This document shows, one piece after another, positions 1-64,000 of a stretch of 64,000 nucleotides of DNA. Each line of letters starts with the position of its first letter. The first letter of the stretch is position 1. Source of the DNA: Verrucomicrobiota bacterium. Its GTDB lineage: Bacteria > Verrucomicrobiota > Verrucomicrobiia > Opitutales > Opitutaceae. A program made the position numbers and the translations under genes. The notes beneath the pieces are model-generated. The model had not been told where the DNA came from. It searched no databases and saw only the letters and a program-made list of their open reading frames with translations. The stretch is from positions 1 through 64,000 of the forward strand of contig QNAI01000004.1 in assembly GCA_003641745.1 (NCBI GenBank). Reading direction: 5' to 3'.

Positions 1-279
1 ATCGACCGTGTCCCATGCCCCTGGACGCTGCCCGCGACTTCGTTCTATCGAGAGTCACGGTCAAGTTCAACCTCGACTGTCTTAAGGAGTACACCGTGAT
101 CGAGTTGGTATTTGAGTAGTCCAGGACTGTCCGGGGATGTATGGAGTTCTGGTCCCGATGCTCCATACCGGATAGAGCAATGGAGGTAGGGTGCATCTGA
201 TTCCAGATACGGATGAGAGCCCCGCTCCGCCCTTGACGGCTTGGTCGTTTCTGGATGAGATCGCGCTCAGGAAACTATT

Positions 280-588
280 ATGAGCTTTCTCGATATCTTT
301 GCGTTGATCGTCATGGCGATACTGCTCGCCGTCAGCATCTGGCTGGTCGTCTTGCTCGGCTCCATGCCCGGGGCGATCGCCCTGAAGCGCGGGCATCCGC
401 AGGCCGAGGCCATCAAGGCATTGGGCTGGATAGGCATCATCACGCTGGGCGTCAGCTGGTTTGTCGCCATCGTCTGGGCCTATTCGATCCCCAAGGGCAA
501 GGGACCGGACGACCTCGCTCTGGAGGGCAGAATCAAGGCCCTGGAGAGTCAGCTTGAACAATTGCAGGGAAAGGAGGACCGATCATGA
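280..588 (+). CDS. DUF3302 small inner-membrane protein (YiaW-like)
   Basis: Small membrane protein of 102 aa. Two hydrophobic segments are visible, about residues 5-30 and 46-66, followed by a short charged C-terminal helix (about 80-100) with coiled-coil character. The size, the opening MSFLDIFALIV and the pairing with a HlyD-type protein match the DUF3302 family, which in E. coli (YiaW) sits beside the membrane-fusion protein YiaV. By analogy with AaeX/AaeA systems it may be a small inner-membrane partner of the efflux complex, but its biochemical role is not known. The start has an AGGA about 8 bases upstream. Its stop overlaps the next start as ATGA, so the two genes are probably translationally coupled. 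Confidence 0.85.
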   Translation: MSFLDIFALIVMAILLAVSIWLVVLLGSMPGAIALKRGHPQAEAIKALGWIGIITLGVSWFVAIVWAYSIPKGKGPDDLALEGRIKALESQLEQLQGKEDRS

Positions 589-1580
589 TTGCCCTGCTTT
601 CAATTATCTACGGATCGTTCTACCTGTTGTTTTTCAAGAAGCTCAAACTCTTCCGGGAAAGCACGCGCAATATTTCCATCTTTGTGGGCATCGGTATCGT
701 GGCGATCGGAGCCATCGTCTTCGCTTGGTGGACGTTTGCCCCGACCTCGATCGACGGCCGGGTGTTCCGTTACGTCATACCCATCGTGCCCAACGTAAAA
801 GGCCAGGTGGTCGAAGTTCCAGTCGAACCTCTGGTCCCGATCAGGAAAGGGGACATTCTGTACAAGATCGACCCCACCCCGTATCAGTTTTCGGTGGATC
901 AACTCATGGCATCCATCGACCAGGCCAAGGCGCAAAGACGCCTGGCTGAGATCGAGGTGGAACGAACCACCGAGCTGGTGAAGGCCTCAGCCGGCGCCCA
1001 ATCCCAACTGGATCGCTGGAAAGCGGAGCTGGATGCCGCCGATGCGACAATCGCCAGTTTGGAGGCGCAACTTGGCAATGCCCAATGGCAACTCGATGAG
1101 ACCGTGGTTCGGGCGCCGCACGATGGTCGCGTGGTCAACCTGCAACTGCAGCCCGGCAACTACGTCACCACCATGCCGATGGCCGCGGCGATGGCTTTCG
1201 AGTCGGATAAAACACACGAAGTTATTGCCAGCTTCAGTCAGAGCGCCATCAGGTGGATCAATATCGGTGATGCCGTCGAAATGGTGTTCGCTGTGAAGCC
1301 CGGCACGGTTTTCACCGGAAAGGTCACGCATATCGTAAGAGCGTCGGGCTCGGCCCAGCTGTACGCCTCCGGGACCATCCCCACCTTTACCGGCGCGCCA
1401 GCCGCAACCCGTTGGGTCGTCCGGGTGGCGTTCGATGATCCCGAAGCGGCAGTGGACCTTCCACAGAGCGCCACCGCCACCAATCTCGCCGTTTACACGC
1501 AGAAAGGAAAGCCGGTTCACGTGATCAGCAAGGTGGTCATTCGAATGTCCGCCTGGACCTCGTACCTGACCTCTCCCTAG
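585..1580 (+). CDS. HlyD-family periplasmic adaptor (membrane fusion protein)
   Basis: Adaptor protein of 331 aa that should bridge an inner-membrane pump to the outer-membrane factor encoded next. An N-terminal transmembrane anchor lies at about residues 27-50. It is followed by the first half of a lipoyl-like domain (VKGQVVEVPVEPLVPIRKGD), a coiled-coil hairpin at about 105-165 rich in Ala, Glu, Gln and Lys, the second lipoyl half (VVRAPHDGRVVNLQLQPG) and a beta-barrel region. A perfect AAGGAGG ribosome-binding site (571-577) fixes the start. Closest in layout to YiaV/YibH. No RND, MFS, ABC or FUSC pump is encoded next to it within the window; one could lie upstream of base 1. Confidence 0.9.
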   Translation: MIALLSIIYGSFYLLFFKKLKLFRESTRNISIFVGIGIVAIGAIVFAWWTFAPTSIDGRVFRYVIPIVPNVKGQVVEVPVEPLVPIRKGDILYKIDPTPYQFSVDQLMASIDQAKAQRRLAEIEVERTTELVKASAGAQSQLDRWKAELDAADATIASLEAQLGNAQWQLDETVVRAPHDGRVVNLQLQPGNYVTTMPMAAAMAFESDKTHEVIASFSQSAIRWINIGDAVEMVFAVKPGTVFTGKVTHIVRASGSAQLYASGTIPTFTGAPAATRWVVRVAFDDPEAAVDLPQSATATNLAVYTQKGKPVHVISKVVIRMSAWTSYLTSP

Positions 1581-1587
1581 AGAAGCC

Positions 1588-3159
1588 ATGAACGCGGATA
1601 ACGTGAAAAGACTCTGCGCGATTCCGGCGGCGGCGCTGTTCGGAATGCTCCTGCTGTCCAGTTGCACCACCGTGGGGCCGGATTTTGAAGAACCGGAAGC
1701 TCCCGTAGCGGAGGATTGGTTGGAGTCCGACGATGCCAGGGTCAACACCTCCACCACGACTTACCGGGATTGGTGGGATGTCTTTCATGACCCGGTCCTG
1801 TCGAAGCTGATCGAGACCGCCTACCAGCAAAACCTCACTCTCCAGATCGCGGGCCTGCGCATCATGGAAGCGAGAGCACAACTGGGTTTCGCCACCGGCC
1901 TGCAATACCCTCAATCCCAAAGTGTCAACGCCAGTTACGTCGTGAGCAAGAGCAGCCGCAACGCACCACCGCTGGCCAATCTTCCGGATGATATCAGGGA
2001 ATCCGCGAGCCAGAGCGTCGACTTCTGGGGTGTCAGTTTTGACGCTGCCTGGGAAGCGGACGTGTGGGGCAAATTCCAGCGCGGAATGGAAGCAGCCGAT
2101 GCCAACCTCGCCGCCAGAACACTCGACTACGATTCGGTGCTGGTCATGCTGAGCGGGGATGTGGCAGCGCTTTACACCACGATTCGCACTTTTGGTGAGC
2201 GCCTCTCCTACGCCCGTGAAAACGTCGGCCTGCAGCAGGAATCTCTGGACCTCGCGGAGACGCGATATCAACTGGGAGCGACCTCGGAACTGGATGTCGA
2301 GCAGGCCAAGGCACTGCTGTACAACACCGAAGCTCTGATCCCCATTTTGGAACTGGGCCTGAGCCGGACGAAGAATGTCTTGAGTCAGCTATTGGGGTTG
2401 CCACCCAGCGATCTGGAATACCTGTTGGGAGGCACCGGAGGCATTCCGGCGGCACCCCCCACTGTGGCTGTGGGTATCCCCGCAGACCTGATCCGGCGGC
2501 GGCCGGATGTGCGCGCCGCGGAGATGGCCGCGGCGGCCCAGAGCGCGGCTATCGGGATCAACCAGGCAGACCTCTACCCGCATTTCGGTCTGGCCGGTTC
2601 CATCGGTCTGGCCGGAGACACCTTCGCGGATCAATTCGCATCCGGCAGCGGTACCGGCTTCTTTACCCCGTTCGTCAAGTGGGACATTTTCAACTACGGA
2701 CGCATCCGCAACAACGTCCGCATCCAGGATGCACGGTTCGAGCAACTCGTCGTCGCCTACCAGAACACGGCCCTGGCCGCGGCCAGGGAAGTCCAAGACG
2801 GGCTGCAGGGCTTTCTGCGGACTCGGGAACAGGTAGGCTTTCTCACGGAAGCCGTTGGCGCCTCGGACCGGGCCGCTCAGCTCGCCCTGGTCCAGTACCA
2901 GCAAGGAGCGACCGACTATACCCGGGTGTTGAACACACAGACCTCTCTGCTGCAGCAGCAGGATGCCCTCACCGAGGCGCGGGGCCAGGTGGTCTCCAAC
3001 CTGGTGGCAACCTACAAAGCGCTCGGGGGCGGTTGGCAGATTCGGGAAGGCCACGACTTCATCAAGTCGACCACGGCGGAGAGCATGGCCGCGCGAACAA
3101 ACTGGGGCGAAATGCTGGCCGCACCATCCGAGACGCCGGAAGCCCCACCTGAGCCTTAG
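1588..3159 (+). CDS. NodT-family outer-membrane efflux lipoprotein
   Basis: TolC-like outer-membrane factor of 523 aa, the exit duct of the efflux locus. It has a lipoprotein signal with lipobox LSSC (Cys26) followed by the family hallmark TTVGPDF. The body has two OEP repeats, with long helical stretches and the conserved RRRPDVRAAE segment at the start of the second repeat, and the late motif YKALGGGW. It starts 7 bases after the adaptor gene, so the three genes form an operon. The stop codon is remarkable: TAG is made from two bases of the target duplication plus the first base of the adjoining MITE. Reconstructing the empty site gives TAA. The protein is otherwise complete, because the insertion fell exactly at the stop. 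Confidence 0.92.
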   Translation: MNADNVKRLCAIPAAALFGMLLLSSCTTVGPDFEEPEAPVAEDWLESDDARVNTSTTTYRDWWDVFHDPVLSKLIETAYQQNLTLQIAGLRIMEARAQLGFATGLQYPQSQSVNASYVVSKSSRNAPPLANLPDDIRESASQSVDFWGVSFDAAWEADVWGKFQRGMEAADANLAARTLDYDSVLVMLSGDVAALYTTIRTFGERLSYARENVGLQQESLDLAETRYQLGATSELDVEQAKALLYNTEALIPILELGLSRTKNVLSQLLGLPPSDLEYLLGGTGGIPAAPPTVAVGIPADLIRRRPDVRAAEMAAAAQSAAIGINQADLYPHFGLAGSIGLAGDTFADQFASGSGTGFFTPFVKWDIFNYGRIRNNVRIQDARFEQLVVAYQNTALAAAREVQDGLQGFLRTREQVGFLTEAVGASDRAAQLALVQYQQGATDYTRVLNTQTSLLQQQDALTEARGQVVSNLVATYKALGGGWQIREGHDFIKSTTAESMAARTNWGEMLAAPSETPEAPPEP

Positions 3160-3435
3160 AGGCTGTCTTAAAAGTGATGAAAACTGTCGTTTGGCCAGAA
3201 AAGGCCTCGCCGCAAGGCACATCCTAAATGGGGTATCCCCATAGGGCTATCCCTTTCGGATGGAACGCCGCGCCGTGGTCGTTTCTGTCCAAACCCTTCG
3301 GGCAGAGTTGCTTTAGGTCGTGGCCGGCGTTGGGCACGAGGACCAAGGCCTTTGGGCCTGGGCGCCTCGCGCCTGCCTTGCCCAGCACCCCAAATCAATC
3401 TCTGCGACATGCTTCAGCACTTTTAAGACAGCCTC
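3159..3435 (+). mobile_element. MITE copy 1 (277 bp, TIR GAGGCTGTCTTAAAAGTG)
   Basis: A non-coding element bounded by perfect 18-bp terminal inverted repeats GAGGCTGTCTTAAAAGTG, with imperfect pairing continuing about 13 bases inward. It is flanked by a 3-bp duplication TTA (3156-3158 and 3436-3438). It matches the reverse complement of 26573-26860 almost base for base, apart from a few substitutions and two small indels. No transposase reading frame is present, so it must be mobilised in trans. The 3-bp TNA-type duplication is reminiscent of some IS5-group elements, but I cannot assign the parent from sequence alone. At its centre is the palindrome GGGGTATCCCC (3230-3240), which is different in the other copy. 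Confidence 0.88.
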
Positions 3436-3508
3436 TTAAGGGCACCCTGATTGATTCGAGGCGGACCGGCCCAAGCGGAAGAGCTGGTAACCGTCCCCAC
3501 CGGGCGGT

Positions 3509-4576
3509 TCAGTACCGGTAGTCGCGCGCCGTGTGATAGAGCGCCAGAACATTCTCGATCGGAACGTCCGGCTGAACGGAGTTGGAGGCGGCGACGATGT
3601 AACCTCCATCCGATCCCAGGATATTGATCCGTTTCAGAACTTCCCGCTCAACTTCATCCGGGGTTCCGAAGGGCAGCAGTTTCTGGGTGTCCACTCCGCC
3701 ATAGAATGAGATTCTTCCCCTGAACAGCCTGATCAGGTTCTCCGGGTCCATTCCCGGAGTGTCCGGTTGAATCGGATCCAGAAGATCCAGACCCATCTCG
3801 ATCAGGTCCTCGATGATCGGGACGACCGATCCGTCCGTATGATAGCGGGTTTTGAGTCCCATCTGCCTGAAGGGCTCAATCAGGTCTCTCTGAAACGGGC
3901 TTATCCATTCCCGCCAGAGCTCCGGCGAAAACATCATCCCGGTCTGCATGCCCACGTCGCCGGCACTCCAGACTATGTCAATCTCCCCTTCCGACTCCTC
4001 CAAAGCCCGCATGGTGATCTCTTTGCACAGCGCCGTGACCCGGCCAAGAATCGCCTCAACCATCTCCGGTTGCTCGATCAGATCCGCCAGGAATTTTTCC
4101 AGCCCCCGCATGGCCCAGCCAATCTCAAGAAAAGATCCCATGGAAAATACGATCGCCTTCGGTTCCTCTTGATTGAAGTTCCCAATGGCGTCCCGCACAT
4201 GGGCGACCGACAACCAGTCGACCGTCGGCCAATCGTACTCCTCGATATCCCTTACGGTTTCAGCCTGTGCCAGGGGATGCACCACCGGATCGTGGTAACG
4301 ACACCAATCGTTGCCCACGGACCTCCATCCGATGCCCCACATGTCCGTGCCGCCCGTACTGTAACCGAACGCTCCGGAGAAGGTATCCGGACCGACATAG
4401 CGGGCCGAAACATAGCGCATGTCCGCTCCGAAATAACGAAGCAGATCCTCACCCGACTCCAAGCCAAGATGCCTGAGCAACCCCGAGGTCGTCTCCTCTG
4501 TTCCGAAGTAATTCAGGGGCGGCCGATCGGGACGTCGATGGCTCAGGGCACACATCACCCGCTCTCGTGAAGTCAT
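3509..4576 (-). CDS. Uroporphyrinogen decarboxylase-family protein (not HemE)
   Basis: TIM-barrel protein of 355 aa in the UroD/MtaA superfamily. Visible family segments are the opening MTSRERVMCALSHRRPDRPP, a loop YHTDGSVVP (His246, Asp248) at the place where Mta-type methyltransferases carry a metal-binding HxC, and the late block GGYIVAASNSVQPDVP. The HemE substrate-binding signature RQAGRYMPEY is absent, so heme synthesis is unlikely. Relatives are corrinoid-dependent methyltransferases or uncharacterised proteins of carbohydrate-degrading bacteria. The gene lies 67 bases downstream of the DUF6807 gene on the same strand, so the two may be cotranscribed and share a catabolic role. The substrate cannot be inferred. 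Confidence 0.85.
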   Translation of the reverse strand: MTSRERVMCALSHRRPDRPPLNYFGTEETTSGLLRHLGLESGEDLLRYFGADMRYVSARYVGPDTFSGAFGYSTGGTDMWGIGWRSVGNDWCRYHDPVVHPLAQAETVRDIEEYDWPTVDWLSVAHVRDAIGNFNQEEPKAIVFSMGSFLEIGWAMRGLEKFLADLIEQPEMVEAILGRVTALCKEITMRALEESEGEIDIVWSAGDVGMQTGMMFSPELWREWISPFQRDLIEPFRQMGLKTRYHTDGSVVPIIEDLIEMGLDLLDPIQPDTPGMDPENLIRLFRGRISFYGGVDTQKLLPFGTPDEVEREVLKRINILGSDGGYIVAASNSVQPDVPIENVLALYHTARDYRY

Positions 4577-4643
4577 TGCTCTGATTTGCTTCTTGATTGC
4601 CGCTCAAGTCAAGGGCTCCGGGCCACTTCGGCCGAAGAGGTAC

Positions 4644-5537
4644 TCACCGCCAATCTTCGAACGGCAACCAGGAAGAGAACCGCTCGTATTCCTCCGCGAT
4701 CTTTTCCGGGACGGCTTTCCCTGCATGAATGAAATGCCGGTAGGCCAGGCGAAGCTTCCCGCCCTTCTTCAGATCGAGGGGTTCATCCCTGAGAACTGAG
4801 GCATTCAGGCCGTGCATATAGTGTTCGGTCCAGGTCACCCAGGGCGTCGGGTGCCGGAGATTCGACGGGTGATCCATGAGCGTGAGTCCGCCCCAATGCT
4901 GGAAATTGTGCCGGTCCGGAATGCCGTCCAGCCACCAGCTGTAGTCTGTCCACCGCGCCCGGGTACGATGGGAATCCAGCCAAGCGGTCTCACCCTCGCT
5001 GTTGAGCAACTCCGGCTCGACCGTGCGCACGAAGCGGACCGTCATGCCGCCATAGCCTCCCCATTCGACATGCCGATCGAGGTGGACATCCACCAGGGGG
5101 GTGAAGACGAATTCCCAATCGATGACCCGCCGTCTGCCTTGATCCCGCTGGGTGTAGGTGACCCGTCGTTCGTCCCGGATGAGCGGTTCCCCCTCCGGCG
5201 TAATCCACTCGATCACATTGGTGAGACGGGCACGATCTTCCTGCGGATCCTCAATCGTCATGGAGACATTTCGAGTCGTCGCCCATGGATGACCGCTCCC
5301 CTCCTGGTCCCAGGCATTGAGCCCGTTGATGTATTTCCAGGAGAAGTACATTCCGTAATGCCACGGATGATCACCCGGATTGACCATGGTCACCGGATGC
5401 CCGCCCGGCAGATTGACCGGATGGCAATAGGGATAGAGATCGACCTCGCCATAGCGATAGGTGAACAGGGGTTCCCTGCCGTCGCGAACCGTGACGGAAC
5501 GGTTGAACTCGTGGGTGATTCGAAGTTTCGAACTCAT
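4644..5537 (-). CDS. DUF6807 (PmoA-like) family protein
   Basis: 297-aa protein without a signal peptide. It matches the family often labelled PmoA-like or DUF6807 in Verrucomicrobiota, Planctomycetota and Bacteroidota. Recognisable segments are LYPYCHPVNLPGGHPVT, the His/Trp-rich NPGDHPWHYGMYFSW and WTDYSWWLDG. The family resembles sugar-recognising beta-sandwich proteins and has nothing to do with methane oxidation in these bacteria despite the name. The first gene of a probable two-gene unit with the UroD-family gene. A reasonable guess is a role in sugar or glycoside catabolism, but no reaction is established. Confidence 0.8.
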   Translation of the reverse strand: MSSKLRITHEFNRSVTVRDGREPLFTYRYGEVDLYPYCHPVNLPGGHPVTMVNPGDHPWHYGMYFSWKYINGLNAWDQEGSGHPWATTRNVSMTIEDPQEDRARLTNVIEWITPEGEPLIRDERRVTYTQRDQGRRRVIDWEFVFTPLVDVHLDRHVEWGGYGGMTVRFVRTVEPELLNSEGETAWLDSHRTRARWTDYSWWLDGIPDRHNFQHWGGLTLMDHPSNLRHPTPWVTWTEHYMHGLNASVLRDEPLDLKKGGKLRLAYRHFIHAGKAVPEKIAEEYERFSSWLPFEDWR

Positions 5538-5672
5538 CTGTTGCGGTGGTTGACGGTGGTTCTACAGGACCGCCCATACCATCGAGTGCCCGGCCAGGAT
5601 CAAGATTCCAAAACACGAAGAGCGGTTGACGCAACCCTCTCCAATCCGGAGGATGTCCTCAACCAATTTCCC

Positions 5673-6182
5673 ATGGTCCTTTACCTCATGCGCCACGCTC
5701 ACGCCGTCAGTGAGCAGGAAGATCTCAGTCGCCCCCTCAGCGGCCGGGGACGCAGGCAGGCGCACGCGATGGGCAAACACTTCCAAACCCGCGACCTCAT
5801 CGAGGCATCAAAGATCTGGCACAGCCCCCTGGAACGGGCGCGCGAAACCGCCGACCTTTTCAATGGATACGCCGAGTTGGGCGCATTCTGCCGTGGAGTG
5901 GACGGTCTCCTTCCTTTCGACGATGTCAGGGGTCTTGCCAGACGGCTTTCGGGATTCAACTACCCCCTGATGGTGGTCGGTCACGAACCCCATCTCGGAC
6001 GCCTGGTTTCGCTCCTCGTTTCGGGCACGGTTGATCAGGATGTTATCGACTTCAAGAAAGGCGGGATCTGCAGTCTGAGACGCATCGAAACCCGCTCACT
6101 GGCCCGGCTCTGGAGCATCAATTGGTACCTGACACCAAAGGCCGTTGCCCACCCCGAAGGGGATTCGGGGCCGAAAGGCTGA
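5673..6182 (+). CDS. sixA: SixA-type phosphohistidine phosphatase
   Basis: Histidine phosphatase of 169 aa. The catalytic RHG-type motif is LMRHAHA near the N-terminus (Arg7, His8). The second conserved segment is HSPLERARETADLF, and the second catalytic His is in VVGHEPHLGRLVS. SixA proteins remove phosphate from phosphohistidine in HPt domains or PTS proteins; the target here is unknown. The reading frame is open far upstream, across the antisense DUF6807 gene, but the ATG at 5673 is the only start that places the RHG motif at the usual distance from the N-terminus. It is followed 15 bases later by the SDR gene. Confidence 0.88.
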   Translation: MVLYLMRHAHAVSEQEDLSRPLSGRGRRQAHAMGKHFQTRDLIEASKIWHSPLERARETADLFNGYAELGAFCRGVDGLLPFDDVRGLARRLSGFNYPLMVVGHEPHLGRLVSLLVSGTVDQDVIDFKKGGICSLRRIETRSLARLWSINWYLTPKAVAHPEGDSGPKG

Positions 6183-6197
6183 CCGGTCGACCGCGCC

Positions 6198-7118
6198 ATG
6201 CGTCTCTTTCTCACGGGAGCATCCGGCCTGGTTGGATCCAATATTCTGCCGGTCGCCCTACGCCGCGGACACGAAGTCATCGCGGTCAGGGGATCGTGGC
6301 AGGGCGAGATTCCCGGCGCCACCCAAGTGATCCAGGTGGACCTTTCGGACCCTCACGCGGTCCAATCCTCCATCCTCGAGGCATTCCCCGATGCAATCAT
6401 AAACGCGGCCGGCGTAACCGAACCTTTTCTCTGCGATCGCGATCCCAAGGGCTCCGCCTCGATCAATGTCGATCTTCCCAAAATACTGGCCCGGATCGCC
6501 CACCACCTGAGCGCACGACTGGTTCACCTGTCCAGCGAACAGATCTTCGATGGCAACTCGGCCCCCTATGAACGGGATCACACGCCTTCGCCCTCGAATC
6601 TCTATGGGCATCAGAAAGCGGAATCCGAGCAACGGGTACATTCGGGCGCACCGGAACATGCGGTCACCCTCCGCCTGCCCCTGCTCAACGGCAATTCTCC
6701 GGGCGGTACCCGCAGCCTGCACGAACGACTGTTCGGTCTCTGGGCCTCCGGCCAACCGGCTCGGCTCTTTCGCGACGAGATCCGGCAACCATGCGGGGCT
6801 GACAATGCGGCGGAGGTGGTTATCGAGATGTGTGAGCGCCCGGACCTCACGGGGATATTCAACTGGGCCGGCTCCGAAGCTCTTTCCCGCCTTGAAATGG
6901 GTCGCCGAATTCTCGATCGGTTCGGACTCCCGGACGATCTGGTCATCGGTCTGGCCCAGAGGGAGATTCCGGGCGGGAAGGACCGCCCCCCCGATCTGTC
7001 ACTCGATCTCGCCGGCCTGGCCGGCAAACTCAAGACCCCACTCCAGGACTTCGCCACTCAACTCGAAAATCTCATCGTCCCGCGCCCGTTCCGCGAATGG
7101 TATCACAAACAGGAATGA
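6198..7118 (+). CDS. RmlD-like NAD(P)-dependent sugar-nucleotide reductase (SDR)
   Basis: Extended short-chain dehydrogenase of 306 aa. The Rossmann glycine motif TGASGLVGS lies at residues 6-14 and the catalytic YxxxK is in LYGHQKAESE. The arrangement HLSSEQIFDGNSAPY, with an active-site Ser followed by a FDG motif, is characteristic of dTDP-4-dehydrorhamnose reductase (RmlD) and its relatives. No rmlABC genes are present in the window, so it is safer to call it RmlD-like than to claim rhamnose synthesis. It probably shares a transcript with sixA, which ends 15 bases upstream. Confidence 0.82.
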   Translation: MRLFLTGASGLVGSNILPVALRRGHEVIAVRGSWQGEIPGATQVIQVDLSDPHAVQSSILEAFPDAIINAAGVTEPFLCDRDPKGSASINVDLPKILARIAHHLSARLVHLSSEQIFDGNSAPYERDHTPSPSNLYGHQKAESEQRVHSGAPEHAVTLRLPLLNGNSPGGTRSLHERLFGLWASGQPARLFRDEIRQPCGADNAAEVVIEMCERPDLTGIFNWAGSEALSRLEMGRRILDRFGLPDDLVIGLAQREIPGGKDRPPDLSLDLAGLAGKLKTPLQDFATQLENLIVPRPFREWYHKQE

Positions 7119-7240
7119 AGAGAGTAAAGTCACCCATTCCTGGTCTGCGCTTTTCCTGGTCCATTCGGGTCGAATCGCCATCCAGCCACTTCTGCCTTTT
7201 CGGCAACAGCGTGCCATCGCGCGCCGCATTCTCGATTCAC

Positions 7241-7275
7241 TTCTTACTTCCCACTTCAAACTTCTTACTTCCCAT
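7241..7275 (+). repeat. TTCNNNC heptamer array upstream of the lipoate ligase-like gene
   Basis: Five consecutive 7-base units: TTCTTAC, TTCCCAC, TTCAAAC, TTCTTAC and TTCCCAT. The array ends 5 bases before the ATG of the lipoate ligase-like gene, exactly where a ribosome-binding site would be expected, and it is pyrimidine-rich in the mRNA sense. The same TTCNNNC heptamer pattern recurs before holA (39993-40045) and after moaA (55051-55099). Confidence 0.8.
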
Positions 7276-7280
7276 CCGCC

Positions 7281-7970
7281 ATGCTTCACGTCCTGCCTGA
7301 CCGAACCGGTGATGCCGCCGAGAACATGGCGATTGATTTCCTCATGCTGCAGAGGTACCCGGATCCCGACCACTTTCGCCTGCGCCACTACAACTGGCGG
7401 CGACCCGCCTGCACCTTCGGTTACAGTCAGAAAATCGCCTTCGTCCGCGAGGAACTTTCCGATCCCGACCTCGACCTGACCCGCCGCGCCACCGGCGGGG
7501 GCATCGTCGATCACACCGAGGACTGGACCTTCTGCCTGGTCATCCCCCGGGTTCACGACCTCTGGGAGCAGCCCGGGCCGGAGGTTTACCGAAATATCCA
7601 TTATTCAATGACAAAAGCTTTCCGCCACCTCGGGGCCAAGGTGTGCCTACAGTCCAAGCCGTCCGAATCGCCGGTCGGGGTCTGTTTCTCCCGGGCCGAA
7701 ATCAACGACATCGTTCTCGAATCCACCGGCGCCAAGGTGGCCGGTGCCGCCATGAAACGAAACAAGCGGGGCCTGCTCTTCCAGGGATCGATCTGGAAAC
7801 CTCTGCTGCCCGGATTCAACTGGGAGGCATTCACCGAGGTCTTTGCCCAACGGCTGGCCGAAGACACGCTTGCCGAACCGGAGTATCCGGGTTGGCCCGC
7901 CTTCGATCCGGACGAGGAAACCGCCCTGATCGAGCAGTACGCCTCGACCGAATGGATTGAGGCGCGGTAA
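7281..7970 (+). CDS. Lipoate-protein ligase A-family (BPL/LPL) protein
   Basis: 229-aa protein of the biotin/lipoate ligase fold. Seen in sequence: the early segment AENMAIDFLML, the glycine-rich RRATGGGIVDH of the lipoyl-AMP or lipoyl-donor binding loop, and the conserved lysine in GAKVAGAAMKRNKRG. At 229 aa it lacks the accessory C-terminal domain of canonical LplA, so it may be an octanoyl- or lipoyl-transferase (LipM-like) rather than an ATP-dependent ligase. The start at 7281 is preceded by a heptamer array and has no recognisable Shine-Dalgarno sequence. Confidence 0.8.
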   Translation: MLHVLPDRTGDAAENMAIDFLMLQRYPDPDHFRLRHYNWRRPACTFGYSQKIAFVREELSDPDLDLTRRATGGGIVDHTEDWTFCLVIPRVHDLWEQPGPEVYRNIHYSMTKAFRHLGAKVCLQSKPSESPVGVCFSRAEINDIVLESTGAKVAGAAMKRNKRGLLFQGSIWKPLLPGFNWEAFTEVFAQRLAEDTLAEPEYPGWPAFDPDEETALIEQYASTEWIEAR

Positions 7971-8159
7971 GAAGTCAGCCTTCCGGACCGACAAAGGTCC
8001 CGGACTCAATTCCGTTTCCAATTCGGCATTTTCCACCGCCGTCGAAGAATCCTTCCCCCCCTGTCTACATCCGGCGGCCAGGAGTCCGACAGCCACAGCC
8101 ATCGATATTCCCGGCAACAGGAGGCGGTTTCGAAACACTATTTGCGTGGTTTTCTCCAT
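7647..8159 (-). CDS. Possible small lipoprotein, 3' end uncertain
   Basis: A 170-codon minus-strand frame whose first 30 codons read like a lipoprotein signal: a charged start, a hydrophobic core MAVAVGLLAAG and a lipobox Cys, then a polar Gly/Ser/Thr linker. The rest runs antisense through the end of the lipoate ligase-like gene, which is unlikely for a real coding sequence of this length. The start lies only 26 bases from the divergent sulfatase gene. It could be a small lipoprotein whose frame was disturbed near 7980, or a chance frame. I favour uncertainty; only the first 60 codons or so (7980-8159) look plausible. Confidence 0.25.
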   Translation of the reverse strand: MEKTTQIVFRNRLLLPGISMAVAVGLLAAGCRQGGKDSSTAVENAELETELSPGPLSVRKADFLPRLNPFGRGVLLDQGGFLVRIEGGPTRILRFGKRVFGQPLGKDLGECLPVESGQQRFPDRSLEEQAPLVSFHGGTGHLGAGGFENDVVDFGPGETDPDRRFGRLGL

Positions 8160-8185
8160 GTCTTTTCCCCATTCTCTTTTCCATC

Positions 8186-9808
8186 ATGACAGCACCAAGG
8201 GCCAACGGATCCCATCCGCTCAATATTCTGTGGATTTCGCTCGAAGATACCAGTCCCCGCTTCGGGTGCTATGGGGACACCGTGGCCCGTACGCCCAACA
8301 TCGATCGCCTGGCCGCAGAGGGTTGCCGATTCCCAAATGCCTTCTCAACCGCCGGTGTCTGTGCTCCGAGTCGCTCCGCCATCATCACCGGAATGTACCC
8401 GGTGTCGATCGGTTCGCATCATATGCGGACGACTCACACCAATCGGGCCACCCCGGAAATGCCGACACCCTATGAAGTGGTCCCACCTCATTACGTAAAA
8501 GAATTCCCTGAATATCTGCGGGGAGCCGGATATTACTGCACAAATAACGAGAAGACCGACTATCAGTTCTCCCCGTCTCTCACTGCCTGGGACGAGTGCG
8601 GACCCGAAGGCCACTGGCGAAACCGGGAAGGCGACCAACCGTTCTTTGCGGTCTTCAATCCGACCCTCACCCACGAGAGCGGCATGTGGCCCAAGGAAGG
8701 AGAATCCATCGAGACCGATCCGGGCGCGGTCACCCTGCCACCCTTCCTTCCCGACACACCCAAAACCCGGCTCGCTCTGGCCCGCCATTACGACAATATC
8801 GCCCGATCCGACACCCTCGTCGGGAAGATCCTCGCCCAGTTGGAGGAGGACGGTCTGACCGACTCCACCATCGTCGTCCTCTGGAGCGATCACGGAGAGG
8901 GCCTCCCCCGAGCCAAGCGGTGGCTCTACGACTCGGGTATTCGCATCCCGATGATCGTGAGGTGGCCCGCCAGACTGGACCCCGGAAGCATTCGCGAACA
9001 GTTGGTGAGTCTGGTCGATCTCGGCCCAACCATGCTCTCGGTGGCCGGAGTCCCTGTTCCCGCCCACATGCAGGGTCAGGCCTTCCTCGGTTCCCAACGC
9101 AAGGATCCCCGGAGACATGTCTTTGCCGCTCGAGACCGTTTCGACGTGGCTTACGATATGGTTCGTGCGGTCAGAGACCGACAATTCAAGTACATCCGCA
9201 ATTTCCAGCCCGAGCAGCCCTACCTCCTGTGGATCCCCTACCGGAACCGCCACCCGATCATGCAGGAAATCTGGAGGTTGCACGGAGAGGGAAAGCTGGA
9301 GGGCGCCCAGCGCCTGCTCCTGCAGCAACAGCGGCCGGTCGAGGAACTCTACGACACCGAAAACGACCCGTTTGAAATTCAGAATCTGGCCGACGATCCC
9401 GCCCACCGAGCCAGACTGGAGGATATGCGCAAGGTGATGAATAAATGGCGGCGGCGGGTGAAGGACATGGGCGATCTCCCGGAGGCGGAGATGGTTCGCG
9501 GATGGTGGCCCGACGGCGTGCAACCAACGACCAGCGCGCCGGTTGTCATCCCGATATCCCCGTCTCTTCCGGGCATTGAACCGGCCAGGGATTCTCTGGA
9601 GACCGAGGGTCCGCTCCACATACAACTCCACTGTGCCACCCAGGGCGCATCCATGGCCTATACCACCGAAACCGGAGACAGTCCGAAGTGGCGCCTCTAT
9701 TCGGGTCTGATTCCAATTGCGCCGGGCGGCAGCATCCTCCGGGCCCGGGCCAACCGCCTTGGACACAAGCCCAGCGACGAGATCAAAATCGAACTGACAG
9801 CTCTTTGA
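8186..9808 (+). CDS. Family S1 sulfatase with C-terminal accessory domain
   Basis: Sulfatase of 540 aa. The formylglycine site is CAPSR (Cys59-Arg63) in the context TAGVCAPSRSAIITGMYP, the signature modified by formylglycine-generating enzyme. Metal-binding elements are near ISLEDTSPRFG (residues 17-27) and WSDHGEGLP. The last 80 residues or so (MAYTTETGDSPKW ... LRARANRLGHKPSD) resemble the chitobiase C-terminal-type beta-sandwich found appended to sulfatases. It has no obvious signal peptide in the chosen frame. It converges on a GH2 beta-galactosidase, suggesting desulfation of a sulfated galactan or glycosaminoglycan-like polymer. The heparan N-sulfatase-like look of the motif region is only suggestive. 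Confidence 0.9.
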   Translation: MTAPRANGSHPLNILWISLEDTSPRFGCYGDTVARTPNIDRLAAEGCRFPNAFSTAGVCAPSRSAIITGMYPVSIGSHHMRTTHTNRATPEMPTPYEVVPPHYVKEFPEYLRGAGYYCTNNEKTDYQFSPSLTAWDECGPEGHWRNREGDQPFFAVFNPTLTHESGMWPKEGESIETDPGAVTLPPFLPDTPKTRLALARHYDNIARSDTLVGKILAQLEEDGLTDSTIVVLWSDHGEGLPRAKRWLYDSGIRIPMIVRWPARLDPGSIREQLVSLVDLGPTMLSVAGVPVPAHMQGQAFLGSQRKDPRRHVFAARDRFDVAYDMVRAVRDRQFKYIRNFQPEQPYLLWIPYRNRHPIMQEIWRLHGEGKLEGAQRLLLQQQRPVEELYDTENDPFEIQNLADDPAHRARLEDMRKVMNKWRRRVKDMGDLPEAEMVRGWWPDGVQPTTSAPVVIPISPSLPGIEPARDSLETEGPLHIQLHCATQGASMAYTTETGDSPKWRLYSGLIPIAPGGSILRARANRLGHKPSDEIKIELTAL

Positions 9809-9860
9809 CGTGACCAGAGGCAGGCGAACCTGATTGAGGTCATTCTCCGAGAGGTTCTGT

Positions 9861-14365
<4,505 letters not shown>

Positions 14366-14583
14366 GTCCCCAGAAGAGCAACCGATTCGAAGGGGTCAAA
14401 GCTCAAAGACGATGTTGAGGCGGGGATGAAAGGTTCTGCGGTCGGCTTCCGTTCGCAGGCAACAGCCCCTTTACTCCCGCACCGGCATGCACGATGGATT
14501 GTGGCGGCCACGGCAGCAAGGAACAACCCCGGGGCCGATTCAGTCTTTCCTTTGGCCCTGTTTTCCCTTCTTCATGGAAAACC

Positions 14584-15396
14584 ATGTCAGTCGAATCGAT
14601 CACCAGCCTGCAGAATCCAAGGATCAAGAACCTGGTCCGGCTTCGTGATCGCAGGCCAAGAGACAAGCAGAAGGTTTTCCCGGTCGAAGGGTTTCGGGCC
14701 ATTCGCCGGGCCCTCGAACAGCGAGTTCCCATTCTCGAACTCTACTACGCACCCGACTGGTTTCTGGGGACCAACGAAACCGAGGTGATCGACCGGGTTG
14801 CCGCAAGCGGCGCCCGACTCTTCGAGCTCTCCAAACCGGTATTTGCCAAGATCGCCTACCGGGATCGACCTGAGGGCCTCCTTGCAATGGTCGATCAATG
14901 GGAAACCACCCTCAGCGACCTCAAACTCGGCACCCCCCCCTTTCTCCTCGTCGTCGAATCGATCGAAAAGCCCGGCAACCTCGGAACCATTCTCAGGAGT
15001 GCTGACGCGGCCGGAGTCGATGCGGTGATCGTCTGCGATCCGGTGACCGACCTCTTCAATCCGAACGTGGTCCGTTCGTCGACCGGTGTTCTTTTTGCCG
15101 TCGATGTCGCGGTGGCCCCGTCGAAGACCGTTCTCGAGTGGTTGCGCGAAAGGAAGATCCGAATAGCCGCCACCACCCCGCATACCAGGAACGTCTACAC
15201 CCGGGCTGACCTGACCGGCCCCCTGGCCATCGTCATGGGCAGCGAACAACACGGGCTGAGCGGCACGTGGTTGGACGCCTGCGATCAACCCATCCGCATC
15301 CCCATGGCCGGCCAGGCCGACTCCCTCAATGTCGCCATGGCAACCCTGGTCACGCTGTTCGAAGCCGTTCGCCAACGCGGCACTGATGCATACTGA
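14584..15396 (+). CDS. TrmH/SpoU-family RNA 2'-O-methyltransferase
   Basis: SPOUT-class methyltransferase of 270 aa. An N-terminal substrate-binding domain (about 1-95, beginning SVESITSLQNPRIKNL) is typical of TrmH/RlmB-like proteins. Three SPOUT motifs follow: EKPGNLGTILRSADAAG (motif 1 with catalytic Arg), IVMGSEQHGLS (motif 2) and IPMAGQADSLNVAMA (motif 3). These form the trefoil knot that binds SAM. The start at 14584 was chosen over an in-frame ATG at 14494 because homology begins there. It overlaps the downstream rarD start by 11 bases. The target nucleotide is not predictable. Confidence 0.9.
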   Translation: MSVESITSLQNPRIKNLVRLRDRRPRDKQKVFPVEGFRAIRRALEQRVPILELYYAPDWFLGTNETEVIDRVAASGARLFELSKPVFAKIAYRDRPEGLLAMVDQWETTLSDLKLGTPPFLLVVESIEKPGNLGTILRSADAAGVDAVIVCDPVTDLFNPNVVRSSTGVLFAVDVAVAPSKTVLEWLRERKIRIAATTPHTRNVYTRADLTGPLAIVMGSEQHGLSGTWLDACDQPIRIPMAGQADSLNVAMATLVTLFEAVRQRGTDAY

Positions 15397-16288
15397 ACGT
15401 GTCAAGGGCGGTCTGGCCGCGGCGGCGACATTTCTGCTCTGGGGTATCCTCCCGATCTACTGGAAAGAACTCGGAGGGATCCCTCCGCTCGAGGTCGTCG
15501 CGCATCGTCTGATGTGGACATCGATCCTGCTGGTGGTGCTTCTGGCGCTGACGGGCCGGCTCGGGGTTTACCGGACGGAGTTCCGTTCAACGCCCCAGGT
15601 GCTTTCCCATCTGATCCGGGCGGCTCTGCTGGCCACCAACTGGCTGACCTACATCTGGGCGGTTTCTCACGACCGCATCCTCGAAGCCAGTCTCGGGTAT
15701 TTTCTTGTTCCGGTGGTAAACGTGACTCTCGGGGTGATCTTCCTGAAGGAACGCCTGAGCGCGACCCAAGTGGCTGCGGTGTGCATTGCCGCGATCGGGG
15801 TCGGGTTCTTCGCCGTCAACGCCGGCGGCTTGCCGTGGGTGCCGCTCAGTCTCGCCCTTACGTTCGGATTCTATGGTCTTCTGCGCAAGAAGGCCACGGC
15901 GGGGGCGTTGGCCGGCGCCACCATTGAAACCAATTTCCTGCTGGGCTTCGCCGTTGCCTGGCTGGTTCTGCTGGAAGTCAAAGGGGAAGGCACCTTCCTC
16001 AACGCGCCCGCCTCGATCAACCTTCTGCTCATGGGGACCGGGATCATCACCGCCATCCCCCTGATACTCTTTGGATACTGCTCCAAGCGGATCTCCCTGG
16101 GTATGATCGGTATTTTCCAGTACCTCGCCCCCACCACAAAATTCGCTATCGGGCTCTGGGTCTACCACGAGCCGTTCACCGCCATGCAGATGGTCGGCTT
16201 TATCCTGATCTGGACAGCCCTCGCCATCTATTCGTGGAGCGGGCTCAGGGCTCACCGCCATCGCCCACACCCTATTCTGCCGGAATGA
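15386..16288 (+). CDS. rarD: EamA-family transporter RarD
   Basis: Drug/metabolite-transporter protein of 300 aa with about ten hydrophobic segments in two EamA repeats. The opening KGGLAAAATFLLWGILPIYWKEL and the segment LRAALLATNWLTYIWAVS match the RarD group closely. RarD is named from chloramphenicol sensitivity work, but its physiological substrate is not settled. The start at 15386 places the first transmembrane helix normally; it overlaps the end of the TrmH-type gene by 11 bases, so the two are probably cotranscribed. A 138-base gap separates its end from the convergent oleD. Confidence 0.88.
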   Translation: MHTERVKGGLAAAATFLLWGILPIYWKELGGIPPLEVVAHRLMWTSILLVVLLALTGRLGVYRTEFRSTPQVLSHLIRAALLATNWLTYIWAVSHDRILEASLGYFLVPVVNVTLGVIFLKERLSATQVAAVCIAAIGVGFFAVNAGGLPWVPLSLALTFGFYGLLRKKATAGALAGATIETNFLLGFAVAWLVLLEVKGEGTFLNAPASINLLLMGTGIITAIPLILFGYCSKRISLGMIGIFQYLAPTTKFAIGLWVYHEPFTAMQMVGFILIWTALAIYSWSGLRAHRHRPHPILPE

Positions 16289-16426
16289 ACACCCTCCGCC
16301 TTATCATCCTTCCGACGGCCACGCCGTCGCCCTACCGGCAGGTCAGGGGAATTCCCACCGCCCACGACCGCATCGAAGAGGTTCAGGTCGCTGTACCGTG
16401 ACCGGCACTTCGCCCGCCCGCTCGGC

Positions 16427-17467
16427 TCAGGCGCCCGGGAGATGAGTTTGCTCGAACTGGTTCAGAAACAGCTCGAGACCGGCATCCATGGGCACGCGCG
16501 GCATGTATTGCAGATCCTGTTTCGCCCGTTCGATGGAGAACCAGTGGTCTTTGGCCAGTTCCGAAGCCACAAAGCGGGTCATCGGCGGTTCTCCCCGAAG
16601 TCTCAAGGCCGCCCAGAGGCACTCGCACCCCGCTCCCAGGCGGCGAGCCGTCCGCAGACTGATCGTTTTCTCCACCTTCGGGATCCCGAGTCTGCTCAGC
16701 AGATCATTGATCCAGGTCCAGAGCTCAACCGGTTCACCGTTGGTGATGAAGTAGGCACGACCGCCCCCGCAATCAGGACGCTCGACAAGTGTTTGTTCCG
16801 CGAGCAGGTGAGCGTCCACCACATTGTCAATATAGGTGAGGTCGACCCGGTTCCGACCCGAACCCACGATGCGCAACCGACCCCTCCTCGCTCGTTCGAC
16901 CACCCGTGGAACGAGATTGGTATCGCCCGGACCCCAGACAAGGTGTGGCCGGAGTGCGACCGTGCGCAACCCCGCCCGGTCATCCGCCTCGAGCACGGCT
17001 GCTTCGGCAATCGCCTTGGTTGCCGGGTAGTGAGCGGGGATCTGCTCGCCGTAAGGAAGCGATTCGTCGACACCCGCGAGATCTGAACCGGTGAAAATGA
17101 CACTGGGTGAACTCGTAAAAACGAGCCGCGGCACCTCAAAATCCCGGCACCCGTTGATGATCGCCTGAGTGCCCTCAACATTGACCGCCCGGAAACCTGC
17201 ATAGCGCCCCCATAGACCCACCTTGGCGGCAACATGAAATACCGTCGCCATCCCTTGACAAGCCTCACGAACCGCACCGGTGTCCCCAAGGTCAATCCGG
17301 ATGCATTCGGCACCCCTCGCCTGCAAACCCGGCACCTGTGACCGGCAGATGACCCGCACCTTTCGTCCCTGATCCAGGAGGCGACGTGCGATGGAGCCAC
17401 CGACGAAACCACTCCCCCCGGTTACGAGGACGGGGGCGTCGTCATTTGAGGAGAAACCTGCCATCAC
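16427..17467 (-). CDS. oleD: OleD: 2-alkyl-3-ketoalkanoic acid reductase
   Basis: NADPH-dependent reductase of 346 aa in the 3-beta-HSD/extended SDR family. It has the Rossmann motif VTGGSGFVGGSI near the N-terminus and the catalytic YxxxK in HYPATKAIAEA. OleD reduces the 2-alkyl-3-keto acid made by OleA to the beta-hydroxy acid. Identification rests on the sequence class and on direct coupling to OleC: its ATG overlaps the oleC TGA (4 bases). The ole pathway makes long-chain internal olefins by head-to-head condensation of fatty acyl-CoA. OleA and OleB are not encoded in this window. Confidence 0.88.
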   Translation of the reverse strand: MMAGFSSNDDAPVLVTGGSGFVGGSIARRLLDQGRKVRVICRSQVPGLQARGAECIRIDLGDTGAVREACQGMATVFHVAAKVGLWGRYAGFRAVNVEGTQAIINGCRDFEVPRLVFTSSPSVIFTGSDLAGVDESLPYGEQIPAHYPATKAIAEAAVLEADDRAGLRTVALRPHLVWGPGDTNLVPRVVERARRGRLRIVGSGRNRVDLTYIDNVVDAHLLAEQTLVERPDCGGGRAYFITNGEPVELWTWINDLLSRLGIPKVEKTISLRTARRLGAGCECLWAALRLRGEPPMTRFVASELAKDHWFSIERAKQDLQYMPRVPMDAGLELFLNQFEQTHLPGA

Positions 17468-19152
17468 TGGAAATCATTACCGCCGGCGCACGGCGGCGAT
17501 AGGATTGGTCTGCGGCCTTTGAAAACCCCGGCCAGTTTCAGGCGATTGATCTTTGCATTGTGGCGGACGTCGACGGGGAATTGCTTGTGGAAGAAAAAGT
17601 GACGGATGCTCGCAGTGGGACGGTGCATTCGGCCAAGTGCGGCAAGCTCGTCCACCAGTCGTTTTTTTCCTCTATCCGTTTCGGTCATCCGGCCCCGCAC
17701 GAGTTCGATGACAATGGCCGGTACTGTTGTGCCCCTATCCTGCCAGGCGATCAATGCGGTTCGTCGCACGCCCGGGTGTGGGTTGAAGATCGCTTCGCAG
17801 CAATCGGTGTAGAACACCCCATCCGCCGTCCGGACCGCCTCCGCCTGTCGCCCACAGAACCACAGACGGCCATCAGAATCAAGGTATCCAAGGTCACCCA
17901 TGCGATGCCAGATCCGGTCACCATCCCGTATCTTGGCCTGTGCGGTGGCTTCGGGCAGTTGGTCGTAGCTCCGGGTCACGGTTGGCCCGGTCGCGATGAT
18001 CTCGCCGGTATGATCGGGAGCACACACGATCGCCTCGTCGATTGATTCGATCGGCAAAGGGCTCGGCTCGATAACGCGCACCTCGACCCCGCGCAGAGGC
18101 CGGCCGACACAGGTTCCCGCGCCCGACTGCGTCCGCTCCGCCGTCTCCCCAATCACCGTTTCATCGTCGATGCTCGAAACCGGGAGCACTTCAGTGGCCC
18201 CGTAGGGTGTATGGGTGTGCCCGTTGGGGATGATTTCTCGAAAGTCCTGCATGAGGCGGGGAGGCACCGGGGCGCCCGCCATCAGGATCCGGCGCAGTGT
18301 CGGCAGCGTTGATCCTGTTTTGATACAATGATCCGCGATCTTCTTCCACAGGACCGGTGATCCGAAGCTGCTGGTTACCGAGCACTGCCGAATCGCCTGC
18401 ACGATCATTGACGGATCAACCGTCGCCGGCCGGCTCGGGTTGATCTCCGGAACCACAGTCGTCATTCCGAGGGCCGGGTTGAAGAGGGCGAAGATCGGAA
18501 GCATCGGCAGATCGATTTCACCCGGTTCGATCGAGTAGGTTTCGCGAATGGCCGAGACCTGGGCTTCAAACATGCCGTGCTCATAACAGACCCCCTTGGC
18601 GGGGCCGGTCGAACCGGAAGTGAAGAGAACTGCCGCCAGGTCACGCGCCGAGGTGGGTGCAACCGGATAAGGTAACTGATCGGCGCTGTTGCCAATCCGA
18701 CGGTCGCTCCTTACCCGGAGACGAATCCCGACTGAACGGAAACGAAGAAAGAACACCCGCGAAAGGACAACGGCTGTTCCTATCCCCACCAGCGCCCGAG
18801 GTTTCGATCGCTGGACGCAGCGAAGGAATCCCGGGAGACCCATCCCGGGATCGATCACAATCGGAACCGCCCCTACTTTGAAAAGAGCGAAACAGATTCC
18901 GATGAGCGAAAGACCGGGGCGCACCATGAGCAGGACCCGTGTGCCGCGCTCGATCCCTGCCGCTGCGAAACGAAAGGCCCAGGCATCGGCTTCCGCGTTC
19001 AGTTCCAACGCACTCTGGCAGAGATAATTGATCGAACCATCCGGCAGTCGGCCCCGAGGAACCAGCAATGCCGGGAAGTCTGGTTGTGACGCAGCACGCT
19101 CCGGGAGATACCGTGCCACATTGGCCGGTGGCCCCTCGCTCATTTGCCGCAA
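17464..19152 (-). CDS. oleC: OleC: olefin beta-lactone synthetase (ANL superfamily)
   Basis: Acyl-adenylate-forming enzyme of 562 aa. It has the AMP-binding P-loop LFTSGSTGPAKGVCYEHG, the A5 motif TPYGATEVLP and a C-terminal ANL lid. The N-terminal segment DPGMGLPGFLRCVQRSKPRALVG is typical of OleC rather than ordinary acyl-CoA ligases. OleC activates the OleD product and closes a beta-lactone, which OleB decarboxylates to the olefin. It lies 7 bases after a small lipoprotein gene and overlaps oleD by 4 bases, giving a lipoprotein-oleC-oleD operon. Local annotation as a long-chain fatty-acid CoA ligase would be the common mistake. Confidence 0.88.
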   Translation of the reverse strand: MRQMSEGPPANVARYLPERAASQPDFPALLVPRGRLPDGSINYLCQSALELNAEADAWAFRFAAAGIERGTRVLLMVRPGLSLIGICFALFKVGAVPIVIDPGMGLPGFLRCVQRSKPRALVGIGTAVVLSRVFFLRFRSVGIRLRVRSDRRIGNSADQLPYPVAPTSARDLAAVLFTSGSTGPAKGVCYEHGMFEAQVSAIRETYSIEPGEIDLPMLPIFALFNPALGMTTVVPEINPSRPATVDPSMIVQAIRQCSVTSSFGSPVLWKKIADHCIKTGSTLPTLRRILMAGAPVPPRLMQDFREIIPNGHTHTPYGATEVLPVSSIDDETVIGETAERTQSGAGTCVGRPLRGVEVRVIEPSPLPIESIDEAIVCAPDHTGEIIATGPTVTRSYDQLPEATAQAKIRDGDRIWHRMGDLGYLDSDGRLWFCGRQAEAVRTADGVFYTDCCEAIFNPHPGVRRTALIAWQDRGTTVPAIVIELVRGRMTETDRGKKRLVDELAALGRMHRPTASIRHFFFHKQFPVDVRHNAKINRLKLAGVFKGRRPILSPPCAGGNDFQ

Positions 19153-19159
19153 TCTCCGA

Positions 19160-19420
19160 CTACTGGTCGGAGTATGAAATCAGGCCCCAGAGAATCGTGA
19201 CTTTGTTGCCTGTAAGCCGGCTGGCCGGGCCCGGCCGGTCGGTATTGGTGGGGAACGAGGTCAGACTCTGCTTTTCGTAGGCCCCTTCGCGGGATTCGAA
19301 GAGCCCGCCCAGAACAACGGTTTCCGATTTCCCATTCGCAGAGTGGGTTGAACATCCACTTCCCGCGACGGCCAACGCCGAAAGAAGGGAAAGAAGCAGG
19401 AGGGCTCGGAAGGTCTTCAT
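19160..19420 (-). CDS. Small lipoprotein ahead of oleC
   Basis: 86-aa predicted lipoprotein. It has a basic start (MKTFR), a hydrophobic core and a lipobox AGSGC with Cys23, then a short polar mature part of about 60 residues ending VTILWGLISYSDQ. Only 7 bases separate its stop from the oleC start on the same strand, so cotranscription is likely. The frame extends upstream to 19603 without a plausible start; the ATG at 19420 gives a clean signal peptide. No family recognised. Whether it has anything to do with hydrocarbon synthesis or export is an open question. Confidence 0.65.
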   Translation of the reverse strand: MKTFRALLLLSLLSALAVAGSGCSTHSANGKSETVVLGGLFESREGAYEKQSLTSFPTNTDRPGPASRLTGNKVTILWGLISYSDQ

Positions 19421-19547
19421 GGCGGTTGGAGAGCAGTTTGGCGGCTCGAAGCGGACAACCTTCCCAAAACAACCCTCTTTGCGGGGCCTTTCAAGCCCAA
19501 TCTCCGGTCCACGGAATGACCCGCGGGGCTCGGAAGCAGCAAACCGG

Positions 19548-20285
19548 CTACTCGATCTCCGGTTTCTCGAAAATACCAAGCGGCAAGTCGGGATTGGGTA
19601 CAATGGTGTCGAGCACGGTCACGATAGGATGGTGGTCTTCCTGGGTCATTTCTATTCGATGCGGCAACCATACGCCCAGGACCGGGCGGAACTCACTGTA
19701 TTGATGGAGGACCGGGACAAGCCGGCCGCGGATCACCTGCTCCGACTGCTTGGCGGTGACCTGATAGGTATCATGTGCAATCAGAATCGCACAGGCCTTC
19801 GCGTCCTCGCACATCACCTCGATTAGAAACCCGCGGCTTTCATTGATTGTGGTCACACCTCTGTAATCCAATTCGATTCCCCTGGTTCCACGGTCGGACA
19901 ACGGTCCCCAAAACCACGCATCACTGATGAACTGGCGGCGTTCTTCCCCAGTCATGGTCTCTTCCTGTACCCGGCCATCGCGAACCCGCACCTGCCAGGC
20001 TTCAGTACCGTCGTATCCTTGTATCAGAGCGGTCTCCTCGTTGAGCCGGGTCTCGATGCGGATATGGTTGGGAACGGCCCCCCAGATCGTAATGGGGATG
20101 CGACGCTCACCGAATTCCTTATGTCCCTCCTTGCGCATCGCTTTCAGATCGTCCACCGCGGCCTGCCCTCCGATGGCATCTATATGGAGGAAAACCAGAT
20201 CCTCCGCCACTCCGGCCTGACTGGCAGCGGTGCTGAAAAACAAAGACAGCCCGACGGGGATGACATGCAGGACGCGGAACATCAT
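19548..20285 (-). CDS. Exported protein of unknown function, LolA/LppX-like
   Basis: 245-aa protein with an N-terminal signal peptide (about 1-25) ending near STAASQAG. The segment LHIDAIGGQAAVDDLKAMRKEG, followed by alternating beta strands such as GYDGTEAWQVRV, resembles outer-membrane lipoprotein-sorting or related periplasmic beta-sheet proteins in which a TonB-box-like peptide is absent. No catalytic motif is visible. The pattern 'GG.ALDALK' followed by a substrate-sheet domain is common in verrucomicrobial proteins of unknown function. It is followed by the lipoprotein-oleCD genes after 127 bases. Function not assigned. Confidence 0.65.
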   Translation of the reverse strand: MMFRVLHVIPVGLSLFFSTAASQAGVAEDLVFLHIDAIGGQAAVDDLKAMRKEGHKEFGERRIPITIWGAVPNHIRIETRLNEETALIQGYDGTEAWQVRVRDGRVQEETMTGEERRQFISDAWFWGPLSDRGTRGIELDYRGVTTINESRGFLIEVMCEDAKACAILIAHDTYQVTAKQSEQVIRGRLVPVLHQYSEFRPVLGVWLPHRIEMTQEDHHPIVTVLDTIVPNPDLPLGIFEKPEIE

Positions 20286-20353
20286 GATGGCGAAATCAGC
20301 TGATTCAGGGCTTTCTGCATACCATTGGACAGGATGATGGCAACCTCTGTTAC

Positions 20354-20380
20354 GGCTGATGTGGAAATCAGCCCTCCGAG
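20354..20380. repeat. Covarying hairpin repeat, copy with T-A pair
   Basis: Stem GGCTGAT/ATCAGCC with loop GTGGAA (20354-20373), followed by CTCCGAG. The copy at 30931 has GGCTGAC/GTCAGCC around the same loop, so the closing base pair has changed from C-G to T-A without loss of pairing. It lies in the 150-base gap between the RNase D gene and the exported-protein gene. Confidence 0.7.
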
Positions 20381-20435
20381 GATGAGGATGAGGCGGGTTG
20401 GGAGATCCGGAGGATCGATTCCCGGGTCGCCCACC

Positions 20436-21650
20436 TCAGGATGCCGCTTCGGGCGCAGCGGATTCTCTCAAGAAGACCTCGAGGGACGGTTCCAGGATCC
20501 CCACCTGCCAGGGCAGGAGGACCTCGGAAGCATCGGCGGGATTTCGGGCGAGCCGGGCCAACTGGAGGCGAGTCGCGATCAAGGTCGGATCGATCTTCAA
20601 CCCTTCCGCGGCCTTGTCTCGGCAATGCTTCAATCCGTCCTGCCTCTGCAATTCGGCTGCGTTCAGCGGCTGACGGCCGTTCCGGTTGCGTGGGCGGCGC
20701 GGAAGCGACTTGGGATCTCTCTCCGCCCCGCGCTCAAGCGCTTCCTTCAATCCCTTGCTTCGGCCTCGTCTCAGACCTTTGGGCAACGCATCAAAAACCG
20801 CCTGGATGGTTCCATCCGCCACTGCATTGGAGAGCCTTATCAGGTAATCGTTGCTCATCACCTTGAACGGGGGTCGATCCATTCTCCGGGCTTCGCTCTC
20901 CCTCCAGTGCCACAGCTCAAACAAGGTGGCCTGGGCTCTGGGCGCGAGCCTGTTATGGGGTCCGATCCTCCAGGCGTATTCGTCCTGGCGTGGAAACCCC
21001 GTCTGGGCGACCTCAACCTGCCAATCACACTTCTGTCGATGCCACTCCAGACGGCCAAGCTCGCGGAGCTGATCCTCGATCATCTTCTTGAGAAGCGGCA
21101 GATGGGCGACATCGCCCACCGCGTAGTGGAGCATCTTGTCCGGGAGCGGGCGTCGCGACCAGTCGCTCTTCTGACTGTCCTTCGGGTGGTGCACATCGAG
21201 GTAATCGTCCAGGAGGGAGGACAGGCCGATGCGTTGCGCGCCGACCAATTGGGCGGCCAACATCGTATCAAAAACAAAGGCCGGCCGGAATTCCGCCAAC
21301 TCCCACAACAGACGGAGGTCGAAATCGCTGCCGTGCATGATGAGCGTTTTATCCCTCAGTCCGTCCCAGATCGGCTGAAGATCCAAGTTCGAAAGCGGGT
21401 CGACCAGATAGTCATTATCGCCCGCCCGCAACTGGATCAGGCAGACCCGGGTATGGTAATGATGCAGGTTGTCCGCCTCGGTATCGATGGGGACCTCATC
21501 AACCTTTTTCAGGTCTCTGATCAAGGCCTTCAGCCCATCCTGCCGGTCGATGAAAACGTAGTCTGTCGTTTTGCTGGTCAATGACACGCCGGGTATTTGT
21601 CCAGATGAAGAGCGTTTTGCCAATGCTGCATTCGTCTCAAGGGCCCTCAA
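20436..21650 (-). CDS. rnd: Ribonuclease D (DEDDy 3'-5' exonuclease)
   Basis: 3'-5' exoribonuclease of 404 aa acting on tRNA and other stable-RNA ends. Exonuclease motifs: VPIDTEADN (ExoI Asp/Glu), HGSDFDLRLL (ExoII Asp) and YAVGDVAHLP (ExoIII with the DEDDy Tyr and Asp). An HRDC domain follows at about 240-320 (RAQATLFELWHWRESEAR ... LIRLSNAVADG). The protein starts about 28 residues before the usual beginning of the family (DYVFIDRQDG); a non-ATG start nearer the domain is possible. The preceding gene (histone deacetylase-like) ends 4 bases upstream, so the two form an operon. Confidence 0.9.
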   Translation of the reverse strand: MRALETNAALAKRSSSGQIPGVSLTSKTTDYVFIDRQDGLKALIRDLKKVDEVPIDTEADNLHHYHTRVCLIQLRAGDNDYLVDPLSNLDLQPIWDGLRDKTLIMHGSDFDLRLLWELAEFRPAFVFDTMLAAQLVGAQRIGLSSLLDDYLDVHHPKDSQKSDWSRRPLPDKMLHYAVGDVAHLPLLKKMIEDQLRELGRLEWHRQKCDWQVEVAQTGFPRQDEYAWRIGPHNRLAPRAQATLFELWHWRESEARRMDRPPFKVMSNDYLIRLSNAVADGTIQAVFDALPKGLRRGRSKGLKEALERGAERDPKSLPRRPRNRNGRQPLNAAELQRQDGLKHCRDKAAEGLKIDPTLIATRLQLARLARNPADASEVLLPWQVGILEPSLEVFLRESAAPEAAS

Positions 21651-21654
21651 GTTG

Positions 21655-22512
21655 TCATCCGTGGATCCAGCCCTCCAAAAAATCGCTCACCAGCGACGGC
21701 AGATCGTTGCTGTACCCGCCCTCCAGAACAGCCGCGGTCGGTATCTGAGCTGCGGCCAGCCACTGTCCAAGAACCCCGAAATCCTCCCGCCGAAGGCTCA
21801 TCTGGGTGATCGGGTCATCGTGGTAGGCATCGAAACCGGCCGAAACCAGGACCAGGTCCGGTTCAAAAGCGAGGACATCCTCCCAGGACCCCTTCAACGT
21901 GTTCATATGATCGGCCGGAGATGTTTCCGGTGGGACGGGATGATTGAAACAGTTGTCAGATGATTCCATCCCGGTTCCGGGATAGCCCGGGCATTGGTGG
22001 ACCGAGACATATCGGATACCCTGTACTCCCTGCAGAATCGCCTCGGTACCGTTGCCATGGTGCGCGTCGAAGTCCCAGATAGCCACTCGTTCGACGCCCT
22101 CGTTCCGGGCGACGAGAGCGGCGATGGCCACGTTGCTCAGGTAGCAGAACCCCATCGCCTGGTTGGCGGTGGCGTGGTGCCCCGGTGGCCGCATGAGCGA
22201 AAAAACCAGGTTGCCCGAGAGAGCCAGCCGCATTGAGGACACTGCTGATCCCGCCGACCGCCGGGCCAGATCGGCGATGCCTTCGTAATACGGGGTATCC
22301 CCGTCAAAGGGACGGCCCTCATGGATCCGCTTCCAATGACCGATCGAATGGGCCAGCAGAAGCTCCGATTCCGGAATCAACTCCGGGCGGCGCCAATCGG
22401 CGGGCTTAATTGTTTCCTCAAGCAAAGTCGCCGTGTGCAGGATCCGTTCCGGTCGCTCGGGATGGCCCGGCATGGAATAGTCCGCGTTTTTCGGGTGGGT
22501 GAAGATGACCAT
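21655..22512 (-). CDS. Histone deacetylase-family zinc hydrolase
   Basis: Zinc-dependent deacetylase/amidohydrolase of 285 aa of the HDAC/AcuC/Aph superfamily. Key residues: tandem His in RPPGHHAT, zinc ligands in WDFDAHHGNGT (Asp and His) and SAGFDAYHDDP (Asp). This class in bacteria deacetylates acetyl-lysine proteins, acetylpolyamines or small-molecule amides; the substrate cannot be read from the sequence. It starts MVIFTHPKNADY. Its stop is 4 bases from the RNase D gene. Confidence 0.9.
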   Translation of the reverse strand: MVIFTHPKNADYSMPGHPERPERILHTATLLEETIKPADWRRPELIPESELLLAHSIGHWKRIHEGRPFDGDTPYYEGIADLARRSAGSAVSSMRLALSGNLVFSLMRPPGHHATANQAMGFCYLSNVAIAALVARNEGVERVAIWDFDAHHGNGTEAILQGVQGIRYVSVHQCPGYPGTGMESSDNCFNHPVPPETSPADHMNTLKGSWEDVLAFEPDLVLVSAGFDAYHDDPITQMSLRREDFGVLGQWLAAAQIPTAAVLEGGYSNDLPSLVSDFLEGWIHG

Positions 22513-22623
22513 CGATGAAACAGGAGATTCAGCCAGAAACGGTGGGAAAAGAACAGAAAAAGAGGAGACGCACCAAGGTTCAATAACGTATTCTGACCAG
22601 GACTACGACCCCTCCGAGAGCCC

Positions 22624-24504
22624 ATGAAAACTCCGCATTCACTTCTTTCGACGTCAGTTCTGGTCGCTCTTCTCGCACACCCGGCAGTGTCTCCGGCCAA
22701 GCCGATCCCGGTGGAGGACCTTTTCGGTGAATCCGCCGCCACCGCCTTCAGCCTGTCCCCGGACGGAACCTATTTCGCTCTGATCGGGCGGGACCCGAAA
22801 GGCAAGCGTTCCCTCTATGCCCGGAGCCTGGAGACCGATGATACCCAGGCCTGGACCATCGACGGCGGCGGGAATTCGGTCGCCAGCTATGCCTGGATCA
22901 GCAATGAGAGGCTCGCCTACCGGGTCAGCCGCCACGACTACTATTTCCAGGGCCTCTACTCAGTCGAACGGGACAAGAAAACCATCCACCGGCTCGATTT
23001 TGGCGCCGTCAATCTGATCGAAGACCCATTGATCGACCGGGAATCACTCCTCGTCCTGCGTCGACGCGGTGATGGCGAAATAAGGCCTTACCACTCTGAA
23101 CTTGTGGAGATCAATTCAACGACCGGTCTTCCGATAGAGACGGTCTGGACCTTCAAGGGCACACCCTTGGGGATCGAAATCGATCTCAATGGCCAGGTCC
23201 GCCTCTTGAAGACCTATTATAAGAACGAGCATTTTTTCATGTATCGGGTCGATTCCGAAGATCCGTGGACCCGGCTCGATCTGCCTGAGGATGTGAATAT
23301 CCTGGGGTTTGGCCCGAGTGGAAAGGTTGTCCTGGTCTCCGACTATTTCGGCCGGGACCGCTCCGCCCTCTATCGTTACGATATCACCCGCCAGGAACCC
23401 GGCGATCCGATCTATGAGGATCCGGTCTATGATCTTCACACCTCGGCGGCAAAAATCCTCGATGCGGAGCGGAAGGTTCCCCTGGGATTCCGATACCAGG
23501 CGGACCACGAGAAAACGATCTGGTTCTCAAAGGAGATAAAGCAGATTCAGGAGATCCTGAATGAGCACAACCCGGACACCATCAACCGTATTGTAAGCGC
23601 CAATCTATCCGCGGGCCGTTTCCTCGTTCTATGTTACAGCGACCGGCAGCCGTCGATCTACAGACTGCTCGACTACGGGCAGCGCCGCATCACCGATCTC
23701 TGGCCCACCCGTCCCCAGATCGATCCCGAGAAGATGTCGCCGGTCGAATCCTTTGAGTTCGTCAGCCGCGATGCCCTCCCACTCCATGGGTACCTGACCC
23801 GCCCGGTCACCGGCAAGGCGCCCTTCCCCACCGTGGTCGTGGTCCACGGTGGACCATGGGCACGGGATACCTGGGGATTCGATCCGGAGGTTCAATTCCT
23901 GGCCAGCCGGGGCTACGCGGTCCTTCAGGTCAATTACCGCGGATCCAGCGGGTTCGGCCGCCGCATCAGCCTGGAGCTCAAAGCCGACCTGAAGGGAATG
24001 AATGACGATATCGAGGACGCCGTGCGCTGGGCCATCGCGGAAGGTCACACCGACGAAGACCGGGTCGGCATCATGGGCGGGAGCTTCGGCGGCTACGCCG
24101 CTCTGTATGGGGTCGCTTTCAAGCCGGAACTCTACAAATGCGCCATCGGCAATGTGGGCGTCTATGACTGGCCGATGCATATCAGCGAGAAGAAAGGTAG
24201 TTTTTCCGATTATGCCTTCGACTTCTACCGGAAACTCTGGGGCGAAGATTACCGGGAAAAACTGGAAGCGCTCTCCCCCTACTTCCACGTCGACCAGATC
24301 GTGGCACCCGTCTTCATCGCCTACGGTCGTGACGATCGCCGGGTGAAGCCCGTTCAATCCAAACGGATGATCGCCGCCCTCAAGAAACACGGGGTGGAGC
24401 ACGAGGTCTTTTCAAAATCCTGGGAGGGTCACGGATTTTTCGACGACGAGGTCCAGTTCAAATACTACCGCAAAATCGAAGCCTTCCTGAAGAAGAATCT
24501 ATGA
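22624..24504 (+). CDS. S9 family (prolyl oligopeptidase-like) serine peptidase
   Basis: Peptidase of 626 aa with an N-terminal signal peptide (about 1-23, ending SPAKPIPVEDL). It has a beta-propeller-like region (about 25-370) followed by an alpha/beta-hydrolase domain. The catalytic triad is intact: Ser487 in MGGSFGGYA, Asp570 or 571 in YGRDDRRV, and His603 in WEGHGFFDD. Probably an exported aminopeptidase or oligopeptidase of the S9C type. A paralogue without a triad follows 43 bases downstream. The start is preceded by CCCTCCGAGAG, a sequence also found after the hairpin repeats elsewhere in the window. Confidence 0.9.
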   Translation: MKTPHSLLSTSVLVALLAHPAVSPAKPIPVEDLFGESAATAFSLSPDGTYFALIGRDPKGKRSLYARSLETDDTQAWTIDGGGNSVASYAWISNERLAYRVSRHDYYFQGLYSVERDKKTIHRLDFGAVNLIEDPLIDRESLLVLRRRGDGEIRPYHSELVEINSTTGLPIETVWTFKGTPLGIEIDLNGQVRLLKTYYKNEHFFMYRVDSEDPWTRLDLPEDVNILGFGPSGKVVLVSDYFGRDRSALYRYDITRQEPGDPIYEDPVYDLHTSAAKILDAERKVPLGFRYQADHEKTIWFSKEIKQIQEILNEHNPDTINRIVSANLSAGRFLVLCYSDRQPSIYRLLDYGQRRITDLWPTRPQIDPEKMSPVESFEFVSRDALPLHGYLTRPVTGKAPFPTVVVVHGGPWARDTWGFDPEVQFLASRGYAVLQVNYRGSSGFGRRISLELKADLKGMNDDIEDAVRWAIAEGHTDEDRVGIMGGSFGGYAALYGVAFKPELYKCAIGNVGVYDWPMHISEKKGSFSDYAFDFYRKLWGEDYREKLEALSPYFHVDQIVAPVFIAYGRDDRRVKPVQSKRMIAALKKHGVEHEVFSKSWEGHGFFDDEVQFKYYRKIEAFLKKNL

Positions 24505-24547
24505 TTCAGGTCCGCCACCTCCCAACCCGAACGCGCGAATCCTCACC

Positions 24548-26572
24548 ATGAAACAACGTTTCTTCCTGATCATGATCACGACCCTGGGAATCCTGATCCC
24601 TTCCCTTGGCGCCGTCGGCAAGACGATCCCCGTCGCTGATCTCATCAATCGCGTGCCTGCCCAGAATTTCACACTGTCTCCGGATGGTGAATATCTGGCA
24701 TTCATGGGGCTGAATGCCGAGGGCAGGATGGCGCTGTACGCCCGGGATCTTGAATCCGGTGAGATTCATTCCTGGATTGGGTACGGTGACAGTTCCAAGC
24801 TCCTCGATTACTTCTGGGTCAGCCCCGAGCGGTTGGCTTATCAGACGACCGCCCCCGGGAATATTTCGGACAACACACGAGACTATATCGGGGTTTACTC
24901 GGTCAAGCGGGACAGCGCAAAGATCAACAAGCTGAACGATAAGAAAGAAAGAATGTTTCTGGTCGATCCGCTCGTCGATCGAGAGTCACTTCTCGTGGAG
25001 CGCAACTTCGGAATGATTAGCGAGAAGAGTCCGGCGACCCTGATCGAAATCGATCCGGTAAAAGGAAAGAAGCTTCGAACCCTTGCGACTTTCACCGAAG
25101 ATCCAGGCCTTTACCACAGAGACCTTCAGTGTTTTGTGGATCCTTCAGGGGATCTGCGGGTTCTCCTGACCCTTGGCGATGATTCGAGCAAGTGGACCTA
25201 TCGATCGTCTCCGGATGCCGAATGGATTCCCCTTGGCTCATTTGAGGACTTCAGGGTGCTCGGTCTCGATCCATCCGGAAACGGCGCCTTGGTGACCGGA
25301 CACTTCGGTCAGGATCGGTCCGGTCTCTACCGCTACGACCTGGAAAGCCAATCAGTCGGTCCACTGGTATTCAGCGACCCCACCTATGACCTTCGCCCGA
25401 GCGCTTTTCTGGTCAATGACGTCCGGGGCCAACCACTGGGCCTGCGCTATGTCACCGATCGCCAGAGAACCATCTGGTTCTCGGCGAATATGCAGCAAAT
25501 CCAACAATTGCTCGATCAGAAGATCCCCGATTGCGTAAACAGTATCGTGGGCGCTGATACAACCCACGGTCGTTTTCTGATAGAGAGCACCAGCGACCGG
25601 CAACCCTCCCTGTACAAATTTCTCGATCTGGAGAAACGATCGCTGACCACCGTTTTCGTAACCAACCCCTCGATCGATCCGACCGAAACCGCGAAAACGG
25701 ATACGATGAAGATCGAGTCCCGCGATGGTCTGAGCCTTGATGGATTCTTGACCCGTCCGATCGGCACGGATCCACCCTATCCAACCATCGTGGTTCCGAG
25801 AAGCAGCGCACGGAGCCGGGTAACCTGGGGATTCGATTCGCGGGTCCAGTTTTTCGCCAATCTCGGTTATGCCGTTCTGCAAATCAACAACCGTGGTTCA
25901 ATCGGGTACGGCAAGCACTTCTCAGAGGATCTCTTGGGTGACCTCGCCGGCATGAACAACGATCTGGAGGACTCGGTGAAGTGGGCGATTGAGCAGGGAC
26001 TGGTTGACCCCGACCACGTCGCAATCGCCGGGAGCAACTTCGGAGCTTTTGCCGCCATCTACGCGATCGCAACGAATCCCGAAATCTACCGGTGCGCGAT
26101 CGCTCTCAATGGTATCTACAATCTCAAAAAGCACATCGCCCGACAAGCCAGCAGAAAGGTTTCGGCAGGTTGGGGAGATATGCTCATCACGAGTTTCGGT
26201 GAGAATCCAAGCGATGATCTCGAATACGATCTTCGACTGCCTCCACCTGACACAGCTCTCGTCAATAGCCTCCGGGAGTTCCAAAGCGACAGATTCGAAG
26301 AGAATCTCCGCACTCTTTCGCCTCAAAATCTGACTGATGCCATACAATGCCCGGTACTTGCCGTCTATAATCCAAAGACGACGAGCAAACTGTTCGCGAA
26401 GCCGATGATCGCGGCTCTAAAGCGTTCGGGCGTGCGCCATGAGGTCTTTATGAGCACCGCCCGCATGGGCGGCCTGACGGTGGGAACCGATGACAAGACC
26501 ACACAGAAAGCTGCCTCCGATTCGGATCAGCTCTACGCCACCATCGAAGCATTTCTGAAGAAGAATCTCTGA
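24548..26572 (+). CDS. S9-like pseudopeptidase (catalytic triad lost)
   Basis: Paralogue of the upstream peptidase, 674 aa and full length, with a signal peptide (about 1-25) and the same domain order. Aligned with its neighbour, MGGSFGGYA becomes IAGSNFGAFA with Asn497 at the nucleophile position. The Asp segment YGRDDRRVKP becomes YNPKTTSKLF with no Asp. The His segment WEGHGFFDD becomes ARMGGLTVG with no His. All three catalytic residues are therefore missing, while the frame is free of stops and the fold-defining sequence is kept. This suggests a non-catalytic role such as binding, inhibition or partnering, or early decay. Cotranscribed with the active copy. Its TGA stop is the MITE target duplication. 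Confidence 0.88.
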   Translation: MKQRFFLIMITTLGILIPSLGAVGKTIPVADLINRVPAQNFTLSPDGEYLAFMGLNAEGRMALYARDLESGEIHSWIGYGDSSKLLDYFWVSPERLAYQTTAPGNISDNTRDYIGVYSVKRDSAKINKLNDKKERMFLVDPLVDRESLLVERNFGMISEKSPATLIEIDPVKGKKLRTLATFTEDPGLYHRDLQCFVDPSGDLRVLLTLGDDSSKWTYRSSPDAEWIPLGSFEDFRVLGLDPSGNGALVTGHFGQDRSGLYRYDLESQSVGPLVFSDPTYDLRPSAFLVNDVRGQPLGLRYVTDRQRTIWFSANMQQIQQLLDQKIPDCVNSIVGADTTHGRFLIESTSDRQPSLYKFLDLEKRSLTTVFVTNPSIDPTETAKTDTMKIESRDGLSLDGFLTRPIGTDPPYPTIVVPRSSARSRVTWGFDSRVQFFANLGYAVLQINNRGSIGYGKHFSEDLLGDLAGMNNDLEDSVKWAIEQGLVDPDHVAIAGSNFGAFAAIYAIATNPEIYRCAIALNGIYNLKKHIARQASRKVSAGWGDMLITSFGENPSDDLEYDLRLPPPDTALVNSLREFQSDRFEENLRTLSPQNLTDAIQCPVLAVYNPKTTSKLFAKPMIAALKRSGVRHEVFMSTARMGGLTVGTDDKTTQKAASDSDQLYATIEAFLKKNL

Positions 26573-26860
26573 GAGGCTGTCTTAAAAGTGCTGAAGCATG
26601 TCGCAGAGATTGATTTGGGGTGCTGGGCAAGGCAGGCGCGAGGTGCCCAGGCCCAAAGGCCTTGGTCCAAAGTGCCCAACGCCGGCCACGACCCAAAGCA
26701 ACTCTGCCCGAAGGGTTTGGCCAGAAACGACCCCGGCGCGGCGTTCCATCCGAAAGGGATAGCCCTATGGGTCCCGCGGCCGCGGGACCATTTAGGATGT
26801 GCCTTGCGGCGAGGCCTTTTCTGGCCAAACGACAGTTTTCATCACTTTTAAGACAGCCTC
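26573..26860 (-). mobile_element. MITE copy 2 (288 bp, inverted relative to copy 1)
   Basis: Same 18-bp perfect terminal repeats as copy 1 and nearly identical interior in opposite orientation. It is flanked by TGA at both ends (26570-26572 and 26861-26863), a 3-bp duplication. The first TGA is the stop codon of the S9-like pseudopeptidase gene. At the point where copy 1 has GGGGTATCCCC, this copy has a 20-bp perfect palindrome (26770-26789, GGTCCCGCGG with its reverse complement). No coding capacity. Confidence 0.88.
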
Positions 26861-27029
26861 TGAACGCCAGAGCTGGAAACCGCGTTCCACCTCCCGGCCA
26901 CCTGTGCCCGTATTGCCTTGAGTGGCATTGGGTGGCTGTGTCAGAAACCCGTGTGCTGAATCGATTTCAGGCATTCGAGTTGCGACTCCAGGGAACCTCC
27001 CGCCCCTCCACCACCAACTGAAACACCCC

Positions 27030-28142
27030 ATGGAAAAAACAGAGCCAAAGAGCACAACCCAAGTCTTCCAGAGGAATGCGATGACCTCGTTCATTCAGAT
27101 CGGGGTCCTGGTTTTGCTTCTCATTTCCTGCTTCAGGATCATTTCGCCCTTCCTGAACATCGTCGCATGGGGACTGATCATTTCCGTCGCGCTGTATCCC
27201 CTGCACCTGAAACTGGCCGCGGCGCTCGGAGGAAGACAGAAGTGGTCGGCCACCCTGTTTGTCCTGGTCGGCCTGACCGCACTGCTCATTCCCTCGTGGA
27301 TCTTGGGCAGCTCAAGTATCCACGAAGTCCGCATTGTCTCAGCCGAACTCCAAGACGGTAACATTTCGATCCCGCCGCCCAACGAAAAAGTATCCACCTG
27401 GCCGCTGATCGGAGAAGAGGTGTACTCCATCTGGAGCGGTGCAGCCGCAAATCTGGAATCCACCATCAATCAGTTCGAACCCCAGCTGACCGCATTTGGA
27501 ACCTGGCTGCTGAAAGCGGCCGGCGGTGCTGCGATGGGCGTCCTTCAGTTTGCCTTCTCCATCATCATCGCGGGCGTCTTCCTGGTCAGCGCCGACGCTG
27601 GTTATCGGATGAGTTCCACCCTGGCCACGCGGGTGGCGGGTCAACACGGTAAGTCATTGACCGATCTTACAATCCAGACGATTCGAAGCGTGACCAAGGG
27701 CGTATTGGGGGTGGCCATCATTCAGGCCGTCCTGTCGGCGATCGGTTTGGCGGCCATGGGCATTCCGGGCGCAGGAATTTGGGCGGCTCTGGTCCTTATC
27801 CTGGCGATCATGCAATTGCCACCGATCCTTATCTTGGGGCCGATCGCAGTGTGGGTGTTTTCCACCGCCAATACGGTTCCGGCGGTGATTTTTGCGATCT
27901 ACGCCTTCGTGGTCAGCATCAGTGATTCGTTCCTCAAACCCATGTTCCTGGGCAAGGGGGTGGACGTCCCGATGCTCGTCATCCTGATCGGCGCGATCGG
28001 AGGCGCCATGGCCCACGGTATCCTGGGCCTGTTTGTGGGCGCGGTCGTACTGGCATTGGGGTACAAACTGCTGACCGCCTGGATGGCGCTGGACGCGGCC
28101 GAAACGGACCAGGCCGACAGGGCGCACGGATTGGATGTTTGA
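27030..28142 (+). CDS. AI-2E family permease
   Basis: Membrane protein of 370 aa with about eight hydrophobic segments and a soluble loop at about 120-170. The hallmark C-terminal features are present: LPPILILGPIAVWVF and SDSFLKPMFLGKGVDVPMLVILIGAIGG. The family includes exporters named for AI-2 (TqsA) and Na+/H+ antiporters, so the name does not fix the cargo. The start at 27030 leaves a soluble stretch before the first helix and lies 167 bases beyond the MITE duplication. Its 3' end overlaps the start of the NodT-type factor by 8 bases, making it the first gene of the second efflux locus. Confidence 0.87.
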   Translation: MEKTEPKSTTQVFQRNAMTSFIQIGVLVLLLISCFRIISPFLNIVAWGLIISVALYPLHLKLAAALGGRQKWSATLFVLVGLTALLIPSWILGSSSIHEVRIVSAELQDGNISIPPPNEKVSTWPLIGEEVYSIWSGAAANLESTINQFEPQLTAFGTWLLKAAGGAAMGVLQFAFSIIIAGVFLVSADAGYRMSSTLATRVAGQHGKSLTDLTIQTIRSVTKGVLGVAIIQAVLSAIGLAAMGIPGAGIWAALVLILAIMQLPPILILGPIAVWVFSTANTVPAVIFAIYAFVVSISDSFLKPMFLGKGVDVPMLVILIGAIGGAMAHGILGLFVGAVVLALGYKLLTAWMALDAAETDQADRAHGLDV

Positions 28143-29694
28143 GTTTGTTTGGATTCGACGGCATGCGACCTTCCGGCGCACGCTCATGCCTGCGCTGCTT
28201 GCCCTGGTCGGAGTGTTCACCGCCTGCGCCCCGGTGGGGCCAAACTTCGAAACCCCAAGAGCCCCTGTAAACCCTCTGTGGTCCGAGATGGGCGGCGATG
28301 AGTTTGTTGATGAACCTCAACCGACCGTCAAGTGGTGGCAGGTCTTCAACGACCCTGTTCTGAACCAGCTCATAGAAAAGGCGCACCAGAATAACAACAA
28401 CCTCAGGATTGCCGGCCTGAGGGTGCTGGAGGCGCGGGCTGCGCTGGGAATCGCCACCGGCAGTCAATATCCGCAAACACAGTTTGCGTTTGGTGATGTC
28501 ACGGCGTTTCGCGCGGACGACGTCAACTCGGTGCAGTACAATATCGGTCTCACTTCGTCCTGGGAGATCGACTTCTGGGGCAAGTTCAGGCGCGGGGTCG
28601 AATCGGCGGACGCCGCCATGCTGGCATCGATCGCGAGCTTTGATGATGTCTTGATTCTGCTTACGGCCCAGGTCGCCGATACCTATACGACCATTCGCAC
28701 AACAGAGGAGCAGCTTGAGATCGCAAACGAGAATATCGAAATCCAACGACGCAGCTACAACATCGTAGATGTGTTGTTTCGCAATGGAGAAAGCGCGGAA
28801 TTGGATGCGCTGCAGGCCCGGACGCTTCTGTTGAGCACGGAAGCAGCGATTCCGCAGCTCGAAGCCTTGTTGCGTCAGGCGGAAAATGCCCTGAGCACCC
28901 TGCTCGGTGAACCTCCGGGTCGGATCGGGGCTCTGCTGGGCGATCAGGGGGAATTGCCGGCTGTTCCGGTCCGGGTCGCAGTGGGCATACCGGCGGACAC
29001 CCTGCGACAACGACCCGATGTACGGCAGGCGGAGATGCAGTCAATGGCACAGAATGCGCAGGTCGGGGTCGCCCGGGCCGGGCTTTATCCCAGTTTCTCC
29101 ATTACCGGCTCGCTCGGACTGTCGACGGCCGGGGCTCCGGGCGAGAGCGACCTCGGGCAGTTGTTCAACTCGGAGAGCTTCACCTATGGAATCGGTCCCT
29201 CCTTCACCTGGCCGTTCTTCAACTACGGCCGGCTCGAAAACAATGTTCGCGTCCAGGACGCCAGGTTGCAGCAATCCCTGTTCCAGTACCGGGAGATCGT
29301 CATCCAGGCGGCTCGGGAAGTCGAAGATGCCATGGCCGGCTTTCACGGAACCCAAGCACAGGCCGAAGTCCTGCTTGAGGCGGTGCAATCGGCGCGCCGT
29401 TCCGCCAAACTGGCCATTCTGCGTTACACGGAGGGATTTTCGGATTATCAACGGGTTTTGGATGCGCAACAGGCGTTGTTCACCCAACAGGAACGGTACG
29501 TGATCAACAAGGGCAACGAAGTGCGCAGCCTGGTTTCACTCTACAAAGCCCTTGGTGGCGGCTGGCAGACTCTTGATGTCGAGTTCGTGGACGAAGAAAC
29601 CCGCGCCACAATGGAGGAACGGACGAACTGGGGTGATATGATCGAACCAAGCCGTTCTGCGACCATGAATCAAGCCGCCCCGGACGAAATCTGA
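28135..29694 (+). CDS. NodT-family outer-membrane efflux lipoprotein (second locus)
   Basis: Outer-membrane factor of 519 aa, paralogous to the one at 1588. Signal and lipobox are VFTAC, then APVGPNFETP. The second repeat begins RQRPDVRQAE and the end motif is YKALGGGW. The start codon used here (28135) overlaps the upstream permease; a start at 28186 (MPALLALVGV) would give a more typical lipoprotein signal peptide and is a real alternative. The next gene, the adaptor, follows 28 bases later. Confidence 0.9.
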   Translation: MFEFVWIRRHATFRRTLMPALLALVGVFTACAPVGPNFETPRAPVNPLWSEMGGDEFVDEPQPTVKWWQVFNDPVLNQLIEKAHQNNNNLRIAGLRVLEARAALGIATGSQYPQTQFAFGDVTAFRADDVNSVQYNIGLTSSWEIDFWGKFRRGVESADAAMLASIASFDDVLILLTAQVADTYTTIRTTEEQLEIANENIEIQRRSYNIVDVLFRNGESAELDALQARTLLLSTEAAIPQLEALLRQAENALSTLLGEPPGRIGALLGDQGELPAVPVRVAVGIPADTLRQRPDVRQAEMQSMAQNAQVGVARAGLYPSFSITGSLGLSTAGAPGESDLGQLFNSESFTYGIGPSFTWPFFNYGRLENNVRVQDARLQQSLFQYREIVIQAAREVEDAMAGFHGTQAQAEVLLEAVQSARRSAKLAILRYTEGFSDYQRVLDAQQALFTQQERYVINKGNEVRSLVSLYKALGGGWQTLDVEFVDEETRATMEERTNWGDMIEPSRSATMNQAAPDEI

Positions 29695-29722
29695 CAGGCT
29701 TTGGGAGCTGGAGACACTATCA

Positions 29723-30892
29723 ATGACTGACAAGAAAGAAACACCGAAGGCAGATCGCAAGGAAACCGCCGACTCCTCCGACCCGTCGGAATCCGAAAAG
29801 CGGACGAGAGAATCAAAGCCTCCGATGGATCCCGTGCGCAAATGGACGCTGCATGTTCTGGGGCTATGCGTGGTGTTGTTTGCCTGGTACCTGGTCTCGG
29901 ACCGGATCACGCCTTACACCACCCAGGCCCGCGTCCATGCTCTTGTCGTGCCCATTGTTTCGGAAGTGTCCGGCACGGTAACCGATGTCGGCGTGGGCAC
30001 GAACCAGTATGTGAAGGCGGGCGATGTCTTGTTTCGGGTCGACCCGAGTCGTTATGAACTGGAGGTGGAAACAGCCGAGGCCACCCTTCAGGCCGCACGC
30101 CAGGCAACCGGTGCCTCGAGTGCCAACGTGGAGGTTGCGCGGGCGGCAGTGGCCTCGGCGGAAGCGAGCCTGGTCAGGGCCGAACAAGATGCCGTGAGGC
30201 TGCGGCGGATCAAAGAGGAGGATCCGGGCGCGATATCGGATCGACGGCTGGAGTCGGCCGAAGCGTCTCTCTCCGTCGCCCGCGGGCAGGTGGCTGCGGC
30301 GGAGGCCGGCCTCGAGATGGCCATTCAGCAACTTGGTCAGGAGGGTGAGAACAATTCGGGAATTCTCCAGGCCCAGGCCGCGCTCGAACACGCCCAGCTC
30401 AATCTTGCCCGCACGGTGGTCGTTGCTCCCGACGATGGACTGGTCAGTGATGTGCGGGTGGATCGCGGCAATTTCGCGCAGGCCGGCGCGCCCAACATGA
30501 CTTTCATCTCTGTACACAATATTTGGGTACAGGCCGATTTCACCGAAAACAATCTGGGCAACATCAAGGCGGGCGATCCCGTTGGTCTGGTATTCGATGT
30601 CCTGCCCGGCCGGGTATTCAAGGGCCGCGTACGCGGTTCCGGTTTTGGCGTGGCGGTTGACTCGGCTCCACTCGGCAGCCTGCCGACGATCGAAAACGAC
30701 CGCCAATGGCTGCGCAGTGCGCAGCGTTTTCCGGTCGTGGTTGATTTTGAGATTGAAGATTCGGACGAAGCCCTGGGCCTCAGAGTCGGGGCCCAGGCCT
30801 CGGTCATGGTCCACACGGGAGAGAACACATTTTTGAATGCCCTGGGCAGGTTCCAGCTATGGCTGGTCAGCAAACTGACCTACGCCTATTAG
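29723..30892 (+). CDS. HlyD-family adaptor (EmrA-like)
   Basis: Membrane-fusion protein of 389 aa. The first 35 residues are a very charged cytoplasmic tail rich in Lys, Glu, Asp and Ser. A single transmembrane helix follows at about 41-58, then the lipoyl half-motif VPIVSEVSGTVTDVGVG, a long Ala/Glu-rich coiled-coil hairpin (about 110-225), the second lipoyl half (VVVAPDDGLVSDVRVDRG) and barrel sequence. The layout is EmrA/AaeA-like. It links the NodT factor to the DUF2955 inner-membrane protein downstream. Confidence 0.9.
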   Translation: MTDKKETPKADRKETADSSDPSESEKRTRESKPPMDPVRKWTLHVLGLCVVLFAWYLVSDRITPYTTQARVHALVVPIVSEVSGTVTDVGVGTNQYVKAGDVLFRVDPSRYELEVETAEATLQAARQATGASSANVEVARAAVASAEASLVRAEQDAVRLRRIKEEDPGAISDRRLESAEASLSVARGQVAAAEAGLEMAIQQLGQEGENNSGILQAQAALEHAQLNLARTVVVAPDDGLVSDVRVDRGNFAQAGAPNMTFISVHNIWVQADFTENNLGNIKAGDPVGLVFDVLPGRVFKGRVRGSGFGVAVDSAPLGSLPTIENDRQWLRSAQRFPVVVDFEIEDSDEALGLRVGAQASVMVHTGENTFLNALGRFQLWLVSKLTYAY

Positions 30893-30930
30893 TTAACCGC
30901 CATGCGTGAAATGACGAGCGGCCTCTGTGC

Positions 30931-30957
30931 GGCTGACGTGGAAGTCAGCCCTCCGAG
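30931..30957. repeat. Covarying hairpin repeat, copy with C-G pair
   Basis: Stem GGCTGAC/GTCAGCC with loop GTGGAA (30931-30950), followed by CTCCGAG. Partner of the copy at 20354, where the closing pair is T-A. It sits in the 221-base gap between the HlyD and DUF2955 genes. I see no other feature in that gap. Confidence 0.7.
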
Positions 30958-31113
30958 AGGACCATACCCGGAGGGTCAAGTTACCTCCGTCACCGAGGTT
31001 ATGGAGAACATGCCACCTCGCCCCTGTCGTCCGGATGAACCGTTCATTGCCCAGTACCCCTCATATGAGATTCTGCCCTTCCTAGGACGTACCGAGCGGA
31101 CTGGGTTCCGAAC

Positions 31114-32190
31114 ATGAATATAGCCAATCTTCGCATCCTCAGGATGGCCCTGGGAACAGCTCTGTCCATGTGGTTCTCGCAGGCGATGGCTTGGAATATG
31201 TCGTTCATCGCCCCGGTGTTTACCATGTTCATCCTGGCTTTGCCCGTGCCGGCCATCGGACTGAGAGGCGGGGTCAAGTTCGTCCTCGTCCTGGTGTCTG
31301 CGTTGCTGGTGGGGCTGCTATTTCTCCCCTTTCTGCTGCACCAACGACTGGTTGGCCTGCTGCTGCTGTCACTTGCCTTGTTCTGGAGCTTTTTCCACAC
31401 CGCCCGCGGCGGATCGCCGGTGGTGGGTACTTTCCTTACGGTCGGCCTGTCGCTGGCCACTGCCGTGGGCACGGTGTCGGTGGATGCCTTGTTGGACCTG
31501 ATACAGGGTGTCGGAACCGGAGCCTGCTTCGGGGTGGCGTTCGTATGGGTCGCCCACGCCATCCTGCCCGACTCCTCTGCGTCTCCGGAATCGACCAGGC
31601 CGCCGGGAAAACGTCCGCCACCACCACCGCCGCCGGATGTGCAGACGGCCGGCCGGCTGGCGTTGCGTTCACTGATGATCGTGATGCCGATCCTTGTCTG
31701 GTTCCTGCTGTCCGGTTCCAGTGCGAGTTACGCGGCCGTCATGATCAAGGTTGCCTCGATGGGTCAGCAGGTGACGACCGATCAGACCAGCACGGCGGCG
31801 CGGTCACTTCTGATTTCGACCGTGATCGGCGGCATCGGAGCAATCATCGGATGGGAAATCCTCAGTATGTGGCCGTCATTACTGATCTACACGCTGCTGA
31901 TCGGTCTCGCGGGCCTGGTGGTGGGACGCCGCGTTTTTTCCGGTCCCGGTATGCTTCCCACCGGTGGCACCTGGACCTATGGCTACCTTACCATGATCGT
32001 CCTGTTGGCGCCCGCCGTTCTCGATGGCCAGGGCGGCGGCAGCGCCGACGCGGCTTTCTGGAGTCGCCTGCTCATGTTTTTCGGTGCCACGATTTACAGC
32101 GTGCTCGCCGTCTACGTGTTCGATGCTTTCAAATCATCGCCGCGGTCTGATTCGATCCGGATTGAAGAGGCCCAGACTAAACCAATCTGA
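31114..32190 (+). CDS. DUF2955 (FUSC-like) inner-membrane protein
   Basis: Membrane protein of 358 aa with two groups of transmembrane segments (about residues 10-150 and 185-345). They are separated by a proline-rich cytoplasmic loop at about 155-175 containing a run of seven prolines. The opening NLRILRMALGTALSMWFSQ and the general pattern match DUF2955, which is related to the FUSC/AaeB aromatic-acid exporter superfamily and commonly follows HlyD-type adaptors. It is the likely energised pump or channel of the second efflux locus, with the HlyD adaptor and the NodT factor. The transported substrate is unknown. Confidence 0.83.
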   Translation: MNIANLRILRMALGTALSMWFSQAMAWNMSFIAPVFTMFILALPVPAIGLRGGVKFVLVLVSALLVGLLFLPFLLHQRLVGLLLLSLALFWSFFHTARGGSPVVGTFLTVGLSLATAVGTVSVDALLDLIQGVGTGACFGVAFVWVAHAILPDSSASPESTRPPGKRPPPPPPPDVQTAGRLALRSLMIVMPILVWFLLSGSSASYAAVMIKVASMGQQVTTDQTSTAARSLLISTVIGGIGAIIGWEILSMWPSLLIYTLLIGLAGLVVGRRVFSGPGMLPTGGTWTYGYLTMIVLLAPAVLDGQGGGSADAAFWSRLLMFFGATIYSVLAVYVFDAFKSSPRSDSIRIEEAQTKPI

Positions 32191-32232
32191 AACGGGGAGA
32201 TCGATATATGGCAATATCTGATACAAGTAAAC

Positions 32233-32258
32233 AAACCGTAGTGTGCTACGTATGGTTT
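32233..32258 (+). promoter_or_regulatory. Hairpin in the queC 5' region
   Basis: Bases 32233-32258 fold as AAAC-CGTAG-TGTG-CTACG-TATG-GTTT, a stem with an asymmetric four-base bulge, 35 bases before the queC start. It lacks the conserved preQ1-I pattern and a poly-U tract, so it is neither a clear riboswitch nor a terminator. Possibly a 5' regulatory hairpin. Confidence 0.3.
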
Positions 32259-32293
32259 GATCGTATTCAACTTTTGAAACCAAAGAACTGTTT

Positions 32294-32977
32294 GTGAAGG
32301 TTGTTGTCCTCTGCAGCGGAGGAATGGATTCGGTGGCGGCCCTCTATCAGGCTCACCGGGATGACCAAGTCGTGGCCGTCCTGAGTTTTCACTACGGCGC
32401 CAAGCACAACGATCGGGAGATCCCGTTCGCGGCGCACCACGCCAAGGCTCTCGGGTTTCGCCACGAAGTGGTCCGGCTCGATTTCATGGACCGGCTTTTT
32501 CAGTCGGATCTTCTGCGCTCCGGCGGCACCATCCCGGACGGACATTACGAGGAGGCGAACATGAAGCAGACCGTGGTTCCCTTCCGCAACGGGATCATGC
32601 TGAGCGTGGCGGCGGGCTTCGCCGAAAGCTGCGGAGCGGAAGCGGTGGTCATCGCCGCTCATTCCGGTGACCACGCCATCTACCCGGATTGCCGGGACGC
32701 ATTCATGCAGGCGATGGGCGAAGCGATCCGGTTGGGCACCTATGAGAAGATTGAGCTGCTGCGGCCTTTCATCGATCTGGACAAGGCCGGGATTGCCATC
32801 CGCGGGGCTGAGCTCGGGGTCAATTTCGCCCGGACCTGGTCGTGCTATCGAGGAGGGGCCCTGCACTGCGGCCGCTGTGGCACCTGTGTCGAACGGCGCG
32901 AAGCCTTTCAGAAGGCCGGCCTCGGCGATCCCACCGAATATGTTTTCACCGATTCCCTTCCTCCGTCCCCGGGTTGA
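32294..32977 (+). CDS. queC: QueC: 7-cyano-7-deazaguanine (preQ0) synthase
   Basis: ATP-dependent enzyme of 227 aa that converts 7-carboxy-7-deazaguanine to preQ0 in queuosine synthesis. The PP-loop SGGMDS is at residues 8-13 and the zinc-binding cysteines are in the C-terminal segment SCYRGGALHCGRCGTC. Conserved VPFRNGIMLSVA and AAHSGDHAIYPDCR segments support the assignment. queE follows after 30 bases on the same strand. QueD and QueF are not in the window. Confidence 0.95.
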   Translation: MKVVVLCSGGMDSVAALYQAHRDDQVVAVLSFHYGAKHNDREIPFAAHHAKALGFRHEVVRLDFMDRLFQSDLLRSGGTIPDGHYEEANMKQTVVPFRNGIMLSVAAGFAESCGAEAVVIAAHSGDHAIYPDCRDAFMQAMGEAIRLGTYEKIELLRPFIDLDKAGIAIRGAELGVNFARTWSCYRGGALHCGRCGTCVERREAFQKAGLGDPTEYVFTDSLPPSPG

Positions 32978-33007
32978 CCCCGGAGGCAAACGTTCATTCG
33001 GTCACCC

Positions 33008-33700
33008 GTGCGCATCGCAGAGATTTTACATTCCATTCAGGGCGAAGGGTCCCTTCTGGGGACACCTTCCTCCTTTGTGCGCACTTCCGGCTGCAATCTT
33101 CGATGCGTCTGGTGCGACACTCCCTATGCATCCTGGCATCCGGAGGGGCCCGAGATGAGCGAGGCGGAGATCCTCGAGCAGATAGAAGACCATGGCGCCC
33201 GCCATGTGGTCCTGACCGGGGGCGAACCGATGGTGGCCGCTGGTGTCGGTTCCCTGGCCAAGGCCATACGGGAAACCGGCCGCCACCTGACCATTGAAAC
33301 GGCCGGAACCGTACCGCCGGAGGGGATCGCCTGCGATCTGGCCTCGCTCAGCCCGAAGCTGGCCAATTCCTCCCCCGGCCGGGAACTTCCCGAGGCCTGG
33401 CGCAAACGGCACGAAACCCGGCGCTGGCAACCCGAAGTGGTCCGGGCCTGGATCGAATCCCATCCGTTTCAGCTGAAGTTCGTGGTATGTGGTCAGAGCG
33501 ATCTGGACGAGGTGGAATCCATGATTGCTCAACTCGGCCCGACCGTCCTCCCGGAGAATGTTTTCCTCATGCCTGAGGGCATCCAACTGGAGACCCTCCG
33601 TGCACGTGCCGGCTGGCTGGTGGAGGTCTGCCGCCAGCGGGGTTACCGATACGGTCACCGATTGCAGATCGAGCTCTTCGGGAACAGGCGGGGGACATAA
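33008..33700 (+). CDS. queE: QueE: 7-carboxy-7-deazaguanine synthase (radical SAM)
   Basis: Radical SAM enzyme of 230 aa that rearranges 6-carboxytetrahydropterin to 7-carboxy-7-deazaguanine. The cluster motif is SGCNLRCVWCDTP (CxxxCxxC) and the opening IAEILHSIQGEGSLLGTPS carries the family IQGEG element. The glycine-rich VVLTGGEPM segment binds SAM. The start is GTG at 33008; an ATG is not available near the conserved N-terminus. Operon with queC. Confidence 0.95.
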   Translation: MRIAEILHSIQGEGSLLGTPSSFVRTSGCNLRCVWCDTPYASWHPEGPEMSEAEILEQIEDHGARHVVLTGGEPMVAAGVGSLAKAIRETGRHLTIETAGTVPPEGIACDLASLSPKLANSSPGRELPEAWRKRHETRRWQPEVVRAWIESHPFQLKFVVCGQSDLDEVESMIAQLGPTVLPENVFLMPEGIQLETLRARAGWLVEVCRQRGYRYGHRLQIELFGNRRGT

Positions 33701-33778
33701 GTATGCTTTTTGTGAGCGCGGCCTGAAAGCTCGGAATGGGCGCACGCAGGGCACGCCCCTGCTACAAGAAGACAGGCG

Positions 33779-35242
33779 TTACAGAATCGCGCCTGGCTCA
33801 ATCCTGCCCGCCTCGGGGAACTTCTTCTTCCACAAACCGACCCTGCGAACAAAGGCATCGACCTGGGCGGGGGCCGAGCCCACGAATTTCCGGCCGGACC
33901 CGAGTACCTTTCGGATTCCGGCGACGGTCAGCGGTATCCTGTCATCCGCACCCAACCGTTCGACCATGTCGGCTGCCTCCGCCCGTCCTTCGCGGCGGGC
34001 CACAATCGCTCCCAGAGCGTGCTCCTTGATAACCTCGTGCGCCGTCTCACGACCGGCACCGGCTTTGACAGCCTCCATCAGAATGGTGGTCGTCGCCAGG
34101 AATGGCAGTTCGCGGAAGTTTTCAGCCTCGATTGCGGCGGGAAAGACTGCGAACTGGTCAAGGACCGTGAGAAACGTCTCAAGCAGTCCGTCGATGGCAA
34201 AAAAGGCGTCCGGCAGCATCACTCTTCTCACGACCGAACAGGATACATCTCCTTCGTTCCACTGATCGCCGGACAAGCCTGAGGCCATGGTCACGTGGCC
34301 GGCCAGAATGGTGGCGAATCCAACAATCCGTTCCGAGCTCCTGCAATTCGTCTTGTGCGGCATGGCCGAGGAACCGACCTGGCCTTTGCGGAACCCTTCA
34401 GTCACCAGCCCGAATCCCGCCATCAGCCGGATTGTCCTGGCAAAACTGGACGGACCTGCCGCCAACTGGGTCAGGGCAGTGATAACGTCGAAGTCCATAC
34501 TCCTGGGATAAACCTGCCCTACGTTCTCCAGAACATCGGCCAGACCGAGGTGATCGACCACCCGGCGTTCGAGCTCGGCGACCTTCTTAACATCGTTTTC
34601 GAAAAGGGTCAGTTGGTCGAGCTGGGTGCCTACGGCCCCCTTGAGTCCGCGGGCGGAGTAACGCCGGATCAGGTCGTCCAGTCGTTCGAGAGCCACCAGC
34701 AGTTCCTGGCCGGCCATGGCGACACGCTTCCCGACCGTGGTTGGCTGGGCCGGTACGTTGTGCGTCCGTCCGGTGATCATCAGGGTTCGGTATTCGCGAG
34801 CCCGTTCGGCCATCTTTCCAAGAGCCGCCACCACTTTCACCCGGACGAATTCCAGCGACCGGAAAATCTGGAGCTGTTCGACGTTTTCGGTCAGATCCCG
34901 GCTGGTCAGGCCAAGGTGAATCTGTTCACGGCCGGCCAGACCGTTGAACTCCTCTATCCGGGCCTTGACGTCGTGCAGAAGCGTGCGCTCGCGACGGTCG
35001 ATGGAGGCAAGATCAACCTGATTACTGACCCGCTCGTAATCCCGGATGGCAGCGGCCGAAACATTGAGGCCCAGGTCCCGCTGGGCCTTGAGCACCGCGA
35101 TCCAATAGCCGCGCTCGAGTCTGACCCGACCCGATGGTGTCCAGATATCCCGCAGGGTGGCCGACGCATACCGCTCCGCCAGAACATTGGGTATCGCTTC
35201 AACAGTCCGGTCCACTTTTTGCTTTTTTTTCATTGTGGGCAC
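33779..35242 (-). CDS. purB: Adenylosuccinate lyase
   Basis: Fumarase-superfamily lyase of 487 aa that works twice in purine synthesis, cleaving SAICAR and adenylosuccinate. The catalytic signature loop GSSAMPHKTN is present, as are the TGRTHNVPAQPTTVGKRVAMAG segment with the general-acid His and the LGLTSRD segment. The N-terminus begins with a Lys-rich run (MPTMKKKQK). Its length is normal. The gene is preceded by 30 bases that separate it from the thuA-like gene on the same strand. Confidence 0.95.
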   Translation of the reverse strand: MPTMKKKQKVDRTVEAIPNVLAERYASATLRDIWTPSGRVRLERGYWIAVLKAQRDLGLNVSAAAIRDYERVSNQVDLASIDRRERTLLHDVKARIEEFNGLAGREQIHLGLTSRDLTENVEQLQIFRSLEFVRVKVVAALGKMAERAREYRTLMITGRTHNVPAQPTTVGKRVAMAGQELLVALERLDDLIRRYSARGLKGAVGTQLDQLTLFENDVKKVAELERRVVDHLGLADVLENVGQVYPRSMDFDVITALTQLAAGPSSFARTIRLMAGFGLVTEGFRKGQVGSSAMPHKTNCRSSERIVGFATILAGHVTMASGLSGDQWNEGDVSCSVVRRVMLPDAFFAIDGLLETFLTVLDQFAVFPAAIEAENFRELPFLATTTILMEAVKAGAGRETAHEVIKEHALGAIVARREGRAEAADMVERLGADDRIPLTVAGIRKVLGSGRKFVGSAPAQVDAFVRRVGLWKKKFPEAGRIEPGAIL

Positions 35243-35272
35243 TTTGATTAATTGTAACTCCCGCGCCTCAAT

Positions 35273-35917
35273 TCAACGCGCAGCCCAGAGCATGCCCCGG
35301 CGCTGAATCTCCATCGCTTCCGGCACCTTGAAATCATCGGGCACGTGCCCCAGGGAGCTGTAAAAAACCCTGCCCTGGCCGTAGCGGCGCTTCCAGACCA
35401 CGGGCATCACGGTTCCGTTGACCCAATCGGTCGATCGGTCGACGAGTGTGGTGGTGGCCAGAACCTGGTTGGATGGATCCGTATGCATGTAATATTGCTC
35501 CGAATGCATTGAGAAATCCCTGAGTCCCCTGGTGATGGGGTCATCGTGGTCGGTTATATTGACCGTGTAATCGATGATATTGTCCGGATGGGCCACCCAC
35601 TGTCCGCCTGTCATGAACTGGTAATCGGTGTTGTCGCGGAAGGAATCTGCCATCGTGCCATGGTAACCAGCCAGACCGACACCGTCCTTGACGGCCTCCC
35701 GCAAGCCCTCCGATTGCTCCTTGGTGATGGTTCCCATCGTCCACATCGGGACGATCAATGAAAGGGAACCCAATTTCTCCGCGTCGAGATAGCTGTCCAG
35801 GGTATCCGATACCTCGACCTCGAAATCCTGCGTCCGCAACCAGCCCGCGAACAGATCTGCCCCTTCCTTCGGTTTGTGGCCGTCCCAGCCACCCCAGACA
35901 ATAAGAGCCCTTTTCAT
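35273..35917 (-). CDS. ThuA-domain protein
   Basis: 214-aa protein of the ThuA-like glutamine amidotransferase-related fold. Recognised from [19 protein letters not shown] at the start, [15 protein letters not shown] in the middle, and the [21 protein letters not shown] block, which is highly conserved in this family. ThuA proteins are linked to trehalose or other sugar catabolism in rhizobia, and many copies occur in glycan-degrading bacteria; the reaction is unknown. A longer frame runs to 36241, but the Met at 35917 is where homology starts. Confidence 0.85.
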
Positions 35918-36030
35918 CACTCGGCCATTAGAGCAGACCCGGACAATCTCGGACAGAAAAAAGCAGATTCGGATCGGTATAACCGATGAGTGATTTCGGC
36001 CCGTTACATCGCTCCAACAGATCGCGGATC

Positions 36031-36060
36031 TTGACACCTGCCATTTCACACCGCTATTGA
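36031..36060 (+). promoter_or_regulatory. Candidate sigma-70 promoter upstream of the small transcript
   Basis: Perfect -35 hexamer TTGACA at 36031-36036, an 18-base spacer, then TATTGA at 36055-36060 as a weak -10 (three of six bases match TATAAT). If used, transcription would start near 36068, about 120 bases before the strong terminator at 36188. Confidence 0.35.
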
Positions 36061-36067
36061 TGACCCT

Positions 36068-36214
36068 TTCCTCTGAACCCTTAACCATGAACCGCCGCAT
36101 GAAAGCAATTGTGACATTGAAGATGACCCTTGTCCTCGTTGGCGGTCCTGGCAGCGCTTGAACCTGCGCTGATTCCGATTTTTTCAGGCCGTCCCCGAGG
36201 GGACGGCTTTTTTT
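36068..36214 (+). ncRNA. Possible small RNA or leader of about 150 nt
   Basis: A segment running from a candidate promoter to a strong rho-independent terminator in the 375-base gap between the thuA-like gene (minus) and rsgA (plus). It contains a 24-codon frame at 36087-36161 ([13 protein letters not shown]...) and a hairpin CAGCGC/GCGCTG (36152-36171). It may be a stand-alone small RNA, or a 5' leader of rsgA whose transcription is attenuated. I do not see an alternative antiterminator pairing with the terminator arms, and the peptide has no obvious regulatory codon run. No known RNA family recognised. Confidence 0.35.
36188..36214 (+). terminator. Rho-independent terminator
   Basis: Perfect 9-bp stem GCCGTCCCC/GGGGACGGC (36188-36196, 36199-36207) followed by a run of seven T. 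It is oriented for the plus strand; the minus-strand side lacks a U-run. Confidence 0.85.
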
Positions 36215-36292
36215 GTACAACAGGTGCTTTCCTGTTCGCAACTCTGCGCACCACCACCGATGTGGGCGCTTTCATTTCCACCCTCACTCAAA

Positions 36293-37375
36293 ATGCAGCT
36301 ACAATCTCTCGGTTGGGATCTTTTCTTTGAAGAGCACTTCCAACCACACCGAACGGCAGGCCTGCTTCCTGCGCGCGTTGCCGTCGAAACTCGCAGTCTC
36401 TATACACTGATCGGTGAGGACGGGCAATTTTCCGCCCGTTGCCGCGGCCGATTTCTCCACCAAATTTCCGACCGTGCTGATATGCCGGCAGTCGGTGACT
36501 GGGTCGCCTGTATGCGGAGAGCCGAAACCCGCGAAGCGGATATCCAGGCGGTCCTTCCCCGCCGTACCCGGTTTTCCCGGGCCGCTGCGGGCCCGGAAAC
36601 CAGCGAACAGGTCGTCGCCGCCAATGTCGATATGCTCTTCCTGGTAACCGGTCTGGACCACAACTACAACCTCCGCAGGATTGAACGCTATCTCGCGGTG
36701 GCCTTCGAAAGCGGCGCTGAGCCGGTCATCATACTCAACAAGACCGATCTCTGTCTCGACACCAATGAGCGCCTGGCAGAGGTGAAAGCAATTGCCCGGG
36801 GCCTGCAGGTCGTCGCAGTCAGCGCTGCGACCGGTCAGGCGGTCGACGAGGTCAAGCGCTTGATCCGCCCGGGGAATACGGTGGCTCTGCTCGGATCATC
36901 CGGGGTTGGCAAGTCCACCCTGGTCAACCAATTGCTCGGCCAGCAAGTTCAGGACACCGGTTCTGCCCGGGTAACGGACGGACGCGGGCGCCATACCACA
37001 ACCACCCGGAGCCTTATACCGATCCCGTCCGGCGGCATGCTCATCGATACCCCGGGCATGCGGGAACTCGGGCTCTGGGATATCGGAACAGGAGTCCGGG
37101 GCCTATTCGAAGACATCGGTGAACTGGCCACCCAATGCCGCTTCAACAACTGCCATCACGGTAGTGAACCCGGCTGCGCGATCCGCAAAGCCCTTGAGAC
37201 CGGTTGTCTCGATCCCGGACGCTTCCAGAACTGGCTCAAGCTGCAGCGGGAGGAGTCCTTCGTACAGCGTCAACAGGACGAGGCCCTGCGCCGCAAGCAC
37301 ACCGCCAACTGGAAGCGAACCACCACGAACTATCGCCAGAAAACGCGCTTCGAGCAAAACCAGTTGGACGACTGA
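36293..37375 (+). CDS. rsgA: RsgA: small-subunit ribosome assembly GTPase
   Basis: Circularly permuted GTPase of 360 aa that acts in 30S maturation. The domain order is an N-terminal OB fold, then G4 (NKTDL), G1 (GSSGVGKSTL), G2-like RGRHTTTTRS and G3 (DTPGMRELG). A C-terminal zinc finger has Cys/His in CRFNNCHHGSEPGC. The basic C-terminus (RKHTANWKRTTTN) is typical. The start at 36293 was preferred to a GTG at 36224 because the OB-fold homology begins nearby. The terminator at 36188 lies 79 bases upstream of the start. Confidence 0.95.
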   Translation: MQLQSLGWDLFFEEHFQPHRTAGLLPARVAVETRSLYTLIGEDGQFSARCRGRFLHQISDRADMPAVGDWVACMRRAETREADIQAVLPRRTRFSRAAAGPETSEQVVAANVDMLFLVTGLDHNYNLRRIERYLAVAFESGAEPVIILNKTDLCLDTNERLAEVKAIARGLQVVAVSAATGQAVDEVKRLIRPGNTVALLGSSGVGKSTLVNQLLGQQVQDTGSARVTDGRGRHTTTTRSLIPIPSGGMLIDTPGMRELGLWDIGTGVRGLFEDIGELATQCRFNNCHHGSEPGCAIRKALETGCLDPGRFQNWLKLQREESFVQRQQDEALRRKHTANWKRTTTNYRQKTRFEQNQLDD

Positions 37376-37433
37376 TGTCCGTTCAGTGATGTGATGAGGC
37401 AGGTCGCGGTGTTTGTTCAACCACGGCTGCGGT

Positions 37434-37910
37434 TCAGCCTTCTATCTCGACGACTTCGACCCTGAAAATGAGGGTTGAGCGGCGTGGAATTCCTTCTCCG
37501 CGACCCCTCAGCCCATAAGCCAGGGCGTAGGGGATGATCAGTATACGCATCTCACCCTCGCGCATGTCGGCTAATGCCTCTTCCCAACCCAAGATAACCT
37601 CCCCGCTGCCAAGTCTCAACTCGAACGGTTTTTCCCGGTCGTTATTCTCACCGAATTTCGTGCCGTCTATCAGAAACCCGGTGTAGACCACCGAAATCTT
37701 CATGCCCCGAAGCGGTTTCTCGCCCGTGCCCTCGCGTTCGATGATATAGCGGAGGCCGGATGGGGTTTCCAGATAACCCGGCCATTGCGTTTCGATTATC
37801 TCCTCATCGTCAGCCGAGAAGCTGCCCCGCGGTCCGGCGCCGGACCCGGCCGACGAAAATACAAGAACGAGGCAGAGGGCGATCAATCGGTGGCTTCTTG
37901 TTAAAATCAT
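37434..37910 (-). CDS. FKBP-type peptidyl-prolyl cis-trans isomerase
   Basis: Exported proline isomerase of 158 aa. It has an N-terminal signal peptide (about 1-25), a short linker with an Asp/Glu-rich stretch, then the FKBP domain (about 50-158). Core signatures are ISVVYTGFLIDGTKF, LRLGSGEVILGWEEALADMREGE, the IPYALAYG strand and ending FRVEVVEIEG. Likely a periplasmic folding helper. Convergent with rsgA, 58 bases apart, without a clear terminator between them. Confidence 0.9.
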   Translation of the reverse strand: MILTRSHRLIALCLVLVFSSAGSGAGPRGSFSADDEEIIETQWPGYLETPSGLRYIIEREGTGEKPLRGMKISVVYTGFLIDGTKFGENNDREKPFELRLGSGEVILGWEEALADMREGEMRILIIPYALAYGLRGRGEGIPRRSTLIFRVEVVEIEG

Positions 37911-38056
37911 GGCTGGGCGGGTTCCCTATCCTGTCCAACAGGTGTCACAATGCAGCCCTCGGGACAAATGAAATATTCCCGCCGGCATGAAAGGTCGCTA
38001 GTGTCCTGAATACGCTTCCCCACCCGGTCCGCCATGCCCTACCCTGGGGTCGCACC

Positions 38057-38701
38057 ATGAACCCCATTCCCGCAGATGATCCCCGCCACCCCGCCTACGG
38101 TCCGGTTGAAGACCAGTCCGAGCTTCCGAGAATTCTTTTGATCGGAGATTCCATCTCGATCGGATACACGGTGACGGTTCGTGAGATCCTGAACGGCGCA
38201 GCCAATGTTCATCGGGTCCCCGAAAACGGGCGGGACACCGAGCACGGCCTGAAACAGCTCGATGCCTGGTTGGGTGAAAAGCCCTGGGACCTGATCCACT
38301 TCAACTTCGGGCTGCATGACATCAGGCACGTAAAAGACGACATGATGGATATATCCGGAATACGAATACGTTCAGTGGACGAGTACGCGCAAAATCTCAC
38401 CCGGATTCTGGATTGCTTGAACCGGACCGGGGCACGGCTGATCTTTGCCACCACGACTCCGGTGCCGAACGGAGCAGACGGACGCCGTCCCGGAGACGAA
38501 ATCGAGAGCAATGCGATCGCGGGCGAAATCATGGCAGGGGCCGGGGTGCCTATCAATGACCTCCATGCATTCATAACCCCTCGCCTGGCCGAGGCTCAAA
38601 CCCCTCAGAACGTGCATTTCAATGAACACGGCTACCGGCTTCTGGGCGAGGAAGTCGCCCGTATCATTCGCGGCCTCTTTCTGACGAACAGGTCCGACTG
38701 A
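38057..38701 (+). CDS. SGNH/GDSL hydrolase
   Basis: Esterase/lipase-superfamily hydrolase of 214 aa without a signal peptide. Block I is LLIGDSISIGYT (nucleophile Ser in GDSI), block III is HFNFGLHDIRHV, where the family GxND appears as GLHD, and block V is VHFNEHGYRLL, carrying the catalytic His with the usual Asp replaced by Asn. Likely acts on acyl or acetyl esters of carbohydrates. The Asn in block V is unusual and could weaken the triad. It converges on holA, with a palindromic repeat in between. Confidence 0.85.
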   Translation: MNPIPADDPRHPAYGPVEDQSELPRILLIGDSISIGYTVTVREILNGAANVHRVPENGRDTEHGLKQLDAWLGEKPWDLIHFNFGLHDIRHVKDDMMDISGIRIRSVDEYAQNLTRILDCLNRTGARLIFATTTPVPNGADGRRPGDEIESNAIAGEIMAGAGVPINDLHAFITPRLAEAQTPQNVHFNEHGYRLLGEEVARIIRGLFLTNRSD

Positions 38702-38774
38702 CATCATGGGGCACGACAGGGGTCAGGCCGGAACAGGCAATGTTTGGTGGGTCGGTAGACGTTCTGTGCCAATC

Positions 38775-38873
38775 GAAGGGGTCAAACCTTGATGGCTGAT
38801 GTCGGCAGAATCGCTGCCTCGGTACCTGCATTGACATGCACGAATGCAAGGAATGCAAGGAATGACCCCGTGG
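38775..38873. repeat. Dispersed palindromic element A (GGGGTCA...TGACCCC)
   Basis: About 99 bases with ends GGGGTCA and TGACCCC in inverted orientation. Inside is a second inverted pair around TGCATT/AATGCA. Core sequence shared with 63530-63590, which is on the other strand. This copy carries about 30 extra bases and a duplicated AATGCAAGG near its end. It lies in the convergent gap between the SGNH hydrolase gene and holA. Confidence 0.75.
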
Positions 38874-38879
38874 CCGCTG

Positions 38880-39992
38880 TCAGGCCGCCTTACCTGGTGC
38901 AAGGCAACGCACCATCATTGCCCGAAGGACTTCCTCCTGCTCGTTGGGTCGTTCGATAATCTCTTCAAACGCCCGACGGAATTCAAACTGATGGTCGATC
39001 AGAAATCTCAGCGACGGCAATCGTGATCGGCCGGCAAGTTTACCCAGATACCAGGCATTCTGGGTAAACACGTTCAGCGGATTCTTTTCCGTTGAGGATC
39101 CAAAGACCTGACCGTACCTGGCGATAGAGCTGCTGAACGACGATTTGTCCATCCCGCGCTCATCGACCCGCAGGGACCCCGAGTCGACCAACGAACGAAT
39201 CTGAATCAGAAGTCGATTTCGATTCTGAAAGGCGCTCAGGAGCGGTCGCGCGTCGTACCCGGCGAAGAAATGCCGGCGGAGAGCTTCTATCGACCAGGAC
39301 AGATCGCGCGAAAAAAAGGCTTCGGCCGTCTCAAAAAAATCGCCTTCGCCATACGCGGGCACCAATTCATCAACCATCCGCTGGCTGATCACCCCTCCGG
39401 ACTCGTCACAGTAGGTGATGAGTTTGCGTACCTCCTCCACGAAGAGTCGGGCATTGCGATTGATCCTGGCCACCAGGAGCTCGATCACACCGGGGCCAAA
39501 TGAGACATCCAGGTTATGGCATTCTTCCGCGACAAGCGCTTCCCAGTTCATCCCGCCGGATCCCTCGGCCACAACGCGAGAGTCGCTGTTCTTCTCGCAC
39601 CATTTTGGAAAACTCCGACGTCGGTCGACGGGAGAGGCCGAGACCAGCAGACCGATCTCCTCCGGATCGATCGATTCCAGGAGGACCTTGAGCTCCTCCA
39701 CCTGTTTGAGCGTTCCCTCGGCCTTCCCTGTCTGCGAATCGGCCAGAAAATTGACCTCTTTCAGCCAGACCGCCTTTCGGGCACCAAATAATCCGAGCGT
39801 CTGCACCGCTTCGCGGAGACGATTGGTGACGGCCTCAACCTCACCCACATTGTTGGCAAATCCGCTGAGCACATCGATCGAGAATTCATCCACTCCCTCG
39901 GACATCTGTTCGAAGCGCTCCTTCGCAACCCGATTGACGAGAAAGTCATCCGGTCCGCTGATATAGGTGAAACGCTGAATCTTCGAGGACAT
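38880..39992 (-). CDS. holA: DNA polymerase III subunit delta
   Basis: Clamp-loader delta subunit of 370 aa. The AAA+-like N-terminal domain begins YISGPDDFLVNRVAKERFEQM, the family hallmark. The central segment EEIGLLVSASPVDRRRSFPKW and the C-terminal helical collar domain (about 230-370) follow. Delta opens the beta clamp and loads it at primer ends. The ATG at 39992 follows immediately after a 7-unit TTCNNNC array (minus-strand sense), leaving no visible Shine-Dalgarno sequence. Confidence 0.87.
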   Translation of the reverse strand: MSSKIQRFTYISGPDDFLVNRVAKERFEQMSEGVDEFSIDVLSGFANNVGEVEAVTNRLREAVQTLGLFGARKAVWLKEVNFLADSQTGKAEGTLKQVEELKVLLESIDPEEIGLLVSASPVDRRRSFPKWCEKNSDSRVVAEGSGGMNWEALVAEECHNLDVSFGPGVIELLVARINRNARLFVEEVRKLITYCDESGGVISQRMVDELVPAYGEGDFFETAEAFFSRDLSWSIEALRRHFFAGYDARPLLSAFQNRNRLLIQIRSLVDSGSLRVDERGMDKSSFSSSIARYGQVFGSSTEKNPLNVFTQNAWYLGKLAGRSRLPSLRFLIDHQFEFRRAFEEIIERPNEQEEVLRAMMVRCLAPGKAA

Positions 39993-40045
39993 GGGGGAAG
40001 CTGGAAGTAAGAAGTAAGAAGTAAGAAGTTGGAAGTTGGAAGTTG
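39993..40045 (-). repeat. TTCNNNC heptamer array at the holA start
   Basis: In the holA sense the sequence reads CAAC, then TTCCAAC twice, TTCTTAC three times, TTCCAGC and TTCCCCC, and then the ATG. Seven full heptamers abut the start codon. Related arrays at 7241-7275 and 55051-55099. Confidence 0.82.
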
Positions 40046-40141
40046 GGTTGATTCGACCGGCGGTCTGCTGAAGAATCAGCACCGCCTGCCGAATACACAG
40101 ACCAGTGACTGCGCCAGTTGGTGCCGTCACCTCAAGCTATA

Positions 40142-41242
40142 ATGACCCCTGAAATCGAAGTCGCTGCAGATTCCACCGCGCTTCTCAACGCGCAGTGCTG
40201 GGAGGATGCCGACACACTCCTGGCCGCGCTCGAAGTCCAACCCGGAGAAACGGTCGTTTCAGTCGGCTCAGGAGGAGACAATACCCTCGCACTCCTGCTG
40301 GCCAACCCGGCCAGGGTGATGGGCATCGATCCGGATCCCGCTCAGATCGCCTGCTGCGAGCTCAAGACGATCGCCTACCGGAAGCTCGGCTACGGCGAGT
40401 ACCTGGAACTCGTCGGTTCCCGCACCAGTACTCGCCGGCAAAAACTGCTCGACGAATGCCTGGACGGTTCAATTTCCGCCCGGGTGGCATTCTGGCGTTC
40501 GGTCAGGGGCATCGATGCCCGTGGCATCGGCGGGCTCGGTCAATTCGAGCGGGAACTCAACCGGTTTCGGGTCGGTCTGCTGCCGTTCGCGCAGAGCCAG
40601 GCCAAGTTGAACGCCCTGCTCCGACCCACCAATCCGGAAAGCCGGGCGGTGTTCTTTGACCAGGCTTGGAATTCCCTTCGATGGAGAGTGCTTTTCCGGA
40701 GGGGGTTTTCGCGGGCCGCGGCCATTGCCCGCGGTCAGCAGGCGAGCCTTTTCGATCGGGGAGACGATGGTTTGACGAGTGGCGCATCTGAACGCTTCCG
40801 CCATCTTCTGGTCGATCTCGAACCCGCAGAAAACCCCTACCTTCACTGGTATTTACGGGGTTACCACGGAGATGTCCTGCCCGTCGCGATGAGAACCAGG
40901 AATCGCGGCACAATCCGCGACCGGCTCGACCGGATTTCCTGGCGCGCCCAAAGCCTGGAGGGTGCCCTCGGAACGCTACCCGCGAAGAGCGTCGATCGGT
41001 TCAACCTGGGGGGCGTGTTTGAGCCGACCTCCGAAGCCGCCTACCACCACCTGCTGAAGGCCATCATCCGGGCAGCCCGCCCCGGTGCACGCCTGGTCTA
41101 CTGGAATACCCTGACGATGCGGTCCCGCCCGGATACCATGCGCCAACAGCTCCGTCCTCTCGAGGAACTCGCCATCCGTCTGGGTCGATCGGACAAATCA
41201 CTCTTTTCGCAACGCCTTGTAATCGAAGAAGTCATGGGGTAA
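40142..41242 (+). CDS. DUF3419/BtaA-like S-adenosylmethionine-dependent transferase
   Basis: 366-aa protein matching the DUF3419 family. That family includes BtaA, which transfers the 3-amino-3-carboxypropyl group of SAM to diacylglycerol in betaine-lipid synthesis. Seen: CWEDADTLLAALEVQ at the start, a SAM-binding SVGSGGDNTLALLL with VMGIDPDPAQ, GYGEYLELVGS, and the late block FNLGGVFEPTSEAAYHHLL. The partner N-methyltransferase BtaB is not adjacent, so the lipid assignment is an inference. The start at 40142 is used rather than 40118 because homology begins there. Confidence 0.82.
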   Translation: MTPEIEVAADSTALLNAQCWEDADTLLAALEVQPGETVVSVGSGGDNTLALLLANPARVMGIDPDPAQIACCELKTIAYRKLGYGEYLELVGSRTSTRRQKLLDECLDGSISARVAFWRSVRGIDARGIGGLGQFERELNRFRVGLLPFAQSQAKLNALLRPTNPESRAVFFDQAWNSLRWRVLFRRGFSRAAAIARGQQASLFDRGDDGLTSGASERFRHLLVDLEPAENPYLHWYLRGYHGDVLPVAMRTRNRGTIRDRLDRISWRAQSLEGALGTLPAKSVDRFNLGGVFEPTSEAAYHHLLKAIIRAARPGARLVYWNTLTMRSRPDTMRQQLRPLEELAIRLGRSDKSLFSQRLVIEEVMG

Positions 41243-41313
41243 AGAGACGCAGCCGGTTTCAACTGCTCCAGCCCGATTCGTTTCCCGGTGGGACTCCCAA
41301 TAAGTGACAACGC

Positions 41314-42024
41314 ATGAGCCGCCTTCATCTCTTTCTCCTGGCCGGGCAGTCAAATATGGCCGGCCGGGGTCCGCTCCCGGAAGGACCTCCGCCCGAGCCG
41401 GACCCGAATATCACTGTTCTCACCGAGGATATGACCTGGGCGATCGCCCGTGACCCTCTCCACTTCGACCGACCACCGGGCTGCGCGGTGGGTCCCGGCC
41501 TGTCGTTTGCCAGGCGGGTCAGAGAGCAGCGACCGGACTGGTCCATCGGCCTGGTGCCCACCGCAATGGGCGGCTCACCCCTCGAAGAGTGGCAACCGGG
41601 CGAACAACTTCTGGTCGAGTCCCTGAGACGGGCGCGCCACGCCCTGGATTCGGGTGTATTTGAGGCCGTTCTCTGGCACCAGGGAGAAAAAGATTCCCGC
41701 ACGATGGAATGCGCCCGGACCTACGGCGACCGCCTGGCAAAAACAATCGGCGCCTTTCGTGACGGTATCGGCAGCCCGGACCTGCCATTCATCGCCGGTG
41801 AAATCGGCGGGTTCCTGGCAGATTGTGCGGATCCGGGGTTTCCCTGCCTGGATCTGGTCAACGCCGCGATTCGCGAACTCCCCGAACGTGTTTCCAACAC
41901 GGCCTGGGTGAGTGCGGAGGGGCTGACCCACAAAGGCGACCTGGTTCACCTCGATACGCCATCCCAGATCCGGTTCGGGTGCCGATACGCCGAAGCCTTT
42001 TTGAAGCTGTTCGACGAAGCGTAG
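41314..42024 (+). CDS. Short sialate O-acetylesterase-like (SASA/CE6) protein
   Basis: Carbohydrate esterase of 236 aa of the SASA domain. The catalytic Ser is in LLAGQSNMAGRG, the mid motif is PTAMGGSPLEEW, the block LWHQGEKDS carries a conserved Gln, and the catalytic His is probably in KGDLVHLDT. There is no signal peptide. Such proteins remove acetyl groups from sialic acids or xylans. It is the second esterase of this superfamily in the window (the other at 46525). Confidence 0.87.
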   Translation: MSRLHLFLLAGQSNMAGRGPLPEGPPPEPDPNITVLTEDMTWAIARDPLHFDRPPGCAVGPGLSFARRVREQRPDWSIGLVPTAMGGSPLEEWQPGEQLLVESLRRARHALDSGVFEAVLWHQGEKDSRTMECARTYGDRLAKTIGAFRDGIGSPDLPFIAGEIGGFLADCADPGFPCLDLVNAAIRELPERVSNTAWVSAEGLTHKGDLVHLDTPSQIRFGCRYAEAFLKLFDEA

Positions 42025-42030
42025 GGGCTT

Positions 42031-42091
42031 CGAGGGGGTCAAAGCACAAATCTCGCATTGGCATGCAAGATTATGAGCAATGACCCCGTGG
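42031..42091. repeat. Dispersed palindromic element B (divergent)
   Basis: 61-base element starting GGGGGTCAAAGC and ending CAATGACCCCG. It has the same ends and internal GCATTGGCATGC as the copy at 63530 but diverges elsewhere. It lies in the convergent gap between the acetylesterase gene and the coiled-coil lipoprotein gene. Confidence 0.7.
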
Positions 42092-42094
42092 GTC

Positions 42095-43447
42095 TCATTC
42101 CGTCTTCCGGCGGATCACCCAGCGGGAGAGGATGAGGAAGACGACGGCCAGGCCGAAAGCGACGAGTAGGATCATGATGATCCGTCGCGTGGCGTTGTCG
42201 ATGATGTCGTCCAGCGACCGGGTGGATTCTGCCAGGGCGACGGCGGTCACCTTTGAGGCGCCTTCGACCACCCGTTCGAGTGAATCGCCCTCCAGGGTCG
42301 AGCGCACTTCGACCAGCAGGCCCTGCAGTTCGACCGACGCCGTTGTCAATTCGGCCAGGGTCGCGGTGTATTCGTTTATATCAAAGGGTTTGGACTCCTT
42401 CTGAGGCGCCGTCGCTTTCTCAGCCGCCTCCGCCGCTCTTTCTTCCGGTGTCTTCGGCGGATACAAGGTCATCATGGTGTCCTTGTAGGTATTCAGCAGG
42501 CTCTCGATCGATCCCGCGGCCGAATCGAGCGTGGTGGTGGTCTGCTCGACTGAGCTTGTGATCACCTCCGCCCTTTCCGCAATGCGGTCAACCGTGGCCA
42601 GAGACGCCTGGACCTCCTTCAATGTTCCCTGGATGGAGTCCTGCTTTTCATCGATGGATGCCAGGATCTCGTCTGCATCGCGTCTCACATCCATGAGAAG
42701 GCCCTCCATCTCCCATCCCAGGTGTTCCGGTAACCTCTCCGCAACCCGAACGAACTGTTCGGTCACGGCCACGATATCCTTGGCCGCATCGCCTCCTTTT
42801 CCCACGCCTTCCAAGGCATGGAAGGGCGACATGGTCATGTTGAGAACGGGGGAAAGCACGCTGCCCACCACCGTTTCGGAAAAGTCGATGCGCGTCATGG
42901 TGCCGCCCGCTCCGGATATCGCAAAACTCTCGACGTATTTCTTAACACTCGCGACGACCTCGTCGTATGAATCCGCCGGCAAGAAACCCTTTGCGGTCTT
43001 TTGGAATTCCATGCGCACGCTCTTATAGAGGACTATCAACTCGTCTGCCGCACCGTCCATCACTGTCATACTCTCCAAAGATTTTTTGTCGTCCTTGAGA
43101 TGCTCCAGAAAGAGCTCCAACTGATAGGCCAGGGACCAAAGATCGAAATAGGAGGTCAGAGCTTTGGGATGATCTGATGCCGTTTCAATCGCCGTGATGG
43201 TTCTCTTCTTCATGAAGAGCAACCGGTGCCTGACTCCCGTTTCACTCGTCTCCGTTGAGAGTCGCATCACCTCGATCTGAATTCGACCCGAAAAAGTCGT
43301 TGCCATCGCGTCGACCGTGCTCCGGAGTTCCGGTTCGGATATGAGAATGGTTGGTCCACTGCTCTTACCCGATGTTGACTGACAGGAAAGGCAAATCGAG
43401 GCCCCGAGCACAGCAGCAAGAATCCGGAAGGGGTGGGAGATTCTCAT
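42095..43447 (-). CDS. Large coiled-coil lipoprotein, unknown function
   Basis: 450-aa protein with a lipoprotein signal ending ICLSC (Cys at about 22), then a long region rich in Glu, Asp, Ala, Lys and Thr. Part of it (about 240-330) looks like a parallel coiled coil with repeated T/S/V heptads resembling methyl-accepting helices. A C-terminal transmembrane helix (about 423-442) precedes the basic tail RRKTE. A short Lys/Pro-rich linker sits at about 330-345. An N-terminal lipid anchor together with a C-terminal membrane helix is unusual. I do not recognise a family. The start at 43447 gives the clean signal peptide. Confidence 0.65.
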   Translation of the reverse strand: MRISHPFRILAAVLGASICLSCQSTSGKSSGPTILISEPELRSTVDAMATTFSGRIQIEVMRLSTETSETGVRHRLLFMKKRTITAIETASDHPKALTSYFDLWSLAYQLELFLEHLKDDKKSLESMTVMDGAADELIVLYKSVRMEFQKTAKGFLPADSYDEVVASVKKYVESFAISGAGGTMTRIDFSETVVGSVLSPVLNMTMSPFHALEGVGKGGDAAKDIVAVTEQFVRVAERLPEHLGWEMEGLLMDVRRDADEILASIDEKQDSIQGTLKEVQASLATVDRIAERAEVITSSVEQTTTTLDSAAGSIESLLNTYKDTMMTLYPPKTPEERAAEAAEKATAPQKESKPFDINEYTATLAELTTASVELQGLLVEVRSTLEGDSLERVVEGASKVTAVALAESTRSLDDIIDNATRRIIMILLVAFGLAVVFLILSRWVIRRKTE

Positions 43448-43498
43448 GGCGTCAGCCTCAAGCAAACCCCTCTCGCATGCAAGTCCAGGGACAGGTCA

Positions 43499-44818
43499 TT
43501 ATGTCGCTCGCAAATCGATGATCCCACCCGGTTCGACCCGGTCCCTGACTATCCTGTCGGCGCCGTCACCTCCGTGGTGGATCAGAACCCTTCTCAGCCA
43601 ATCGAGTGCCGCATTGACGGCCCGCTGTTTGACCGCGGTTCGGGAGCCCGGGTAGTTGATCCTCTTCGACCAGATACCCTTCGGAGTATGCAGCCCGATG
43701 AAGATGGTGCCCACCGGGTTTTCGGCATTCCCTCCGCAGGGCCCGGCGAAACCCGTGAGGCTCAGACCGTAATCGGCGTCGAGTCTCTCCGCCACCCCGG
43801 TGGCCATGGCGGCGGCCGTCTCGGCACTGACCGCGCCGTGCTGCTTGAGAAGACATTCCGGAACATCGAGCAATTCGACCTTTGAAGCGTTGCCGTAGCA
43901 GACGATTCCCCCGGTGAAAAATTTGGAGGCGCCGGGCAGGTCGGTGAAGCAACTGGCCATCAGGCCCCCGGTGCAGGATTCGGCAACCGCCAGGCCCAGG
44001 TCGTGCGCTCGAAGAAAATCAGAGATCACCTTCACCATCGAGAGTTCTCCCATGCATAGAAAGTCGTCGCCCAGCAGGTCGCGACATTCACCGGCGATCG
44101 TTTCCAGGTCCTCGCCGGTCAGATCCTCGTTCAGTGAATTCAGACGCAAATCAACCTGTCCGGCATGCGCACAGTAGGCCACGTTCAGCTGCCCATGCTT
44201 CTCAAAGACCGGCTGAAGCTTGGTCTCCAAGGCGGACTCCCCTATCCCCGCCGTCTTTACCTGAACATAGGCCTCGCCGCCAGAGATCAGACCGTGCGCG
44301 GCCAACCGCGGGATAACTGCCCCTAAAAACATGGGCCGCAACTCGCTGGGTGGCCCCGGTAGCATGACCAGAATCTTCCCGCCCCTGCCAAACCAGATTC
44401 CGGGAGCCGTCCCGTTCGGGTTTGAGATGACTTCGGCCCCTTCCGGGTAATAGGCCTGCTTCAGATTATTCGAGGTAACGGGTCGTCCGAATCGGGCAAA
44501 GCGCTCCTTGATCGCCTCATCGGTCTCGGGATGGAAAACCAGCCGGCACCCCAATATCCCGGCGATGGTTTCGCGAGTCCGGTCGTCGCAGGTGGGACCG
44601 AGGCCGCCCGTCGTGATGACCACGTCAGATCGTTCCCAGCTCTCACTGAACGCTCGGCCGATGGTTTCGGCATCATCCGGAATGGTGACATTCCGCTGCA
44701 GGGTGACACCGTGGCGTCCAAGGTGTTCACCGATAAAGGTCAGATGGGTGTTTGCAGTAAGCCCGAGCAGAAGTTCTTCGCCGAGGGTGATGAGCTCAAA
44801 ACGCTTTTGGGTGAGCAT
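43499..44818 (-). CDS. cinA: CinA-family protein (NMN deamidase domain)
   Basis: 439-aa protein with an N-terminal MoCF/competence-damage domain (TTGGLGPTCDDRTRE) and a C-terminal CinA_C domain (about 275-430). The latter contains AVAESCTGGLMASCFTDLPGASKFF and the SLTGFAGPCGGNAENPVG block of nicotinamide-mononucleotide deamidases. It is probably NAD-salvage related. Divergent from uvrC with 141 bases between, including a symmetrical AATACA/TGTATT site. Confidence 0.93.
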   Translation of the reverse strand: MLTQKRFELITLGEELLLGLTANTHLTFIGEHLGRHGVTLQRNVTIPDDAETIGRAFSESWERSDVVITTGGLGPTCDDRTRETIAGILGCRLVFHPETDEAIKERFARFGRPVTSNNLKQAYYPEGAEVISNPNGTAPGIWFGRGGKILVMLPGPPSELRPMFLGAVIPRLAAHGLISGGEAYVQVKTAGIGESALETKLQPVFEKHGQLNVAYCAHAGQVDLRLNSLNEDLTGEDLETIAGECRDLLGDDFLCMGELSMVKVISDFLRAHDLGLAVAESCTGGLMASCFTDLPGASKFFTGGIVCYGNASKVELLDVPECLLKQHGAVSAETAAAMATGVAERLDADYGLSLTGFAGPCGGNAENPVGTIFIGLHTPKGIWSKRINYPGSRTAVKQRAVNAALDWLRRVLIHHGGDGADRIVRDRVEPGGIIDLRAT

Positions 44819-44934
44819 CCTTCAAGGTGAACCGCTCTCAATCATGGCAGACGCCTTGTGAGCGGCATGGTGATTCCGAGATGAGTTCACGACATTGGGT
44901 TCAGTTTTTCTTACTCCCTCAAGCTTGGCAGATG

Positions 44935-44956
44935 AATACAGTACGGCAATTGTATT
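44935..44956. promoter_or_regulatory. AATACA-N10-TGTATT palindrome between cinA and uvrC
   Basis: Perfect 6-base inverted repeat (44935-44940 and 44951-44956) separated by 10 bases, ending 3 bases before the uvrC ATG. A TTGGCA at 44925-44930 with TTGTAT at 44950-44955 could be a promoter, although the spacing (19) is long. This would give a transcript starting almost at the uvrC start codon. The palindrome could be a repressor site controlling both divergent genes; no known regulator motif fits. Confidence 0.35.
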
Positions 44957-44959
44957 GAA

Positions 44960-46459
44960 ATGCCAGCCCCGGGCCCAAGTTCGCTCAAGGAAAAGGTACG
45001 CCACCTGCCCCAGGGCCCCGGTGTCTACCTGATGAAGGACCGCCTCGGAGCGATCATCTATGTGGGCAAGGCCAAGAATCTGCGACGCCGCGTCTCTTCC
45101 TATTTCCAATCCTCAAGAGGCGTGCTGCAGCAACCGAAGATCCGGGCGCTGGTCGATCTGATCCGCGATCTCGAGGTGATTGAGGTCAAATCCGAACCGG
45201 AGGCTCTTCTCCTCGAGGGCCGCCTGATCAAGCAATACCGCCCGAAATACAATACCGATTTCACTGACGACAAGCGGTTCCTCCTGGTGCGATTGGATGA
45301 ATCCGTCGACATCCCAAAATTCACCCTGGTGCGTTATCGCAAGGACGACAACGCGCGCTACTTCGGGCCCTTTCCCCATTCCGGTCACCTTCGGCGAACC
45401 CTGTCCGAGATGCGAAAAAAGTTCGGCATTGTCCTGGCAGATACCCAGCCCCGCAGAATCGGTCCCGATCGCTACCGACTCTATGATGATGTCCGGGCCG
45501 AACTCTATGGTCACGGCAATGAAGTCACGACCGCAGAGTTCAGAGACCGGTTGACCGATGCCTGCCTTTTTTTCGAGGGCCGGAGTCGCGAGATGCTCAA
45601 GGAGCTCAAACTCCAGATGCAGGAGGCCTCCGAGAAAAAGAACTACGAGAAAGCCGCCGGATTGCGTGATCTGGTCTTCGCGCTCGACCAGACCCTTTCC
45701 AGGACGAGGAAGTTCGCCCGCAACCCGGTTCCGGCCCCGGTTGAAACCCATGCGGTAGAAGAGCTGCAGCGGGTCCTCGGTTTCAATGTTCGACCGGTCA
45801 ACCTCGAGTGCTTCGATATTTCCCATATCTCCGGCACATTCGTGGTCGCCTCAATGGTTCACTTCACCGAAGGGAGGCCCGACAAGGCCCATTACCGCCG
45901 TTACAAGATACGCAGCTTTGTCGGCAATGATGACTTCCGCGCCATGGAGGAAGTTGTCGGTCGCCGTTACCGGCGTCTGGCGGCCGAAGGAAAGCCCTTT
46001 CCCGAGCTTGTTGTGATTGATGGCGGCAAGGGACAGGTGGCGGCGGCACTCAAAGCTTTTCTCATCCTGGATCTGGAACCGCCACCGTTGATCGGGTTGG
46101 CCAAGAAGAAAGAGACGATCATCTTTTCGGATGGACGGGAACCGCTCAACCTGCCCCTCAATCACCCGGCGCTTCAATTGCTGCAGCGCCTCCGAGACGA
46201 GGCGCATCGCTTTGCCAATACCTTCAATGCCGATCTCCGCACCAAGCGGATTCGCGAATCGATCCTCGATACGTTTCCCGGGTTGGGAAAGGTGCGCCGA
46301 AAAGCTCTCCTCGACCACTTTGGATCGATCGACCGTCTGAAGAACGCCGACGTGAACAAGCTCAAAGAGGTGCCCGGCATCGGCCCAAAAACAGCCGCCG
46401 AACTGCACGCCTTTCTCAAAATCAACCGCACCGCCCGGGCAATCCCGGCTCCCGAATAA
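44960..46459 (+). CDS. uvrC: UvrC: excinuclease ABC subunit C (compact form)
   Basis: Nucleotide-excision-repair nuclease of 499 aa, about 100 aa shorter than E. coli UvrC. The GIY-YIG endonuclease (about 12-90, GVYLMKDRLGAIIYVGKAKN) and the UVR motif (about 213-248) are present. The RNase H-like domain has Asp286 in CFDISH, Asp354 in LVVIDGGKGQ and His416 in DEAHRFAN. The C-terminal HhH pair (FGSIDRLKNADVNKLKEVPG) is intact. The segment between the UVR motif and the RNase H-like domain is roughly 120 residues shorter than usual; no frameshift is visible, so this seems a genuine compact enzyme. Confidence 0.93.
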   Translation: MPAPGPSSLKEKVRHLPQGPGVYLMKDRLGAIIYVGKAKNLRRRVSSYFQSSRGVLQQPKIRALVDLIRDLEVIEVKSEPEALLLEGRLIKQYRPKYNTDFTDDKRFLLVRLDESVDIPKFTLVRYRKDDNARYFGPFPHSGHLRRTLSEMRKKFGIVLADTQPRRIGPDRYRLYDDVRAELYGHGNEVTTAEFRDRLTDACLFFEGRSREMLKELKLQMQEASEKKNYEKAAGLRDLVFALDQTLSRTRKFARNPVPAPVETHAVEELQRVLGFNVRPVNLECFDISHISGTFVVASMVHFTEGRPDKAHYRRYKIRSFVGNDDFRAMEEVVGRRYRRLAAEGKPFPELVVIDGGKGQVAAALKAFLILDLEPPPLIGLAKKKETIIFSDGREPLNLPLNHPALQLLQRLRDEAHRFANTFNADLRTKRIRESILDTFPGLGKVRRKALLDHFGSIDRLKNADVNKLKEVPGIGPKTAAELHAFLKINRTARAIPAPE

Positions 46460-46524
46460 CAGGACTGAACCTTCCTATCGACACCCGGGTAAGATCGACC
46501 AAGAAGCCAACGAAGCCTAAAATC

Positions 46525-48057
46525 ATGAATTCCAAGACGTTAAGATGCGGTTTGCTCATCACGTTTATCTGCCTGCTCCCGTCCGTGGCTGCAGCCGATG
46601 CCCTCAGACTGCCGGCCATATTCGGCAACCACATGGTGCTCCAGCGGGATCAGCCCATACCGGTCTGGGGTTGGTCCGATCCTGGAGCTGAGGTCACGGT
46701 CAGTTTCCGTGACCAGCGAGTGACCACCATTACGCGTGCTGATGGGCAATGGACCGCCACCCTCGCCGCTGAGAGCACCGGAGAATCAGCCGACCTCATC
46801 GTTCTCTCCGGAGACGATCTCGTTTTCACCGATGTTCTGGTCGGGGACGTCTGGGTCGCCTCCGGCCAGTCCAATATGAGCTGGACAGTGTCCAACTCGA
46901 ACAACGCCGAGGCGGAGATTGAAGCAGCCGACCATCCCGACATACGGTTGTTTACGCTCAAACGCCGGGTATCCACAGAACCACTCCGTGAGGCTGGCGG
47001 CTCTTGGGTGGCCTGCACACCGGAAGCGACGAAAGGTTTCTCAGCGGTGGCTTATTTCTTCGGTCGCGAGCTGCAGGAGGAACTCGATGTGCCCATCGGC
47101 CTGATCAACACCTCCTGGGGCGGAACACCGGCCGAAGCCTGGACCAGTATCGGTGCCCTGGCGGCCAACCCCGAATTGACTTCAATCATCGAACAGCGGA
47201 CACGGGACATTGTTAATTACCCTGAGAAACTCAGCGTTCACATCGGTGAGCTGGCCGCTTGGGCGGCACGCAGAGTCACAGCCGAATCCGACGGAGCCGA
47301 ATTCACGGAGCGCAAACCTCGTGGCCCCCGCGGCCCCGAACACCCCCATCTGCCGGCCGGCCTCTACAACGGCATGATTCAACCACTCATTCCATACGGA
47401 ATCCGGGGCGTGATCTGGTACCAGGGGGAATCCAACGGAAGCCGCCCCGAACAATATGCCACCCTTTTCCCAACCATGATCAGGGACTGGCGTCGGCAAT
47501 GGGGCCAGGGGGCGTTTCCTTTCCTCTTTGTCCAACTCGCCAACTTCATGCCGAACGGGGATGAATCCGGTCGCGTCTGGGCGTTTTTGCGCGAAGCCCA
47601 AACTCAAACCCTGCGCCTGCCGAATACCGGCATGGCCGTCACCATCGATATCGGGAATCCCGATGACATACACCCCCGCAACAAGCAGGACGTGGGCAAG
47701 CGACTCGCTCTGGCGGCGCAAGCGGTCGCTTATGATCAGTCGGTGATCGCCTCGGGTCCGATGTTCAGCGAGCTGACGATCGACGGATCTGAAGCGGTCA
47801 TCTCTTTCTCGAATGCAGAGACCGGACTGACCGGCGTGAAAGGTAAGGTGCTCGGATTCGAAATCGCCGGCAAAGATAGAATCTGGGTGCCCGCGACTGC
47901 CACCATCTCCGGCGCGAAGGTGCTCGTTTCTAACCCGGTTATTCCCGAGCCGGTGGCGGTACGTTACGCTTGGGCAAACAGTCCGGAAGCGACTCTCGCC
48001 AATGGGGTCAATCTCCCGGCTGTGCCGTTCCGGACTGATGATTGGTCCCGGGAATGA
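46525..48057 (+). CDS. Sialate O-acetylesterase (long, exported)
   Basis: 510-aa exported esterase with a signal peptide (about 1-23). It has an N-terminal Ig-like beta-sandwich (about 28-110, LPAIFGNHMVLQRDQPIPVWGW is the hallmark) and a SASA catalytic domain with Ser in VASGQSNMSW and the WYQGESNGSRP block. A His is probably supplied by DIHPRNKQDVG. It resembles the 9-O-acetylesterases of polysaccharide-degrading Bacteroidota and Verrucomicrobiota, which deacetylate sialic acids or plant glycans. No neighbouring glycosidase. Confidence 0.9.
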   Translation: MNSKTLRCGLLITFICLLPSVAAADALRLPAIFGNHMVLQRDQPIPVWGWSDPGAEVTVSFRDQRVTTITRADGQWTATLAAESTGESADLIVLSGDDLVFTDVLVGDVWVASGQSNMSWTVSNSNNAEAEIEAADHPDIRLFTLKRRVSTEPLREAGGSWVACTPEATKGFSAVAYFFGRELQEELDVPIGLINTSWGGTPAEAWTSIGALAANPELTSIIEQRTRDIVNYPEKLSVHIGELAAWAARRVTAESDGAEFTERKPRGPRGPEHPHLPAGLYNGMIQPLIPYGIRGVIWYQGESNGSRPEQYATLFPTMIRDWRRQWGQGAFPFLFVQLANFMPNGDESGRVWAFLREAQTQTLRLPNTGMAVTIDIGNPDDIHPRNKQDVGKRLALAAQAVAYDQSVIASGPMFSELTIDGSEAVISFSNAETGLTGVKGKVLGFEIAGKDRIWVPATATISGAKVLVSNPVIPEPVAVRYAWANSPEATLANGVNLPAVPFRTDDWSRE

Positions 48058-48204
48058 TGCCCCCTGATCGGTAGCCTGCGGTTTCCTTTTTCGGAGGATC
48101 CCGATCAACTCCTCGAAGAGATCACGGCCTCGCGTTGAACCTCTGCAGAGGCAGTTGGCCGTGGCGACATCAGGCGCGGTCAGTGAAAAGTCCGTACGCG
48201 TTGC

Positions 48205-48275
48205 GCCCGGGCATCGGTTTGCCAACCGATGCCCGGGCGATTTTCCTGTTCGCACGCCTCCCCAGAAGGCGTGCC
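48205..48275 (-). repeat. Double hairpin downstream of EF-hand gene 1
   Basis: Stem GCCCGGGCATCGGTT with its reverse complement (15 bp, loop TGCC, 48205-48238), then GCACGCCT/AGGCGTGC (8 bp, 48252-48274). A near-copy follows EF-hand gene 2 (48921-48991) with an identical 15-bp stem and a different loop. No T-run, so probably not a classical terminator. Confidence 0.8.
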
Positions 48276-48318
48276 TTAACTGTTACCTGACCCAGGATTG
48301 GTTTTGCTGCTCAGGCCG

Positions 48319-48768
48319 CTATCCGTTCGGTTGGCGATTCGAGCCACCCGTGCCATCCTGTTTGCCCTTCCCGTTGCCGTTTCCTTCCTGCCTGCCCGTG
48401 CCATCCTGCTTGCCGTTGCCACTGCCGTTACCGTCCTGCCTGCCCGTGCCGCTGCCATCCTTTTTCCCCTCACCACTCTTGTTGCCCTTACCTTTCTTCT
48501 TGCCCGAGCCATCCTGCGCGCCCTTTCCTCCCTGCCCGCTTCGGCCACCCTGGCCCTTCATGGTTACTCGGGCGACCTCCTTCTCCCCGGCAGAGAGTCT
48601 GCCATCGTTGTCGACATCATAATTTTGAAGCATCTGCTGGGATTGGTTCCTCTGCGGGACGCCATCGCCACCTGCGGCCCAAGCCGAACTGACGACAAAC
48701 ATTGCCGGTATCACGGACAGGAAAAGAAGGTGCTTATTCATGTTATTCTTTTTGAGCTCTGTGTTCAT
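48319..48768 (-). CDS. Exported EF-hand protein with Gly/Lys/Asp-rich tail (copy 1)
   Basis: 149-aa exported protein with a signal peptide (about 10-32) and one EF-hand DVDNDGRLSAGE. The C-terminal half (about 75-149) is low-complexity, made of GKQDGTGRQEGNG-type repeats of Gly, Lys, Gln, Asp, Asn and Thr encoded by a repetitive GGCAACGGC-like track. The start MNTELKK matches MSTDLNI of the adjacent paralogue in the same position, which fixes it. It appears to derive from the same ancestor as the gene at 49019, having kept the first EF-hand and replaced the others by the repetitive tail. Function unknown. Confidence 0.72.
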   Translation of the reverse strand: MNTELKKNNMNKHLLFLSVIPAMFVVSSAWAAGGDGVPQRNQSQQMLQNYDVDNDGRLSAGEKEVARVTMKGQGGRSGQGGKGAQDGSGKKKGKGNKSGEGKKDGSGTGRQDGNGSGNGKQDGTGRQEGNGNGKGKQDGTGGSNRQPNG

Positions 48769-48920
48769 GCTGGTTAGACGTCCGGCGGTGGAGCGGGTTA
48801 CAGATCCCTGCAATCGATTTCTGATTTTCTTCAAGGTATCGACAATGCCATTGCGGAATCGGAACTCTGAGAGATCGTCTGATACGGATTGCACCAGAAG
48901 AGGTGAGCCTGAAACGTTGC

Positions 48921-48991
48921 GCCCGGGCATCGGTTCCCAACCGATGCCCGGGCGATTCTCCCGTTCGCACGCCTCCCCAAAAGGCGTGCCT
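48921..48991 (-). repeat. Double hairpin downstream of EF-hand gene 2
   Basis: Same two hairpins as at 48205: a 15-bp stem (48921-48953, loop CCC) and GCACGCCT/AGGCGTGC (48969-48991). Sequence beyond the stems is also shared (ACTGTTACCTGACCCA), so the 3' flank was duplicated with the gene. Confidence 0.8.
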
Positions 48992-49018
48992 CAACTGTTA
49001 CCTGACCCAAAACTGTTC

Positions 49019-49528
49019 TTACTGCTCCGGCGGAGGCGGTCCCTTCTTTTGACGGTTCGCACGGGCCGCATCGCGCTCTTCCGGTGAGATCCAGCCGTCA
49101 CCATCGGTATCGAATCGTTCCATCATTGCCTGGCGGTTCATGCCACCGTGGCCACCTTTTCCACCACGACCGCCTTCCGCCTGCATGGCCGCACGGGCCG
49201 CATCGCGTTCTTCCGGCGAGAGCCGACCATCGCCGTCGGTATCAAACCGCTCCATCATCCGCTGACGATTGGGAGCGCCCTGCCCGTCTTTACCTTGCCG
49301 GCCTCCCTGGCCCTGCATGGTCTTGCGGGCATTTTCCTTTTCCTCAGCCGACAGTTGCCCGTCCCTATCCACATCGTATTTCTCGAGCATCTGCTGGTAA
49401 CGGCCCTTCTGCGGGGTGTCCGTATCGCCATCTGCGGCCCAGACCGGGCTGACGATAAACATTGCAGGAACCGCGGACAGGAATAGAAGGTATTTTTTCA
49501 CTTTGGAAATGTTGAGATCTGTACTCAT
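49019..49528 (-). CDS. Exported protein with three EF-hands (copy 2)
   Basis: 169-aa exported protein with a signal peptide (about 9-31) and three canonical EF-hand loops: DVDRDGQLSAEE (about 51-62), DTDGDGRLSPEE and DTDGDGWISPEE. These calcium loops are separated by Gly/Gln-rich linkers. Ends KKGPPPPEQ. Calcium-binding is expected; the partner is unknown. It is a tandem paralogue of the gene at 48319 (upstream and downstream flanks also match), and is the more complete copy. Confidence 0.82.
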   Translation of the reverse strand: MSTDLNISKVKKYLLFLSAVPAMFIVSPVWAADGDTDTPQKGRYQQMLEKYDVDRDGQLSAEEKENARKTMQGQGGRQGKDGQGAPNRQRMMERFDTDGDGRLSPEERDAARAAMQAEGGRGGKGGHGGMNRQAMMERFDTDGDGWISPEERDAARANRQKKGPPPPEQ

Positions 49529-49613
49529 GCTGGCTAGACGCCTGGCATCTGTGCGGGTTACAGATCACGGCAATTGATTCCAGTTTTATTCCACGGACAC
49601 GGCGTGGACGCTC

Positions 49614-49964
49614 ATGTTCCAAGTCACTTTCAGCGACCAAAGCATTCAGGAGCTCAACAAGCTCGAGAAACTCGAGCAGATGGATGTGATCGAGCCGTTG
49701 ACCGACCTGACTGCGGCCAAGCTGCGCCATCCGCGCGAACCGCTGGGTCGGTTCTCCCGCGCCGGAACCACTTATTACCGCCTTCGAGCCGGAGATTATC
49801 GCATCTACTTCGAGCGCCTCGAGGACACGCTTTACACCCACTACATCCTCCACAGGAACTCCCTGACGGATTTTGTATTCCGCACAAAGCTTCCCATCTC
49901 AGAGGAGCAATTACTCGAGCAACACCATTCCTTCTGGAAATACCTCGAGACTCTCAATAAGTAG
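49614..49964 (+). CDS. Solitary RelE/ParE-like protein
   Basis: 116-aa protein with RelE-fold signatures: MFQVTFSDQSIQELNKL, then the RAGTTYYRLRAGDYRIYFERLED block that carries the typical Arg and Tyr of ribosome-dependent mRNA interferases. Part of a toxin-antitoxin family by sequence. No antitoxin gene lies next to it: the upstream gene is a divergent EF-hand gene and pssA begins 15 bases downstream. It may have been co-opted as a stand-alone regulator, or the antitoxin is elsewhere. Not assignable further. Confidence 0.75.
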   Translation: MFQVTFSDQSIQELNKLEKLEQMDVIEPLTDLTAAKLRHPREPLGRFSRAGTTYYRLRAGDYRIYFERLEDTLYTHYILHRNSLTDFVFRTKLPISEEQLLEQHHSFWKYLETLNK

Positions 49965-49978
49965 GTTTCTCCCTCCCG

Positions 49979-50860
49979 ATGGAATCTCCCCGCCCATCCA
50001 GCGACCCGCTCAGCAGTACACAAGCGAGCCGCATTTACCTGCTGCCGAACCTGATGACGGCCGGGAACCTCTTCTGTGGGTTCGTCGCCATCATCCGCTG
50101 CATCCAAGCCAGGTTTGCGTCCATGACGGGCGAAGGGGTCCCGGAAGAACTCTACACGGAAGCGGTCTGGTTTATTCTCGCAGCTGTGGTTTTTGATTCC
50201 CTGGACGGCAGGTTGGCCCGTTTCGGAGGGCGCGAGTCCTTATTCGGCCGGGAATTCGATTCGATTGCCGATGTCGTATCCTTCGGTGTCGCACCCGCCT
50301 TGATGGTTTTTTTCCTCATCCTGTCACCGGACCAGCTGCCGGTTTTTCGTCCCATCGGGTGGTTCATCGGCTTTATCTACCTGCTTTGTGCCTCGGTTCG
50401 CCTGGCTCGCTTCAATGTGATCACCCATCCGGCGGTCTACTCAAAACACGAAATCTACGCCACAAAGGACTTCATCGGGCTCCCCGTGCCGGCGGCGGCG
50501 GGAGTTATCGCCTCGCTCGTTCTTCTTCTGACCAAACAGGATCTGCAACGGTGGTCGCTAATCCTGCCCGCTCTTATGTTATTGGTCGCCTATCTCATGG
50601 TGAGCACGGTCCGCTACCCAAGTTTCAAGGAGATAGACTGGCATACCAAGGCCCGGTTCAGGACCTTTATCCTGATCCTGGTCACAGTGACTCTGATTTT
50701 TCTGTTCCGCCAATACGCGCTGGTCCTGATTTTTCTGACCTACCTTTTTTTCGGTCTGACCCGCCATGTGATCCAACACCGGCGCAGAAAGGAAAGGTTG
50801 AAAAAATTAAGAGAGGATCGAAATACCGATGTGAAGAAATCCCCGGCAAGTGAAGAATAA
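49979..50860 (+). CDS. pssA: CDP-diacylglycerol--serine O-phosphatidyltransferase
   Basis: Membrane enzyme of 293 aa making phosphatidylserine, the precursor of phosphatidylethanolamine. The CDP-alcohol phosphotransferase signature is DSLDGRLARFGGRESLFGREFDSIAD with the required Asp residues (written here in two parts: DSLDGRLARFG and FGREFDSIAD). Multiple transmembrane segments (about 20-45, 65-85, 100-125, 130-150, 170-195, 195-215, 230-250) and a basic C-terminal tail. The family is the type II enzyme. It starts 15 bases after the RelE-like gene, so the two are probably on one transcript. Confidence 0.9.
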   Translation: MESPRPSSDPLSSTQASRIYLLPNLMTAGNLFCGFVAIIRCIQARFASMTGEGVPEELYTEAVWFILAAVVFDSLDGRLARFGGRESLFGREFDSIADVVSFGVAPALMVFFLILSPDQLPVFRPIGWFIGFIYLLCASVRLARFNVITHPAVYSKHEIYATKDFIGLPVPAAAGVIASLVLLLTKQDLQRWSLILPALMLLVAYLMVSTVRYPSFKEIDWHTKARFRTFILILVTVTLIFLFRQYALVLIFLTYLFFGLTRHVIQHRRRKERLKKLREDRNTDVKKSPASEE

Positions 50861-51081
50861 CTCCGGATAACTTCATGATTTTTGTCCGGTCTGTGAATTA
50901 CAGTGAAAAAGAGTTCTCCTTGTTCACAGAAAAAAGACGCGTCTACATCCTGTTAAGTAAGCAGTTAGGTGCGTACCGGGTGTTCTTGACAGACCATATG
51001 AATACTATGGATTTATCTGTTAAGAACTAATCCTTCATAGGATTTGTCAGTAACGGCAAAATCCTCCTAACTTGCCAGAGC
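50861..51081 (+). promoter_or_regulatory. AT-rich region upstream of dnaN
   Basis: 221 bases, clearly less GC-rich than the flanking genes. It contains a perfect -35 TTGACA at 50986-50991, with possible -10 sites around 51006-51015, a CTGT-N5-ACAG inverted repeat (near 50890-50902) and a TTGTTCACA resembling a DnaA box (7 of 9) at about 50919. dnaA is not beside it. Enough to call this the dnaN promoter region, not an origin. Confidence 0.4.
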
Positions 51082-52206
51082 ATGAAATTCAAAATCAACC
51101 GGGACCACTTCAGCAACGGGTTGGCCCAAGTCCTCAATGTCGTCGGTTCGAAGGCGACAATGCCGATCCTGAGCAATGTCCTGATCGAAGCCGACGAAGA
51201 GTATTTGTCCCTGACGACGACAAACCTTGATCTCGGCATTCGCTGTCGGATCAAGGCCACGGTGACAGAAACCGGAGCCATCACGCTTCCGGTCAGGCGA
51301 CTGGCCACCATTGTCCGGGAACTGCCCGCCTTGGATGTCGACGTGGCAACAACCAAGGTAAACCATGTGAAGATCACAAGTGGGGCCTCCAGCTTCCGTA
51401 TCGTGGGAATGGAAAAGGACGAATTTCCCCCACTGCCGGAATTCAGCGACGAACGGCAGTTCGATCTCGGTCAGGAAGAACTCACTGGGATGCTGAAGAG
51501 CGTTTCCTACGCTCAGTCGAGCGACGAAACGCGGTACATCCTGAACGGTGTTTATTTTCGTTTCGAGGAGGGCAAACTGATTCTGGTTGCGACAGATGGT
51601 CGTCGTCTGGCCCTGGTGTCGCGGGATCTGGAGATCGCAGCGGATCAGGGTGGCAGTCTGATCCTTCCCGCCAAGACCGTGTCCGAGCTGGTCCGTCTCC
51701 TCGGCAAGGGTGAGCGGATCAAGGTCGCATTCAACGAACGTCGCGTGGCGTTTCAGGTGGAAACATCGGATGAGGAGAACGGATTCCTCGGCGATATCCT
51801 CCTTGTCTCGAAGGTGGTTGAGGGCAATTACCCGAATTACCAGCAGGTTATCCCCAAGGAGACACACCAGCGAATCAAGGTGGAGCGCGAGCTCTTCCTC
51901 CAGTCGGTGCATCGCGCCGCATTGGTCACGAGTGAGAAATCGAATTCGGTCAAGATCAAGCTGAGCAACAACCTGCTCGAGATCCTGGCATCGAGTTCGG
52001 ATTTTGGCGAAGCGCATGAAAAGTTGGCGGTGACCTATGAAGGCCCCGACCTGCAGGTGGCCTTCAATCCCCAATTCGTGATGGATCCCCTCCGGGCATT
52101 GACCCGGGATGAGGTTGCGTTCGAAGTGAAGGACGAAGTCAGCCCGGGCGTATTCAAGACAAGCGACAGCTTTCTATGCGTGATCATGCCGGTGCGCTTG
52201 AGTTGA
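51082..52206 (+). CDS. dnaN: DNA polymerase III subunit beta (sliding clamp)
   Basis: Processivity clamp of 374 aa, the usual size. Three similar domains are visible (about 1-120, 125-250, 255-374), with the opening [21 protein letters not shown] and the end [14 protein letters not shown], a typical close of beta. The clamp encircles DNA and tethers Pol III. It lies alone: dnaA and recF are not adjacent, unusual compared with the common dnaA-dnaN-recF order. The hypothetical membrane gene overlaps its 3' end by 31 bases. Confidence 0.97.
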
Positions 52207-53126
52207 TCAGCGCCTCGCTCCAACCTGCTTTCATCGTGTTCTCGCAGGATCTTGATTATTCCCTGCCGATCCTCGGAAGCCTGTTGGTGCTTCTGGGCCT
52301 GGCCTATGCCAATCGGTACCTGGCTTCGCCTGCTCTGGCCATCCTGCTCAGGTGGGGTCGCTGGACGGCATTCTCATTTGGAGCCGCTTATCTGGTGCAG
52401 TCGTTTGGCTGGAGCGACCGTCCTTATTGGGTTCTGGTACTGAGTGCGATCCTGATTTGGGTACTCCTGGAGACGCTCTACACCTGGTTTGCGATCACCG
52501 CTTTGAGCTTGAGTCCGATCCCTCTTTTTCCGCGGTTTTCGCCCAATATTACCGGCGAGGAATGGCCGGCCCGGAAACGGATAATGGCATTGAGGGATTG
52601 GTTGCGAAAACACCGATTTCGACAAGTGCAGGCCCTGGTGGCGGAGATCGGAAATGATGTGAGCCTCCGGGTTTCGATCTATCAGGATGAAGAAAATCTG
52701 TTTCGTGTTCAGATCCTCTTCCTTCCGGTGCGGGGAGGAATGGTGACGACCTGTTTCAGCGTCAGTTCGAATACCACCGATTCTCTGCGTTACACGACGG
52801 ATAATCTCTTTCTGCCGTTTGGCGGGTTCTATCCTGAGGACTGGTCGATACAACGTCGTCCTCTTGTGCGATCATTATCCCGGCTGATCACGAATCACCG
52901 TCAAAGACTCGAACGGGATGGGAAGACGGCCGAACCCTGGGAGGACGAACCACTGAACGACCTCAATCTGCAACAGAGTGAGTTGGAGAGGGTCAATACC
53001 GAGTTGGGATTCCTCTTTCCCCACAATCTGCGCGAGGAGTACGGCAAGATGACCTTTGAAGGTCGTTATCGCGTCTGGAAGGAAGTCTGGATGCTCAATT
53101 ATCTGGGCGTACCGCGAAGGTACTGA
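52176..53126 (+). CDS. Conserved hypothetical membrane protein
   Basis: 316-aa protein with three or four N-terminal hydrophobic segments (about 30-50, 58-80, 85-110), followed by a soluble part of about 190 residues without recognised motifs. Overlaps the end of dnaN by 31 bases if the ATG at 52176 is used; an internal start further down (near 52236) would remove the overlap. It may be translationally coupled with dnaN. Convergent with the DEAD-box gene, 25 bases apart. Function unknown. Confidence 0.65.
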
Positions 53127-53151
53127 TCGCCACCCCGGGGAGGCTTCCGGG

Positions 53152-54966
53152 CTACTTCTTTTCGGATTTACGTTTCTTGTGCTTCTTCGTTTTCGGTTTT
53201 CGCGCAGAACGTTCCGGATTGACCGAACCTGGCTGTGCGTTCGTTTTTGAATGGTTTTTCAACAGGCGCAGTTTCAGTGGACGTCCCTTGAAAGGAGCTC
53301 CGTCGAGAGAACGGATGACCCGGGTCGAATGCTGGCGTTCGATTTCGATAATGCAGCTCCTTGGACTCAGCTCGATGGTGCCAATCGTTTCTCCAGGCAC
53401 ACCGGAAGCTCCGGCGATCAGGTCAAGCATGTCGCGGGGTCCAAAGCCGTCATCGCGCCCGATGCTCAGAGAAATCCAACGGGTTGCGCTCTCTGGTTTG
53501 GAACTCGGCGGCAGGGATCGGGGAGGTGGTGAACGATCCGTGGCGTCGCCTGTCGATGCGGGTTGACGCTTCTGGATTGGTTTTTCCGCTACAGACCTCT
53601 TTTTTTCCGGTCCCTTCGATTCTTCACGATCCCGTTTCCCGGGCGGAGCTGAAGATGGACCGCTCGGTCCATCGGACGGCGCGCCGAGCAGGTGGTGGAC
53701 GAGGGCCGATGTGATTTCGGTGGGATTGAATCCGCGTTCCAGTAAACGGTCGACAAAAGCCGTCTGTGCACGAAAACGTCCGGCCTCGAGCGTTGTCTGG
53801 ATCTGGTCGAAAAGAATATCGGTTCGACGTTCTTCGACCTGATCCATGGTCGGGATGGTGCCTCGTTTGAGGCGGGTTCGAGTGAAGCGCTCGATGAACT
53901 GCAATTTGTAGATTTCACGTCCGGATACGAAGGTGGCCGCCTTTCCCTCCCGGCCGGCTCTGCCGGTGCGCCCGATTCGGTGCACGTAGTCTTCGGCATC
54001 GTAGGGCAGGTCGAAATTGACCACCAGCTCGAGATCGTCCACATCGATTCCGCGTGCCGCCACGTCGGTTGCGACCAGAATTTCGAACTCGGCGTTCTTG
54101 AACTTGTTCATCACCCGGGTTCGTTGTGCCTGGGGGATCCCGCCATGCAGTCGATCTGCGGCGAATCCCTGAGCCAGGAGCTGGTCGGCCAGTTCGTCCA
54201 CCTTCCTTTGTGTATTGCAAAATACAATACCGAGTTTGACCGTGTTGAAATCGAGCAACCGGATCAGGGCCTCGACCTTCAACCGGGGGCGCACTTCATA
54301 ATAGAATTGTTCAACCGTGGGAACGGTGACCGCCTTCTGCTCGATCCTCACCGTCTTCGGATTCCGCGCGTAGCGCTTGATCAATTGTTGGATCTGCGAC
54401 GAGACCGTGGCGGAGAAGAAGACGGTCTGGCGTTCGGCGGGGGTCGCATCGAGGATGGTGGTGATGTCTTCGCGGAAGCCCATGTCGAGCATGCGATCGG
54501 CCTCGTCCAGGATGACCATTTTGATGCGGTCGAGTCTGGCCGTTCCCCGCTCCATGTGATCCATCAGCCTGCCCGGGGTCGCGATGACTATCTGTACGCC
54601 TTTTTTCAACTCGAAGAACTGACGGTCGTAGGAGGCACCGCCATAAATGGGCAGTTCGTGGATGCCTTTCTTGAAAGCGGAGAGCTTGTGAACCTCATTG
54701 GCCACCTGGGTTGCCAGTTCCCGGGTCGGGCAGAGCACGAGAACCTGGATTTCCCGGTTCTTGGGATCGACCTTTTCGATCGCCGGTATGGCGAAGGCGG
54801 CCGTCTTTCCGGACCCGGTCTGTGATTGGCCGACCAGGTCCCGGCCTTCAAGCAGGATGGGTATGGTCGCGGCCTGGATGGGCGACGCCTCTTCATATCC
54901 AAGGGAGGCGACGGCCTTGATAATCTCAGGCGAGAGATTGAGGTCTGAAAATGTGGGTTTGTTCAT
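53152..54966 (-). CDS. DEAD-box RNA helicase with DbpA-type RNA-binding tail
   Basis: ATP-dependent RNA helicase of 604 aa. Motifs in order: Q motif (SPIQAATIP), I (GQSQTGSGKTAAFA), II (DEAD), III (SAT), V-VI (HRIGRTGRAGREG). After the helicase core, an Arg/Pro/Ser/Lys-rich linker (about 440-500) leads to a DbpA RNA-binding domain (about 503-580: IGRDDGFGPRDMLDLI ... ERQHSTRVIRSLDGAPFKGRPL). A very basic tail ends KKHKKRKSEKK. DeaD/CsdA-like in architecture, so ribosome assembly or mRNA decay in the cold is likely. Confidence 0.93.
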   Translation of the reverse strand: MNKPTFSDLNLSPEIIKAVASLGYEEASPIQAATIPILLEGRDLVGQSQTGSGKTAAFAIPAIEKVDPKNREIQVLVLCPTRELATQVANEVHKLSAFKKGIHELPIYGGASYDRQFFELKKGVQIVIATPGRLMDHMERGTARLDRIKMVILDEADRMLDMGFREDITTILDATPAERQTVFFSATVSSQIQQLIKRYARNPKTVRIEQKAVTVPTVEQFYYEVRPRLKVEALIRLLDFNTVKLGIVFCNTQRKVDELADQLLAQGFAADRLHGGIPQAQRTRVMNKFKNAEFEILVATDVAARGIDVDDLELVVNFDLPYDAEDYVHRIGRTGRAGREGKAATFVSGREIYKLQFIERFTRTRLKRGTIPTMDQVEERRTDILFDQIQTTLEAGRFRAQTAFVDRLLERGFNPTEITSALVHHLLGAPSDGPSGPSSAPPGKRDREESKGPEKKRSVAEKPIQKRQPASTGDATDRSPPPRSLPPSSKPESATRWISLSIGRDDGFGPRDMLDLIAGASGVPGETIGTIELSPRSCIIEIERQHSTRVIRSLDGAPFKGRPLKLRLLKNHSKTNAQPGSVNPERSARKPKTKKHKKRKSEKK

Positions 54967-55050
54967 TGTTCAGACTCTAGGAACTAGGCTTTAGGCTTTA
55001 GGTCGAGACATTAGCCCTGAAGGAAAGGAGACTCAATTCAGCCCACTGCC

Positions 55051-55099
55051 TTCAAACTTCATCCTTCTGCCTTCTAACTTCTGCCTTCTAACTTCCCCC
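55051..55099 (+). repeat. TTCNNNC heptamer array at the moaA 3' end
   Basis: Seven heptamers on the plus strand: TTCAAAC, TTCATCC, TTCTGCC, TTCTAAC, TTCTGCC, TTCTAAC, TTCCCCC, ending next to the moaA stop (complement CTA at 55100). It lies in the gap between the DEAD-box gene and moaA, both on the minus strand. A short GGCTTTA tandem is also present near 54989. Confidence 0.82.
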
Positions 55100-56110
55100 C
55101 TACCCTCCGATATAGGACATCTCGACCTTCCTGCGTGCTTTGGCACCCTGCTCGAAACGCTCCTCCGAGTAACGGTCGTGACGTCCTTGCCAGGTCTTGC
55201 TGAGCAACGCCCAGAGATCATCGTCGGTGGCGTTGTCACGGATCGGACCCCGCAGGTCGGTACCTTCGTTGGCGAACAGACAGGTGAAGAGCTTGCCGTC
55301 CGCAGAGAGGCGGGCCCGGTGACAGTCCCGACAGAATGGCTCGGTGACTGATGCGATCAGTCCGATTTCGATATCCGTTCCCTGGTACCGGTAGCGGGAA
55401 GCGACCTCGCCCCGGTAATTTGGATCCAAGGGTTCCAACGGATGGTCGGCGCTGACCCTCTCGACGATCTCGAGGGCAGGAAGGACCTGTTTGAGACTCC
55501 AGTGGTTGCAGTTCCCGACATCCATGAACTCGATGAAGCGAAGAGTCAGGCCGCGATCCCGAAAGGTGCGGGCCATGGGGATGATGTCCTGGTCGTTCAC
55601 GCCTTTCTGGACAACCATATTGACTTTGACCTCGAGTCCGGCTGAGACGGCGGCATCGATCCCCGCGAGAACCCGATCGGGACCGTGGGCCCGACCGTTC
55701 ATCCGGCCGAAGATCTTCGGGTTCAGGCTGTCCAGACTCACGTTGATCCGTTGCAGCCCGGCATCTGCGAGGTTCTGGCTCATCCTGTCGAGCAGCCAGC
55801 CATTGGTGGTCAGCGCAAGGTCTTCGGCCCCGGGGAGTGGCGAAAGGCGTTTGATGAGCGCGGGCAGTCCGTTGCGAAGGAGGGGTTCACCGCCGGTGAG
55901 ACGCAGTTTGCGGACCCCGGCCCGAAGGAACAGCTTCACCAGCCGAACCACCTCATCATCCGTGAGCATCTCGCTTCGGGGCATGAAAGCGTAGTCCGCT
56001 CCGAAGATCTCGCCCGGCATGCAATAAGGACAGCGAAAATTGCACTGATCGATCACCGAGACACGGAGATCGTGCAATGGACGGCGGAAATGATCACGAA
56101 GGTCGTTCAT
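55100..56110 (-). CDS. moaA: MoaA: GTP 3',8-cyclase (molybdenum cofactor)
   Basis: Radical SAM enzyme of 336 aa that starts molybdopterin synthesis. The N-terminal cluster is CNFRCPYCMP (CxxxCxxC). The C-terminal cluster is FCRDCHRARLSADGKLFTC (CxxC...C). The KLRLTGGEPLLR SAM segment and the C-terminal Gly-Gly (SYIGG), which is required for function, are present. The frame extends to 56206, but MNDLRDHFRRPLHDLRVSV at 56110 is the family start. Another Mo-cofactor gene, moeA, begins about 7.5 kb away at 63669. Confidence 0.95.
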   Translation of the reverse strand: MNDLRDHFRRPLHDLRVSVIDQCNFRCPYCMPGEIFGADYAFMPRSEMLTDDEVVRLVKLFLRAGVRKLRLTGGEPLLRNGLPALIKRLSPLPGAEDLALTTNGWLLDRMSQNLADAGLQRINVSLDSLNPKIFGRMNGRAHGPDRVLAGIDAAVSAGLEVKVNMVVQKGVNDQDIIPMARTFRDRGLTLRFIEFMDVGNCNHWSLKQVLPALEIVERVSADHPLEPLDPNYRGEVASRYRYQGTDIEIGLIASVTEPFCRDCHRARLSADGKLFTCLFANEGTDLRGPIRDNATDDDLWALLSKTWQGRHDRYSEERFEQGAKARRKVEMSYIGG

Positions 56111-56597
56111 TCGTTTTCGGAAAAGATGGTAGCAAAGCACTGCGAAGCGATCCCGCGAACCAATTCCAACCTGAGTGCGGAGTAACACCAGTGGGCCGGC
56201 ACCCATGAATTGATGGGCAAGGGTGGAGAGAGTTTATGCCTCGATGGCCAGTTTGATCGAGGCATAAAGCCTCTCCTGCAGGCAGGATACACCTGGTCGC
56301 ATTACCCAATCGGAGGTAATTTCCCCCAGGACCCCATCATTTCACGTGTGAGGGTGCACTGGCCGTGCGACTTCCGAGATCCACCCTGACTCCAGACAAG
56401 AGTCGCGCCGGAGGGTAAAGATGGACCGAAAAGCAGCTTCTACTTGGCTTTCTGTCCGACGATGCCAGTCTCCAATTTCAGATACAGCCCAGTCGATGAT
56501 TTCCTCCCTCTCAAACAGAATAGGATTGGCAGGTATCGTGCAGGCACTCTGGATTGGTGCGCGCCTTGTGAGTTCAACTTTAACCACTGCGGCACCC
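56111..56597. other. Intergenic region with long hairpin; no confident gene
   Basis: 487 bases between moaA and the GH43-like gene. It holds the strong hairpin at 56225-56276 and, on the minus strand, an open frame (56342-56719) that overlaps the GH43-like start. The latter has the pattern ILFEREEIIDWAVSEIG, slightly like an excisionase or AlpA-type DNA-binding remnant, but is not convincing. No other coding sequence seen. Promoters for both flanking genes are expected here. Confidence 0.5.
56225..56276. promoter_or_regulatory. Long imperfect hairpin upstream of the glycan operon
   Basis: Perfect 13-bp inverted repeat TTTATGCCTCGAT/ATCGAGGCATAAA around a 10-base loop (GGCCAGTTTG), extended after two mismatches by GGAGAG/CTCTCC. 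In all, 19 of 21 possible pairs form. No T-run follows, so it is better read as a regulatory or operator-type palindrome than a terminator. Confidence 0.6.
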
Positions 56598-57536
56598 ATG
56601 ATTGAGAACAAGGAGTTGAGCGGCAGCGAACGACCGATCATTGAACGACTCCAGCCGTCGCCGCGAAATGCCGGCTTCCGGATGGAGGAATTCTTCGTTT
56701 GGGGCGGATCAATGATCAAGGTCGGCCAGACCTATCATCTTTTTGCTTCCAGATGGCCGGTTGAAACGGGATTCCCGGATGGATACCGGTCTCACTCGGA
56801 GATTGTCCGGGCCACTTCCAGGGATCCGCTGGGGCCTTTCCAGTTCGAAGAGATCGTGGTCTCGGGCCGAGGTGGCGACTGTTGGGACGGCAAGATGTGC
56901 CACAACCCGAAGATCGTGAAGTCGGGCCATACCTTTGTCCTTTTCTATATAGGCTCGGCGGCCGGGAGCGACTTGCGCAAATGCGGGTTTGCCACGGCCC
57001 CGTTGGTGACCGGTCCATGGAACCGCCGGGCGGACCCGCTGCCCTTTGGCGAAGATCACAACAACCCGGCCCCTTACATTCATGACGATGGGCGCATCCT
57101 GATCGCGTATCGCGATCGTGATCTTCATATGTTCATGGCGGTGGCCAATTCCCTTGATGGACCGTATGAGATTCTCTCGCGTGATCTTTTTCCCGGAATC
57201 AAGATTGAGGATCCCGATATCCATTTTCTCGACGGGCAATATCATATGGTGGTGGAGGACAATAAAGGGGGTATGACCGGGCACGTCCGACATGGTGCGC
57301 ACTTTGTTTCCAGCGACGGCATTGATTGGTCGGCTCAAGAGCCAATCCGGGTCTATGACCACACCTTGGAATGGGATGACGGGTCAGCGACGGAGGCTGA
57401 CCGGAGGGAGCGACCGGAGCTCTTCAACGCGAATGCGGTGCGGAAGGGAGACGGACCGCCAACCCACCTTCTGACCGGAGTCAAGGTGGGAAATCGCACC
57501 TGGTGTCATGTGCAGGCGATCGAATCGTCAAATTGA
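56598..57536 (+). CDS. GH43-like five-bladed beta-propeller glycosidase
   Basis: 312-aa protein of the GH43/GH32/GH117-like beta-propeller group. Seen: the opening RMEEFFVWGGSMIKVGQTYHLFASRWP, NPKIVKSGHTFVLFYIGSAA, the GPYEILSRDLFPGIKIEDPDIHF segment (candidate catalytic Asp in EDPD) and AYRDRDLHMFMAVA. No signal peptide. Activity cannot be stated; arabinan, xylan or anhydrogalactose-releasing enzymes are possible. Start at 56598 was selected because homology begins at its GSERP/RMEEF region. First gene of an operon with the beta-helix and the sulfatase, 23 bases apart. Confidence 0.75.
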   Translation: MIENKELSGSERPIIERLQPSPRNAGFRMEEFFVWGGSMIKVGQTYHLFASRWPVETGFPDGYRSHSEIVRATSRDPLGPFQFEEIVVSGRGGDCWDGKMCHNPKIVKSGHTFVLFYIGSAAGSDLRKCGFATAPLVTGPWNRRADPLPFGEDHNNPAPYIHDDGRILIAYRDRDLHMFMAVANSLDGPYEILSRDLFPGIKIEDPDIHFLDGQYHMVVEDNKGGMTGHVRHGAHFVSSDGIDWSAQEPIRVYDHTLEWDDGSATEADRRERPELFNANAVRKGDGPPTHLLTGVKVGNRTWCHVQAIESSN

Positions 57537-57559
57537 ATGCCGGTGCCCTGAAGCTTATT

Positions 57560-59062
57560 ATGAAGAAGAAAACTTGGTTGATGACCCTGCTGAGTGCGGC
57601 TTTGGCCCACGCCTTCGCTACAGCTCAGATCCATTCTGAACTCTGGGGAAAGAACGGGGAGAAATGGACGCCGCAGAGCCGGTTGCCTGATTTTTCCTAT
57701 GTCGGTTACCACTTTGGCGAGGACCCGATACCGGTGGTTGAGGCGGCTTCCAACGTGCGTGATTTTGGGGCGGTCGGGGATGGTGAGCACGACGACACCT
57801 CGGCGTTTATTCGGGCCATCGCGGAAACCGAGGCAGGCGCCATTGAGATTCCTCCGGGCCGATATCTGATCAGCGACATCATCTGGATCGAGAAGCCGGA
57901 TATTGTTCTTCGCGGGTCCGGCCCGGACCAGACCGTTCTCGTCATCTCCAAGACGCTTGAGGATGTGCGCCCGAATATGGGGAAGACCACATCGGGGCGT
58001 CCGACTTCCAATTATTCATGGTCGGGTGGTTTCATCTGGGTCAAAGGGAGCTACGGATCGGGTGTCCGGACTCGTATCACTTCGGAGACCAGGCGTGGAG
58101 ACCGCTCCCTGACGGTCGACAAGACAGACGATATCCGGGTGGGTGACCGGATCTGGATCGAGATTCAGGACGATACCGGGAAGACCCTCTTGAACTATCT
58201 CTATTCCGGAGATCCCGGCGACACGGACAAGGTGACAAAGCCGGTAAGGACCGGGTTCATCAGTCGGGTTGCGGCCATTGAGGGAAAGGCGATCACCCTC
58301 GAACGACCCATTCGTTTTGATCTTCGCCAATCCTGGTCGCCCACCCTGCGACCATTTGCCCCGACCGTCAGTGAAGTCGGCATCGAGAACCTGGCCTTCG
58401 AATTTCCAAACCAACCCTATGAGGGACATTTCACGGAACTCGGCCACAACGCCATCGCCTTCGGTACCGTGTCCGACTGTTGGGTGCGCAACGTGAGGAT
58501 ATCAAACTGTGACAGCGGGATCTTTGTGGCCGGAGTGTTTTGCACCCTGGATGAAATCGTCATCGATTCCCGGCGCTCCGAATTTGAGGGAACGAGCGGA
58601 CACCATGGGGTGTCCCTCGGAAGGGACTGCCTCCTGGAAAACTTCGACTTCAGGACCCATCTGATTCATGACATCACGGTGAGCTACCTGGACATGGGTA
58701 ATGTGATCAAGAATGGTCGCGGCACCAACCTTTCGTTCGATCACCACAAAAAGGCACCTTACGAAAACCTGTTCTGCAATCTGGATGTCGGGTTGGGCAC
58801 CGATATGTGGCGGTGCGGCGGAGGCGCTTCGTTGGGAAAGCACTGCGCCGCCCGAGGAACCTTCTGGTGCATACGCTCGGACATGGACCAAACTTGGCCG
58901 CGTGCGAATTTTGGCCCGGATTCCATGAACCTGGTCGGCGTTCAGACCGGTGAATCGACGCAGATCGACCCGGATGGGCGATGGTTCGAAGCGATTCCCC
59001 CCGAAGAGCTTCAACCGGCCGATCTTCACGCCGCCCAACTCGAGCGTCGATTGGGAAGATAG
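57560..59062 (+). CDS. Exported right-handed parallel beta-helix protein
   Basis: 500-aa exported protein with a signal peptide (about 1-23). The pectate-lyase-superfamily signature is VRDFGAVGDGEHDDTSAFIRA, followed by IEIPPGRYLIS and LRGSGPDQTVLVISK. Several rungs follow with conserved Asn/Gly/His (for example HNAIAFGTVSDCWVRNVRISNCDSG is split over the rung 350-375). Such proteins are polysaccharide lyases or glycosidases; the family is unassigned here. Middle gene of the operon, 22 bases before the sulfatase. Confidence 0.8.
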   Translation: MKKKTWLMTLLSAALAHAFATAQIHSELWGKNGEKWTPQSRLPDFSYVGYHFGEDPIPVVEAASNVRDFGAVGDGEHDDTSAFIRAIAETEAGAIEIPPGRYLISDIIWIEKPDIVLRGSGPDQTVLVISKTLEDVRPNMGKTTSGRPTSNYSWSGGFIWVKGSYGSGVRTRITSETRRGDRSLTVDKTDDIRVGDRIWIEIQDDTGKTLLNYLYSGDPGDTDKVTKPVRTGFISRVAAIEGKAITLERPIRFDLRQSWSPTLRPFAPTVSEVGIENLAFEFPNQPYEGHFTELGHNAIAFGTVSDCWVRNVRISNCDSGIFVAGVFCTLDEIVIDSRRSEFEGTSGHHGVSLGRDCLLENFDFRTHLIHDITVSYLDMGNVIKNGRGTNLSFDHHKKAPYENLFCNLDVGLGTDMWRCGGGASLGKHCAARGTFWCIRSDMDQTWPRANFGPDSMNLVGVQTGESTQIDPDGRWFEAIPPEELQPADLHAAQLERRLGR

Positions 59063-59084
59063 GTCCCGAAAGGGACCGGAAAAC

Positions 59085-60509
59085 ATGAAGAAGCCCCCGA
59101 ATCTGGTCTTCGTCTTTCCCGACCAGATGCGTGGTCAGGCTCTCGGGTTCATGGGCGAAGACCCGGTTATCACGCCCCACCTGGACCGATTCGCCAAAGA
59201 GAGTCTCATCCTGACTCAGGCGGTTGCCAATTATCCGGTCTGCAGTCCCTACCGGGCCATGTTGATGACCGGTATGTATCCTCATCGCAATCGAGTGGTG
59301 GGCAACTGCAACAGTCAGACCACGCCATTTGGTTGCGAGCTTCAGGAATCGGATGAATGCTGGTCGGATGTCCTCCGCACAGCGGGCTATGATCTGAGCT
59401 ACATAGGCAAATGGCACCTGGATTCACCACGCGAACCCTATGTTGATTGCAGGAACAATCACGGGAAAACGAAGTGGAACGAATGGTGCCCGCCTCACCG
59501 CCGGCACGGGTTCGATTTCTGGTATTCGTATGGGACCTACGATTTTCATCTCAAGCCCATGTATTGGCCGACCGATGCGGACCGGGACGGCTTTCATTTC
59601 GTCGATCAGTGGGGACCGGAACACGAGGCTGACATGGCGATCCGCTATCTCGAGAACCGCGATGGGCAATACCGCGATTCGGACAGACCGTTCGCCATGG
59701 TCGTCTCGATGAACCCGCCCCACACCCCCTATGACCAGCATCCCGGGCGATATGCCGCTGCCTACGAAGGGAAGGACTCTCGCGACCTGATGGTGCGACC
59801 CAATGTGGACACGTCGGGCAAATCCAGGATGTCGAAGCACGCGCTGAAACACACGAAGGATTATTTCGCCTGTGTCACCGGGGTGGACGATCAATTCGGG
59901 CGGATACTCAAGGCGATCGACGACACGGGGCTGAAGGAGGACACGATTGTCGTCTTTACCTCCGACCATGGTGATTGCATCGGGACCCACGGTGAGATCA
60001 CCAAGAACAATCCGTTTGAAGAGTCGATGCGGGTGCCGTTCATGATTCGTTGGCCCGGACGGATTGCGGCCCGGCAGGATAATCTGTTGATATCAACGCC
60101 CGATATCTACCCCACTCTGCTCGAACTGATGGGTTTTGGGGAGAATATTCCCGGTCAGGTGCAGGGCTCCAGCCACGCTGGGCTTTTCACTACGGGCATC
60201 GGTGACCGTCCCGGTTCGCAGCTCTATCTACGTTCCACTACGACCGACCCGCTTCGGGGTTTGCGTGGCGTCCGAACCCATACTCACAAATTGGTTTACG
60301 CCGTTCATCGAAATGAAAGAACGGTTCAGCTCTACGACCTGGTTGCGGATCCCTGTGAAATGACGAACCGGGCCGAGTCCCATCCCGAGATCGTGCAGCG
60401 GTTGTCAGCCGAGGAACTGGCACCCTGGCTCGAGACGATCGGGGATCCGTGGAGCGCCAACCTGGATCCCTCGGAGAAGACTCTGCGGGCTGACCAAACA
60501 CCTCTATGA
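59085..60509 (+). CDS. Family S1 sulfatase (cytoplasmic-looking)
   Basis: Sulfatase of 474 aa. The formylglycine motif is CSPYR (Cys53-Arg57) in VANYPVCSPYRAMLMTGMYP, an unusual Tyr at the fourth position of CxPxR. A metal-binding DQMRG (residues 13-17), TSDHGDCIGTHGE and HTHKLVYAV are also present. No N-terminal signal peptide. It should remove sulfate from the same glycan as the neighbouring GH43-like and beta-helix proteins. The start at 59085 was preferred over 58950, since the extra residues overlap the previous gene. Confidence 0.88.
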   Translation: MKKPPNLVFVFPDQMRGQALGFMGEDPVITPHLDRFAKESLILTQAVANYPVCSPYRAMLMTGMYPHRNRVVGNCNSQTTPFGCELQESDECWSDVLRTAGYDLSYIGKWHLDSPREPYVDCRNNHGKTKWNEWCPPHRRHGFDFWYSYGTYDFHLKPMYWPTDADRDGFHFVDQWGPEHEADMAIRYLENRDGQYRDSDRPFAMVVSMNPPHTPYDQHPGRYAAAYEGKDSRDLMVRPNVDTSGKSRMSKHALKHTKDYFACVTGVDDQFGRILKAIDDTGLKEDTIVVFTSDHGDCIGTHGEITKNNPFEESMRVPFMIRWPGRIAARQDNLLISTPDIYPTLLELMGFGENIPGQVQGSSHAGLFTTGIGDRPGSQLYLRSTTTDPLRGLRGVRTHTHKLVYAVHRNERTVQLYDLVADPCEMTNRAESHPEIVQRLSAEELAPWLETIGDPWSANLDPSEKTLRADQTPL

Positions 60510-60543
60510 GTGCATCGCCCGCTCAATGATGTATCGGTGACTG

Positions 60544-61032
60544 ATGGACACGGCGGATCTTTTTCCAATTGCCCGCGCGCTGCACGTTTTCGGTGTGGTG
60601 TTGTGGATCGGGGGCGTCGCGTTTGTCACGACCGTCCTGATTCCATCCTTGAAGAGACTCGAATCGAGCGACGACAAACTCGAACTCTTTGAACGCCTGG
60701 AGGGTCGGTTCGCCTTTCAAGCCAGAATCACAACCTTCCTGACCGGTCTGTCGGGCTTTTATATGGTCGAGGTCATGGATGCCTGGAACAGATTTCTCCA
60801 GGTCCAGTACTGGTGGATGCACCTGATGACGTTGATCTGGCTGGTCTTCACCGTGGTGCTCTTCCTGCTCGAACCGCTCTTCCTCCACCGGTGGTTTCAT
60901 GAGATGGCGGTCAAGGACTCTCGACGGGCTTTCATCATCCTACATCGCCTGCACATCGTGCTCCTGGTACTCAGTCTGATCACGCTTCTTGGCGCAGTCG
61001 CAGGGGCCCATGGATCCCATCTCTTCGGGTAG
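60544..61032 (+). CDS. CopD-like membrane protein
   Basis: 162-aa protein with four hydrophobic segments (about 8-32, 55-78, 85-112, 130-155). The sequence HVFGVVLWIGGVAFVTTVLIP is close to the CopD/CtaG-type membrane domain, and His residues (His14, His93) are placed as in heme or copper binding relatives. Function uncertain; small CopD-like proteins of this type are common and uncharacterised. It is 34 bases after the sulfatase gene and may be on the same transcript by read-through. Confidence 0.6.
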   Translation: MDTADLFPIARALHVFGVVLWIGGVAFVTTVLIPSLKRLESSDDKLELFERLEGRFAFQARITTFLTGLSGFYMVEVMDAWNRFLQVQYWWMHLMTLIWLVFTVVLFLLEPLFLHRWFHEMAVKDSRRAFIILHRLHIVLLVLSLITLLGAVAGAHGSHLFG

Positions 61033-61051
61033 TCAACCCTAACGTTTCAAA

Positions 61052-61135
61052 AACCCCACAGAGGACACAGAGAGCACAGAGGCAGGAAGAGTGAGATTGG
61101 CTGGATTCTCTGTGCTCTCTGTATCCTCTGTGGTT
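61052..61135. repeat. Near-perfect inverted repeat CACAGAGGACACAGAG
   Basis: Two arms of about 28 bases (61052-61081 and 61108-61135) pair with one mismatch and one extra base. The arms begin CACAGAGGACACAGAG and end CTCTGTGCTCTCTG. It lies in the gap between convergent genes. I have seen no function for it; it could act as a bidirectional hairpin. Confidence 0.7.
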
Positions 61136-61311
61136 AATGAGTGACTACCCTCTGCATCTTCACTTTTTGTGACCTTATGATCTCAGCTATACTCTGATTT
61201 AACTAATTGAAGATCCGGTCCTTATGGGCAATTCAGCCTGATTTATTGAGACTATGAGGTCAATTCTGCCGTTTGGTGAATCCGTCGACGGTGGACCCCG
61301 CCTGGGTCCGG

Positions 61312-63387
61312 TCAACGAATCATGAGGCGCCCGAAGACCGGCCAGTCCCAGGCGCCGTCTCCGTCGGGCCCATAGTCAACGGACAGAACCAGTTCTCCGT
61401 CCTGGCCGGGGGGTAATTCAAAGGACTGGGCTACCAGACCCCGGTGGTCCTCTCGGTCCCGGGGGTTCCAGTGGATGGAATAGAGCACACCCTGCGTGCC
61501 ATTGGAATCGATCGACCAGGTCACACGGACGCCATCGGAATTCCCCGAATGAGTGTAGGCGCCCTTTCGCATGCCGAGCAGGAATTCGACGGTCCGGCTC
61601 CCGCGAGGTATTTCGAAAGCGATCGTGGCCCGGGGGACGAATTGATGGACCGAAATACCGTCGATGACGAATGATTCGACGGGAAATGAGAGCTCCCATC
61701 GGGCGGGTTGCACCTCGAAACCAGCGAGCGGCCGGACGGGTTGTGTATCGAATCGTTCAATATCCAGGGAGGCTTCTCTCGTTCCCCATGAGGTCACAAT
61801 GGAAACCTCACTTTCGGGCAGACGTAGAAAACCGAGAACGGCCCGACCTTTGCCTTCCGATGGATCGACCAGGAAATGTCCGTGGCTGCCCGGCCAATTG
61901 CCGCTGTATCCGTTGATGGTTTTCCGTCGGGTAGCCAGGGCTGCACTCCAGGCGTCGAGGTGAACCGTGGCCGAGGATTGGTTGGATGGCCCCGGAGCGA
62001 AGAGCAGGATCGGGCGATCGCCCGCCTTTTTCCACTCGTCCAGGACCGCCTCGCGCCGCGCCTCGATCCGCTCTTTTGGCGTGGCCGTCTGCCCGAGCGA
62101 GATTACTTCGACGGCCGACAGGCAGGCCGCGCCCGCCAGAAGCCCGCGAACCAGCCTGGATGACGATTTCCGGTAGACCTGGGTCATGAGCATGGCGAGG
62201 GTCAAAGCTTGGAAAAGGTGAACCACTACGACGACCCGACCGGTGGCGCGGAATGCGCGCAGCCCATCGAACTTCTGGGCCAGCCAGAGAAAAAGCCCCG
62301 TTCCATCTTCGGTGTACTTGAGGAAGAAAAGTGTGCAGACGATGGCGACGAAACCGAAACTGGCAGCCCGACCAGACTCGGGATCATCGCGAAAACGGAT
62401 CAGTACCACCATGGCAAGAGGAAGACCGGCCCATGGAATCCAGCCGGAAAACAAGGCGTGCTCGGACAGATTGAGTGTTGTCGGATGCGGCCACCCTCCG
62501 CCATAGAGCCAATGGCCGGGAGGCGCGGTCAGCCAGGTTCTCCAGTCCGGGGCGAGCGCGGCGAGTTCGAACCATGAGCGGGTGCCACTCTGCCGGGATT
62601 CGCTCAGGTACAGGCCGTACATGAGACAGGTCACCAGTCCGGTAACGGTGGCGAAAGCGGCCGACCCGATCCAGGTGAGTTTTCGGACTTGGTCGGAGGC
62701 GGGGCGAGGCTCTGTTGTCGGCGGAACCAGTTTCCAGATTGCCGCAAAGAAAAGGACGGCGGCGAATGTTCCGAAGAACCCCAGATAGGGTGAGCAGAGG
62801 TGCAACCAGCACAGAAATCCGAATGCCCGGACCAGATGGACGGATCGACCTGAGTCCCTGAATCGAATCATCTGCCCGAGCGCCAGGGGCAGCGGAAAGA
62901 AAGGAAGCAATTGGATATGGCCGCCGGCAAACCAGACCAGACTGGCCGGGGACGCCGCCAGAAAGGTGAGCGGCCCGGTGAGTAGCCAAGGCACCCGGCA
63001 GACCCGCAGGAGGGAGAGGACTGCCAGGAGATTGAACAGGCTTACCAGACAGGCCCAGCCTTGGAAGGCCGAGGTGGTTGAAAGGCCGGTCAGGCGAAGC
63101 GAAATGAAGAACGGCAGGGTTCCCCAATGAGTGTCGCTGTAGGTAATGGTTTTTTCGACCGGGTGGAATTGGCCGGGGGAGGAAAAGGGGGTGGCACCAA
63201 GGAAAGCCTGGTATCCGTGTTCGAGCACAAGATTGTTGAATCGCCCGTCTCCGGCGTCGCCGGGCACATTCCGCCACCCCGAGGTCCAGATTCCCTGGGT
63301 CAGGTGAACCATGCCCGCCAGAATCCAGAGGCTCAGGAAGAGAATCACGGGCCATTTGCGTTCCTTGTTCCTTTGGATCATCGGCAT
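61312..63387 (-). CDS. Large polytopic membrane protein (GT-C-like)
   Basis: 691-aa protein with about ten hydrophobic segments in the first 430 residues and a soluble C-terminal region of about 240 residues. Opening KWPVILFLSLWILAGMVHL. Motifs: SDTHWGTLPFFISL and VWFAGGHIQLLPFFPLPL, with Asp and His residues in loops. The layout resembles GT-C-type glycosyltransferases or uncharacterised dolichyl-phosphate mannosyltransferase-like proteins, but no catalytic signature is clear. Divergent from moeA. Function unassigned. Confidence 0.6.
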   Translation of the reverse strand: MPMIQRNKERKWPVILFLSLWILAGMVHLTQGIWTSGWRNVPGDAGDGRFNNLVLEHGYQAFLGATPFSSPGQFHPVEKTITYSDTHWGTLPFFISLRLTGLSTTSAFQGWACLVSLFNLLAVLSLLRVCRVPWLLTGPLTFLAASPASLVWFAGGHIQLLPFFPLPLALGQMIRFRDSGRSVHLVRAFGFLCWLHLCSPYLGFFGTFAAVLFFAAIWKLVPPTTEPRPASDQVRKLTWIGSAAFATVTGLVTCLMYGLYLSESRQSGTRSWFELAALAPDWRTWLTAPPGHWLYGGGWPHPTTLNLSEHALFSGWIPWAGLPLAMVVLIRFRDDPESGRAASFGFVAIVCTLFFLKYTEDGTGLFLWLAQKFDGLRAFRATGRVVVVVHLFQALTLAMLMTQVYRKSSSRLVRGLLAGAACLSAVEVISLGQTATPKERIEARREAVLDEWKKAGDRPILLFAPGPSNQSSATVHLDAWSAALATRRKTINGYSGNWPGSHGHFLVDPSEGKGRAVLGFLRLPESEVSIVTSWGTREASLDIERFDTQPVRPLAGFEVQPARWELSFPVESFVIDGISVHQFVPRATIAFEIPRGSRTVEFLLGMRKGAYTHSGNSDGVRVTWSIDSNGTQGVLYSIHWNPRDREDHRGLVAQSFELPPGQDGELVLSVDYGPDGDGAWDWPVFGRLMIR

Positions 63388-63529
63388 GCTGCGTTACAGA
63401 CGGGACAGCCCATGACTGACTCTACCGAAGGGTGACACATGATGGGAAGTTCAGAGAACTCCAAAGAGGACACCAATGGATGTCCCAGGAAGTTTTTTCA
63501 GGTCGAAGACGACGCGCCCTACCATGTGG

Positions 63530-63590
63530 CCACGGGGTCATTCCTTGCATTCGTGCATGCCAATGCAGGAATCAAGGTTTGACCCCTTCG
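63530..63590. repeat. Dispersed palindromic element C (opposite orientation)
   Basis: 61-base element with ends CGGGGTCA and TTTGACCCCTTCG. It is the reverse complement of the core of element A at 38775 with only a few differences. Folds into a long hairpin through ATTCCTTGCATT and its partner. It lies in the gap before moeA. Confidence 0.75.
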
Positions 63591-63668
63591 AACTCCACCT
63601 GGTGAGAGCCTGAGTCCGGATGGAGCGAGGAGGGTTGGATTTTCCGCTGTCATCTGCACACTGCGGGC

Positions 63669-64000
63669 ATGATTTCCGTTGCCGAGGCCGAACACCTGAT
63701 ACTCGACTCGTTGGCTCCCCTGCCCTCCGAATCTTGCAAGATCGATCGAGCTCACGGAAGATTTCTGAGGGAACCGATCGTGGCTGATCGTGAATCACCG
63801 CCTTTCAACCGGGCGACCATGGATGGGATTGCGATCCGGTTCAGCGACTGGAATGAAGGGAAGCGGACGTTTGGGGTGACAGGAACCCAGGCGGCCGGCC
63901 AACCTGTGATGGACGCTCCGGAACCTGGAAGTTGCATCGAGATCATGACCGGCGCACCGGTCCCGGAGGGGCTTGATTGCGTGGTCCGCTGCGAGGACGT
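63669..64000 (+). CDS. moeA: MoeA: molybdopterin molybdotransferase (5' part only)
   Basis: First 110 codons of a protein that continues past the window end, so no stop codon is seen. The sequence MISVAEAEHLIL, followed by FNRATMDGIAIR, where MoeA usually has MDGYA, and the block EIMTGAPVPEGLDCVV, identify MoeA, which inserts molybdenum into molybdopterin. It begins after a palindromic repeat element. Together with moaA at 55100-56110, this indicates an active molybdenum-cofactor pathway. I found the gene by translating the end of the window, where a stop is missing. Confidence 0.9.
   Translation, partial: MISVAEAEHLILDSLAPLPSESCKIDRAHGRFLREPIVADRESPPFNRATMDGIAIRFSDWNEGKRTFGVTGTQAAGQPVMDAPEPGSCIEIMTGAPVPEGLDCVVRCED

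What the first reader, a model, noticed from the sequence alone, without database searches (positions are those of the whole stretch)
24548..26572. Full-length S9 pseudopeptidase next to its active paralogue
The second of two tandem S9-like genes lost Ser (now Asn497), Asp and His at the three catalytic sites, yet has no stop or frameshift and retains the signal peptide and domain layout. A full-length gene with complete triad loss is better explained by a non-catalytic role (binding, inhibition, dimer partner) than by recent decay.
Basis: partly seen in the sequence, partly recalled or inferred. Interest (0 to 1): 0.68.

Follow-up and report, generated by a model that had tools for sequence, protein, structure and literature searches.

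The report
Dead peptidase beside its active sister
In an uncultured Opitutaceae bacterium, a secreted protein-cutting enzyme sits next to a full-length copy of itself that has lost its entire cutting site but kept the rest of its shape, and related bacteria have made the same kind of dead copy several times over and keep it intact, which suggests these dead enzymes do useful work by binding rather than cutting.

Summary
Confirmed and extended. Window 24548-26572 encodes a full-length (674 aa) S9C-type prolyl-oligopeptidase homologue. The upstream tandem sister (22624-24504, 626 aa, 43% identical) has an intact site: HGGP, Ser487, Asp571, His603. In the second copy these became RSSA, Asn497, Pro609 (no acid nearby) and Gly641. 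Among columns conserved in 75 active relatives it keeps 26/27 in the propeller and 40/51 elsewhere in the hydrolase domain, but only 8/21 in catalytic motifs: a pseudoenzyme pattern, not decay. The family is Opitutaceae. No orthologue of this copy exists in 252 held family genomes; the pair is a private duplication. But triad loss recurs: the S9C tree needs 9 changes of triad state (7 well supported), including a genus-wide tandem pseudopeptidase in 7 genomes and a lone triad-less clade in another family. Unsaturated pairs of those triad-less genes have dN/dS 0.03-0.19, against 0.04-0.12 for active pairs, so dead S9C proteins here are under purifying selection. A hetero-oligomer with the sister is my leading guess, but lone and doubly dead cases show an active partner is not always needed.

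The parts
22624..24504 (+). Active sister: secreted S9C-type peptidase, 626 aa, intact HGGP / Ser487 / Asp571 / His603
24548..26572 (+). Pseudopeptidase: 674 aa S9C homologue without catalytic triad or oxyanion motif
24505..24547 (+). 43-bp gap between the two genes, no sigma-70-like promoter found (weak evidence for co-transcription)
23845..23856 (+). Active copy: HGGP oxyanion motif, residues 408-411
24082..24084 (+). Active copy: nucleophile Ser487 (GGSFGGY)
24334..24336 (+). Active copy: catalytic Asp571 (GRDDRRV)
24430..24432 (+). Active copy: catalytic His603 (EGHGF)
25799..25810 (+). Pseudo copy: RSSA (418-421) in place of HGGP
26036..26038 (+). Pseudo copy: Asn497 in place of the nucleophile Ser
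26372..26374 (+). Pseudo copy: Pro609 (YNPKTTSK) at the Asp site, no acid nearby
26468..26470 (+). Pseudo copy: Gly641 (ARMGGL) at the His site

Best explanation
The gene encodes a secreted (periplasmic or extracellular) pseudopeptidase. It arose by tandem duplication of an S9C peptidase gene in this lineage, lost the whole catalytic apparatus, and was kept because its folded propeller/hydrolase body does a non-catalytic job, i.e. it works by binding. Shown here: loss of every catalytic element, full-length frame, selective retention of non-catalytic conserved residues, sister relation to the active copy, and purifying selection on independent dead relatives. Inferred: it is made with its sister from one transcript and binds peptide or protein. 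The most likely route is a hetero-oligomer with the active sister that tunes or targets it (about 0.4 on its own); a stand-alone peptide-binding or decoy role is next (about 0.35). The confidence below is for a maintained, non-catalytic, binding protein, not for the hetero-oligomer step.
For: Triad and oxyanion motif lost, no stops. Of columns at least 75% conserved in 75 active relatives it keeps motif 8/21, other hydrolase 40/51 (sister 45/51) and propeller 26/27 (sister 26/27); Fisher p = 0.002 and 1e-5 for motif against each. Sisters in the tree with full support. 43-bp spacing. Independent triad-less S9C genes with dN/dS 0.03-0.19 at dS 1.2-3.6. Repeated pseudo/S9 tandem neighbours in other Opitutaceae: G020 and G315 (active + dead), G522, G526. 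The predicted hydrolase core still folds (pLDDT about 70-94), and the listed PDB matches are S9 family proteins.
Against: No orthologue of this gene in any held genome, so its own current selection cannot be measured. Its branch is about 1.5 times longer than the sister's (0.94-0.97 against 0.63-0.65). GC3 is lower (0.645 against 0.727), consistent with some relaxation or low expression. For the partner idea: the triad-less clade B and the f5-family genes mostly stand alone, and in four g21 genomes both tandem members are dead.
Confidence: 0.75

Rival explanations
1. A duplicate in decay: an S9C copy that lost function fairly recently and has not yet picked up a stop.
For: Faster branch and lower GC3 than the sister; single genome, no orthologue. 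One related tandem partner (G428) is cut by an in-frame TAG, so decay does happen in this family.
Against: Under neutrality more than 96 substitutions give P(no stop) below 0.05. All catalytic elements changed while 26/27 propeller and 40/51 other hydrolase conserved columns are kept, which random drift would not do.
Confidence: 0.12
2. A stand-alone binding protein (peptide scavenging, sensing or decoy) that needs no active partner.
For: Triad-less S9C genes that stand alone are conserved in g17, g37, g238 and in family f5, under purifying selection. In G425-G428 both members of the tandem are dead.
Against: Here the gene directly follows a close active sister, as in G020, G315 and G526.
Confidence: 0.35
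3. Residual or altered catalysis, for example using Ser496 next to the old nucleophile position.
For: Ser496 precedes Asn497.
Against: Oxyanion HGGP, Asp and His are all gone, with no acid or His at these positions.
Confidence: 0.03

Closest known systems
S9C acylaminoacyl peptidases (PF00326; e.g. PDB 1ve6 and 5l8s)
   Same: Propeller plus alpha/beta-hydrolase layout and sequence homology over the hydrolase domain
   Different: Catalytic Ser, Asp, His and HGGP absent
DPP6 / DPP10 (S9B pseudopeptidases, Kv4 channel subunits; PMC4350108)
   Same: S9 fold kept, nucleophile lost, retained for a binding role; DPP10 has Ser to Gly, as several Opitutales clades do
   Different: Animal S9B proteins (DPP10 keeps the Asp and His); here a bacterial secreted S9C-like protein with the whole site erased, beside an active sister
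Bacterial M16B neighbour-gene pairs (TTHA1264/TTHA1265, SPH2681/SPH2682; PMC12731061)
   Same: Paralogous partner chains, only one carrying the metal-binding motif in M16B heterodimers; TTHA1264/TTHA1265 are neighbouring genes
   Different: Unrelated metallopeptidase fold; a complex has not been shown here
CspC:CspA pseudoproteases of Clostridioides difficile (PMC12880746)
   Same: Bacterial pseudoproteases that work by binding and signalling
   Different: Spore-specific, a different protease fold (subtilisin-like, from general knowledge); no signalling partner known here

Membership tests
Peptidase family S9 (S9C-like) by homology | Significant match to PF00326 and homology to S9C enzymes | tested here: met
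   69 bits against cut-off 22.6, covering residues 427-532 only; 40-43% identity to a clear S9C-like sister; PDB matches to acylaminoacyl peptidases
Active S9 peptidase | Ser-Asp-His triad and HGGP oxyanion motif | tested here: not met
   Asn497, Pro609, Gly641, RSSA418-421
Pseudoenzyme (maintained non-catalytic homologue) | Selective loss at catalytic sites with other constraint retained | tested here: met
   8/21 motif against 40/51 and 26/27 elsewhere
Pseudoenzyme (maintained non-catalytic homologue) | Purifying selection measured among orthologues | tested here: inconclusive
   No orthologue of this gene held; measured only for independent triad-less relatives
Pseudogene | Stops, frameshifts or indiscriminate loss of conserved residues | tested here: not met
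DPP6/DPP10-type S9B pseudopeptidase | S9B sequence, membrane anchor, Kv4 binding | tested here: inconclusive
   Sequence is nearest to S9C-type enzymes and the S9C-like sister; anchor and Kv4 binding not tested, and Kv4 is not expected in bacteria
Active/inactive hetero-oligomer pair | Physical complex of the two gene products | not testable with these tools
   Only tandem arrangement shown

The most novel reading that the evidence does not exclude
Opitutaceae and their order repeatedly turn secreted S9C peptidases into conserved pseudopeptidases, often in tandem with an active or second dead sister, forming an unrecognised class of bacterial non-catalytic S9 partners or receptors comparable to DPP6/DPP10 in animals.
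Probability: 0.5. Interest if true: 0.7.

Novelty: new variant of a known kind. Interest (0 to 1): 0.52.

Why it matters
Non-catalytic S9 proteins are best known as animal channel subunits. A bacterial family that has produced them several times independently, with selection on the dead forms comparable to that on active enzymes and repeated tandem pairing with active sisters, gives a natural series for testing how a peptidase becomes a binding protein. In the papers I could search I found no report of this in bacteria; one survey of bacterial prolyl oligopeptidases reports high triad conservation (PMC4522959).

Tried and rejected
Codon-model branch dN/dS for the window pair: synonymous sites saturated, branch times at the bound, one partition failed outright, so those numbers are not used. 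Two genome-contig scans for named orthologues found only distant Pedobacter and Acetobacter S9 genes or nothing. Plasmid records: only remote S9 at 23-29%. Common origin with the triad-less f5 genes was tested and rejected (AU p = 0.00036). AlphaFold with a shallow six-sequence alignment gave a good hydrolase core but a poor propeller (mean pLDDT 46.7), so no pocket or interface claims are made. The IQ-TREE codon runs gave no omega in their output and were replaced by my own pairwise codon fits.

Full report
OBSERVATION. The two ORFs at 22624-24504 (626 aa) and 24548-26572 (674 aa) lie in tandem with a 43-bp gap. They align along their whole length at 40-43% identity. Pfam finds Peptidase_S9 in both, complete in the first and only residues 427-532 in the second. 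In the first copy the S9 catalytic elements are intact: HGGP 408-411, GGS487FGGY, GRDD571RRV, EGH603GF. In the second they read RSSA 418-421, GSN497FGAF, YNP609KTTSK and ARMG641GL. The Ser-to-Asp spacing is 112 residues, against 82-91 in the active relatives.

WHERE IT IS FROM. The genome (G000) is a 4.3-Mb draft in 307 contigs, 83% complete and 6% contaminated. A same-family genome, G003, is a single contig of 5,957,605 bp, which is the published size of Opitutus terrae CP001032 (PMC2613244). I therefore take the family to be Opitutaceae (Verrucomicrobiota). No other genome of the window's genus appeared in the searches.

THE PAIR IS PRIVATE. Searches of 57 relatives, 388 genomes of the phylum, all 252 held family genomes and 373 of the order found nothing closer to the second copy than its own sister (43%); other hits are 26-40% identical, the longer ones mostly 30-36%. 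In trees built without the motif columns the two copies are sisters with full support. So the dead copy arose by duplication in this lineage. Its branch is 0.94-0.97 against 0.63-0.65 for the sister.

NOT DECAY. I classed alignment columns by conservation in 75 active relatives. Among columns conserved in at least 75% of them, the dead copy keeps 26/27 in the propeller (sister 26/27), 40/51 in the rest of the hydrolase domain (sister 45/51, p = 0.29) and only 8/21 in the catalytic motifs (sister 21/21); Fisher p = 0.002 for motif against the rest of the hydrolase, 1e-5 for motif against propeller. A gene drifting freely would lose these at similar rates. About 3% of single changes in this gene make a stop, so more than 96 neutral substitutions (4.7%) give less than a 5% chance of an open frame. 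I conclude that constraint was lifted at the active site and kept elsewhere.

THE SAME HAPPENED AGAIN AND AGAIN. Checking triads in relatives turned up further triad-less full-length S9C genes. (a) Clade A, genus g21: seven genomes with Ser to Gly, no His and no Asp, downstream of an S9 partner; the partner is active in G020 and G315, and is itself triad-less in G425-G428 (G429's partner is cut by the contig end). (b) Clade B in g17, g37 and g238: partial losses (SDN, GDD, GDG, SDG, DDY, EDF and others), mostly with HGGP damaged, mostly lone. (c) G526: a triad-damaged copy (SDR) next to an active one; G522: DDV next to an active one. (d) Lone cases RDP (G029), ATM (G014) and SDQ (G557; a single change, possibly a sequencing error). 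(e) Family f5: three genomes with GNV, GKV, GSI. On the 107-row tree the triad state needs 9 changes, 7 forced by well-supported branches. An origin shared by the window copy and the f5 genes is rejected (AU p = 0.00036). The sample was drawn with pseudo-gene queries and tandem regions were favoured when fetching, so these are not frequencies.

SELECTION ON DEAD S9C PROTEINS. For pairs in which both members already lack a full triad, codon fits give omega 0.045 (L093/L094, dS 3.3), 0.054 (L119/L120, dS 2.2), 0.114 (f5 pair L211/L213, dS 1.6), 0.19 (L129/L214, dS 1.2) and 0.027 (L215/L217, dS 3.6). Active pairs at comparable distance give 0.039, 0.053 and 0.115. Pairs with dS far above 3 are saturated and their ratios should be ignored. 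Omega of 1 is rejected with twice the log-likelihood difference above 200 in each listed pair. For the window pair itself the fit is saturated and unusable.

MECHANISM. Shown: a dead site in a retained fold. The AlphaFold hydrolase core has pLDDT of about 70-94, the propeller is poorly predicted from a shallow alignment, and PDB matches are S9 proteins. Inferred: secretion (both N-termini look like signal peptides), co-expression (43-bp gap, no sigma-70-like promoter between them) and a binding role. A hetero-oligomer with the active sister is the leading guess by analogy with M16B neighbour pairs (PMC12731061) and DPP6/DPP10 (PMC4350108). The lone clades and the doubly dead pairs show that a live partner is not a general need, so a stand-alone binder stays close behind.

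NOVELTY. S9 pseudopeptidases are known in animals. I found no paper on recurrent, conserved ones in bacteria, and one survey stresses triad conservation in bacterial prolyl oligopeptidases (PMC4522959). The library holds open-access papers only, so this is a lead, not proof of absence. I rate it a new variant of a known kind.

Noticed in passing
window 26573-26862 (and 3158-3435, - strand): A 290-bp element with terminal inverted repeats (GAGGCTGTCTTAAAAG ... CTTTTAAGACAGCCTC) starts directly after the pseudopeptidase's stop codon. The genome has dozens of full or partial copies (about 15 near full length), so it looks like a MITE-type repeat family.
   Followed up: partly
L119 (G428:C51) 3629-5608, - strand: The triad-less upstream partner in G428 is interrupted by an in-frame TAG: a likely decaying member next to a conserved pseudopeptidase.
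   Followed up: partly
L120-L122 and L150-L153 (genus g21): Tandem S9C genes in which both members have lost the triad, the upstream one with Trp at the His position (SSW, NIW, QNW, GSW), so neither of the pair can be a classical peptidase.
   Followed up: partly
G000:C27:20219-21775 (L003, L065): A third S9C paralogue with intact triad elsewhere in the same genome, about 30% identical, in a different subclade.
   Followed up: yes
window 17464-19152, - strand: AMP-ligase of the OleC / olefin beta-lactone synthetase type (NCBIfam PRK09274 above cut-off), possible olefin biosynthesis; neighbours not checked.
   Followed up: no
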